A stretch of 33,959 bases of DNA from a virus. A program made the translations under genes and the position numbers. The stretch is taken from positions 1 through 33,959 of the IMG/VR virus record IMGVR_UViG_3300003690_000049; one strand, given 5' to 3'. Below are positions 1 through 33,959 of this stretch, piece by piece; positions within the stretch are counted from its first letter, which is position 1; every line of letters starts with the position of its first letter. The notes under the pieces were generated by a model. That model did no database searches. It had not been told where the DNA came from and worked only from the letters and a program-made list of their open reading frames with translations.

Positions 1-482
1 GGGCAGTCAATCGTCTGAGAAACGCTGTCCAACACAGCATCATGGGGTAGCGAATCGAAAAACTTGCTTACGTCAGCCTGTACGATGTACACGCTATCCC
101 AGCGACGCTGGGCTTTTCTGAGCATGCGCTGCAGGGCAAGCACCCCTGCTTGGGTGCCCTTGCCTTTGCGGCAGGCGTAGCTGTGATAGATAAATCTGCG
201 CTCAAATAGCGGTTCTACCAAGTCCACCACGGCGTGATGCAGCACCCGATCTTTAAACGGCGGGGCTTGAATCATCCGCATTTTAGGCTCCAGCACCACA
301 AACTCTCTGGCGCGGCCCGGTTGCCATGTTTTGTGAACCAAGTGGTTGTGAAGGTTTAGGAGGTTTTCTTCCAGGTTGGCGGTGTATTTCACCACCTCTG
401 GCCGGTAGCGCTTGCGCTTTCTGGCGGCATGATAGCCGCGCATGAGGTTATCGAAATCAATAATGTCTTGATAAAGCGACAC
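1..482 (-). CDS. DGR reverse transcriptase, N-terminal part (cut by window edge)
   Basis: Error-prone reverse transcriptase of a diversity-generating retroelement. It copies the template repeat RNA into cDNA that replaces the variable repeat of the tail-fibre gene. About 160 residues are visible from a GTG start at 482-480, chosen because AAGGA lies 7 nt upstream; the frame stays open back to a TAG near 545, and a TTG at 509 is an alternative. Visible motifs are PFKDRVLHHAVVDLVEP and SYACRKGKGTQAG (about residues 74-113), typical of DGR RTs such as that of Bordetella phage BPP-1, then ADVSKFFDSLPHDAVL (136-151) with the first catalytic Asp at 137. The YxDD motif lies outside the window. No ATG occurs in frame before residue 14. 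Order target-avd-TR-RT matches BPP-1. Confidence 0.9.
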   Translation of the reverse strand, partial: MSLYQDIIDFDNLMRGYHAARKRKRYRPEVVKYTANLEENLLNLHNHLVHKTWQPGRAREFVVLEPKMRMIQAPPFKDRVLHHAVVDLVEPLFERRFIYHSYACRKGKGTQAGVLALQRMLRKAQRRWDSVYIVQADVSKFFDSLPHDAVLDSVSQTIDC

Positions 483-641
483 CGCATTGTCCTTATGCAG
501 TTCGTGCAAAATGAAACGCGGCCACCCGTAGGCCGCCGCGCTCTATTGATGTTTCGCCGTGAAGCGAGGAAAGCCGCCCCGAGGGATGTGGCACTGCCCG
601 CCAACCCGTAGGCGGGCGGTTTCTGGCCGGTAAAGCGGTCG
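483..641 (-). other. Spacer between TR and RT with two hairpins sharing one loop
   Basis: Non-coding stretch downstream of the template repeat in the direction of transcription. In BPP-1 the corresponding spacer RNA folds and primes cDNA synthesis with RT and Avd. Two perfect hairpins are present: 518-536 (arms GCGGCC / GGCCGC, loop ACCCGTA) and 596-617 (arms GCCCGCC / GGCGGGC, loop AACCCGTA), written on the plus strand. The two stems differ, the loops are the same. Neither is followed by a T-run on the minus strand, so they are not simple terminators. Confidence 0.55.
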
Positions 642-752
642 CTCGCGAGACGCGCCCCGATGTTGCTGTTCGAGTTCGACGCCGAATTGTTGCAGTTCAC
701 GTACCAAAGCCCGGCATTCGCGCCATTGCTCCAGTTGCCGCCGACGTAGGGG
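642..752 (-). repeat. DGR template repeat (TR), 111 bp
   Basis: Donor sequence for mutagenic homing. It aligns without gaps to 1208-1318 at a constant offset of 566. I count 11 mismatches, at 663, 664, 669, 675, 688, 690, 691, 702, 717, 718 and 747; each is a T on the plus strand, that is an A in the coding (minus) sense. There are 24 such adenines in the TR. Similarity stops at 641/1207 and at 753/1319. Read in the frame of the target, TR is rich in Asn (AAC/AAT) and Tyr (TAC) codons, as in known DGR templates. The open frame running through it is not a gene. Confidence 0.95.
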
Positions 753-784
753 CACATCGAAATAAGCGACTTCCCTTTCTTGCT

Positions 785-1198
785 CTACTTGCTATAGCCC
801 TGCTTGGCCCGTTCGTGGCGCAGCCAGCCGCCAAGAATAGACCCCAGAGCGCTTATGTGTTCTGCCCAATCTCTATATTGGCGACCTGAGATATAGCCGT
901 ACCGCTCGGCCTTGCGCACCTTGCGGCGTAGTATCTCTATCTCAATATCCAAGTCGGTGAGGGTGGTTTTCTTCTGATAGCGCTTCCAGGCAGTGAGCGT
1001 GATCCGCTCGATACGCTCGATGCAAACCCGCACCTCTGCTGTTAATAGGTGTCGCTCGGCCTTGGGGAAATTCACTAAAGCGCGGCGACTATAATCTTCT
1101 AGCTCCTCAATTTTGGTAAGCATGCCCTCAAAGGGTCGAAGGTGTTGATACGGGGCGCTACCGCGCCCCTGAGCTTGACGCTGATTTGCCTGACTCAT
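785..1198 (-). CDS. avd: DGR accessory variability determinant (Avd)
   Basis: 137-residue basic, mostly helical protein that fits the Avd four-helix-bundle family, which forms a pentameric barrel, binds RT and the TR/spacer RNA, and is needed for mutagenic homing. The start ATG at 1198-1196 overlaps the TGA of the target gene (ATGA), which favours it over an upstream in-frame start inside VR. A Gln/Gly-rich N-terminus of about 25 residues precedes the helical body, with KIEELEDY, FPKAERHLLTAEVR, CIERIERI and DIEIEILRRKVRKAERYGYIS as consecutive amphipathic segments. It lies between VR and TR, as in BPP-1. Identification is by size, pattern and position. Confidence 0.85.
   Translation of the reverse strand: MSQANQRQAQGRGSAPYQHLRPFEGMLTKIEELEDYSRRALVNFPKAERHLLTAEVRVCIERIERITLTAWKRYQKKTTLTDLDIEIEILRRKVRKAERYGYISGRQYRDWAEHISALGSILGGWLRHERAKQGYSK
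1152..1169 (-). repeat. Perfect hairpin just downstream of VR, inside avd start
   Basis: Inverted repeat with 7-bp arms (GGGGCGC and GCGCCCC) around TACC on the plus strand, so the loop on the coding strand is GGTA. It begins 38 bp past the VR end in the direction of transcription. DGRs such as BPP-1 need a short hairpin or cruciform downstream of VR for efficient target recognition, with a spacer of only a few bp there. The longer distance here makes the assignment tentative. Confidence 0.4.
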
Positions 1199-3189
1199 GA
1201 CACGACCCTCGCGAGACGCGCCCCGATGCCGCTGCTCGAGGTCGACGCCGAATCGACGCAGTTCACGCACCAAAGCCCGGCAACCGCGCCATTGCTCCAG
1301 TTGCCGCCGACGAAGGGGTAATACTCCCCAGCATCACGCCACCGCACGTAGTCCGGCAGCGTGGCGGTGCTGTCGTTACTGGTTGAATAGGTGTCGGGGA
1401 TAAATTCTAGCGGGGCTGAATTGCGGAACGTGATGGGGTAAGTGGCGGCACCAGCGTTAGGAACGCTCTCGCCCGTACTTTGCCACGCGCCGTTATAGTC
1501 ACGCCGCTCAATGACACTATTGAGCGTACGGGCTCCGTCCATCCACTGATAGACGTTACCCCATAGCCCAACGATGCCGCGATACGTCGCTTGGGCTACG
1601 TCAGCGGCATCGACAGCGGCGGCGCTGGACTGATTAACGCGGCCCTCGCCCGTTTTCGTTTGGCTATCCATCGTCGCGTTTTCGACCAGGTATAACCACT
1701 GAATGGCCAGCCACATGTCGTAGTGGTGCAGCCTAAAGCCAGCGACGCCGCCCACGTTACGGGCCTCGGCATCTGCCAGGAACTGCGTCAAGCTGCGCGA
1801 TGCCGTTGGCGTAACGCCCGGCACAGACTGCAGCTTGCCGCCGCTGAGCGATGCCTGATATTTGCCGTACTGAAACGCGGGCACCTCGACGCCATCTAGC
1901 AGAAACGCAGGATGCACCTCATACCCCGCCAGCGGTTGGTCGCTAATCCACCACGCGGGGTCGCCGCCTGCGGTGCCGCGCTTTACGTAGAATTTCGGCA
2001 CTTCGACCATAGCCTGACCATCCACCGTGACATCTTGCATGCCGCCAAAAATCGGATGAGCGTTAAACCAGGAGGCGCTAGGAGTGGCAATGGTTGCGCC
2101 GGTATCGTCGATATGATCCCACGTACCGCCAGGGCCGCCCGTGGCGCGCAGCGCAACACCCATTACCTGGGCAGCTAGCACGGCGACAGTCTTGGTGTAG
2201 GTTGAGGTTGCCGCGCCCTTGTCGTCCACGGCGCGCACGCTAAAGGTGGCGGCTGTGTCGTCCGTCACGTCCGGGGCGGTAACGTCGATAATCTCACCCG
2301 CCGTAATGCCGGTCATTTTGGCAAACGCCAGCCCGCCCGCGTCAGTGATTTGATACGTGATTGGGTCGCCGTCTGGGTCACTAGCGCCGCTGAGCGATAC
2401 CTGAAACACGCTGTTCTTGGCTGCCTGCGTCGGAGCATTGATCGTGATAGGCCCGACCGGCGGGCGATTGCCCACTACTTCTGCGCTGATCGTTTGCGGG
2501 CGGCTACGGTTGCCCGCGTCATCGTACGCCCACGCTTTAGCGGTAACCGTTGAACCAATCGGCTCGTCTACAGTGCGCGAGAGCGTGGCGCTGCCTGCCG
2601 TGGCAGTAAACTGCTGGGTCACGCCATCCCACCATCGCACAATAAAAAACGCGATACTGCCGCCTGCGTGGCGAGAGGCGCCAGATGCCGAAACCTCCCA
2701 ACTGAACGTGGCCGCTGTTTGCGCGGCGCTGCTCAGCGCCACCTCCACGGCAGTCGTCGGTGCCTGCCAACTAAACCCGCCTTCATCATCGTCCACCGTG
2801 AGAACGTAGCCCTCATTACCGCTCAGCGCGGGCATATCCAGCTCGCCCGCTGCTTGATTCGCCCAGAACTCGGCCTCATTGCGCAGAGCCTGGGTTTGGT
2901 CTCTTAGCGTACTAGCGGCCTGCGCTTGTTGCTGAGCGGCGGCTGCGTCGCTAGCGGCATCCTCTGCGCGCTGCTCGGCTTGGCGCTGCGCCTCTTCGGC
3001 CTGCTGCCGCGCTTGGTCGGTCGCATCAAATACCAGCGCCGCCCAGGTTAGCGAGCTTTGCAGGTCTTCCGAAAACTGAGGCAGTTTGCCAAAAAACGCA
3101 TTGGCCGCAGGCTCGAACGCTTCGTCACCCATTTCGCGATTCGGGGCCGGGCCGGGGTTAATGATCGTGGGGGTTTCTGGAATGCTCAT
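1195..3189 (-). CDS. DGR target: variable tail fibre / receptor-binding protein
   Basis: 664-residue tail protein ending in the DGR variable repeat. N-terminus (about 1-45) is probably the attachment part. Residues about 55-115 are an Ala/Gln/Glu-rich coiled coil. About 245-335 is an Ig/cadherin-like domain (NRPPVGPITINAP, ASDPDGDPITYQI). The C-terminal 300 residues resemble the formylglycine-generating-enzyme / C-type-lectin fold of DGR variable proteins (VPKFYVKRG, GFRLHHYDMWLAIQWLYLVE, GIVGLWGNVYQWMDG, FVGGNWSNG, GIGARLA). Eight codons in VR differ from TR, giving Phe, Val, Cys, Val, Asp, Thr, Ser and Gly in place of Tyr or Asn. Start ATG overlaps the stop of the upstream gene (ATGA) and its own stop overlaps avd, so the three genes look translationally coupled. 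Likely receptor binder at the tail tip. Confidence 0.9.
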   Translation of the reverse strand: MSIPETPTIINPGPAPNREMGDEAFEPAANAFFGKLPQFSEDLQSSLTWAALVFDATDQARQQAEEAQRQAEQRAEDAASDAAAAQQQAQAASTLRDQTQALRNEAEFWANQAAGELDMPALSGNEGYVLTVDDDEGGFSWQAPTTAVEVALSSAAQTAATFSWEVSASGASRHAGGSIAFFIVRWWDGVTQQFTATAGSATLSRTVDEPIGSTVTAKAWAYDDAGNRSRPQTISAEVVGNRPPVGPITINAPTQAAKNSVFQVSLSGASDPDGDPITYQITDAGGLAFAKMTGITAGEIIDVTAPDVTDDTAATFSVRAVDDKGAATSTYTKTVAVLAAQVMGVALRATGGPGGTWDHIDDTGATIATPSASWFNAHPIFGGMQDVTVDGQAMVEVPKFYVKRGTAGGDPAWWISDQPLAGYEVHPAFLLDGVEVPAFQYGKYQASLSGGKLQSVPGVTPTASRSLTQFLADAEARNVGGVAGFRLHHYDMWLAIQWLYLVENATMDSQTKTGEGRVNQSSAAAVDAADVAQATYRGIVGLWGNVYQWMDGARTLNSVIERRDYNGAWQSTGESVPNAGAATYPITFRNSAPLEFIPDTYSTSNDSTATLPDYVRWRDAGEYYPFVGGNWSNGAVAGLWCVNCVDSASTSSSGIGARLARVVS
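1208..1318 (-). repeat. DGR variable repeat (VR), 111 bp
   Basis: Recipient copy at the 3' end of the tail-fibre gene. Same length as the TR and gap-free alignment. Every one of the 11 differences is at a template adenine and they alter eight codons. The last 19 bp in the coding direction (plus 1208-1226) are GC-rich and identical to the TR, as expected for the initiation-of-mutagenic-homing end. The gene stops 11 bp beyond VR. Confidence 0.95.
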
Positions 3190-4127
3190 GTCAGCCCTAC
3201 TATATCGAGTGTGCAGTTATGAAAGTGCAGGTGCGGGTACACCAAGCGCCAGTCTTCGTAAAATCCATAAATGATGGTGGGCTCGTACTGCTCTGCCCCA
3301 ATCCACAGCAGCGGCTCGGAGTCCCACTTAGCTAGGTAGCGCGCCAGGGCGTTACTGCGATTGCCGTCAACAGACACCTCGAACGACGCCAGCTTGGCGT
3401 TATCGCGCTTTAGCAGACGCACGCGCCCAAATTCGTCGCGCACGCGACGGGAAAACGACATAATGCCGGTACTAAACCCCCAGTAGAGCAAGCCAAGATC
3501 CCGCATGCGGCCCACCACGCATAGCCCGCAACGCACTACGTCCACCTGCGCGGGCACCGTGACCCGAATATCAGCGTTGTAGCTAGGCAGTCCGGTAAAT
3601 ACCGCATCAGTGTCCTGCTCTACCGGCTCAAAAAAATAGGCGTAGTAGCTGTTAATGCCGACCGTGCTGCGCAAGCTGCGGGTCGTGTCGTACACCACGT
3701 CGCCGCCTGAGATCACCTCAACACGCACTTCGTTGGCCCCCTCAATGCCCAGCAGCGCCAAGGCGTTGACAACACGTCCAGGGCGTATCACGAACTGCAG
3801 GCCATTACCGCCGTGCACCGGCATCGGCTCGCCAGATTCGGTAGGGTCGCCAATGATGCCGTTGAACACCGCCCACTGGTTGAGGCTGCCCACTAAGATC
3901 CATTTCTTGGGCTCTTGCTGCTCACCCTCGCTAGGCAGTACGCCTGTGACCTCTGCCACTGCCTCATAGATCTCAGTACCCTCTACCACCCTATCCCCTT
4001 GAGCGCCATTCGCGCCGGGGCTATACGCGGCGTTTGGGTCGTACTCAGGGATAGTGTCGGTAGGGGCGTTAGAGCTCACTAAGCGGTCGCCAGTGATGGG
4101 GCGAGGCTCTATCACTTTAATGCTCAT
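3186..4127 (-). CDS. Tail tip / baseplate-type protein of unknown exact role
   Basis: 313-residue protein without a family I can name with certainty. Residues 25-100 hold a small domain common in tail-associated proteins (YSPGANGAQGDRVVEGTEIYEAV, a carbohydrate-binding-like or chitin-binding-like turn), followed by a beta-rich middle part and a C-terminal part ending YPHLHFHNCTLDIVGL. No signal peptide or membrane segment. It sits directly between tape measure and the DGR fibre, and overlaps the fibre start by 4 bp, so it is most likely a tail-tip component that carries or contacts the fibre. In lambda this place is taken by M-L-K-I-J, which are not visible here. Confidence 0.5.
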   Translation of the reverse strand: MSIKVIEPRPITGDRLVSSNAPTDTIPEYDPNAAYSPGANGAQGDRVVEGTEIYEAVAEVTGVLPSEGEQQEPKKWILVGSLNQWAVFNGIIGDPTESGEPMPVHGGNGLQFVIRPGRVVNALALLGIEGANEVRVEVISGGDVVYDTTRSLRSTVGINSYYAYFFEPVEQDTDAVFTGLPSYNADIRVTVPAQVDVVRCGLCVVGRMRDLGLLYWGFSTGIMSFSRRVRDEFGRVRLLKRDNAKLASFEVSVDGNRSNALARYLAKWDSEPLLWIGAEQYEPTIIYGFYEDWRLVYPHLHFHNCTLDIVGLT

Positions 4128-4130
4128 GCC

Positions 4131-7100
4131 TTACTCCATGGTTTCGCGCCGCATCCGGTCAACGGTGCTGGCGATTTTGCTGGTGTGAGACGCCGTGCCT
4201 TTATTGATCGACTTCAGCTCGCTGACCTCCTTCTCCAGATTTTCGACGTGCTTGATGAGCTGCTGAAAGGCTTTAAGCATTTCGCCACCACCACCGCCGC
4301 TACCTGCAAAATCGCGGAACGCCTGCGCCGCCGGGGCGGGCAATACGGTTTCGCTTCGGTGCAGCTCTGCCCGGTAGCCGTCAAACGGCACCGACCACAG
4401 GCCATCGGCATGACTGCCATCTAGCTGATTGGCGTAGGTTCTTCGCAGCAGGTCAGCCGCACCTGAGCCCTGCACGGTGTGCGAGCCACCCCCAGGCGTG
4501 AAGTACGTGGCCGAATCACCGTTATCTACCACCCGGTACCCGCTGCCTGATGATGACGCGGCGCTAGCACGAGAAGCCTCTGAGGCCGCCTTTGCTGCCG
4601 ATGCCGCTGACGCCGCCGCCGAGGAAATGGCCGATGAAATAGCCGACTGCAGCCCGCCGATAGCCTCACCTACGCCCAGCACGCTGCCGTTGATACTTTC
4701 CAGCCACGCCATTTGCCCTAGCTCGTTTTCAATTTGCAGCTGTTGCTGAACCAGCATTGAGTCCAGCGACTCCATTTCGCGGGCATACTGACGCTCAGCC
4801 GCTTGCAGCTGATTTTCTAGGGCCTTTAGGGACTGCTCTTCTACGCTCACTTGCGCCTCGGCGCGCTCTTCCAGCGACGCAATCACGTTGGCGGTTTGGT
4901 AGAAGTCACGCTGGTAATCCGTAAACGATGAGAACAAGCCCTCCGAGGGCTCAGATACCACCCCTAGCGCCCGCTCTAATTGCGCAGAATCACCCAGACC
5001 GCCGCTGGCCAGCGTGGACTGCAGGTAGTCTTGAGCGGCGCGGCGTGAGGCCATGCTTTCACGGCGGCGGGCATTCAGCAGCGTATCGAGCGAGTTGCTC
5101 AGCGTGTCAGCCACTGCCGCGCTTTCCTGCATCGCCTGCTGAACGGTTGAGATGTTGGCGTTGATAGAGGCGGTCGTGGCACGGTAGGCGTTTTCCAGAA
5201 TCTGCCGCTCTGCATTGACCGCCTTTTCCACCTGCTGATACGCACCCTGCACATCACCCAATGCCCAGATATTCGACTGCAATGCTTGGTTACTCGGGTC
5301 CAGTCTAGCCAGCTCGCGGCGGCGTAGCTCTGCCGTATTGCCCTGCAGAGATAACAGCTCACGCTCCAATCCGGCCCGCTCGCGGGCAATATCCGCCATG
5401 GCGCGCATGGATTCGGCGTTGTCGTCTATCGCTTCGCCTGACTCCACCGCCGCCGCCCGCTGCTCTTCCATCGCCGCGATGTACTGCGCTAGCGGCCCAT
5501 TCAGTTGCAGGATTGTTGCTAGCTGCTCTTGCCCAGCCGCGCCCATCAGCTCCAGGCTTTCGACCACGTCCCGCACGCCCTCGCGGGTGGTGGGCAGCTC
5601 GCGACCCATGCTGGCAAACGTGCTGGAAAGATCTTCGGCAAGGTGCCGCAGCTTCTCCTCTTCGGTGTAGAACGCGTCGTAGAAACTACCCAGCGAAGCG
5701 TTCAGGTTGCCGACGCCACCCATGAGCTGCGCCATGCCATCGGCGGCGCGCATAGCCCCGGCGGCGCTGGCGTCGAACTGCAAATTAAGGCGGGCGCTAT
5801 TGCTGTCGAGGAGTTGCATGGCGTTAGCGGCCTGCACCACGCGCCCGGTGATTTGCTCGGCATTCAGCCCTAGGCCGCGCAGAGACGCGGAAAAATCACC
5901 GTCGATAACATCAACGACCGCCAATGTGCGCGTGGCAAGCTGGTTAGCGATCCCGGCGGCGTCGCTGGCGTTGAGCCGCACAGCACGCACTGCCTCTGTC
6001 ATCGCGTCAAGCTCTTGTTCGCTGCCCGCCACCGCTGCCAGGGCGTTATCCATCGCGGTGATGGAGTCGAGAAATGCTGTGGCATTCTCAAATCCGCCGA
6101 ACGTCTCTTCTAGTCGTGCTGTCCCCTCGTCGGTAAAGCCCACCGCGCCAAACGCTCCACGGGAAACAACACCTGAACCATAGTCTTCAAAAACACCATG
6201 ACCGCGAGTGTTAGAATCAACTGTAGCCAGCTCGAATTTAGGGGCGGTTTTACCTACCCACGGCATGGCCGCGCTGGCGGCACCCATCAAGCCGCCGCCT
6301 GCTTGGGCGGCACCAGCGGCAGCGCTGCCCGCCCAGCCGCTATACGCGCCCGTGGCGGAACCGGCCCACCCTGCCGCGCCATAGCCAGCAGCGGCGGTAG
6401 ACGCGGCAGACCCCGCGCCCCACAGGCCGCTAACGGTATCCCAGCCGCTTTTGAGCGAGCCGATAGAGCCAAGGTTGAAGCCGCCGCCACCTTGGCCACC
6501 TACACCGGGAATACCCAGCGCACCACCCATCTGCTGCGTAAACTGCACCACGATGGGCTTTAGGGTAGCTTGGTAGGCCAGCTCGGCTAGCAGGCGTTTG
6601 AAGCCGTCTAGCAGCTGGTCGGTAAAATCATCGAACGAATCGAACGCGCCAGCGAAGGCATCGGCAAACGTTTCATCAATGCGGTTGCTGGCTTCTTCCC
6701 ATGCCCGCGCCATTTCCTGCGCTGCCGGGTCGGCATCTAGCGCCAGCTGCTGCATTTCGTCGCGCACGCCACCCACCATGCGGGCGTACTGGTCACCGTC
6801 AATTTCGCCAGCGCGGTACATCTGGTTAATTTGCGCCAGTGCTTCGCGTAGCTGCTGCGCTTTTTGGTTGTGGCTGTCGTAGGTGCTGATTAGTGATTTA
6901 GATTGCTTTTCGTAATCCTCTGCACCCGTGGCGGCGCGCTGGTACTGCTCGGCATTCCAACGCACCGCTTCGCCGTAGGCTTCTTCGCTAATAGTGCCTT
7001 CGGCTAGGGCGCGATCAAGCACCGCTAGGCGTTCGACGTATTCCGCGTAGTCGGCTAGTAGCGGGTCCATCTCCTGCTGAACACCGGCAAGGGCTTTGGC

Positions 7101-9401
7101 TTGTGCCTCGGCTGACTGCTGGGCGGCTTGGGCTTGGCGTTGCGCGGTGCGCTCGGCTTCTTCGGCAGCGCGGCGTGATTCGGCGGCGGCTTCCTGCTGG
7201 GCTTTGCGCTGGTCTTTCAGCGCTTCATCCTGCACCGACAGAAACACGCTATAGCCGCGCATGATGTTGTTCACATCATCGCCCATGCCATCTAGTGCTC
7301 GGCTAGCCGCGCCCATGGCTGAGCCACCATCACGGGTGGCGGCGATGCTTTCGCGTAGGCGGTCGTTGTATTTCTTCCACGCATCCAGGGTGGTGGCTGA
7401 GGGCGCGCCACCGTTGACGGCTTGGCCGCTATTCTCGGCACCTTGGGCCACATCGTTAAACGCTGTTTCAAGCGTTTGCAGCAGCCCGCCCAGCTCTTCT
7501 ACCGTAATGCTGCCTTCGCTGTACTCTGCCGCCCATAGGCGAATTTGACGCAGCGCGCTATCGGGAACGCCTAGTTGATCCTGCAAGCCATTCAGCAGCT
7601 CATCTAGGCTTTTCGCGCCGCTCTCTACCGCCTCAAATCCGGCATTCACTTCATCAAAAAACGCACGCGCTTCGGCACCGCTAGTGCCGTCAAAGCCAAT
7701 GCTTAAAATCTCTTCGCGGATTTTAGACAGGGCGCTACGGGTTTTTTCGACTTCCTCTTGGTAGCGGTCGCCCCACTTGATCATGGCCGCCCGCTGGCTT
7801 TCCACGCTCAGCTCTTTAAAGTCCGCAATCACTGTTTCAAGCGGGGCGTTCATATCGGTTAGCGAGCTGCTAACGTCGTCGCTGCTATCGCGGAACAGGA
7901 AAAACGCCGTAGCGGCCAGCGTGGCCACGCCAAGGGGGCCACCCACTAACGCCATTGCACCAGCCGCGCCACGGCTAACCGCCGTTAGCGTGCGCTGGGC
8001 AGCCGTGTTCGCGGCCACCGCTGCCGTGTTGGCTGTCGCGGCGGCAGTGGTGGCGGTGGTGGCCCGCGCCAGATCCACCTTGGCAGCGGATAGCGTGCGG
8101 GCACTGGCGGCGCTTTGCACTTCGGCAGCGTTCAAGGCGCGCTGGGCAGCGGCAGACTGAGTAGTTAACGCCATTTCAGTACGGCGAATTTCCGCTAACC
8201 GCGTGAGCGATTGCTGCCGCCCGGTCGCGCTAATCTGTGCTTGCAGGCGCTGGGTTTCCAGCACGCGCTCTGCGGCCATTTGCTGCTGTGTGAGCTGAAT
8301 AGAGCGCAGCTGAGAAGCCGCCTGCACCTGCGCTGCCTGCGCACGCTGTGCCGCATTCGCGGCGCTGTTCAATGCCGCGACGCGCTCAGCCTCGGCACGG
8401 CGGGCCGTGGCCAGCGCCGCCCCGGCTTCACGCTCGGCGGTAATGCCTGCTTGAATGGCTACGGCGCGGTCTGCCTGCACTTTTTTGATGCTGGCCAACG
8501 CAGAAGCGCCAAGAGCGTTTACCAGCCTTACGCCCAAAACAGTGCTTAACAACACCGCGCCATTGGCAACAGATCCCACAACTTCTTCAATGCCGCCATA
8601 GGCGGAAACTACCGTTACAGCACTTTCAGATAACGACACCAGAGAGGGCGCAAGATCTACTGCAACGGTATTAGCAAAGCCAGACGCTATTGCATTTAAA
8701 TTGTTTAATGCCTGATTGGCCTCTTTAAGGCTCTCAATATCAGACTGAGAAACAGTAATTCCAAGTTGCTCAGCTAATAGAATTTGCTGTCGTAGAGCCT
8801 CAGCATTGTCATCTAAGAGGGGTATTAGCAGGCTGGCATCATTAGCCAGCGACTCCATGAAAAAGATTTTTTCGCCCTGAGTGGCAACGTCATCAAGAGC
8901 CTTGCCAATAGCCAGCAGCTGCTGGTCTGGGCTCATGCCCATTAGCTCATCAATGTTGAGGGTCAGGCGCTCAAAAAGGTCAGCAGCCTCACCCCCGCCA
9001 GTCGCGACAAAATCACCGATTTTTTCTGATACATCTTTGAAGATGTCGCCCATCTTCCCAGCGCCAAGGTTGACGCTTTGAGCTGCAAATTCCCACTGCT
9101 GCAGAGTTTGCAAGCTAACGCCAATGGATCGAGAAAGAGCATCTTGCTCGGCAATATTGCGGGTTTGGCTAATAGCCATAGTGGCCATAGCAGCCGCTGA
9201 AGCAGCAGTAAACGTAGCAAGGCGCTGAGCATGCACACCAACGCTTTCGTAGCTTGACGCCATTTCCTCACTTTGCCGCTGGGCGCGTTGCATTTCCTGC
9301 GTTAATTCTGCGTTGGCCTGCTCTAAATCACGGGTGGCCTTTACGCCACTAGAACTGTCGCCCTTAATAACAAACTCAGTGGTGTATTGCTTTGACGACA
9401 T
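4131..9401 (-). CDS. Tail tape measure protein (lambda gpH-like)
   Basis: 1756-residue protein, the longest in the window. It sets tail length and is threaded through the tail tube. The N-terminal half is helical and Ala/Gln-rich with long coiled coils (about residues 300-470), then a hydrophobic glycine/alanine segment (GAMALVGGPLGVATLAATAFFLF, near 480-505), more coiled coil at 700-900, and a C-terminal lambda-type region with many Ala-Ser repeats. With the usual 0.15 nm per residue the tail would be about 260 nm (inference). GAGGT precedes the ATG by about 9 nt. A terminator at 9428-9450 separates it from the upstream gene, so it needs read-through or another promoter. Confidence 0.93.
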   Translation of the reverse strand: MSSKQYTTEFVIKGDSSSGVKATRDLEQANAELTQEMQRAQRQSEEMASSYESVGVHAQRLATFTAASAAAMATMAISQTRNIAEQDALSRSIGVSLQTLQQWEFAAQSVNLGAGKMGDIFKDVSEKIGDFVATGGGEAADLFERLTLNIDELMGMSPDQQLLAIGKALDDVATQGEKIFFMESLANDASLLIPLLDDNAEALRQQILLAEQLGITVSQSDIESLKEANQALNNLNAIASGFANTVAVDLAPSLVSLSESAVTVVSAYGGIEEVVGSVANGAVLLSTVLGVRLVNALGASALASIKKVQADRAVAIQAGITAEREAGAALATARRAEAERVAALNSAANAAQRAQAAQVQAASQLRSIQLTQQQMAAERVLETQRLQAQISATGRQQSLTRLAEIRRTEMALTTQSAAAQRALNAAEVQSAASARTLSAAKVDLARATTATTAAATANTAAVAANTAAQRTLTAVSRGAAGAMALVGGPLGVATLAATAFFLFRDSSDDVSSSLTDMNAPLETVIADFKELSVESQRAAMIKWGDRYQEEVEKTRSALSKIREEILSIGFDGTSGAEARAFFDEVNAGFEAVESGAKSLDELLNGLQDQLGVPDSALRQIRLWAAEYSEGSITVEELGGLLQTLETAFNDVAQGAENSGQAVNGGAPSATTLDAWKKYNDRLRESIAATRDGGSAMGAASRALDGMGDDVNNIMRGYSVFLSVQDEALKDQRKAQQEAAAESRRAAEEAERTAQRQAQAAQQSAEAQAKALAGVQQEMDPLLADYAEYVERLAVLDRALAEGTISEEAYGEAVRWNAEQYQRAATGAEDYEKQSKSLISTYDSHNQKAQQLREALAQINQMYRAGEIDGDQYARMVGGVRDEMQQLALDADPAAQEMARAWEEASNRIDETFADAFAGAFDSFDDFTDQLLDGFKRLLAELAYQATLKPIVVQFTQQMGGALGIPGVGGQGGGGFNLGSIGSLKSGWDTVSGLWGAGSAASTAAAGYGAAGWAGSATGAYSGWAGSAAAGAAQAGGGLMGAASAAMPWVGKTAPKFELATVDSNTRGHGVFEDYGSGVVSRGAFGAVGFTDEGTARLEETFGGFENATAFLDSITAMDNALAAVAGSEQELDAMTEAVRAVRLNASDAAGIANQLATRTLAVVDVIDGDFSASLRGLGLNAEQITGRVVQAANAMQLLDSNSARLNLQFDASAAGAMRAADGMAQLMGGVGNLNASLGSFYDAFYTEEEKLRHLAEDLSSTFASMGRELPTTREGVRDVVESLELMGAAGQEQLATILQLNGPLAQYIAAMEEQRAAAVESGEAIDDNAESMRAMADIARERAGLERELLSLQGNTAELRRRELARLDPSNQALQSNIWALGDVQGAYQQVEKAVNAERQILENAYRATTASINANISTVQQAMQESAAVADTLSNSLDTLLNARRRESMASRRAAQDYLQSTLASGGLGDSAQLERALGVVSEPSEGLFSSFTDYQRDFYQTANVIASLEERAEAQVSVEEQSLKALENQLQAAERQYAREMESLDSMLVQQQLQIENELGQMAWLESINGSVLGVGEAIGGLQSAISSAISSAAASAASAAKAASEASRASAASSSGSGYRVVDNGDSATYFTPGGGSHTVQGSGAADLLRRTYANQLDGSHADGLWSVPFDGYRAELHRSETVLPAPAAQAFRDFAGSGGGGGEMLKAFQQLIKHVENLEKEVSELKSINKGTASHTSKIASTVDRMRRETME

Positions 9402-9427
9402 AGCGGCTTACCTCAAATTTCAGGCAT

Positions 9428-9450
9428 AAAAAACCCGCCAAGTGGCGGGC
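9428..9450 (-). terminator. Rho-independent terminator after the membrane-protein gene
   Basis: On the minus strand CCCGCC-ACTT-GGCGGG is followed by six T. It lies between the stop of the 219-residue membrane protein (9489) and the tape measure start (9401). Confidence 0.8.
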
Positions 9451-9488
9451 TGTTTGAATGTTTGCTGTGAAGGGCTAAAACATAAGGG

Positions 9489-10148
9489 TTACACCAACTG
9501 CAAAAGCGCCCCTCTAAGGGCTTCTATCCGGGCGTAGTCTGCGGGGTTAACCTGTTGCCCATTACCTGAACTGGCAATATGGCCCTTGATACGATCCACC
9601 ATAAACATCTTCATAGAGCCGCTTTTCAGGCACTGCGCTTTTAAAAACACACGGCCACCCTTAGTGCTTATACGTTGGATGCTCACATGCTGCTTTCGCG
9701 GGGCCGGGTCGCTTTGGCCTTGATAACTGAAAAACACCTCTACCGGCTGCTCTAAGTCGTCAGCCATCGGCTTAGCAATAGGCTTTGACGGCCTAGCCGC
9801 TGGCATCGGCTGGGCGGGCAGATCAGGCGGTGCAGGGTCTGATTTTTCAGCCTCTCTTTTCAGCTTTTCCTCTGCATTCACTTTCTCTAATTGCCGATGA
9901 ATATCGTCTTGATCAAAGCGCTTCTTCTTGCTCTGATTAGAGCTAAATACAGATAACCAAACGCCAAGCCCAACAATAGCCAGTGCGCCGAAAAAGACAC
10001 CTAAGACCTCAAGCCATCCATATAAGCTCACACCCAAAAGCAATAGAAAAAGCGCAAGAAAACCTGAAATAACCTTCATCACTCCAGGTAAAAGTTTGGT
10101 GGCATACAGCAGCACCACCAAGATTAGAAACAGCAGAAACACCACCAT
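9489..10148 (-). CDS. Membrane protein with cytoplasmic WYL-like domain; probable moron
   Basis: 219 residues. Three hydrophobic segments (about 2-17, 24-45, 46-68) are followed by a charged helix (70-100), a Pro/Ala-rich linker (100-125) and a small beta-rich domain (about 130-200) with VSIQRIS, VFLKAQCLKSG and MFMVDRIKG, which resembles the WYL ligand-binding pattern. It interrupts the lambda tail order between the chaperone and tape measure, and has its own downstream terminator, so it looks like a moron expressed from the prophage. Superinfection exclusion or another lysogenic function is a guess. A partial copy of the dispersed AACGCTAG element lies just upstream, and AGGGGG precedes the ATG. 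Confidence 0.6.
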   Translation of the reverse strand: MVVFLLFLILVVLLYATKLLPGVMKVISGFLALFLLLLGVSLYGWLEVLGVFFGALAIVGLGVWLSVFSSNQSKKKRFDQDDIHRQLEKVNAEEKLKREAEKSDPAPPDLPAQPMPAARPSKPIAKPMADDLEQPVEVFFSYQGQSDPAPRKQHVSIQRISTKGGRVFLKAQCLKSGSMKMFMVDRIKGHIASSGNGQQVNPADYARIEALRGALLQLV

Positions 10149-10154
10149 GACAGC

Positions 10155-10168
10155 CCCCTAGCGTTATT
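10155..10168 (-). repeat. Partial copy of the dispersed boundary element
   Basis: Minus strand AAATAACGCTAG, identical over 12 bp to the element at 30113, 7 bp before the start region of the membrane-protein gene. Together with weak TTGATA-like and AATAAC-like boxes upstream it may be part of a separate promoter for that gene. Confidence 0.4.
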
Positions 10169-10225
10169 TGTTGGCAGGTATCCAATATCAAATTAACGCA
10201 GTTAATGGGGCTTGGGTAGAGACCA

Positions 10226-10905
10226 TCACCGCCGCATCACCTCCAACGCCCCCGCTTCAATATGCTGGATTTTGCGCAGCGTGCCGCGCATATCCTCCAC
10301 GCCTAACATACGCAGGGTGCTTTCTAGCTGGGTGCGTTCGATGCCCATAGGCACGGGCTTGCCCATGGGCGGGGTCAGGTAGCGCCACTGGCTGGCACAA
10401 TCGCGGAATACATCAAACGCGGTGGCGTTACCCGGCCATATTACGATGCGTTCAGGCGTTTTATAACGCTCGGGGATGGTGATGCCCCAAGCGTCTACGT
10501 CGCTTTTCAGCTCGTTTTTCGTACCACCTTGAGCGCCCGCCCAAGCGCGCCCAAGGTCGTTTAGTTTTTTGCGGTTAACTCCGGCATGCCCTGCTGCACT
10601 TGGTTCCAGGCGCGCACGCAGCCCATCAGTACATAGGGGTCTTTCAGCAGCTTCTCTTTCAGCTCGTCGGTAACGTCCATCGGCTTGCCGTTTTTGTCGG
10701 CAAAGCCGCTAAGGCTTACTACGTCCTCTTTCACGTGGTCGAAGCCTTTAGCTTCGCCGCTCTGCTGCTTTTGATGCAGGGCGTCTTGCTCGTCTAAATC
10801 GCGCACGCGAATTTCTGCGGTGAACTCCTCCTCTTCGCGGCCTGGGCGCTTAATGGCAACGGTTTTAAATACAGTGGCAAGGCCAATCACAAATGCTGCA
10901 GCCAT
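10226..10905 (-). CDS. Tail assembly chaperone, long -1 frameshift product (gpGT-like)
   Basis: Fusion made when ribosomes slip back one base at A-AAA-AAC (10570-10564). The 114 codons of the short form are read, then the frame continues from CTA at 10564 for 112 codons to TGA at 10228-10226, giving about 226 residues. The downstream part has no start codon of its own. It contains VDAWGITIPERYKTPERIV, FDVFRDCASQWRYL and IERTQLESTLRMLGV, a DUF1799/gpT-like pattern with conserved Trp and Tyr residues. In lambda the G/GT ratio is essential for assembly of the tail tube around the tape measure. Its place just before the tape measure fits, apart from the inserted moron. Confidence 0.85.
10526..10570 (-). 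promoter_or_regulatory. Programmed -1 frameshift signal
   Basis: Slippery heptamer A-AAA-AAC at 10570-10564 in the zero frame, immediately followed by the TAA of the short form. After a 6-nt spacer (TAAACG) comes an 11-bp stem: ACCTTGGGCGC (10557-10547) pairs with GCGCTCAAGGT (10536-10526), with one G-T wobble and a 10-nt loop. Heptamer, spacer length and strong stem are all in the usual range for bacterial and phage -1 frameshifting. Confidence 0.9.
10561..10905 (-). CDS. Tail assembly chaperone, short form (gpG-like)
   Basis: 114 residues, soluble and charged, ending PELTAKN at the frameshift site. Unslipped product of the chaperone gene; it coats the tape measure during tail assembly and is not in the virion in lambda. 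The sequence has an early beta segment (FKTVAIKRPG) and helical middle (DLDEQDALHQKQQSGEA), and KDPYVLMGCVRAWNQVQQGMP near the end. It follows the major tail protein after a hairpin-rich gap, the normal position. Start ATG at 10905, with AGGAG-like sequence upstream. Confidence 0.85.
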   Translation of the reverse strand: MAAAFVIGLATVFKTVAIKRPGREEEEFTAEIRVRDLDEQDALHQKQQSGEAKGFDHVKEDVVSLSGFADKNGKPMDVTDELKEKLLKDPYVLMGCVRAWNQVQQGMPELTAKN

Positions 10906-10934
10906 GGGGTAATTCTCCTGGGGTTCAGTTTTGA

Positions 10935-10987
10935 AACGCTAGAAACGACGACGCCCGCATTTAGCGGGCGTGGCGTCGTTATTTTTT
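10935..10987. terminator. Strong intercistronic hairpin between major tail protein and chaperone
   Basis: AACGACG + ACGCCCGC (10944-10958) pairs with GCGGGCGT + CGTCGTT (10964-10980) with a GG bulge and a 5-nt loop. The long T-run (10982-10987) is on the plus strand, facing against gene direction; on the minus strand only TTT follows. It can stop antisense transcription and may partly attenuate or protect the late mRNA, lowering chaperone relative to tail-tube protein. AACGCTAG, the core of the dispersed element, abuts it at 10935-10942. A 13-bp imperfect direct repeat (aacttgtcacgct) lies beside it near 10995-11020. Confidence 0.55.
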
Positions 10988-11024
10988 AACGTGAACTTGT
11001 CACGCTAACTTGTCATGCTATGGG

Positions 11025-11987
11025 TTACTTGAAGTACAGCACCAACTCATCGTCACCGTCTAACGGCAAGAATCGGGCATCGCACTGGTAGTGGGTAATG
11101 CCGTCACTGTCCTGCTCGCTCATGCCCGTTAGCTGCACGTTGGGCGCTCGCACACCGACGATGTTGCCGGGCACCGTGCCATGCTCGAACGCCACCGGCC
11201 CGGTAGTAACCACTTGGTGCGATTCGATCTTGGCGAACACATCAAAATCACCAAGGCGCGGGGCTTGAAACGCCACCTGCCCGGTGGGCTGGCTGTCAGT
11301 GATATGCACGCCTTGGTAATTGGGCATATCGCGGAAAGTGACGGTGCTAGCCAGGTCAAAGCTAAAGTTTTGTCCGATAGCTTCATGGCCCTGCACGGTG
11401 AAGGTGGTGGTGTTCTGAAAATTCACCGGCACTTCGTCGGCTTGGTTCTCAACCGTCATCGTGATGGGTGAAACGGTAGTAGGCCGCTCATATAGCCCGG
11501 TCATGGTGAACGATAGCGTGGGCAACCCTGCCGACTGCCCTGCACCGGTGACCGTCCCGCGCACGCCTTTGATGCACTGCTGCTGGCCATCGTGCAGGTA
11601 GTAAATAGTGACGGAATCGCCTTCCTCACTGGTGCGGGTGTAGGTCACCTCGCCTGCGTCCAGGTCTTCCACTTCTTGCATCTGGCAGGCGCGCAATAGC
11701 AGGCCAAGCGCCGGGGCGGTGGCAGACGTAGCAATCACCGGGGCGGTACCGCTGCCGCTCCACGGCACGGTGAGCTGTAGCTGCGTGTTGGGGCCGGTGT
11801 TGATTTGTGCAAACCCGCCCAGTTCTGGGCGCATCCGGGTACGCTCTACCGTGTTGCCTTGGTAGGGCGTAGGGGTTAGCTCGGTTACCAGCATCAACAC
11901 GCCCTCTGAGATTGGGGGCGCGACGCCGTAGGTGGTTTCTAGGCACACCACGGCGGCTTTCTTACGCGTCAGTAGCGGCGTTGACAT
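11025..11987 (-). CDS. Major tail (tube) protein (lambda gpV position)
   Basis: 320 residues starting MSTPLLTRKK. I chose the ATG at 11987, since AAAGGTG lies 7 nt upstream, over a GTG three codons earlier. Phage tail-tube pattern: a short N-terminal TTYGVAPPI segment, then beta-rich sequence with ELTPTPYQGNTVERTRMRPELGG, repeated Thr/Val strands and a C-terminal Asp-rich strand ending DELVLYFK. The protein polymerises as hexameric rings around the tape measure. It lies between the gpU-like gene block and the frameshifted chaperone, as in lambda, and overlaps the small upstream gene by 26 bp. Confidence 0.82.
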   Translation of the reverse strand: MSTPLLTRKKAAVVCLETTYGVAPPISEGVLMLVTELTPTPYQGNTVERTRMRPELGGFAQINTGPNTQLQLTVPWSGSGTAPVIATSATAPALGLLLRACQMQEVEDLDAGEVTYTRTSEEGDSVTIYYLHDGQQQCIKGVRGTVTGAGQSAGLPTLSFTMTGLYERPTTVSPITMTVENQADEVPVNFQNTTTFTVQGHEAIGQNFSFDLASTVTFRDMPNYQGVHITDSQPTGQVAFQAPRLGDFDVFAKIESHQVVTTGPVAFEHGTVPGNIVGVRAPNVQLTGMSEQDSDGITHYQCDARFLPLDGDDELVLYFK

Positions 11988-12192
11988 CGCTATCACCTTT
12001 CACGGGGGCTTTGGTTTTCGCGCTGCTGGGTGCTACGGCAGGCGCGGCGGTGGGGGCTACGGCAGTGCGCTGGGCGTCTACCGTGCTGGGATGGGCATCG
12101 TGTGCGCCGTAGCGCTGCTGTTTGGCTGGCTCGCTCACGCGCTCCAGCTTGCCGTTTTGGCGGCGAAACTTGCCGCCCTGCTTTGTGGCCAT
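11962..12192 (-). CDS. Small basic phage protein of unknown function
   Basis: 76 residues from ATG 12192, which has a very good GGAGGAA ribosome site 2-3 nt before AT-rich spacer; an in-frame ATG five codons upstream lacks one. The N-terminus is basic (MATKQGGKFRRQNGKLERV) and the C-terminal half is a low-complexity Ala/Pro/Val/Thr linker (APTAAPAVAPSSAKTKAP). The 3' end overlaps the start of the tail-tube gene, suggesting coupling. I do not recognise a family. A role in tail-tube assembly is only suggested by position. Confidence 0.6.
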   Translation of the reverse strand: MATKQGGKFRRQNGKLERVSEPAKQQRYGAHDAHPSTVDAQRTAVAPTAAPAVAPSSAKTKAPVKGDSDVNAATDA

Positions 12193-12208
12193 ATTTCCTC
12201 CGGGCATT

Positions 12209-12230
12209 AAAAAACCCGCACGGTGGCGGG
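12209..12230 (-). terminator. Weak rho-independent terminator / attenuator
   Basis: Minus strand CCCGC-CACCGT-GCGGG followed by six T, between the tail terminator-like gene (stop 12244) and the small basic gene. A 5-bp GC stem is short, so partial termination is likely. Confidence 0.6.
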
Positions 12231-12243
12231 GCTTGGTGTGGGG

Positions 12244-12672
12244 TTAGATGGTGACGGTGCGCTGCCGCCCTGCGGTGAGGGCGTTAGGCGTGGTGAGCTT
12301 CCAGTATTCCCGCCACCACACGTAGCGCCCGCGTATCTCTACCATTTGCCCCGTGTGAAACGACATCACCCCGCTGCTGCCGGGGGGCTGCCAGCCAAAC
12401 AGGGCGTTGCGCACCTCTTGGCGTTGGGCGCGGAACACATCGCCGCTTTCGCAAATGATGAACACGCCGTAAACCTGCGTTGCGGCTTGCCGCTGGCTTA
12501 GCTCGTTGACGCCTTCGCCCGCATCCTCCGCTAGGTAGGGGTAGGCGGCGGGGGTTTCTGCGCTATAGTCGTCTACCGGCTCGCTGAACCACGCTTCGTC
12601 TACCGTGGCAAAACCAGGGCACAGCGCCCTAATGCGCTCTTCCAGCGCTGGGGTTATGTCGTAGTCCTGCAT
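12244..12672 (-). CDS. Tail terminator / completion protein (gpU position)
   Basis: 142 residues, acidic N-terminal half (ALEERIRALCPGFATVDEAW) and a beta-rich C-terminal half with QVYGVFIICESGDVFRAQR and YVWWREYWKLT. Size, fold pattern (helix then sheet) and place between the gpZ-like gene and the tail-tube gene fit the lambda gpU type, which caps the tail tube and joins it to the head. Family assignment rests mainly on position. A weak terminator follows directly. Confidence 0.55.
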   Translation of the reverse strand: MQDYDITPALEERIRALCPGFATVDEAWFSEPVDDYSAETPAAYPYLAEDAGEGVNELSQRQAATQVYGVFIICESGDVFRAQRQEVRNALFGWQPPGSSGVMSFHTGQMVEIRGRYVWWREYWKLTTPNALTAGRQRTVTI

Positions 12673-12679
12673 GGGTGCC

Positions 12680-13261
12680 TCACTTTTTCTGGCCTAGCAG
12701 GTAATCCATGCGCCCGCTGAACTGCCGGGGCAGATCCTCGCGCACCATTTCTTGCGCGCTGTTGATCACGCTTTCATGGGCCACCATGCCGGGGATTGAG
12801 GGGCCAAACTGTATGCGCGGGTCGCTGGCGTTATCCGCTTTATCGGCCCGGCGCAAAATGCGGCCCTTGGCGTACCAGCCACCCTTCACCAGTTGCCGCC
12901 CCGTGTCTTTACGCACCATGACGCTGGCACCACGCCGCCGGGTTTTGTACTGGTTACCCCGGCGGCTGGTGGCCACCACCACGCGGGCGCGGGTGGTGCG
13001 GGGCTTGAACTGATCCAGCGGCAAGCGCCGCCCCACGTACAGCAGCGAGCGCGACGCATCCCGCCGCGCTCGGTCGATCTTGAGGCGCTTTTTAATCTCC
13101 CCCGCCGTGATGTGGTAGTCGTCGCGCACTTCGCGTGAAATGAACGTCGCGGCTTTAGCCTGGGTGCGGTCTAACGCTTGGCTAAACGCCTTTTCCACCA
13201 GCTTGGGGTCATAGCGATTCTTGAGCGCCTGTAGCTGGTTAATGTCGTATTCGTAGCGCAT
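12680..13261 (-). CDS. Minor tail protein Z (gpZ-like)
   Basis: 193 residues, strongly basic. N-terminal AFSQALDRTQAKAATFISREVRDDYHITAGEIKKRL is characteristic of prophage minor tail protein Z, followed by an Arg-rich middle (RARRDASRSLLYVGRRLPLDQF, TRRRGASVMVRKDTG) and a C-terminal helix (SAQEMVREDLPRQFSGRMDYLL). In lambda gpZ is needed to finish the tail and pass DNA. The ATG overlaps the stop of the FII-like gene by one base, so translation is coupled. Confidence 0.75.
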   Translation of the reverse strand: MRYEYDINQLQALKNRYDPKLVEKAFSQALDRTQAKAATFISREVRDDYHITAGEIKKRLKIDRARRDASRSLLYVGRRLPLDQFKPRTTRARVVVATSRRGNQYKTRRRGASVMVRKDTGRQLVKGGWYAKGRILRRADKADNASDPRIQFGPSIPGMVAHESVINSAQEMVREDLPRQFSGRMDYLLGQKK

Positions 13262-13566
13262 TACACCACCTCGATACGCACAAACGCGCCGTCGTCCTCC
13301 ACCGGCCCGTTATAGCGCCAGCGCTTGCCGCTGACGGTGAACTCAGCGCGCCGATCTACATCGCCCACCATGGCCACCGGCAGCAGCAGGGTTTTCACCC
13401 TGCGGCCTAGGCCGTTCTCGTCGATCACTTCAAACTCGTTATCGAACTGATAGGGAACGTCGAGCACGTCCGGCCCGGTGCCGGGGTGGTAAGTGCAAAG
13501 GCCGTCGCTGAGGTGCTTCACAACCGCCTCATTGAGACGGTTGGCGTACTGGTCAAAGAAGGCCAT
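13261..13566 (-). CDS. Head-tail joining protein (lambda gpFII-like)
   Basis: 101 residues, mostly beta: VPYQFDNEFEVIDENGLG, TLLLPVAMVGDVDRRAEFTVSGKRWRYNGPVEDDGAFVRIEVV. Size, the ending pattern G..RV.GP..DD.G....E and position right after the capsid gene match the FII family (phage_attach), which forms the ring at the connector to which the tail binds. lambda FI has no visible counterpart between capsid and this gene. Confidence 0.7.
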   Translation of the reverse strand: MAFFDQYANRLNEAVVKHLSDGLCTYHPGTGPDVLDVPYQFDNEFEVIDENGLGRRVKTLLLPVAMVGDVDRRAEFTVSGKRWRYNGPVEDDGAFVRIEVV

Positions 13567-13576
13567 GGGGCACCCG

Positions 13577-14578
13577 TTAGACGGTCGCGCCAGACACCAG
13601 CTTGATACTGGCCTTGGGACGGGTGTTGAGGTGCGCCGGGTTAGACTGCGCCTCCAGCTCTACGCCTTTGCCGTGCGGCAAGCGCTCGGATGAGCTGTAA
13701 AACGGAAGACCCAGCGTGTTGACCGTATCGCCATAGTCACCCGGTGCGAAGCGGCTCAAGAAAAGCTCTTCGCTACCCATGGGGAACGCATAGGCTTCTT
13801 CATCATCGATGAACTTTGTCGTCCCTACGGTGCCCCGGTAACGCTCCCACATCAGACCGCCAAACGGGAACGCTTCGCGACCATCGGCGCGCAAACGAGA
13901 GCCGTTTTCCCAGCGTTCATAAGCCGTTTTGACCGCCTTGTGAGTGATGAACTTGCGCCAGAAATTCTTCCCACATAGCACCGTCGCACCATCGAAGAAC
14001 AAGTCCCCAAGCCCCTGCTCCATGGCTTCGAGAATATCCAGGCACTTGCCTTGCAGCTCAGTGGCGGCGGTGCCTAAATCCATGGGCACCACGGTCTGAG
14101 TCATTCCAAAGGCTTGGAACAGGTCATAAAGCACCGCGCCGTTGGCATCGATCACTTGCCCTTTCACAGCACCCACCCGATGGAACTCATGGGTCACGTC
14201 AATGCGGCGGGCCATCTTGGCCAAGCGGTTATTGATGACTACCTGCAGCTGTTCGGCGCTGTCTTGTGAGCCAAATGCACGCACGCCCTGCACTTCATCG
14301 GCCAGGATGGTAGCTCGCGTTGGCAGGTGCGCCGTCATAAAGGGCACGCCGGTACGCTTGGAGCCTGCCACGACTTGGCCAACGCCGCCGCGCGGCTTGT
14401 TTTCCACCAGCGCCAGCTTATCGCCGTCTTTCTCGATGACGACTTGTGTAGTGGTAATGCCTTGGGCGTCAAATACGCCCATCTCGCCAAGGCGGCGGGG
14501 GGCGTATTCCACTTCGTTAATGGATGCGGTTAGGGATTTAAGGCTAAACGCATCGCTTTCAAAAATACTTCCAGGCAT
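13577..14578 (-). CDS. Major capsid protein (lambda gpE family)
   Basis: 333 residues, within the size range of lambda gpE (341). N-terminus FESDAFSLKSLTASINEVEYAP and QGITTTQVVIEKDGDKLALVENKPRGG are family hallmarks, as is VLYDLFQAFGMTQ in the middle and ERLPHGKGVELEAQSNPAHLNTRPKASIKL at the end. HK97-fold shell protein, assembling with the decoration protein upstream. Clear start ATG 14578. Neighbouring D, C, B, W and A homologues confirm it. Confidence 0.93.
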   Translation of the reverse strand: MPGSIFESDAFSLKSLTASINEVEYAPRRLGEMGVFDAQGITTTQVVIEKDGDKLALVENKPRGGVGQVVAGSKRTGVPFMTAHLPTRATILADEVQGVRAFGSQDSAEQLQVVINNRLAKMARRIDVTHEFHRVGAVKGQVIDANGAVLYDLFQAFGMTQTVVPMDLGTAATELQGKCLDILEAMEQGLGDLFFDGATVLCGKNFWRKFITHKAVKTAYERWENGSRLRADGREAFPFGGLMWERYRGTVGTTKFIDDEEAYAFPMGSEELFLSRFAPGDYGDTVNTLGLPFYSSSERLPHGKGVELEAQSNPAHLNTRPKASIKLVSGATV

Positions 14579-14629
14579 GGTGTGCCTCTCTCAATAAGGG
14601 GTGTACAGGTGGTTTAGCAGTGCGTGGCG

Positions 14630-14995
14630 TTAATCGCGGACGATCACGCCACGGCTTACCAGATCGTTAGTGCCAGCGTTAATGGCGGCCTCGTCGGCAC
14701 CCTCTGGCCAGCCCAGCAGCGCGCCGTGAACCTCGCAGGCGCGGACATGCACGGTAATCGGCTGCGGGGCTTCGGTGGCATCGGCTGCACCGTAAAGCAC
14801 GGCTTTAGCTACCTCTGTACCATCGGCGGCGGCAGGCGCTAGCGGCACGTAGTCACCCGCGCCGTTAAGCGCCAGCACGGCACCCGCTGGCAGGTTGCCA
14901 CTGGCCAGGGTGCCCACTTCACGGGAACGGGCACCATTGGCTTCTGATAAAACGTGTTCACCCGTACGGGTGCCTTCGGTGTAGGTCGTTGGCAT
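14630..14995 (-). CDS. Head decoration protein (lambda gpD-like)
   Basis: 121 residues. It starts with a flexible N-terminus (TYTEGTRTGEHVLSEANGARSREVGTLASG), then an all-beta core with AGAVLALNGAGDYVPL, KAVLYGAADATEAPQPITVHVRACEVHGALL and C-terminal NDLVSRGVIVRD. This is the gpD/trimeric spike pattern; the protein stabilises the expanded capsid at three-fold axes. Located between protease/scaffold and capsid gene exactly as lambda D. Confidence 0.88.
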   Translation of the reverse strand: MPTTYTEGTRTGEHVLSEANGARSREVGTLASGNLPAGAVLALNGAGDYVPLAPAAADGTEVAKAVLYGAADATEAPQPITVHVRACEVHGALLGWPEGADEAAINAGTNDLVSRGVIVRD

Positions 14996-15032
14996 GGGAA
15001 TGCTCCAAGGTTGGGGTTACACCATCACAGGC

Positions 15033-16217
15033 TTACGCCTTGGCTGGCTTGCGGTTAAAACGGGCGTAGGCGTTGGCATAGTTAACGCTCGCCTGTCTCG
15101 CTTGCCCCCCTTCGGGGGAGTGGCTGTTGTGAATGTGCTGGCCTTCGCCGTGGGCGGCGGCAACGTCGAATACGTAGCCGGTGGCCTGATCGGTATCCAT
15201 GCCGTTGCTAATCAGCTTTTCCATGAGCTGGTTTTGCCCGGTGGTCTGGCAGGCTTTAATGATGCTGGTCACGCGGGTACGCTCGGTGGCCAGCACTTGC
15301 TCCGGCTGTGCCGCCTGCAGCCGCTGGATAGCCTGAACGGCGCTTTCTGGCGTTTGCTGAATATCAGCAGGGTCTAAGCTGAGCGCCTTGGCAATCACTG
15401 CTAGCGGCTGCCCTTCGGCGTTAGCCGTGGGGGCTTGCTGCCGTAGCGCGATAATCTGATCACCCAGATCAGCGGCTTGGGCTTCGGCTTCTTCGGGGGT
15501 CAGATCGAACGCCAGGGCGAGGGCATCGGCGGCGCTCATGGTGGTTTGCTGCCCGGCTAGCTGGGCGCGCAGGTTGATCAGCTCGCCATGCTCTTCTAGC
15601 TGCTTTTTGAACTTGGACATATCAGCACAGGCCACCGCCTGCAGTTGGGCATCTTTAGCGGTGGCAATGCCCCACGCCAGCGCTTCATCCGCGCCCATTA
15701 CTGTGTCGCCCTGATCCAGCAAGCCGTTAATCTCTTCGGCGGTCTTGCCGGTCACCCCTACGAACACATCAACGATGGCATCATCGAATTTCGTGAGGTT
15801 GGCGGCGGTTTCCTGCATTTCCTTGGCGTTGTAGAAACCCACCATCAGCGAGCTGGCTCGGTGGGTCATTACCGTGGTGCCCACGCCCATGGTGCGGGTA
15901 TCACCCGCCATCATGATCGTTACCGCGATACTTGCCGCCATGCCGGTTACTTTGGTGTGCACCTTGGCCCGGTGATTTTTGAGGTAGTTGTAAATGCGAA
16001 CGCCGCTTGCCACATCGCCACCAGGGCAATTCAGCTCTATATGGATCTCGTCTAGTTCGCCAAGCGCATCAATCGCGGCGATCAACTCACGGGCGGGCTT
16101 TTCGCCGGTAAAATCGCTAATCCAATCTGGTGCCCAATCCGAGCCAATCGGGTTATCAATAGCGATATGTGCAATACGCGGGTTTTCCGCCATTGCTTGA
16201 GCTGTAAACCAAGGCAT
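15033..16217 (-). CDS. ClpP-like head maturation protease with C-terminal scaffold (gpC/Nu3-like)
   Basis: 394 residues. The N-terminal 200 residues are a ClpP-type serine protease: LNCPGGDVASGVRIYNYL, nucleophile Ser96 in GMAASIA and His119 in TTVMTHRASSL. About 205-394 is Gln/Ala-rich and helical (LEEHGELINLRAQLA, DLTPEEAEAQAADLGDQIIALRQQ), the scaffold part. In lambda the scaffold Nu3 is also made separately from an internal start; here MSKFKKQLEEH (ATG about 15620) is a candidate internal start but has no strong ribosome site. Cleaves scaffold and portal N-termini during prohead maturation. It abuts portal by 2 bp. Confidence 0.87.
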   Translation of the reverse strand: MPWFTAQAMAENPRIAHIAIDNPIGSDWAPDWISDFTGEKPARELIAAIDALGELDEIHIELNCPGGDVASGVRIYNYLKNHRAKVHTKVTGMAASIAVTIMMAGDTRTMGVGTTVMTHRASSLMVGFYNAKEMQETAANLTKFDDAIVDVFVGVTGKTAEEINGLLDQGDTVMGADEALAWGIATAKDAQLQAVACADMSKFKKQLEEHGELINLRAQLAGQQTTMSAADALALAFDLTPEEAEAQAADLGDQIIALRQQAPTANAEGQPLAVIAKALSLDPADIQQTPESAVQAIQRLQAAQPEQVLATERTRVTSIIKACQTTGQNQLMEKLISNGMDTDQATGYVFDVAAAHGEGQHIHNSHSPEGGQARQASVNYANAYARFNRKPAKA

Positions 16218-16219
16218 GG

Positions 16220-17716
16220 TTAGTCGTCCTCGTTGTCTTCGTCGGTGGTGGCCAGGGCTTCAAGGGCTTTTTGCAGTGCCCCGTTTTTGGCGGTGATACG
16301 CGGGTCTGAATCCAGCGCCAGCCCGTGTTGGTCGGCGCTTCGGTTGCCCTTGGCAATCTCGGCATCCAGCAGGTCAAGCGACCAGCCGCGCTCCCCCGCT
16401 TTCTCGCTGCGCGGGGCAAAACCGGCGCGCACTTCCAGTAGGTCGGCGCTGACTTCTTTCAGCGGGTCTACCCAACTCCACTTGGGCGCGATCCAATCAA
16501 TGGCTAACAGCTCTTTACGCCGTTGCCAGTAACCGGGAATGAGCAGCGCCCCGCTGGTCACGGCCACATCTAGCCATTTAGCCGCCACCCGGCGGCACCA
16601 CTGGTGAACCATCAGCGAGGCTTGCAACATTTCAGCCCGGCGGCGGAACTCTAAAAGCCCGGCCCGTATTGAGCTGTAGTTGACGCCTTTGAGGTCGCCG
16701 GTCATCTGCTCATAAGTCAGGCCCGCACCCGCGCCCACCGCTAACAGCTCGGTACGCAGCCACTCGGTGTATTGCCCTTGAATATCGGGCGGCGCTGAGA
16801 ACGTGACCTCTTCGTCATCTTCTAGGTAGTGAATGCCGCCAGGGGTGAACTCTTCAAAGCGGTCAACTTCACCAGGGGCTTTTACCAGCGCCCCAAACGC
16901 TGGGCCGTCCTCTTCGGGGTCTTGGTTCGTCTTGCGTTTGACGAACGCGCCGAACAGCTGCGCCAGCTTTTGCCGGGCTAGCGTGGCGTCCTGCATTTCG
17001 TCAATTTCGTACAGCCGCACGATAACGCTGGTTAGCTCGGGCACCCCGCGTAGCTGACCGGGCCGGGTGCGCCGGTACATATGAATAACGTTATCCGCTG
17101 GCACCGGCACCCGTTCGTTATACGCGGCGGTCAGCTGTTCGTTGGGGTGATAGCGCCATAGATGGAAGGCGGTTCGTTGGCCGATGCCGTTAAACTCGAT
17201 GCCCATTTTGATCATGCGACCGCCAAAGGCTTGCGAGTAGGCGGGGTCTAGGTGTTCGGACTCCACCACCTGCAGCTGCAGGGGTACGCTTAGGCCGTCG
17301 CTTGTGCGCCGGTAACGAAAGCGGCCTAGCACCTCCCCAGCTTCAAACTGCGCGCCAGCGGCTAACGCTTGTTGACCATAGAAATTGTCTACGCCGTCCG
17401 CGTCGCTTTCCTCTACCCACTGATCCCAAAGCGCTTGTATGACCGGGTTGCCCCACTGGGGCTTAATGCCAGTGCCCACTAGGTTGGAAACGTATTTCTC
17501 TTTGGCACTGGCGGCGTAGGCGTTGTTTCTAATGGCGTAGTGGCTGCGGGCCTGCAGGATGGGCAGCGAGTTTTCAATAGGGCCGTTGGGGCCGGTGACC
17601 ATCGTTCCCTTGCCTGCCATACGGCGGCGCGTGCTGCCGCCTTCGTAGTAGGCGCGCACCGGCACTTGCCGCCCGTCCCTCACGGTCATACGGATTCGGG
17701 GCTTACTGGCGATCAT
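16220..17716 (-). CDS. Portal protein (lambda gpB family)
   Basis: 498 residues, lambda-type portal. Characteristic stretches: RARSHYAIRNNAYA-type helix (QARSHYAIRNNAYAASAKE), SNLVGTGIKPQWG, GEVLGRFRYRR, VVESEHLDP, RRTRPGQLRGVPELTSVIVRLYEIDEMQDATL, GLTYEQMTGDLKGVNYSSIRAGLLEFRR. It forms the dodecameric DNA channel at the capsid vertex. The C-terminal 35 residues are acidic (ATTDEDNEDD). It sits between gpW and the protease with only 1-2 bp gaps. Confidence 0.93.
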   Translation of the reverse strand: MIASKPRIRMTVRDGRQVPVRAYYEGGSTRRRMAGKGTMVTGPNGPIENSLPILQARSHYAIRNNAYAASAKEKYVSNLVGTGIKPQWGNPVIQALWDQWVEESDADGVDNFYGQQALAAGAQFEAGEVLGRFRYRRTSDGLSVPLQLQVVESEHLDPAYSQAFGGRMIKMGIEFNGIGQRTAFHLWRYHPNEQLTAAYNERVPVPADNVIHMYRRTRPGQLRGVPELTSVIVRLYEIDEMQDATLARQKLAQLFGAFVKRKTNQDPEEDGPAFGALVKAPGEVDRFEEFTPGGIHYLEDDEEVTFSAPPDIQGQYTEWLRTELLAVGAGAGLTYEQMTGDLKGVNYSSIRAGLLEFRRRAEMLQASLMVHQWCRRVAAKWLDVAVTSGALLIPGYWQRRKELLAIDWIAPKWSWVDPLKEVSADLLEVRAGFAPRSEKAGERGWSLDLLDAEIAKGNRSADQHGLALDSDPRITAKNGALQKALEALATTDEDNEDD

Positions 17717-17717
17717 G

Positions 17718-17945
17718 TCAAAGCCCCTTGTTGGTCATCACTAGGCGGGTACGGCTACGGCGGCGCTTGCTGAGCGCCTGCAGGCGTTCGGCTATCTGAT
17801 TTTCCAGCGACTGCAGCGCAGGTAAGTCGGCTTGGGCAAACTGCACCTGCCGCCCGTTTTGGTTAATGGATACGACGCGTTTACCCGTTGCCAGGTCTAC
17901 GATGGCTTGGCGAACCTCGGCAAGCTGTTCGGGGGTGTTGGCCAT
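17718..17945 (-). CDS. Head-tail connector gpW-like
   Basis: 75 residues, close to lambda gpW (68). N-terminal helix TPEQLAEVRQAIVDLATGKRV is the family hallmark, followed by the beta hairpin VSINQNGRQVQFAQADL and helix ALQSLENQIAERLQALSKRRR with a basic C-terminal tail. It stabilises packaged DNA in the head before FII binds. Between terminase large subunit and portal as in lambda. Confidence 0.88.
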   Translation of the reverse strand: MANTPEQLAEVRQAIVDLATGKRVVSINQNGRQVQFAQADLPALQSLENQIAERLQALSKRRRSRTRLVMTNKGL

Positions 17946-17956
17946 GGGTGGGCCTC

Positions 17957-20038
17957 CTAAATTCGGGGCTTAACAACGCGACGGCGGCGGCGCGCTGGGG
18001 GCGCGGGCTGTGCCTGGGGTGGTGTTTGGCTTGCTTCGGTGCCCGTGGTGGGCGCGCTTAGTAACAAGTTGGCGTCCCAGTGGTCGGCCCACGTGGGCGG
18101 CGCTTGCCAGTTGATCTTCTCGCCCCCCAACAGAATGAAAATGGCGAGGTTGTAAACGAACAGGTCGAACGCTTCGTTTGGCTTGCTGCCAGGGCGCGCC
18201 CATTTGCCGGTGGCGGGGTCGCGTACTTCGTAGGTCAGCTCGTCAAACCACCACATGCCCAACCAATCAGGGGTGTGCATGTAGCCCGCGCCGGGCTGTT
18301 CGCGGTCGATCATCGCCGCTACGGTGTCTTTCAGCAGGTCGGTGCCCAGCAGGTACAACGGCACATCGCCCCGCGCCCCACTGCTGCGGCTTTTGCGCTT
18401 GGTGTTGTCGGGCTCGGTTTTACGGATGCGGCTATTGGTTTTGCTACTGCCACCTTTCAGCAGGTACACGCGGCCTTGCAGGCCATCGCCTCCGGCTCTT
18501 AACCGGCGGTGATATTCGTACGCCTGCGAGGTCACGCTTTCGGTGCCTTTCCCCTCCCCGCCGGTATCCACGCCCATAGCGAGAATCGGCATACGCCGCC
18601 CGCTGCCATCGCCTAGCTTGTAGGTGCGCTTTAGCACGTCGCTGGTCAGCAAGTCCCAATCTTCGGGCTGCGTCATGGGGTTGATCTGCCGGGGTGGCTG
18701 GTCACCCTCGGGGCCGCGATCCTCTTTGATGTTGAAGCGGTCCACTAACCACGTTTCACGGTTAGGCCCCCAACCATGCACCTGCACCACGAACCGGCGG
18801 TTTTTTCCGCCCTGCACGTCTACCGATGCCGTGAGGAAACGCACCCCGTGGGGCACGGTGCGATGCTGATAGGCTTCGCCCCGGTCTTTCAGGCGCTGGC
18901 CTGAGCGCCTTTCCCCCGGTGTGCGGTTAACGTAGGGGCGGCCCCAGTCAACGTTGGTGACTGACTGCAAATCCTTTTGGTTGCCGGTGGCTTGGAATGT
19001 CTCTTCGGCAGCGCGTAGCTTGCTCACCAGCGATTGCCATGTTTGATCCGATGCCGCCGGACCTTCCATCCAGAATGACGCAATCCGCGTTTCACGCGGG
19101 GTGCCTATCAGCTCGCCCTCTAACGTCAGCTCGCAGCCCTCGGGCACCCAGCGGCCACGCTGGTTAAGCTCTCGCTTAACTCGCTGGTCGACCTCAGCGC
19201 CACAGTGCGGGCAAAACACACACCCGCTTTCCATGCTGAAATTCTCTTGGATCGGCTGAAACCAGCGGCGGCAGGCGCTTTCTGGACACTGCCAGTACAA
19301 GCGGCGGCGGTCGCCTTGGTTGTAGAGATCCAGTATGCCGGTGGTGGGCGGTGCCCGGTGCGGCTCGTCGTCCGGCTGCTGCCAATCGGCATCCAGCACC
19401 GGCCTACCGGGGGAACTCTCAACCAGCGTCATGCCGGTGCTACCAAAGGTTTGGGTACGTTTGCTAGCAAGCACCCAACCGGAACCCTCACCGCCTACGT
19501 TTTCCGTCATGCGGTCGTAGTCGGTCAGTAGTACAAATTGGTAGTCAGACGATGCAAAAACGTTCTTCGACGGGTGCTTAATCGCTAGCATGTTGCCAGC
19601 GCGAAAAATGATGTCGTGAACGTTGTTGTCGTGGCCTCGCGGGCTTAACCGCTTGGTAATTTCGGGCGAGGCGTTGAAGCTACGGCGCAAGCGTTTTTTG
19701 CTGTACTCCGCTGCTTTGGCCTCGGTAATTTGCACGACCAGCCCATCACCGGGGTCGTTGATGATCTTGTAGCAAATGAAACCGTCGACAAGGCCGATGG
19801 TTTTACCTGTTCGCGCCGGGCCTACAAAAATCACCGCGTCGTATTTGCGGGAGCCCATGCAGTCCATGGGCTCAATCATGTAGGGGGTTTTGTCGGGCTT
19901 CCAAAGCGTCTTAGTGCCGTTGCCGTGTACAACGTACATCGACTCGGCCACCGCTTCGCTAACGCGCACCCGGCGCGGTGGGCGTAACAGCGTGGCTATG
20001 TCATGGCGAATGGCGGCAGCGTTAGCGGTGTTAGCCAT
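17957..20038 (-). CDS. Terminase large subunit (lambda gpA, GpA family)
   Basis: 693 residues; lambda gpA has 641. Walker A GPARTGKT at 73-80 with LVDGF following; MIEPMDCMGSRKYDAVIF before it is typical of GpA. Zinc-finger-like Cys pairs occur near 255-290 (CPESACRRWF, CVFCPHCGAEV). The C-terminal nuclease part carries VDVQGGKNRRFVVQVHGWG and MGVDTGGEGKGTESV, and FDELTYEVRDPATGKW. The last 40 residues are a Pro/Ala/Arg tail. The enzyme pumps DNA into the prohead and cuts cos. Its start overlaps the small-subunit stop by 8 bp. Confidence 0.93.
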   Translation of the reverse strand: MANTANAAAIRHDIATLLRPPRRVRVSEAVAESMYVVHGNGTKTLWKPDKTPYMIEPMDCMGSRKYDAVIFVGPARTGKTIGLVDGFICYKIINDPGDGLVVQITEAKAAEYSKKRLRRSFNASPEITKRLSPRGHDNNVHDIIFRAGNMLAIKHPSKNVFASSDYQFVLLTDYDRMTENVGGEGSGWVLASKRTQTFGSTGMTLVESSPGRPVLDADWQQPDDEPHRAPPTTGILDLYNQGDRRRLYWQCPESACRRWFQPIQENFSMESGCVFCPHCGAEVDQRVKRELNQRGRWVPEGCELTLEGELIGTPRETRIASFWMEGPAASDQTWQSLVSKLRAAEETFQATGNQKDLQSVTNVDWGRPYVNRTPGERRSGQRLKDRGEAYQHRTVPHGVRFLTASVDVQGGKNRRFVVQVHGWGPNRETWLVDRFNIKEDRGPEGDQPPRQINPMTQPEDWDLLTSDVLKRTYKLGDGSGRRMPILAMGVDTGGEGKGTESVTSQAYEYHRRLRAGGDGLQGRVYLLKGGSSKTNSRIRKTEPDNTKRKSRSSGARGDVPLYLLGTDLLKDTVAAMIDREQPGAGYMHTPDWLGMWWFDELTYEVRDPATGKWARPGSKPNEAFDLFVYNLAIFILLGGEKINWQAPPTWADHWDANLLLSAPTTGTEASQTPPQAQPAPPARRRRRVVKPRI

Positions 20039-20531
20039 TGTCTGGGCTCTCCATATCCGCCGTTGCCGCTTGGTACATCTGCTCGCGTAACGCGTCGATC
20101 ACGTGCTGCACGCGCTCGATGGCGTCAGGGTCTAGCCCGGCGTCACGCTCCAACGCATCGGGCAATGAATCCAGGCCCGCCGCTACCGTCTTGGCCAGGG
20201 TGCTTAACTCGCGGGCAAACTCATGTGCCGGTATCAGCTGCTTGATGGCCACCTCAAATTTCAGGCGCTCGTTTTCCGACTGATACCAAGCCTTACGCGC
20301 ATCGGGGAACTGGTCTAAATCCAGCCCGCCCGCTACCTGCGTCTTTTCCCCGAACAGCGCCGGGCCAACGTCCGAAAGCGCATACGTGGGGTTTCCTCGA
20401 CGCGTCCCGGCGGGCATGACGCCGCTCTCTTGCAACCGTTTAGCCACCGTACGGCGGTCTAATCCGAACGCTTGGCCAATCCTGCTCACCGACCAGTTAT
20501 AGGCATCTTTGCTCTCGACCACTTCACCCAT
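20031..20531 (-). CDS. Terminase small subunit (Nu1-like)
   Basis: 166 residues from ATG 20531, preceded by AGAGGTG 7 nt upstream; the longer frame to 20636 would use the inverted-repeat region as coding and is less likely. Residues 5-45 form a winged HTH (NWSVSRIGQAFGLDRRTVAKRLQESG) as in Nu1/P22-type DNA-recognition subunits. Residues 75-110 (DARKAWYQSENERLKFEVAIKQLIPAHEF) match the dimerisation/lambda Nu1-type pattern YxxExxRxK. C-terminus helical, for contact with the large subunit. Binds cosB, expected directly upstream. Confidence 0.85.
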   Translation of the reverse strand: MGEVVESKDAYNWSVSRIGQAFGLDRRTVAKRLQESGVMPAGTRRGNPTYALSDVGPALFGEKTQVAGGLDLDQFPDARKAWYQSENERLKFEVAIKQLIPAHEFARELSTLAKTVAAGLDSLPDALERDAGLDPDAIERVQHVIDALREQMYQAATADMESPDNG

Positions 20532-20773
20532 AGATGCCCACCTCTTGCGGCGCTGATAACCCCCGCTCAGCTGTACATGATTCGATTTAAAAAACGTGGC
20601 CCGATGTACAGCTTGCTCAATTAATGCGCCGCGCAACGGTGCGGGATTATGCCCACCTGCGGTGGCACATCCTGAAAACCCGAAAATTTCCCGAAATCCG
20701 CGACTGCCTATCCCCGTGGTCTAGGCATCACTTGCTAGGAAGGACCCGCGTTTTTTTGCACCGCGTTGGTGCA
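20532..20773. other. Intergenic region: candidate cos site
   Basis: 242 bp without a credible gene, lying between lysis genes and Nu1, the place of cos in lambda. It holds a perfect 10-bp inverted repeat AGCTGTACAT (20569-20578) / ATGTACAGCT (20604-20613) with a 25-bp spacer, a pair of CCGAAA half-repeats near 20677-20695, and a GCACC-GCGTT-GGTGC hairpin at 20758-20772 preceded by seven T on the plus strand. The inverted repeat is a reasonable candidate for small-subunit binding (cosB). The cut site itself cannot be told from sequence. Confidence 0.5.
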
Positions 20774-21046
20774 TTACTCGGCCTGCCGATTGCGGAATAT
20801 CAGCGCGACGGCGCGGCGGTCGGCGTTGAAGCGGATGCGCAGGGCTTCGTAGTCGGCTAGCAGCTGCAGCAGGTCGCGGTTAGTGTGGATCTCTCGAACG
20901 GGTGCGGGGCGTGGCTCAGTCAGGAACCACGGCAGCGCTTGGGGTGTTGGCTCCGCTGGCGTCGGGGCGGGTGAGGCGGCGCACCCAATCAGCAACGCCG
21001 ATAGGCACAGGCTGGCCAGCCCACGCCCTAGAATCTGAATCCGCAT
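20774..21046 (-). CDS. Rz1-like outer-membrane spanin lipoprotein
   Basis: 90 residues. Signal peptide of lipoprotein type with lipobox L19-I20-G21-C22, followed by a Pro/Ala-rich segment (ASPAPTPAEPTPQALPWF) and a helical end (RDLLQLLADYEALRIRFNADRR). Overlaps the 3' third of the Rz gene by 131 bp in another frame and extends beyond it, the overlapping type of spanin pair. With Rz it fuses inner and outer membranes in the last step of lysis. Somewhat longer than lambda Rz1 (60 residues). Confidence 0.72.
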   Translation of the reverse strand: MRIQILGRGLASLCLSALLIGCAASPAPTPAEPTPQALPWFLTEPRPAPVREIHTNRDLLQLLADYEALRIRFNADRRAVALIFRNRQAE

Positions 21047-21338
21047 CGTTCACCCCCATGGCTTCGGCCTGGGCGCGCAGTCGGTCGATGCGCTGCGCGC
21101 CGTCGTTTAATTCACGTTCGCGCACATCTAACGCTTCAACTAACAGCCGGTTACGCTCTACCTGCACCGCCAACGTCGCGGCGGTCACATCAAGCGCGGC
21201 TTGTGCTTTCGCGTGCTGCTGCTGGGTCTGCTCTAACTCAGCCTGTAACCCACTGAGTCGCCACATCAAACCAATGCCAGCGACCAGCGCTATCACCAGC
21301 GCCCACGGAATCAGCTTCGTTAGCAGCCTGCTCAGCAT
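20916..21338 (-). CDS. Rz-like inner-membrane spanin
   Basis: 140 residues with one N-terminal membrane anchor (LIPWALVIALVAGIGLMW, about 8-26) and a periplasmic coiled coil (LQAELEQTQQQHAKAQAALDV and following, about 30-95). Typical i-spanin architecture; lambda Rz has 153 residues. Starts inside the 3' end of the endolysin gene (100-bp overlap) and overlaps the lipoprotein gene at its end. Confidence 0.8.
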   Translation of the reverse strand: MLSRLLTKLIPWALVIALVAGIGLMWRLSGLQAELEQTQQQHAKAQAALDVTAATLAVQVERNRLLVEALDVRERELNDGAQRIDRLRAQAEAMGVNDADSDSRAWAGQPVPIGVADWVRRLTRPDASGANTPSAAVVPD

Positions 21339-21804
21339 CCCGCACCCCCTCTAAACACACATCACGCTCAACGGCGCGGCGTCTTGCCAGCCCGCGCAAC
21401 CGCTCACCACCGGCATACACCCAGCGGGACAACTCATTGCATGCAGCCTCAAGCTCCCCAGCATTCGCCAGCCGGGCCAGCGTCGAACGCTGCAGGTTGC
21501 CCGCGCCCACGTTGAACGTGAACGAAACGAACGCGGCGCGGGTATCATCGGGAAGGGGCGCGGTAATGATGCGATCCACCGCGCTCAGCGCCTCGCGCAT
21601 GTCCTGCTCTAGCAACGCGTCACACTCTGCCGGGGTGAGCGTTTGGCCTGGGGCTGCCGTGGCCGTGTGCCCGGTGCATACCGTCCACACGCCTACCGCG
21701 TCGCGGTAGCTCTCCAGCTTGGTGCCCTCGAACGGCACGATGATGCCCGCCGCTATCGCCATTACTGCGCCCACTCCGGCGCTAATCGCTCTCTTGTTGG
21801 CCAT
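21238..21804 (-). CDS. SAR endolysin, lysozyme of the GH24 family
   Basis: 188 residues from ATG 21804 (GGAGAG upstream). The catalytic triad spacing Glu-x8-Asp-x5-Thr is exact: E26, D35, T41. The N-terminus AISAGVGAVMAIAAGIIV (6-23) is a Gly/Ala-rich, weakly hydrophobic signal-anchor-release segment directly before the catalytic Glu, as in P21-type lysozymes that reach the periplasm through Sec and are released by membrane depolarisation. Motifs AAFVSFTFNVGAGNLQRSTLARLAN and RRAVERDVCL are standard for the family. Follows holin with a 23-bp overlap. Confidence 0.92.
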   Translation of the reverse strand: MANKRAISAGVGAVMAIAAGIIVPFEGTKLESYRDAVGVWTVCTGHTATAAPGQTLTPAECDALLEQDMREALSAVDRIITAPLPDDTRAAFVSFTFNVGAGNLQRSTLARLANAGELEAACNELSRWVYAGGERLRGLARRRAVERDVCLEGVRDAEQAANEADSVGAGDSAGRWHWFDVATQWVTG

Positions 21805-22075
21805 TGCGCTCTCTCCGGCGGTTGTCAAAATGCTTCCAAATATCGAACGCCAAGCGCAGCCCGACGAACACCAAACCGCCCACGCTCACCACATCAGCCG
21901 TCACCACGTGAACGCCTCCCATCTCAAACCATGGCGCATTCAGTAGCGACACCACCTCACCGGGCGAGGGTGAAATATCCATGACGGCGGCCGCGCTGGC
22001 CTTGGACGTTTGCGACACAGCAGACACGCCACTGCCGCCCACATACGCGATCACACGGCCAGCGTCGAATTTCAT
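21782..22075 (-). CDS. Putative holin
   Basis: 97 residues from ATG 22075 (GGTGAG upstream). One clear hydrophobic segment near residues 58-82 (VVTADVVSVGGLVFVGLRLAFDIW) and a polar, Arg-rich cytoplasmic tail (KHFDNRRRERNGQQ); the Gly/Ser/Ala-rich N-terminal part might form a second, weak segment. First gene of the lysis cassette and overlapping the SAR endolysin, so holin or pinholin is the obvious role. Family not certain. Confidence 0.72.
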   Translation of the reverse strand: MKFDAGRVIAYVGGSGVSAVSQTSKASAAAVMDISPSPGEVVSLLNAPWFEMGGVHVVTADVVSVGGLVFVGLRLAFDIWKHFDNRRRERNGQQESD

Positions 22076-22099
22076 AAGCACTCACCAAATAGCAGACAT

Positions 22100-22124
22100 A
22101 AAAAAACCGCCCGGTAAGGGGCGG
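22100..22124 (-). terminator. Rho-independent terminator just before holin
   Basis: Minus strand CCGCCC-CTTACC-GGGCGG followed by seven T. It ends transcripts of the integrase operon and stands only 25 bp before the holin start, so late transcription must pass it, as at lambda tR'. Confidence 0.85.
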
Positions 22125-22322
22125 CATGTCTAAGCAGAGAACATTTAAGGGCTTGCTGCGGGGCTAAGGGAACGGAAAAACCCCACATGCCATAAACGAT
22201 AGATCAAACTATCACTGGATGCAACACATAATGTGGACTTATCGCCTTTCGATTGTCACATGAATGCAAGAGCAACGATGCTAAACCAACCACTGGATAC
22301 TCTTAACAGATAGGTTTGCTCA
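22125..22322 (-). promoter_or_regulatory. Non-coding region: candidate late promoter and/or attP
   Basis: About 200 bp without a gene, more AT-rich than its surroundings. On the minus strand TTGCAT (22224-22219), 17 bp, TATCGT (22201-22196) is a moderate sigma70-like promoter that would fire into the terminator and lysis genes. The sequence CACTGGAT occurs twice in direct orientation (22213 and 22291), and GATAG-ATCAAA-CTATC (22198-22213) is an inverted repeat; both could be integrase arm or core sites, since attP is normally next to int. None of this can be decided here. Confidence 0.35.
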
Positions 22323-23591
22323 TTACCCCGCCACCCCTTGCCACCACTGGGGCTGGTCGCTGTTGTGATAAAACGACAATCTTGGTTCTGTCTCGGTCAG
22401 AAACACGCTAAAACCGCGCTCACATAGCCAGGTATGCCAGCGCTCCAACGCATCGAGAATCTGCCGCTCAGCGTAGGTATGAATGTAGGTACGGTCGAGC
22501 TTCGATAGCGCATGGTTCAGCAACAACTCACCGGCCAGATACTCGACCCCGAGGTCAGCCCACGTTGTACGGGCCAGCTTACGCAGGTCATGGGAATGCC
22601 ACCGCGCACCGCTGGCACTCACCACCAAATCAAACACGGCTGAACGGGATAGCGGCTTACCTTTCGATGCACCAGGGAACAGATACACTCCCCGGTAACC
22701 ATTGGCTTGCTGATAAGCGCGGTAACGGGTTAGCAGCGTCACGGCCATGGGCGTTAACGGCAGGCGGTGTTGTCGCTTTGATTTTGTGTTGTCGGTAGGG
22801 ATAGTCCAGGTGCGCGCTTCCAGATCGAATTGAGGCCACTTAGCTAAACGCGTCTCCCCTATGCGGGTGCCAAACAGCAGCATTAACAACAGCAGGAAAC
22901 ACCCCGGCGGCTCGCACGAACGCAAGGCGCGTATCACCTCGGGCACATCGGCAGCGGTTAGCGCCCCCGCCTTAGCCGGGGTTTTCGCGTCGATGAAATC
23001 ACCCACATTCACGCCTGCGAAGGGGTCAGTATCCAACAGGTTCAGCTTGCGGGCCTGCTTAAACGCGGCTTTGATCACACCAAAAATCAGGCGAACGTAC
23101 GCAACGGAATAATGCTCTTGCAGCGGCCACACCAAGCCACTGTCGATACACGCCGGGGTAATGCCTGCCAACGGCTGGGCACCGAACAGGGGCAATAGGT
23201 GCCGATTAACGGCGGTTTTGATCGATGATTTTCGAGTAGCGGATAACCGGCCATGAGACGCCGAACGGTCACGATACCAGCACAGCAGGTCGGCCACGGT
23301 TTCCCACGCATCGACGCCCACCGGCCCCGCCGGATCAAGCGCCAGCTTGGCCTCCAACTCAGGCAACCGCGCCAGCAGGGCGCGGGTCGTCAACTCCGGG
23401 TAATTGCCCACCCGATGCCAATGGCCACGCCCACCCGCGTAGCGCACCACGTACCAGCTGGCACGATCACGGCTCGCATGAAAGCGCACCCGCACCGGGT
23501 AGCGCGGGTCGCGCAACTGGAAAATATCAGGGTCAGGTAGGTGCCGCTTAATCGCAGCATCAGACAGGGTAACAGCGAGGGTTTTAGGCAT
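22323..23591 (-). CDS. int: Tyrosine-recombinase integrase
   Basis: 422 residues. N-terminal arm-binding DUF4102-like domain (about 5-95; DPRYPVRVRFHASRDRASWYVVRY, GNYPELTTRAL), SAM-like core-binding domain (100-190), and catalytic domain with R243 (FGTRIGE), Lys near 270, H334-D-L-R337, H360 (LLLNHAL) and nucleophile Y369 (DRTYIHTY). All catalytic residues are present. Integrates and, with an excisionase not found here, excises the phage. Placed in the middle of the phage map, between lysis and early genes. GGAG lies about 11 nt upstream of the ATG. Confidence 0.93.
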   Translation of the reverse strand: MPKTLAVTLSDAAIKRHLPDPDIFQLRDPRYPVRVRFHASRDRASWYVVRYAGGRGHWHRVGNYPELTTRALLARLPELEAKLALDPAGPVGVDAWETVADLLCWYRDRSASHGRLSATRKSSIKTAVNRHLLPLFGAQPLAGITPACIDSGLVWPLQEHYSVAYVRLIFGVIKAAFKQARKLNLLDTDPFAGVNVGDFIDAKTPAKAGALTAADVPEVIRALRSCEPPGCFLLLLMLLFGTRIGETRLAKWPQFDLEARTWTIPTDNTKSKRQHRLPLTPMAVTLLTRYRAYQQANGYRGVYLFPGASKGKPLSRSAVFDLVVSASGARWHSHDLRKLARTTWADLGVEYLAGELLLNHALSKLDRTYIHTYAERQILDALERWHTWLCERGFSVFLTETEPRLSFYHNSDQPQWWQGVAG

Positions 23592-23728
23592 TGGCTCAAA
23601 CTCCGAGACAGCAACGCCCCCGCCTGGGGGTCAATGCGCCGGGCTGAGCCGTTGCGTTATTGCGTTATATCACGCTAGCGTTATAGCGTTTTGAATTATT
23701 AACTTAAAGGCCGTCGTTTTCATCCATA
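23592..23728 (-). promoter_or_regulatory. Leader of int with degenerate boundary element
   Basis: Non-coding. On the minus strand it contains AACGCTATAACGCTAGC (from 23690) and ATAACGCAATAACGCAAC, a spread-out version of the 26-bp dispersed element, in the same orientation relative to transcription as the other copies. A CCCCC-AGGC-GGGGG hairpin near 23615 lies in the int leader. AGGAGG before a 7-codon frame (ATG at 23724) follows the upstream stop; a leader peptide is possible but unsupported. Confidence 0.4.
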
Positions 23729-24121
23729 CTAGCGACCTCCTGCGTCACGCTCCCGCGTGCGATCTTTCAACGCCTCTAGCGCACGCTCAATCCCCAGCAG
23801 CGCCTCAGCGTTATAGAGGTTCGCATGCGGCCCATCTTGAAAACGCTCAAGGCGGTCAGCACACACCGCCAGCAACGCTTCTATGCTCACACCGTTAGGC
23901 CCAACCTCCTGCGGGTTACCGTCCTGAAAGCTGATACACCCCAGCACCTGAGCACCACCGCTCATCATCTCACAGTCAGCGCCCACGCCAATGAGGTAAT
24001 GGTTTTGGGCACCACCTGGGGAGTACGGCCCGTGAGCAATCACCGCTTGGCCCATGTCACCCCGCCCGTTAGAGTTTACGGCATGCCCGGTCACTAACCG
24101 GGGCTGATCGAGATTAGGCAT
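23729..24121 (-). CDS. Small prophage protein, possible Acb2/Tad1-hairpin-type C-terminal domain
   Basis: 130 residues from ATG 24121, with a strong AGGAGG 7 nt upstream that decides the start. The middle holds ISFQDGNPQEVGPNGVSIEAL, and the C-terminal 50 residues are two helices (EALLAVCADRLERFQDGP, NAEALLGIERALEALKDRTRER). This FQxGP...NGV...EALLxxxxDRLxxFQ...ALxxLxxRTxxR pattern is common in small phage proteins, and I believe it corresponds to the helical hairpin domain named after Acb2 and Tad1, which sequester cyclic-nucleotide immune signals. That link is from memory and needs a profile search. Context: accessory slot between integrase and Q. Confidence 0.45.
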   Translation of the reverse strand: MPNLDQPRLVTGHAVNSNGRGDMGQAVIAHGPYSPGGAQNHYLIGVGADCEMMSGGAQVLGCISFQDGNPQEVGPNGVSIEALLAVCADRLERFQDGPHANLYNAEALLGIERALEALKDRTRERDAGGR

Positions 24122-24177
24122 TGCATGCCCTCCTACTGTCGGTTTTGAATAGCGCGCCAACGCTCATTGCCATTTGC

Positions 24178-24203
24178 TGCGTTATAGCGTGCTAGCGTTA
24201 TTT
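24178..24203 (-). repeat. Dispersed boundary element, copy 1
   Basis: On the minus strand AAATAACGCTAGCACGC followed by TATAACGCA. 25 of 26 bases match the copy at 30113-30138. Overlaps the stop codon of the 53-residue gene upstream and precedes the 130-residue gene. An AGCGT/ACGCT hairpin starts a few bases before it. Confidence 0.7.
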
Positions 24204-24359
24204 CACGCTCACCACTCGATGCGCCCCAAAGCGGGCGATAACGCTTGTTCTTGCTGCCTTCTTGGTCGTGCTGGCAGGCACCACCATAGAAAACGTTTTA
24301 GGCTCATTGCCTTCCAAAACGGTCACGCGGAACACGCGGTTAACCGCTATGGAAGTCAT
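24198..24359 (-). CDS. Small basic protein of unknown function
   Basis: 53 residues, MTSIAVNRVFRVTVLEGNE to VVSVK, beta-like and basic, Lys/Arg-rich in the second half. ATG at 24359 overlaps the stop of the Q-like gene (ATGA), the coupling seen throughout this operon, and its TAA lies inside the dispersed element. No family recognised. Confidence 0.6.
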   Translation of the reverse strand: MTSIAVNRVFRVTVLEGNEPKTFSMVVPASTTKKAARTSVIARFGAHRVVSVK

Positions 24360-24781
24360 AGCCCCAGCACCTGCTCAACGTGCCCACGCGCCCGCGCCAA
24401 CCGGCGGCGGTAGGTGGCCACACCCACGCCCAACGCGTGCGCCTTTTGCAGCTGGCCTATATTGCGATGGTCATAGCCACGGAGCTTGCGGCGGCTCACC
24501 ACCCGCGCCACGCCCGCGTTGTACTCCAGGCGCAGCACGTCGGCGGTCAACAGATCCTCACGCGCCAGCGATACCACCGCATACTCGATGCGCTCTTCGA
24601 GCGGGTACGACTCCGCGCCCATAGGGACCGACCCGCCCACGGTCGAACGGCTCACTACCCCGCCGTTATCGATCAACACGCCCAGCAGCGACGTACCCAG
24701 CGCAGCGCCGCCACCGTGCAGGCACCAGCGCGCCCAGCGCTCTAACAGATCATCCAGATCATTTGCCGCCCGACGCCCCAC
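24356..24781 (-). CDS. Q-like late antiterminator (putative)
   Basis: 141 residues from GTG 24781, with GGAGG 7 nt upstream. N-terminal DDLLERWARWCLHGGG is common in phage Q/ArpU-type regulators; the centre has an ERIEYAVVSLAREDLLTADVLRLEY helical stretch; C-terminal IGQLQKAHALGVGVATYRRRLARARGHVEQVL is a sigma70-region-4-like HTH. Position upstream of the late operon, and a terminator directly before holin, suit an antiterminator that lets RNA polymerase read through into lysis and morphogenesis genes. Not distinguished with certainty from a late transcription activator. Confidence 0.65.
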   Translation of the reverse strand: MGRRAANDLDDLLERWARWCLHGGGAALGTSLLGVLIDNGGVVSRSTVGGSVPMGAESYPLEERIEYAVVSLAREDLLTADVLRLEYNAGVARVVSRRKLRGYDHRNIGQLQKAHALGVGVATYRRRLARARGHVEQVLGL

Positions 24782-24783
24782 CG

Positions 24784-25116
24784 CTACGCCTCCACAATCG
24801 TCAGCGGGTACAGCTCCTCGACCTGCCGCTTTTTCAGCTTGTACATATCAGTGCGCACGCCTTTAACGTCGATCCACTCCACCGAGCCATCAGCGCGGAA
24901 CACCACAAAATCAACGATGTATTTCACCCCACCCGGTAGGGCGATAGGCACTTGCATCAGGAACATGGTCACGCGGTCGGCTTGCTGCTCGCTCAGCAGG
25001 TAAAGGTAGTAATTCGCCTCTTTTTTCGAGTCGAACGTATGGCCGTGAATGGTCACCTTCTTGTTGTTGTACTTAGCCGCATTGGGCGCACGGCGGCGCA
25101 TGTTATGCCGTTGCAT
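24784..25116 (-). CDS. DUF1064-type protein, PD-(D/E)XK nuclease-like
   Basis: 110 residues, basic. NKKVTIHGHTFDSKKEANYYLYL, then IVDFVVFRADGSVEWIDVKG: Glu in FDSKKE, Asp in YIVDF, Glu-x-x-Asp-x-Lys in VEWIDVKG form the PD-(D/E)XK signature of DUF1064 phage proteins, which are predicted Holliday-junction or flap nucleases. The last helix (MYKLKKRQVEELY) is basic. Overlaps the upstream gene by 14 bp within the early operon; role in phage recombination or replication is inferred. Confidence 0.75.
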   Translation of the reverse strand: MQRHNMRRRAPNAAKYNNKKVTIHGHTFDSKKEANYYLYLLSEQQADRVTMFLMQVPIALPGGVKYIVDFVVFRADGSVEWIDVKGVRTDMYKLKKRQVEELYPLTIVEA

Positions 25117-25339
25117 GACGCGCCCCCAGCCAATCGTTAAACCGCTCCACCAGCGCCAGGTATTCGCGCCCGGCCTGCTCGTTTCCGTCTAATTCACGGC
25201 GGCTCAGCACCCCACACGCCAGCCGCACCTCTGCCGCTGCCGTGGCGGCATCGGGCACAATGCGCCCGGTGGTAGCCGTGAGATAGTCACGAAATAGCGG
25301 GTTATTGCACAGCATCGCCGCGCCTTTTGCGTATCGCAT
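25103..25339 (-). CDS. Conserved-looking small phage protein
   Basis: 78 residues from ATG 25339 in the TGATG overlap with the upstream stop. AMLCNNPLFRDYL, AAAEVRLACGVLSRRELDGNEQA and LVERFNDWLGAR form a pattern (short helix, SR-x-ELD motif, aromatic C-terminal helix) that is frequent in replication or recombination clusters of gammaproteobacterial phages, usually without assigned function. Neighbour of a DUF1064 nuclease-like gene. Confidence 0.6.
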   Translation of the reverse strand: MRYAKGAAMLCNNPLFRDYLTATTGRIVPDAATAAAEVRLACGVLSRRELDGNEQAGREYLALVERFNDWLGARHATA

Positions 25340-25770
25340 CAAGCCACCCCATACAGGTTTAAAGCCTTCACAGCCTGCTCTATCGACTCGCCAAAGCGCT
25401 TGGTTCTAACGTACGTGTGAACGTTGTTATAAAGGCGGCGGTTTTCCTCGCTATGCCAGAACTTCGCCGGAACCTCTCGGCCCAAATCGCTCAGCTCAAA
25501 ATCATAAAAGCGCTCTAACGCCCGCCCTTTACCAAATAAGCCGTTATCAACGTCAACCGGGTAGCCGGTGCCATCCCACGGATGAACAGCCCTAACCGCC
25601 TTAGCGCCAGTGAAGCGAACGCCGCTATCGCCCTGCGCGCCGATGTAGCTAACGATGTCGCCTAACTGAACGTACGGCTCACGCCCCATTGAAAGCGCGG
25701 GTACGCTAACGCCAGACGCAAACGCCGCGCCTAGCAGCTGCAGGAAACGGCGGCGGGTCAGCTCAAACAT
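25339..25770 (-). CDS. Protein with twin-arginine (Tat) signal, unknown function
   Basis: 143 residues. N-terminus T5-R-R-R-F-L-Q followed by a hydrophobic stretch (LLGAAFASGVSVPAL) and a likely cleavage after ALS: a Tat signal peptide, rare among phage early genes. The mature part has an SH3-like start (VQLGDIVSYIGAQGDSGVRFTGAKAVRAV), DGTGYPVDVDNGLFGKGRALERFYDF and a basic helical end. It contains no obvious cofactor motif. Start overlaps upstream stop by one base. Could be exported to the periplasm, or the RR motif may be fortuitous and the segment a membrane anchor. Confidence 0.65.
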   Translation of the reverse strand: MFELTRRRFLQLLGAAFASGVSVPALSMGREPYVQLGDIVSYIGAQGDSGVRFTGAKAVRAVHPWDGTGYPVDVDNGLFGKGRALERFYDFELSDLGREVPAKFWHSEENRRLYNNVHTYVRTKRFGESIEQAVKALNLYGVA

Positions 25771-26180
25771 TACGCAACACCCCGCTTAGCCCACAGCTCA
25801 GACAGCGCCGCCTCACCATCGATAAAATGGCGGTGGCCGTCTTTGGTGGCGGTGGCCAGCAGATCCCCGCGCACAATGGGCACCTCGTCGCTGGGCACGC
25901 CTTCCACATGCACCACGTGACCGCCCAGTTTACGGATGCGGTCAGCCTCTACCCGATGCACCACGTGGGCCACCACCAAGCACTCCGCGCCCTTGGCCGG
26001 GGTCGCGCTAATCATCCCCTCCAGACGCTGCATGCGGCGGGCCACTTCGGCATGAGAGCCAAAGCGCTGCGCGGGCGCATCGGTATAGACCGACACGGTA
26101 CAAATCTGCGCATCACGCATTGCCCGCGCCACGCGCTCGCGTGCCGTCGCGTTAGCGCCAGCAATTCCAATCAATAGCAT
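25770..26180 (-). CDS. P-loop-like protein with degenerate Walker A (dNMP kinase-like?)
   Basis: 136 residues from ATG 26180; the frame extends upstream through the neighbour gene but that part is a shadow. MLLIGIAGANATARERVARAM resembles the P-loop of adenylate/deoxynucleotide kinases but lacks the Lys-Ser/Thr. Later strands ECLVVAHVVHRVEADRIRKLGGHVVHV and VPIVRGDLLATATKDGHRHFI match the order of phage deoxynucleotide-kinase-like proteins. Catalytic activity is doubtful without the Lys. Overlaps both neighbours slightly. Confidence 0.5.
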   Translation of the reverse strand: MLLIGIAGANATARERVARAMRDAQICTVSVYTDAPAQRFGSHAEVARRMQRLEGMISATPAKGAECLVVAHVVHRVEADRIRKLGGHVVHVEGVPSDEVPIVRGDLLATATKDGHRHFIDGEAALSELWAKRGVA

Positions 26181-26737
26181 TCGACGGCCTCTCTGAGTCG
26201 TTGGGCGCGGTGCGCCTGCAAAATGTCGTGCAACACGGTCACCTTGGCCGCATCGCCCTGACGTAACGCCGCCTCGACTGCCGCGCTCATATCCCCCACG
26301 GTCACGCGGGAAACGCACCAGCGGGCGAAATAGCGCAGGTTATCGGGGTGGTTCGCCACGTGGGGCGGGTAAGCCAGATCATTGATAAACCACGCCACCC
26401 ACTGCTCGGCGCGGTGATAAAGGGTGTCATCGGTGGGTGCCTGAGCAGGGTCTACGCGTTCGAGCGTCGGGCAATGCACCGTGAGTGATTCGTCATCGTC
26501 TTCAACGATCAACAGCCCCTGCTCCTGATAGAACGCCATAAACTCACGGGCGCTATCGTCGTCGGCCTGCATCAAATCGCCCCACGCCACATAGGTTTTT
26601 TGTACCGGCCCGGTAGCGGCGGCCAGGGTTTCCAGTACCAGCAAATAGCGGGCATAGCCAATCAACCCATATTCAGCAGCAATAGCGCTCACGCCCTCGC
26701 TGTGCGCCAGCCCGGCAGGGTGAACAAACGCGCTCAT
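26171..26737 (-). CDS. Replication-type protein (Lin1244/Lin1753-like N-terminus)
   Basis: 188 residues. The start FVHPAGLAHSEGVSAIAAEYGLIGYARYLLVLETLA fits the DUF4373 / Lin1244-Lin1753 winged-helix pattern found at the N-terminus of phage replication initiators and organisers. The remainder (EFMAFYQEQGLLIVEDDDESLTVHC; NHPDNLRYFARWCVSRVTVGD) lacks an ATPase motif. In the middle of the early operon; likely loads or organises the replisome. ATGA overlap with the gene before. Confidence 0.5.
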   Translation of the reverse strand: MSAFVHPAGLAHSEGVSAIAAEYGLIGYARYLLVLETLAAATGPVQKTYVAWGDLMQADDDSAREFMAFYQEQGLLIVEDDDESLTVHCPTLERVDPAQAPTDDTLYHRAEQWVAWFINDLAYPPHVANHPDNLRYFARWCVSRVTVGDMSAAVEAALRQGDAAKVTVLHDILQAHRAQRLREAVECY

Positions 26738-27600
26738 GCAGCACCCCGCGCAATTTCGTTATCAAAATGGCGCTCCCACTCAGGCACAGACAAACGCTTG
26801 CCGCTGATCGTCTTAGCAAACAAGCGCCCACCTTCGGCCCAGCTATCCCGCCGCCACATGCCTCTAGGGGCTTTACCGCCCTTGTTAAGAGGCTGGCCAG
26901 CGTCAAGCCAAGCCTTATGCTTGATGGTCGACATTTCCTCAAAGCGCGCTTCTATATCTGCTGCAACCCGCCAATCATCAGGGTGATTCAGATACATATC
27001 GCGTAGCTCTTCCTCACTCATATACGGGCAAAAAACGCAGCTACTCTTATGCACATCAGGCCAGCCCAAGTGCGCCAACAATCCCTCCAGGCGGTCTCGG
27101 GTCAGCCCCAAATCAATAAGCGGGTAACGGTATTCGGCTAGGTCGTCTTTAGGAGGAGTGAACCGCTTAGCGCGCTTACCCTCATTCGCTTCAATGCCAA
27201 TAAGCCAAACTGGGTGCGTAATACCTTCATCTTTCGCCCATGCGGCCAACACATCGCCTTTAAATTTCTTACTACAAACATGGGCACCACCGGGCATGAT
27301 CGGCACGATACCAAGACGATGACACCACTCAGCGATGCTTTCGCCCGCCTTGCGCGTGATCACCAGGCGATCACCCAGCGCCTGCTTAACTCGCTCAATG
27401 GTGCGATAGGTAACTGCAAACTCAGCACCAGGGTCACTAAACACTGCTTTATCAAACCTTGGCAGGGCTGCATCGAGGTTGGCGCGGCTTATGCCTAAGT
27501 ACGCAGCTGCTGCAGCCCGGTGCTGATCCATAGCTATCAGTGCGGTGCTATCCATACCGCCGCCGTAAGAAAGCAGCACTTGTTTAGCAACCCCACTCAC
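26734..27600 (-). CDS. PAPS-reductase-like / PP-loop ATP pyrophosphatase
   Basis: 288 residues from GTG 27600, with GAGGGGG just upstream and a GTGA overlap with the preceding stop. PP-loop S11-Y-G-G-G-M-D-S-T-A for ATP binding near the N-terminus. Cys residues in AHVCSKKFK and SSCVFCPYMSEEELRDMY (C..CxxC) could hold a Fe-S cluster as in sulfur-transfer relatives. Proteins of this group are common in phage early operons; their substrate is mostly unknown and may be a nucleotide or tRNA/DNA base. No DndA/D/E partners are visible, so DNA phosphorothioation is not indicated. Confidence 0.75.
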   Translation of the reverse strand: MSGVAKQVLLSYGGGMDSTALIAMDQHRAAAAAYLGISRANLDAALPRFDKAVFSDPGAEFAVTYRTIERVKQALGDRLVITRKAGESIAEWCHRLGIVPIMPGGAHVCSKKFKGDVLAAWAKDEGITHPVWLIGIEANEGKRAKRFTPPKDDLAEYRYPLIDLGLTRDRLEGLLAHLGWPDVHKSSCVFCPYMSEEELRDMYLNHPDDWRVAADIEARFEEMSTIKHKAWLDAGQPLNKGGKAPRGMWRRDSWAEGGRLFAKTISGKRLSVPEWERHFDNEIARGAA

Positions 27601-27833
27601 GCCGCCCCCTCACGCGCACTAATAGCGGCCACGTACGGGGCATATATCCCGTTGTAATCCAGTTTGCCCGCCGCTGTTTTCACGATGCGGCCAGCAGCTT
27701 TCGCGGTGGGGGCGCGGTCTAGGTAATACCAGCTACGCACCGTGCGGTATTTCTCGCCCAGCAGCGTAGCGGCTACATCCATCCCGCCCACATCATCAAT
27801 CCAGCGGCTCAAATCCACGGCTAGTACACTCAT
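27597..27833 (-). CDS. Cro/CII-like HTH regulator
   Basis: 78 residues from ATG 27833 (no clear ribosome site). RWIDDVGGMDVAATLLGEKYRTVRSWYYLDRAPTAKAAGRIV is a helix-turn-helix of the Cro/YdaS type: VAATLLG as helix 2, TVRSWYYLDRAP as recognition helix and turn. First gene of the leftward operon, divergent from the repressor gene, so it probably sets the lytic state by repressing the CI promoter and tuning its own. Confidence 0.65.
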   Translation of the reverse strand: MSVLAVDLSRWIDDVGGMDVAATLLGEKYRTVRSWYYLDRAPTAKAAGRIVKTAAGKLDYNGIYAPYVAAISAREGAA

Positions 27834-27996
27834 TGACACATATTGTGAACAAAACTAGCGCAATTTAACCGACCTAACAACGGTTTTTCATCGTCTCTGC
27901 CACAAAAAGTGTATTATTATTTAGATAACCGCTATCAAACTGTGGCGCAAACGCACACCCACAGACGGCAACCGCCGGGCAAAAAAGGGTTAAACC
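27834..27996. promoter_or_regulatory. Divergent immunity promoters/operators
   Basis: 163 bp between the Cro-like and CI-like genes. Leftward: TTGTTA, 17 bp, TAGTTT on the minus strand is a weak candidate. Rightward: TATTAT near 27912 in an AT-rich block. The half-site AAGTGTA (27907-27913) recurs in the operator cluster at 28705-28742. AACCG...CGGTT flanks a 9-bp spacer near 27867-27885. The CI gene has AAGGG about 7 nt before its ATG. Confidence 0.45.
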
Positions 27997-28629
27997 ATGC
28001 AAGAGAACATCACAGGCCAACGCCTACGCGAACTCAGAGCGCGGCGCGGCATGAAAGCCGTCGATTTAGCCAAAGCGCTAGGCATTCAGCGCACCCGCGT
28101 TAGCAACTGGGAAACCGGCATACGCAACCCCCAGCGTGAAGAGCTGGTAAAGCTGGCCAGCGTGCTAGATGTAAGCCCCGCCTACCTGATCGGCTGGATT
28201 AACGAAGAGATTTACTCCACCCACCAGCCCATAGAACGCAACAGCCTAACGCTCAACAACGGCGAAACCGTCACGCTAGAAAGCGCCACCAGCGCCCACG
28301 CCTATAGCGAGCAATTTCTAAACGCCCGCGACCTAAAGGCTCAGCAGCTCATGGCCCTAACGGTAGACGACGACGCCATGAACGACGTGATATGCAAAGG
28401 CGACACCGTGCTAGTGGATATGCAGCGCAAACGCAGCGGCGGGCGCGACCTCTTCGCCATGCTAGTGAACGGCAGTATATGGATGCGGTGGGTACGGCCT
28501 GAGCTAAACGGCACGTTTACCGTCAGCGCCGAAAACAGCACCCAATACCCCGACCAAACGCTAACCGAAAAGCAGCTAGAAGCACTTGATATTATTGGAA
28601 GAATCACACGAATAGAGCGCGACCGCTAA
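27997..28629 (+). CDS. CI-like repressor with inactivated S24 peptidase domain
   Basis: 210 residues. HTH_3 domain at 8-65 (LRELRARRGMKAVDLAKALG, IQRTRVSNWETGIRNPQREEL, VLDVSPAYLIGW). C-terminal LexA/CI-type domain at 115-205 (VDDDAMNDVICKGDTVLVD, ENSTQYPDQTL, IIGRITRI). In active S24 proteins the GDSM motif carries the nucleophilic Ser and the strand yvKrl carries the Lys; here these are Ala127 (DDDAM) and Arg164 (WMRW). No Ala-Gly cleavage pair is evident in the linker. The fold can still dimerise, but RecA-stimulated self-cleavage is not expected. Divergent from the Cro-like gene. Confidence 0.85.
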   Translation: MQENITGQRLRELRARRGMKAVDLAKALGIQRTRVSNWETGIRNPQREELVKLASVLDVSPAYLIGWINEEIYSTHQPIERNSLTLNNGETVTLESATSAHAYSEQFLNARDLKAQQLMALTVDDDAMNDVICKGDTVLVDMQRKRSGGRDLFAMLVNGSIWMRWVRPELNGTFTVSAENSTQYPDQTLTEKQLEALDIIGRITRIERDR

Positions 28630-28755
28630 CCCGCTAGCGGTAGCCAGCAACGCACCAGGGGGAAAATAAACCATCATTTTGTGACTTTTTGCATTGCTAG
28701 ATGCCACTTTAAGTGTACACTTTAACCATCAAGTGACCACTTCAAGGTTCCCATC
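28630..28755 (+). promoter_or_regulatory. Promoter with AAGTG-N2-CACTT operators for the rightward operon
   Basis: Two palindromes of the same form, AAGTGTACACTT (28711-28722) and AAGTGACCACTT (28731-28742), lie 20 bp apart, and CACTT-T-AAGTG (28705-28715) overlaps the first. TTGCTA (28694-28699), 16 bp, TACACT (28716-28721) is a candidate promoter whose -10 box lies inside the first operator. The arrangement indicates repression, possibly by CI or Cro. Confidence 0.6.
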
Positions 28756-29019
28756 ATGGCAAGCCAGACCCCCATCGCCGCCACCAGCGGCCTACCCTCG
28801 GTTACCGGCAAAGACCAAATCATCCTGCTTCTACGCCTGCCCCGCGCCCAAGCGGCAGGCATAGACGCGCTAGTACAACGCGGCCTAGACGAAGGCGAGC
28901 TACCCCCCGACCAACTCGAACACCTGGGCGTACTCACCGCCAACCTAGCCAACGACCTAGAACAGCTGGCCGCTTTTTTAGATGAAATCGGCGTCACCCA
29001 CGGTGGCCGCCGTGGCTAA
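28756..29019 (+). CDS. Small acidic helical protein, unknown function
   Basis: 87 residues, MASQTPIAATSGLP then LLLRLPRAQAAGIDALVQRGLDEGELPPDQLEHLGVLTANLANDLEQLAAFLDEIG. Mostly helical, acidic, without Cys. First gene of the rightward operon, directly behind the operator cluster, so it should be among the earliest or the lysogeny-repressed genes. No family recognised. Confidence 0.6.
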   Translation: MASQTPIAATSGLPSVTGKDQIILLLRLPRAQAAGIDALVQRGLDEGELPPDQLEHLGVLTANLANDLEQLAAFLDEIGVTHGGRRG

Positions 29020-29458
29020 CGTACAGCGCCAGCCATGGCGCTACGACGACGCCCTCGCCCAGCCCGGCCAAGCGCTCAGCGCCCAAGAGCTAGCCCACCT
29101 CAAGGCGCTGGCCAACGGCAACGCCCCCAGCGCCATCACCGCCATTAACGGCACCAGCCGCGCCCAACAGCAGCAGCTCGAAAGCACCCTGCGGGCCAAG
29201 CTCGGCGCTGTTTCAAAGCCCCATATCATCACCCGCGCCTTTGTGCTGGGGGTGCTAGTGCCCCGTGCGCTGTGCCTGCTGCTCGCTGCGCTCAGCATCA
29301 ACGCCAGCCCCGGCGATCTAACCGCCACCCGCGCCCCGCGCCCCTCACGCAGCCCCGTTAGCTCGCAACGCAACGTGCGCAGCCACCGCGCCATAGCCGA
29401 CGCCTACGCACTGCCCAGCATCACCCTACAGGTCAAAAAACAGGGGGAACTCAGCTGA
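28982..29458 (+). CDS. LuxR/GerE-type HTH protein
   Basis: Up to 158 residues from ATG 28982; a GTG at 29011, overlapping the upstream stop, with GGTGG before it, would give 148. Residues about 30-95 (ALSAQELAHLKALANGNAPSAI, GTSRAQQQQLESTLRAKLGAVSKPHIITRAFVLGVL) follow the LuxR C-terminal HTH pattern: helix, turn, recognition helix, then AxxxGxL. A hydrophobic stretch (VPRALCLLLAALSI) and an Arg-rich tail follow. No sensor domain. Probably a transcription regulator of the phage. Confidence 0.55.
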   Translation: MKSASPTVAAVANVQRQPWRYDDALAQPGQALSAQELAHLKALANGNAPSAITAINGTSRAQQQQLESTLRAKLGAVSKPHIITRAFVLGVLVPRALCLLLAALSINASPGDLTATRAPRPSRSPVSSQRNVRSHRAIADAYALPSITLQVKKQGELS

Positions 29459-29622
29459 TGAAACCGCACATCGTCACAGGCCCACGGCGTCGGCACTGCC
29501 GCTGCCGCGTCTGTCGCGGGCGGCAAGTCAAAGCGAATCACCGCTCGGAATTTTGTTTTGAAAACCCAAACTACGGCGAACAAGAAGAACGCCGGTTAAT
29601 GGCCTACGGGGTGATGGCATGA
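29458..29622 (+). CDS. Small Cys-rich, basic protein
   Basis: 54 residues. ATG overlaps the previous TGA (TGATG) and the end overlaps the next ATG. HCRCRVCRGRQVKANHRSEFC offers three closely spaced Cys and one more Cys/His that could bind zinc. Arg-rich, probably nucleic-acid binding. Unknown family. Confidence 0.55.
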   Translation: MKPHIVTGPRRRHCRCRVCRGRQVKANHRSEFCFENPNYGEQEERRLMAYGVMA

Positions 29623-30134
29623 AGATTATGGCGACCGACCTACCGCTAAAACACTGGCAGCGCATCGCAGAGCAAAACGGCATTCAGCGCAGAACGTTTC
29701 TCTATCGCCTGAAAACCATGGACGCGAAAAAAGCCGCCACCAAGCCACTCAAAAAAGGCGGCATAAAGCCCAGCGCCACAAGCCTACGCCAAAAGAGCCT
29801 AGCCGCCGGGCTAGATGAATGCGCCCTAAGCCGCTACCGCCGCGAACACCCCGAAAGCCAGCTAAGCGACGAAGCCGCTTTAGCCTTTCTGCAAGCGCGC
29901 AAAGCCAAACTGCAAAACACCATACGCGAACGCGCCCTTGCAGCAGGGCTAAGCCCCCAGCTGGTGTACAGCCGCATTAGCCGCAACTGGCCGCTAGATA
30001 AAGCGCTCAACACCCCAGCAATGCCCACTAGCCACGCGGCCCGCATCGGTGGCAAAGCCCGCGCCCAGCAAAAGCGCGAACGCCGCCAACAGCGGCTCCA
30101 ACAGGTAGCGTTAAATAACGCTAGCACGCAATAA
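29619..30134 (+). CDS. Basic protein of three HTH-like repeats
   Basis: 171 residues (or 168 from ATG 29628). Three degenerate units of about 40-45 residues: LPLKHWQRIAEQNGIQRRTFLYRLK; SLRQKSLAAGLDECALSRYRREHPESQLSDEAA; TIRERALAAGLSPQLVYSRISRNWPLDKALNTP. Each has the form of a short HTH of the type R-x-x-G-x-x-R-x-W-x-x-x-x-A-L found in phage DNA-binding proteins and nuclease tails. C-terminus very basic. Its last codons and TAA lie in the dispersed 26-bp element. Confidence 0.6.
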   Translation: MKIMATDLPLKHWQRIAEQNGIQRRTFLYRLKTMDAKKAATKPLKKGGIKPSATSLRQKSLAAGLDECALSRYRREHPESQLSDEAALAFLQARKAKLQNTIRERALAAGLSPQLVYSRISRNWPLDKALNTPAMPTSHAARIGGKARAQQKRERRQQRLQQVALNNASTQ

Positions 30135-30138
30135 CGCA
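30106..30138 (+). repeat. Dispersed boundary element, copy 2
   Basis: TAGCGTTA-AA-TAACGCTA (30106-30123) is a perfect inverted repeat, running into GCACGCAATAACGCA. The 26-bp core (30113-30138) matches the copy at 24178-24203 on the other strand at 25 positions and the copy at 31461-31486 at 25. It provides stop codons in more than one frame and precedes rdgC. Confidence 0.7.
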
Positions 30139-30165
30139 AACAAAACCGACACAGGAAGCCCCGCC

Positions 30166-31323
30166 ATGTTTTTCAAAAGCGCCAACGTCTACCGCTTACA
30201 CGACGCCCCCGAACACACCGCCGAAACCCTCAACGACATGCTAAAAGGCGATGCCGCTAAACCGCTGGGCAATGCCGACGCCAAGCGCCACGGCTGGACA
30301 CCGCCCGCCAGCCGCAACGCAGAGCTATTCATGCACGAAGTGCAGGGCCACCGCCTGTTTAGCATGCTCAAACAAGAGCGCCTACTACCCGGCAGCGTGA
30401 TTAAAGACGCGGTAGAGGAACAGGTAGAAGCGCTAGAAGAGGAGGAAGGCCGCTTTCTCACGCGCAAAGAAAAGACCGCGATCAAAGAACAGGTAACAGA
30501 AGCCCTACTGCCCCGCGCCTTTGTTAAAACCACCAAAGTCTTTGCATGGTGGGACGTAAAGCGCGGGCGCATCACCGTCAACAGCGCCAGCCGCTCGGTG
30601 TGCGAGGATCTATTAGACCTGCTACGCGAAACCCTGGGCAGCCTCAAAGCCACCCCGCACAGCACCCAAACGCTACCCGTACGCGCCATGACCACATGGC
30701 TAAACGACAAACCCAGCCGCCCCGCCAACCTAGCGCTTGGCGACGTGATCACCCTCAAAGATAAAGGCGATGACGGCGTATGGCGTGGCCGTCAGATCGA
30801 CCCGGACAGCGACGAAATACAGCAAATGCTTGAAACCGGACGGCAAGCGGTAGAACTGGCGATGACCGTCAACGACAACGTTTCATTCACCCTCAACGAC
30901 GGCCTAACCCTCAAAAGCCTGCGCTTTGGTGACAAGCTCATAGAAGAAGCGGATGCCGCCGACGACGGCGACGACGCCACCGCCCGCCTAGAAACCGACT
31001 TCTACCTAATGGCCAACGCCCTAGCCGAAGCGATCGACAGCCTAACCGCCATGATGGGCGGCGAAACCGAGCGCGCCGCTCCCGTATCGCTCGATGAACC
31101 CGGCACCGGCACCCACCCCGGCGAACAGATCGGCGGCTTTGAGAACGGCTTTGAACAAGAAGAGCCGTTATTGAAAGAGGCCATCGAGCTAGCCAAAACG
31201 AACAACTGTGACACGTTCACGGTTACGAAATTGCAGCGGCATTTCAAAATTGCCTACGACCGTGCCCAGCAGCTGCAAGCGCGACTAGAAAACGCCAACC
31301 CTCGCGGGCTACCTACCCCATGA
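30166..31323 (+). CDS. rdgC: RdgC with C-terminal FtsK-gamma-like winged helix
   Basis: 385 residues; E. coli RdgC has 303. Residues 1-300 are clear RdgC: FFKSANVYRL, GWTPPASRNAE, LPGSVIKDAVEEQVEALE, LLPRAFVKTTKVFAWWD, LDLLRETLGSLKATP, DFYLMANALAEAI. RdgC forms a DNA-encircling ring dimer and restrains RecA. Residues about 305-332 are an acidic/Gly linker, and 333-381 (EPLLKEAIELAKTNN, FTVTKLQRHFKIAYDRAQQL) match the gamma domain of FtsK, compare DPLFDQAV and VQRQFRIGYNRAAR, which reads KOPS sequences. So a RecA regulator seems fused to a sequence-reading wHTH. RBS AGGAAG upstream; overlaps the next ATG. Confidence 0.9.
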   Translation: MFFKSANVYRLHDAPEHTAETLNDMLKGDAAKPLGNADAKRHGWTPPASRNAELFMHEVQGHRLFSMLKQERLLPGSVIKDAVEEQVEALEEEEGRFLTRKEKTAIKEQVTEALLPRAFVKTTKVFAWWDVKRGRITVNSASRSVCEDLLDLLRETLGSLKATPHSTQTLPVRAMTTWLNDKPSRPANLALGDVITLKDKGDDGVWRGRQIDPDSDEIQQMLETGRQAVELAMTVNDNVSFTLNDGLTLKSLRFGDKLIEEADAADDGDDATARLETDFYLMANALAEAIDSLTAMMGGETERAAPVSLDEPGTGTHPGEQIGGFENGFEQEEPLLKEAIELAKTNNCDTFTVTKLQRHFKIAYDRAQQLQARLENANPRGLPTP

Positions 31324-31472
31324 ACACCGCCACCAACTACCGCTGCTACAACCCCAAATGCAACCAGGGCAACACCCCCGGCTGGATGCTAGGCGCTAAC
31401 GCCATTTGCCCCAAGTGCGGCCACTGGCTCACCCGCCAGCCCAACGATAACGCCAGCGTTAAAAAACGCTAG
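31320..31472 (+). CDS. Small zinc-ribbon protein
   Basis: 50 residues, ATG overlapping the rdgC stop (ATGA). Two Cys pairs, RCYNPKC and ICPKCGHW, separated by 18 residues, form a zinc ribbon. Its end (ASVKKR-stop) is coded by the dispersed element. Function unknown; such proteins often bind nucleic acid or act as adaptors. Confidence 0.65.
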   Translation: MNTATNYRCYNPKCNQGNTPGWMLGANAICPKCGHWLTRQPNDNASVKKR

Positions 31473-31486
31473 CACGCAATAACGCA
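31455..31486 (+). repeat. Dispersed boundary element, copy 3
   Basis: AGCGTT-AAAA-AACGCT hairpin (31455-31470) followed by AGCACGCAATAACGCA. Overlaps the stop of the zinc-ribbon gene and stands before the gene at 31499. Confidence 0.7.
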
Positions 31487-31498
31487 AAGGCTATCCCC

Positions 31499-31855
31499 AT
31501 GAGAATCGACCACCACTACGCCCGCGAAAAACTAACGCTGCTCCTACGTGATTTAGACAGCTATAACGGCGATGAATTTTGGCGGCAAATGAGCCGCATA
31601 GCCCACGGGGCCACCGACCACCCAAGCGCCGAAGCCCTACTACTAGAACGCGACGCGCTGGCGGCTGATCGTGCGGATCTCATCAAAGAGCTAGTGCCCT
31701 GCCAGAACGTGCTCCACCAGCTAGCACACGTAGGGCAATGCACCCCGCAATATGCCAACGATGCCCGCGACGTACTGCAGCGTGTGACGGGTGGGAACGC
31801 GCCCACCTTTGAAGACCACCGGAAAACCGAGGCCACCCCATGCCCACCCCGCTAA
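31499..31855 (+). CDS. Hypothetical helical phage protein
   Basis: 118 residues, MRIDHHYAREKLTLLLRDLDSYNGDEFWRQMSRIAHG, then a central helix rich in Ala/Leu/Asp (EALLLERDALAADRADLIKEL) and C-terminal PCQNVLHQLAHVGQC. Acidic, soluble. Likely coiled coil at 45-70. No known family seen. Overlaps the next small gene by 16 bp. Confidence 0.55.
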   Translation: MRIDHHYAREKLTLLLRDLDSYNGDEFWRQMSRIAHGATDHPSAEALLLERDALAADRADLIKELVPCQNVLHQLAHVGQCTPQYANDARDVLQRVTGGNAPTFEDHRKTEATPCPPR

Positions 31856-31971
31856 TGCTACTGATCGGGCTAGCCGCTGCCGCCATCGCCTACGCCGGGT
31901 GGCGGTGCAAACGCGAAATGGAACAGCTCGACCACAACGGCGACCCCATCGACCAGGACGAACAGCCATGA
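31840..31971 (+). CDS. Small single-pass membrane protein
   Basis: 43 residues: hydrophobic PLMLLIGLAAAAIAYAGW (4-21), then a basic turn (RCKREM) and an acidic tail ending DQDEQP. N-out/C-in topology likely. ATG is inside the 3' end of the previous gene; its TGA overlaps the next ATG. Unknown function. Confidence 0.5.
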   Translation: MPTPLMLLIGLAAAAIAYAGWRCKREMEQLDHNGDPIDQDEQP

Positions 31972-32213
31972 TCATCGACCACCGCGCCAAAAACGCCCAG
32001 CGCATTCCCTGCAAAGAGTTTCGCGGTGAATGCCGCATGTGCCAAAGCGGGTTTATTGCCCGCAGCGGGGTATGCTCGGGCGTCAACCCTGACACCGCCA
32101 GCCCGCCCGACTGCCTGCGGGACGAACTGCCAGAACACCTCTGCCAGCCCAACGGCCTACCGCTGGGATGGGGTAAATTCACGCAGGACAGCGCCAGCGA
32201 GGCCAGCCAATGA
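31968..32213 (+). CDS. Cys-rich hypothetical protein
   Basis: 81 residues with six Cys: IPCKEF, ECRMCQSGF, GVCSGV, PDCLRD, HLCQPNG. The spacing allows one zinc site (C-x8-C-x2-C ... C). No signal peptide, so probably cytoplasmic. Overlaps both neighbours by 4 bp, so co-translated in the rightward operon. Confidence 0.55.
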   Translation: MIIDHRAKNAQRIPCKEFRGECRMCQSGFIARSGVCSGVNPDTASPPDCLRDELPEHLCQPNGLPLGWGKFTQDSASEASQ

Positions 32214-32638
32214 GCGCCACATTCTGCACGTCCGAAAATCGAACGCACAAAAGCGACGACGAAAAACGTTGCCACCTAGCAGCACCAACCCAAGCCATTG
32301 ATTTTAAAAGGTGGCACGAAATTCGTGCTACCGAAAAACAGACGTATCTTATTGATATTAAGAGATTGTCCGAAATCCGGACAAACGCATCAATAGGCTA
32401 TGTTACTGATTTAATTAGATTGGACGTATTGCGTCCAAACAAACTATCGATGCAACCCATTGATAATAAAAGCGAGTCCGAAATTCGGACTCGCTTCAAA
32501 ACACCCTTACGCCAACGTAATGCACCATTGACCCCAACCCGCCCTAGCGCTACTCTGCCCGAAGTCGCTGCAAAATCAGCGACCGGGTTTAGCAGCTCAA
32601 CGGACATTGGCGCACAAGCGCCCCCAATCATCGTGTAG
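32210..32638 (+). CDS. Ash-like leader ORF carrying a hairpin repeat array
   Basis: 142 residues. ATGA overlap at the start. Residues about 30-95 consist of four 18-residue units of form IDxKRxxEIR (DFKRWHEIRA, DIKRLSEIRT, DLIRLDVLRP, DNKSESEIRT), each corresponding to one 54-bp DNA unit. The C-terminus FSSSTDIGAQAPPIIV resembles the ends of Ash/Icd-type ORFs that precede c4 RNAs in enterobacterial prophages. The first codons and the central part are much more AT-rich than neighbours. Because the DNA structure is so regular, the protein may be a by-product of, or a passenger on, a structured RNA. Function unknown. Confidence 0.5.
   Translation: MSATFCTSENRTHKSDDEKRCHLAAPTQAIDFKRWHEIRATEKQTYLIDIKRLSEIRTNASIGYVTDLIRLDVLRPNKLSMQPIDNKSESEIRTRFKTPLRQRNAPLTPTRPSATLPEVAAKSATGFSSSTDIGAQAPPIIV
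32297..32496 (+). repeat. 54-bp-period array of four covarying hairpins
   Basis: Units begin at 32297, 32351, 32405 and 32459, spacing exactly 54. Each begins with an AT-rich box (ATTGATTTTAAAAG, ATTGATATTAAGAG, ACTGATTTAATTAG, ATTGATAATAAAAG) followed by a hairpin: 32310-32332 (GGTGGCACGAA/TTCGTGCTACC), 32366-32384 (TTGTCCG/CGGACAA), 32420-32438 (TTGGACG/CGTCCAA), 32470-32496 (AAGCGAGTCCGAA/TTCGGACTCGCTT). Stem sequences differ between units but pairing is kept. On the minus strand, units 1 and 4 contain matches to the IHF consensus WATCAANNNNTTR (32291-32303, 32453-32465). Confidence 0.9.
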
Positions 32639-32649
32639 GCGCTATTTTT

Positions 32650-32750
32650 GTGCCCGCGTGATGCACTATGGCGGGCCGTGCGCGGGGCGCTTCGGCGCGC
32701 CGGGTTTCCAATGTCCCCGGTCTGCTAACCCGCGTACGGTTCGCCTCCAT
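32650..32750 (+). ncRNA. c4-type antisense RNA (P1/P7 immI-like), approximate limits
   Basis: Leader of the ORF6N gene. It folds into CCCGC...GCGGG (32653-32675), GCGC-TTCG-GCGC with a C(UUCG)G tetraloop (32687-32698) and CCGGG...CCCGG (32700-32720). TGGCGGGCCGTGCG and GGTCTGCTAACCCGCGTACGG correspond to what I remember of c4 RNAs. Two segments are complementary to sites before the antirepressor: CTGCTAA (32722) to TTAGCAG (32754), and GTTCGCCT (32739) to AGGCGAAC (32765). In P1, c4 blocks translation of icd/ant. Ends are not determined. Confidence 0.65.
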
Positions 32751-32753
32751 CGT

Positions 32754-32797
32754 TTAGCAGCGGTAGGCGAACTCCAACAGACTTGGAGAATCGCAAC
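32754..32797 (+). promoter_or_regulatory. Antirepressor translation control region
   Basis: Contains TTAGCAG (32754-32760) and AGGCGAAC (32765-32772), complementary to the c4-like RNA, then a hairpin CTCCAA-CAGAC-TTGGAG (32772-32788) whose 3' arm is the ribosome binding site GGAG, 9 nt before ATG 32798. Translation of the antirepressor is likely controlled by exposure of this arm. Confidence 0.6.
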
Positions 32798-33580
32798 ATG
32801 AAAACACCCACCATTTCAGTTTCTGGCGTTACCCTTCCCTATATCGAGTATCAGCAGCAGCCTGTTGTCACTTTTGCCATGATCGACGGCGTACATTCAA
32901 AGTCTAAAGCAACAGCACGGCGCTCTTTTCAGCGCAACAAAAAGCATTTTATTGAGGGTGAAGACTTCTATGCCCTTGATTCTGAAAGGTTGGGACAAAT
33001 TGTCACTACCTATCCTGACCTGTTTCCGGCGGCTACTACACGCCTAACGCTCTTCACCGAAACCGGCTACCTCATGTTGGTCAAATCGTTTACCGACGAC
33101 CTCGCTTGGCAAGTGCAGCGCCAGCTCGTCAAAAGCTATTTCCGCGTAAAAGGGGCGATGCAGCCCACCGCCGCCGAACCCATCCCCGCGCCCATCGACC
33201 ACCGCCAGCGGGAACAGCTTACCAACGCCGCTAACGCCGTGTTTCGCAATTTCGGCGGCATGCGCCAAAGCGCCACCGGCTGGTTTTATAACGGCGTACG
33301 CACCGACTACTGCCTAAAACGCATCGAAGATCTAAGCCAAGACGACTTCCCGGCAGTCATGAACCGCCTACAAGCCCTACGTAACAACGTGCGCCAATAC
33401 GAAGATTTCCGGCACGATATCCAGCAGTCGTTTTTTAAAGAGGTCGTCGGCGAAGGCCACCCGTACACGGCCTGGGTCAGCAAGCTAGCCGGTGGCCAAC
33501 ACCACATCGGTAAGCGCCCAGACTGGAAAGCGATAGCCAAACAAGTGCTAATCCACAACGGTTTACTCACCAAACAGTAA
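32798..33580 (+). CDS. ORF6N-domain protein, candidate antirepressor (Ant-like)
   Basis: 260 residues from ATG 32798; a TTG five codons earlier lies in the ribosome site and is not used. ORF6N domain at about 8-110: LPYIEYQQQPVVTFAMIDGVH, TARRSFQRNKKHFIEGEDFYAL, TLFTETGYLMLVKSFTDDLAWQVQRQLVKSYFRV. A C-terminal domain (QREQLTNAANAVF, LSQDDFPAVMNRLQALR) resembles antirepressor C-terminal parts. With the c4-like leader this reproduces the P1 c4-ant arrangement: protein made when c4 repression fails inactivates the repressor. Codon use returns to the phage norm here. Followed by a terminator. Confidence 0.8.
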   Translation: MKTPTISVSGVTLPYIEYQQQPVVTFAMIDGVHSKSKATARRSFQRNKKHFIEGEDFYALDSERLGQIVTTYPDLFPAATTRLTLFTETGYLMLVKSFTDDLAWQVQRQLVKSYFRVKGAMQPTAAEPIPAPIDHRQREQLTNAANAVFRNFGGMRQSATGWFYNGVRTDYCLKRIEDLSQDDFPAVMNRLQALRNNVRQYEDFRHDIQQSFFKEVVGEGHPYTAWVSKLAGGQHHIGKRPDWKAIAKQVLIHNGLLTKQ

Positions 33581-33605
33581 GCCCACCCGCGCCAGCAGCA
33601 CCCCA

Positions 33606-33629
33606 AGCCCGCCACCGTGCGGGCTTTTT
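33606..33629 (+). terminator. Rho-independent terminator after the antirepressor gene
   Basis: AGCCCGC-CACCGT-GCGGGCT (33606-33625) followed by TTTT; ends the rightward c4/antirepressor transcript. Confidence 0.85.
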
Positions 33630-33644
33630 GCTGCCTGAACGCCT

Positions 33645-33677
33645 GCGTTATAAAACGCTAGAACGCTAGCGTTATAA
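33645..33677 (+). repeat. Degenerate boundary element upstream of last gene
   Basis: GCGTTATAAAACGCTAG followed by AACGCTAGCGTTATAAAA: contains the perfect palindrome AACGCTAGCGTT (33662-33673), the core of the dispersed element in full symmetric form. Confidence 0.55.
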
Positions 33678-33706
33678 AAACAGGTGGATTTTCTCTTGCT
33701 TGTCCC

Positions 33707-33735
33707 TTGCAATATAGCTCCATTGGAGCTATATT
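33707..33735 (+). promoter_or_regulatory. Promoter with a 25-bp palindromic operator in its spacer
   Basis: TTGCAA (33707-33712), 17 bp, TATATT (33730-33735) is a good sigma70 promoter. A palindrome with 12-bp arms, AATATAGCTCCA / TGGAGCTATATT, around one central T spans 33711-33735, filling the spacer and -10 box. A strong repressor operator is the simplest reading. Transcribes the gene at 33787. Confidence 0.75.
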
Positions 33736-33786
33736 AAACACATCAGGACGGCACACCGCCAGCCCTGAACCTATAAGGAGACGACC

Positions 33787-33959
33787 ATGAACAAGCAAGC
33801 CCTTTTCACCAACGCCCACCGCATCGCTCGCAGCTTCGCCGCTGCCGTTGGTAACTACATGGTGGCCTTCAAGCTAGCCCTCAAACAAGCATGGAGCGAC
33901 TTAAAAATGACCGTTACCTTTGGCATCGCGCAAAACAATACCCGCTTCGTTGAAGCAGA
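33787..33959 (+). CDS. Start of a further phage gene (cut by window edge)
   Basis: 57 codons are visible from ATG 33787, with AAGGAGA 7 nt upstream. The start NKQALFTNAHRIARSFAAAVGNYM and VAFKLALKQAWSDLKM is helical, basic-amphipathic, a style seen at the N-terminus of small phage and plasmid proteins with an AxxxKxxWxxxK motif. The rest is outside the window, so no function is assigned. Driven by the palindromic promoter just upstream. Confidence 0.7.
   Translation, partial: MNKQALFTNAHRIARSFAAAVGNYMVAFKLALKQAWSDLKMTVTFGIAQNNTRFVEA

Follow-up and report, generated by a model that had tools for sequence, protein, structure and literature searches.

The question raised by this locus is whether a short antisense RNA and the antirepressor gene (ant) directly downstream of it form a switch of the kind known from the immI operons of P1 and P7, and which segments of the RNA would pair with which sites on the message. 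The window, which comprises the whole 33,959-base virus record IMGVR_UViG_3300003690_000049, carries the C4-ant locus towards its right end. The phage is temperate, with an integrase gene on the minus strand, and has terminase and portal genes of lambda type as well as a capsid gene; a lambda-like siphophage had been proposed in an earlier note made from the sequence alone. Also encoded is a repressor of CI type carrying an S24 peptidase, the presumed partner of the Ant protein. The positions of all features of the locus are given in Table 1. The phage additionally carries an RdgC-like protein gene on the plus strand (window 30166-31323; PF04381, E 4.1e-84), while an ORF of 1756 aa without a Pfam match is found on the minus strand in the structural region (window 4131-9401).

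Table 1. Positions in the window of the features of the C4-ant locus and of the candidate repressor gene
Feature	Position	Strand	Basis
CI-type repressor with S24 peptidase, presumed Ant partner	27997..28629	+	Pfam/PHROG matches; interaction presumed
Promoter-like TTGACC, 17 nt, TACTCT	32528..32556	+	sequence; TTGAC and TAGCGCTACTCT block common to all 8 relatives
c4-a1b1 element	32550..32603	+	Rfam score below cut-off; includes a1
IsrK-like leader RNA with 5' hairpin	32564..32649	+	Rfam isrK score below cut-off
a1, TTAGCAG, complementary to a'	32589..32595	+	shuffles; compensatory changes in L006-L008 and family
b1, GGACATTGG, 9-nt perfect match to apical loop b'	32602..32610	+	shuffles; family covariation
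Terminator-like AGCGCC...GGCGCT then ATTTTT	32617..32649	+	sequence; same element in relatives
46-codon ORF across C4, ends ATGA on ant start; probably no gene	32661..32801	+	
C4 antisense RNA	32664..32751	+	Rfam RF01695; fold
b', apical loop TTTCCAATGTCC of C4	32705..32716	+	P1 b' position; covaries with b1 and b2
a', CTGCTAA, unpaired in C4 fold	32722..32728	+	P1 a' position; covaries with a1 and a2
C4 basal stem 3' strand GTTCGCCT, alternative partner of 32765-32772	32739..32746	+	fold, shuffles; counterpart covaries in family
a2, TTAGCAG, target of a'	32754..32760	+	P1-style position, shuffles, relatives, family covariation
AGGCGAAC, pairs with C4 3' strand in alternative hairpin, a2 in its loop	32765..32772	+	fold, shuffles; same GGCGAAC in PAJU2
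Hairpin CTCCAA 32772-32777 / TTGGAG 32783-32788, hides Shine-Dalgarno	32772..32788	+	fold; weak family-wide signal
b2, GAC.TTGGAGA including ant Shine-Dalgarno; b' pairing with one bulged base	32780..32789	+	
ant, ORF6N-domain antirepressor (predicted), 260 aa, ATG at 32798	32798..33580	+	Pfam, PHROG, relatives L002-L008

The C4 RNA and the ant gene

An RNA of the C4 family is expected to be a stable, processed molecule of about 77 nt which represses in trans. The C4-like RNA with a UUCG hairpin described in the earlier note was recovered in a covariance-model search as a member of RF01695, with a score of 67.9 bits against a curated cut-off of 45 (E 2.5e-11), while the same model gives 68.8 bits in P1, 69.0 bits in Gifsy-1 and 69.6 bits in PAJU2. 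Its fold (-52.4 kcal/mol, z -5.2) is that of the family, comprising a long basal stem, the UUCG hairpin and another, large-looped hairpin. In the P1 record, a1, b1, a2 and b2 are annotated, and the positions of a' and b' were read from its sequence as a template for the window; in the P1 C4, an unpaired CTGTCAA represents a' and the apical loop contains b', TCACTAAC, with b2 at the Shine-Dalgarno position before icd. Segments occupying the P1 positions of a' and b' are present in the C4 of the window, with complementary sites downstream, a'/a2 extending over 7 nt and b'/b2 being interrupted by a bulge, and a second target pair, a1 and b1, is found upstream of C4 with perfect matches of 7 and 9 nt. 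The 7-nt complementarity which the earlier note had observed between CTGCTAA and TTAGCAG is thus the real a'/a2 contact, and the hairpin which it had proposed to hide the ribosome site was also found, in the predicted fold, over the Shine-Dalgarno sequence.

The ant product can be predicted to be an antirepressor, as previously suggested, from its ORF6N domain (PF10543, 53.5 bits against a cut-off of 27.8, E 3.1e-14) and from its best PHROG, the anti-repressor family phrog_4608 (E 3.7e-40). In P1 immI, icd lies between C4 and ant and its Shine-Dalgarno sequence serves as b2. The end of C4 and the start of ant are here separated by 46 nt, and the 46-codon ORF overlapping both, which had gone unmentioned, is lost or shifted in the relatives L006-L008, while the reading frames over C4 in the family are open no more than expected. 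This ORF was therefore rejected as a counterpart of Icd or orf45, and the claim that icd is missing stands, as no conserved Icd-like gene is predicted between C4 and ant.

The promoter of the P1 immI operon is under the control of the phage repressor, with an operator before c4. A search of the window for operators of the repressor gave two palindromes, each unrepeated elsewhere in the window. A perfect palindrome, TTGGACGTATTGCGTCCAA, is located at 32420-32438, 5' of the leader promoter, and has no further good copy in the window and none near cI, while the near-perfect, operator-like ATATAGCTCCATTGGAGCTATAT occurs in single copy at 33712-33734, directly 3' of ant. Exact LexA boxes (CTGT-N8-ACAG) are absent from the window.

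Pairing sites in the window, its relatives and the family

Chance expectations were derived from dinucleotide shuffles of the C4 flanks. The observed a2 match alone was reached by 2.8% of the shuffles and is weak, while a1 and a2 together were reached by 0.065% and the 9-nt b1 match by 0.12%. The b2 match, a run of 5 nt, was reached by 44% of the shuffles and is not significant by itself in the window; the b'/b2 duplex has an energy of -10.7 kcal/mol there, against a family swap mean of -7.5 kcal/mol. It is the comparative evidence, and not the window alone, that settles the pairing sites, and the sequences of the relatives support b2.

Seven close relatives (L002-L008) with 85-95% identity were found in viral contigs, and all of them have C4 before ant. 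The C4 fold, a1, a', a2, b1 and b' are intact in L002-L005. Inspection of the alignment by eye showed concerted changes of a1, a' and a2 in L007 and L008, where CTGCTAA/TTAGCAG is replaced by CTTCCAA/TTGGAAG, as well as in L006, where it is replaced by TTCTCAC/GTGAGAA. In L006 and L007, b2 and the loop of the same locus pair with no bulge, and in L008, with all three a segments altered, b2 is as in the window. None of 33 more distant ORF6N loci that were scanned has a C4 above the cut-off, and the gene and the RNA are thus separable modules.

A scan with a C4 core pattern gave 32 viral and at least 119 genome stretches, representing at least 144 distinct contexts. Among the matches listed, the variable a' base is Watson-Crick complementary to a2 in all 125 loci with a recognisable a2 site, and to a1 in 124 of the 128 with a recognisable a1 site. 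The first covariation test picked the best match; when it was repeated at fixed positions the result held, with loop bases N1-N7 matching b2 at 4.58 of the 7 positions against 2.39 when permuted (sd 0.15), and b1 at 4.87 of the 7 against 2.36 (sd 0.17), values reached in 0 of 1000 permutations in either case. The family loci are related and thus not independent, and retaining one example per distinct loop leaves the result no weaker. Strong covariation of a1/a'/a2 and of b1/b'/b2 is thus seen across about 140 loci.

The leader RNA and the proposed switch

The unit does not start at 32640, where it had been placed, but near 32528, and a promoter-like site, a1, b1 and a terminator had been missed. 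Conservation among the relatives begins at the promoter-like TTGAC, while the DNA 5' of it diverges. The terminator-like element, AGCGCC...GGCGCTATTTTT, ends at 32649. Neither the leader promoter nor the leader terminator was listed by a generic promoter/terminator scan of the window, the latter because its 15-nt loop exceeds the limits of the scan. A member of the isrK family would be a short RNA acting in trans and binding Hfq. The leader scores 40.1 bits with the isrK model (RF01394), below the cut-off of 50, and is thus named IsrK-like rather than filed as a member, while the c4-a1b1 element reaches 34.7 bits against a cut-off of 46.7. At the corresponding position in L007 and L008 both models score above their cut-offs, with 55.0 and 56.6 bits for isrK. 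For the pairing segment of C4, a1b1 is the stronger binding partner in the window (-31.3 kcal/mol, vs -20.6 kcal/mol for a2b2), as it is in 52 of 59 loci; in whole-molecule cofolding, which is uninformative on loop-loop contacts, each RNA folded on itself.

We consider it very probable that the locus encodes a C4-type antisense switch, in which C4 represses ant in trans through b2 and a2. One promoter near 32528-32556 would give rise to a short IsrK-like leader RNA, mostly terminated near 32649, while a fraction of the transcripts would read through the terminator and across C4 into ant. The C4 RNA would be excised from the long transcript, presumably as in the known case by RNase P, which is known to process phage C4 RNA (PMC11143913). 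In the lysogen, C4 would pair in trans with the ant mRNA, its apical loop b' on the Shine-Dalgarno sequence (b2) and a' on a2, with the result that no Ant would be made and the CI-type repressor, the putative target of Ant, would stay active. C4 would in this manner act on ant directly, and not via icd. The leader would present the target once more, as a1 and b1 and with a better match, and there C4 would probably favour the termination of new transcripts, in the manner of the CI RNA of phage P4, described as acting by transcription termination at seqA (PMC4825925), and free short leader RNA would serve as a decoy, releasing ant. That the leader acts as both attenuation site and decoy for C4 appears somewhat more plausible than its opposite. 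Counted against the C4 switch are the bulge in b2 in the window, the leader scores below both Rfam cut-offs and the absence of promoter and terminator from the generic scan.

The P1/P7-type C4-ant switch put forward in the earlier note is supported by the Rfam score, the P1-style sites and the covariation, while its IsrK-like upstream half had been overlooked; the core observation was sound, and part of the anatomy was not. The locus shares with P1/P7 c4-icd-ant the C4 family, the places of a' and b', the sites a1 and b1 before and a2 and b2 after C4, and the antirepressor downstream. In P1, however, b2 is the Shine-Dalgarno sequence of icd, which precedes ant1, whereas in the present phage it is that of ant, icd is absent and Ant has an ORF6N domain. 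The P4 CI RNA with seqA and seqC is likewise a processed antisense RNA with targets before and after its own gene (PMC4825925), but acts by transcription termination on replication genes, and is likened here by description and not by sequence.

Gifsy-1, rival explanations and the range of C4

The isrK-orf45-anrP locus of Gifsy-1 has an IsrK-like leader with a terminator, a C4 above the Rfam cut-off, b2 on the antirepressor Shine-Dalgarno sequence and a small ORF ending in ATGA, as does the present phage. It differs in that orf45 is reported to be translated and required for activation (PMC4825925), whereas the overlapping ORF of the present phage is not conserved, and in its AnrP, a 188-aa protein annotated as similar to antirepressor. 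In the Gifsy-1 record (L220, 34300-34076, minus strand), orf45'/STnc1160 overlaps the C4 RNA, and STnc1160, described as a stable RNA 3' of IsrK in PMC4825925, coincides with the position of C4, although the term 'c4 RNA' is not mentioned in that paper. With the transcription start placed 106 nt before the first orf45 AUG, all of the bases of PMC4825925 that were checked agree with the record; the mutated bases map to a1 (G28 and G31) and to a' (C159 and C162), with b2 corresponding to the anrP Shine-Dalgarno sequence. With the a' mutations, translation of anrP rose from about 4 units to 484 and 926 (PMC4825925, Table 1), and their combination with the matching a1 change gave 224 and 327 units, not 4 (PMC4825925), as repression by C4 would predict, since a2 is still mismatched. 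Basal expression was raised in the a1 mutants, to 93 and 218 units (PMC4825925), which would fit attenuation at a1b1, similar to that of the P4 CI RNA at seqA, a parallel drawn by the Gifsy-1 authors themselves (PMC4825925). IsrK supplied in trans increased anrP translation 139-fold (PMC4825925), while constitutive orf45/STnc1160 RNA did not counter the IsrK-mediated growth arrest, which became more pronounced (PMC4825925). The latter result is not predicted by a simple decoy model.

From this re-reading of the Gifsy-1 data in terms of C4 and a decoy we infer, with moderate confidence, that IsrK-type leaders and c4-a1b1 elements may be one and the same built-in decoy/attenuation site for the C4 encoded directly 3', and that P1 immI, Gifsy-1 isrK-anrP and the present phage may share a single three-site circuit. 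Nothing in the literature searched reads IsrK as a C4 decoy or links P1 c4 with Salmonella IsrK, and C4 and IsrK were found named together only in a list of Rfam matches for Xylella, where the two are adjacent.

Under the model proposed for Gifsy-1, pairing between leader and C4 would fold the long transcript in cis, so that no separate antisense RNA is needed, and leader RNA supplied in trans would shift this fold and allow translation of the small overlapping ORF, to which ant is coupled. This model has the published Gifsy-1 experiments behind it, and the window does contain an ORF with an ATGA overlap, but the fate of this ORF in L006-L008 and the lack of any excess of open frames over C4 argue against it. 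Refolding in cis would furthermore not require the C4 loop to covary with the ant Shine-Dalgarno sequence, and re-pairing of a1 with a' in Gifsy-1 left repression unrestored. Refolding in cis is thus considered an unlikely explanation for the present locus. The bulged b2, the better fit of b' to b1 than to b2 and the Shine-Dalgarno sequence within a hairpin would also be compatible with a decayed, inactive C4 remnant, in which b2 has drifted and control of ant has been lost or left to the Shine-Dalgarno hairpin alone; with the C4 fold and the a1, a', a2, b1 and b' segments intact and kept in L002-L005, and with a1, a' and a2 changed together next to the same b2 in L008, such decay seems quite improbable.

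The contacts proposed in the earlier note combine a'/a2 with the 8-nt pair GTTCGCCT/AGGCGAAC as b'/b, and the crossing order of these pairs (a'-b' with a-b) was taken to indicate action in trans or alternative folds. Both pairs exist, the second being reached by 0.8% of the shuffles and having counterparts in the family and in PAJU2. It is not the b'/b site, however, because the P1 sites place b' in the apical loop of C4 and b2 on the Shine-Dalgarno sequence, and because this loop covaries with both b sites, b1 and b2. GTTCGCCT is instead the 3' strand of the C4 basal stem, and its pairing with AGGCGAAC closes a local alternative hairpin in cis, which in the predicted fold excludes the basal stem. 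Once the correct b' is used, the order is b' a' ... a2 b2 and the two pairings nest, so that the crossing-pair argument for trans action, which rested on the wrong b' assignment, falls, and we regard this set of contacts as very improbable.

The C4-type antisense switch favoured here does not appear to be special to the present phage. C4 is also located directly before an antirepressor in the Pseudomonas phage PAJU2 and in the loci L091 and L092, and directly before anrP in Gifsy-1, and this recurrence points to a known kind of switch. In PAJU2, the antirepressor starts 50 nt downstream of C4, icd is absent and the GGCGAAC alternative hairpin is present, as in the window, but its antirepressor matches phrog_245 and phrog_130 and is not of the ORF6N type. 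In L077, a 98-aa ORF and the antirepressor start share a few bases, in an arrangement like that of icd-ant. Of 58 non-redundant genes standing first after C4, 21 code for DUF6124 and ten for DUF3077 proteins, one for an ORF6N protein (the present window) and one for a Bro-N protein; one first gene after C4 matches an Icd-like model (NCBIfam/Pfam). The generalisation that absence of icd is the rule in the family was rejected; the first gene after C4 is short in most of 59 non-redundant loci. No tblastn matches to Ant were found in the C4 genome loci compared.

Eight Pseudomonas genomes, chosen for having C4, encode between 8 and 36 dispersed C4 RNAs each. Many of the Pseudomonas copies (G001-G008; L150, L128; L228-L247) precede small DUF6124/DUF3077 genes; the surroundings of two copies were sampled and consist of ordinary chromosomal genes (T2SS; RND pump). 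Of 20 copies fetched from one genome, 15 could be parsed, and no two of these share a loop sequence; in a best-match test, all 15 have an a' that fits both of its a sites over 6 nt or more, and b2 is matched over at least 6 nt in 12/15. The Pseudomonas copies are possibly a set of separate antisense switches outside prophages.

C4 thus appears as an RNA which changes two recognition words together with both of their target sites, and which can be attached to different genes, including those for ORF6N and other antirepressors, an Icd-like protein and, in Pseudomonas, small DUF6124/DUF3077 proteins. The shared circuit suggested above would join two lines of research, on P1 c4 and on Salmonella IsrK, and, if true, relief of repression by C4 would account for the activation of its own mRNA by the Gifsy-1 RNA, as modelled in the published work.
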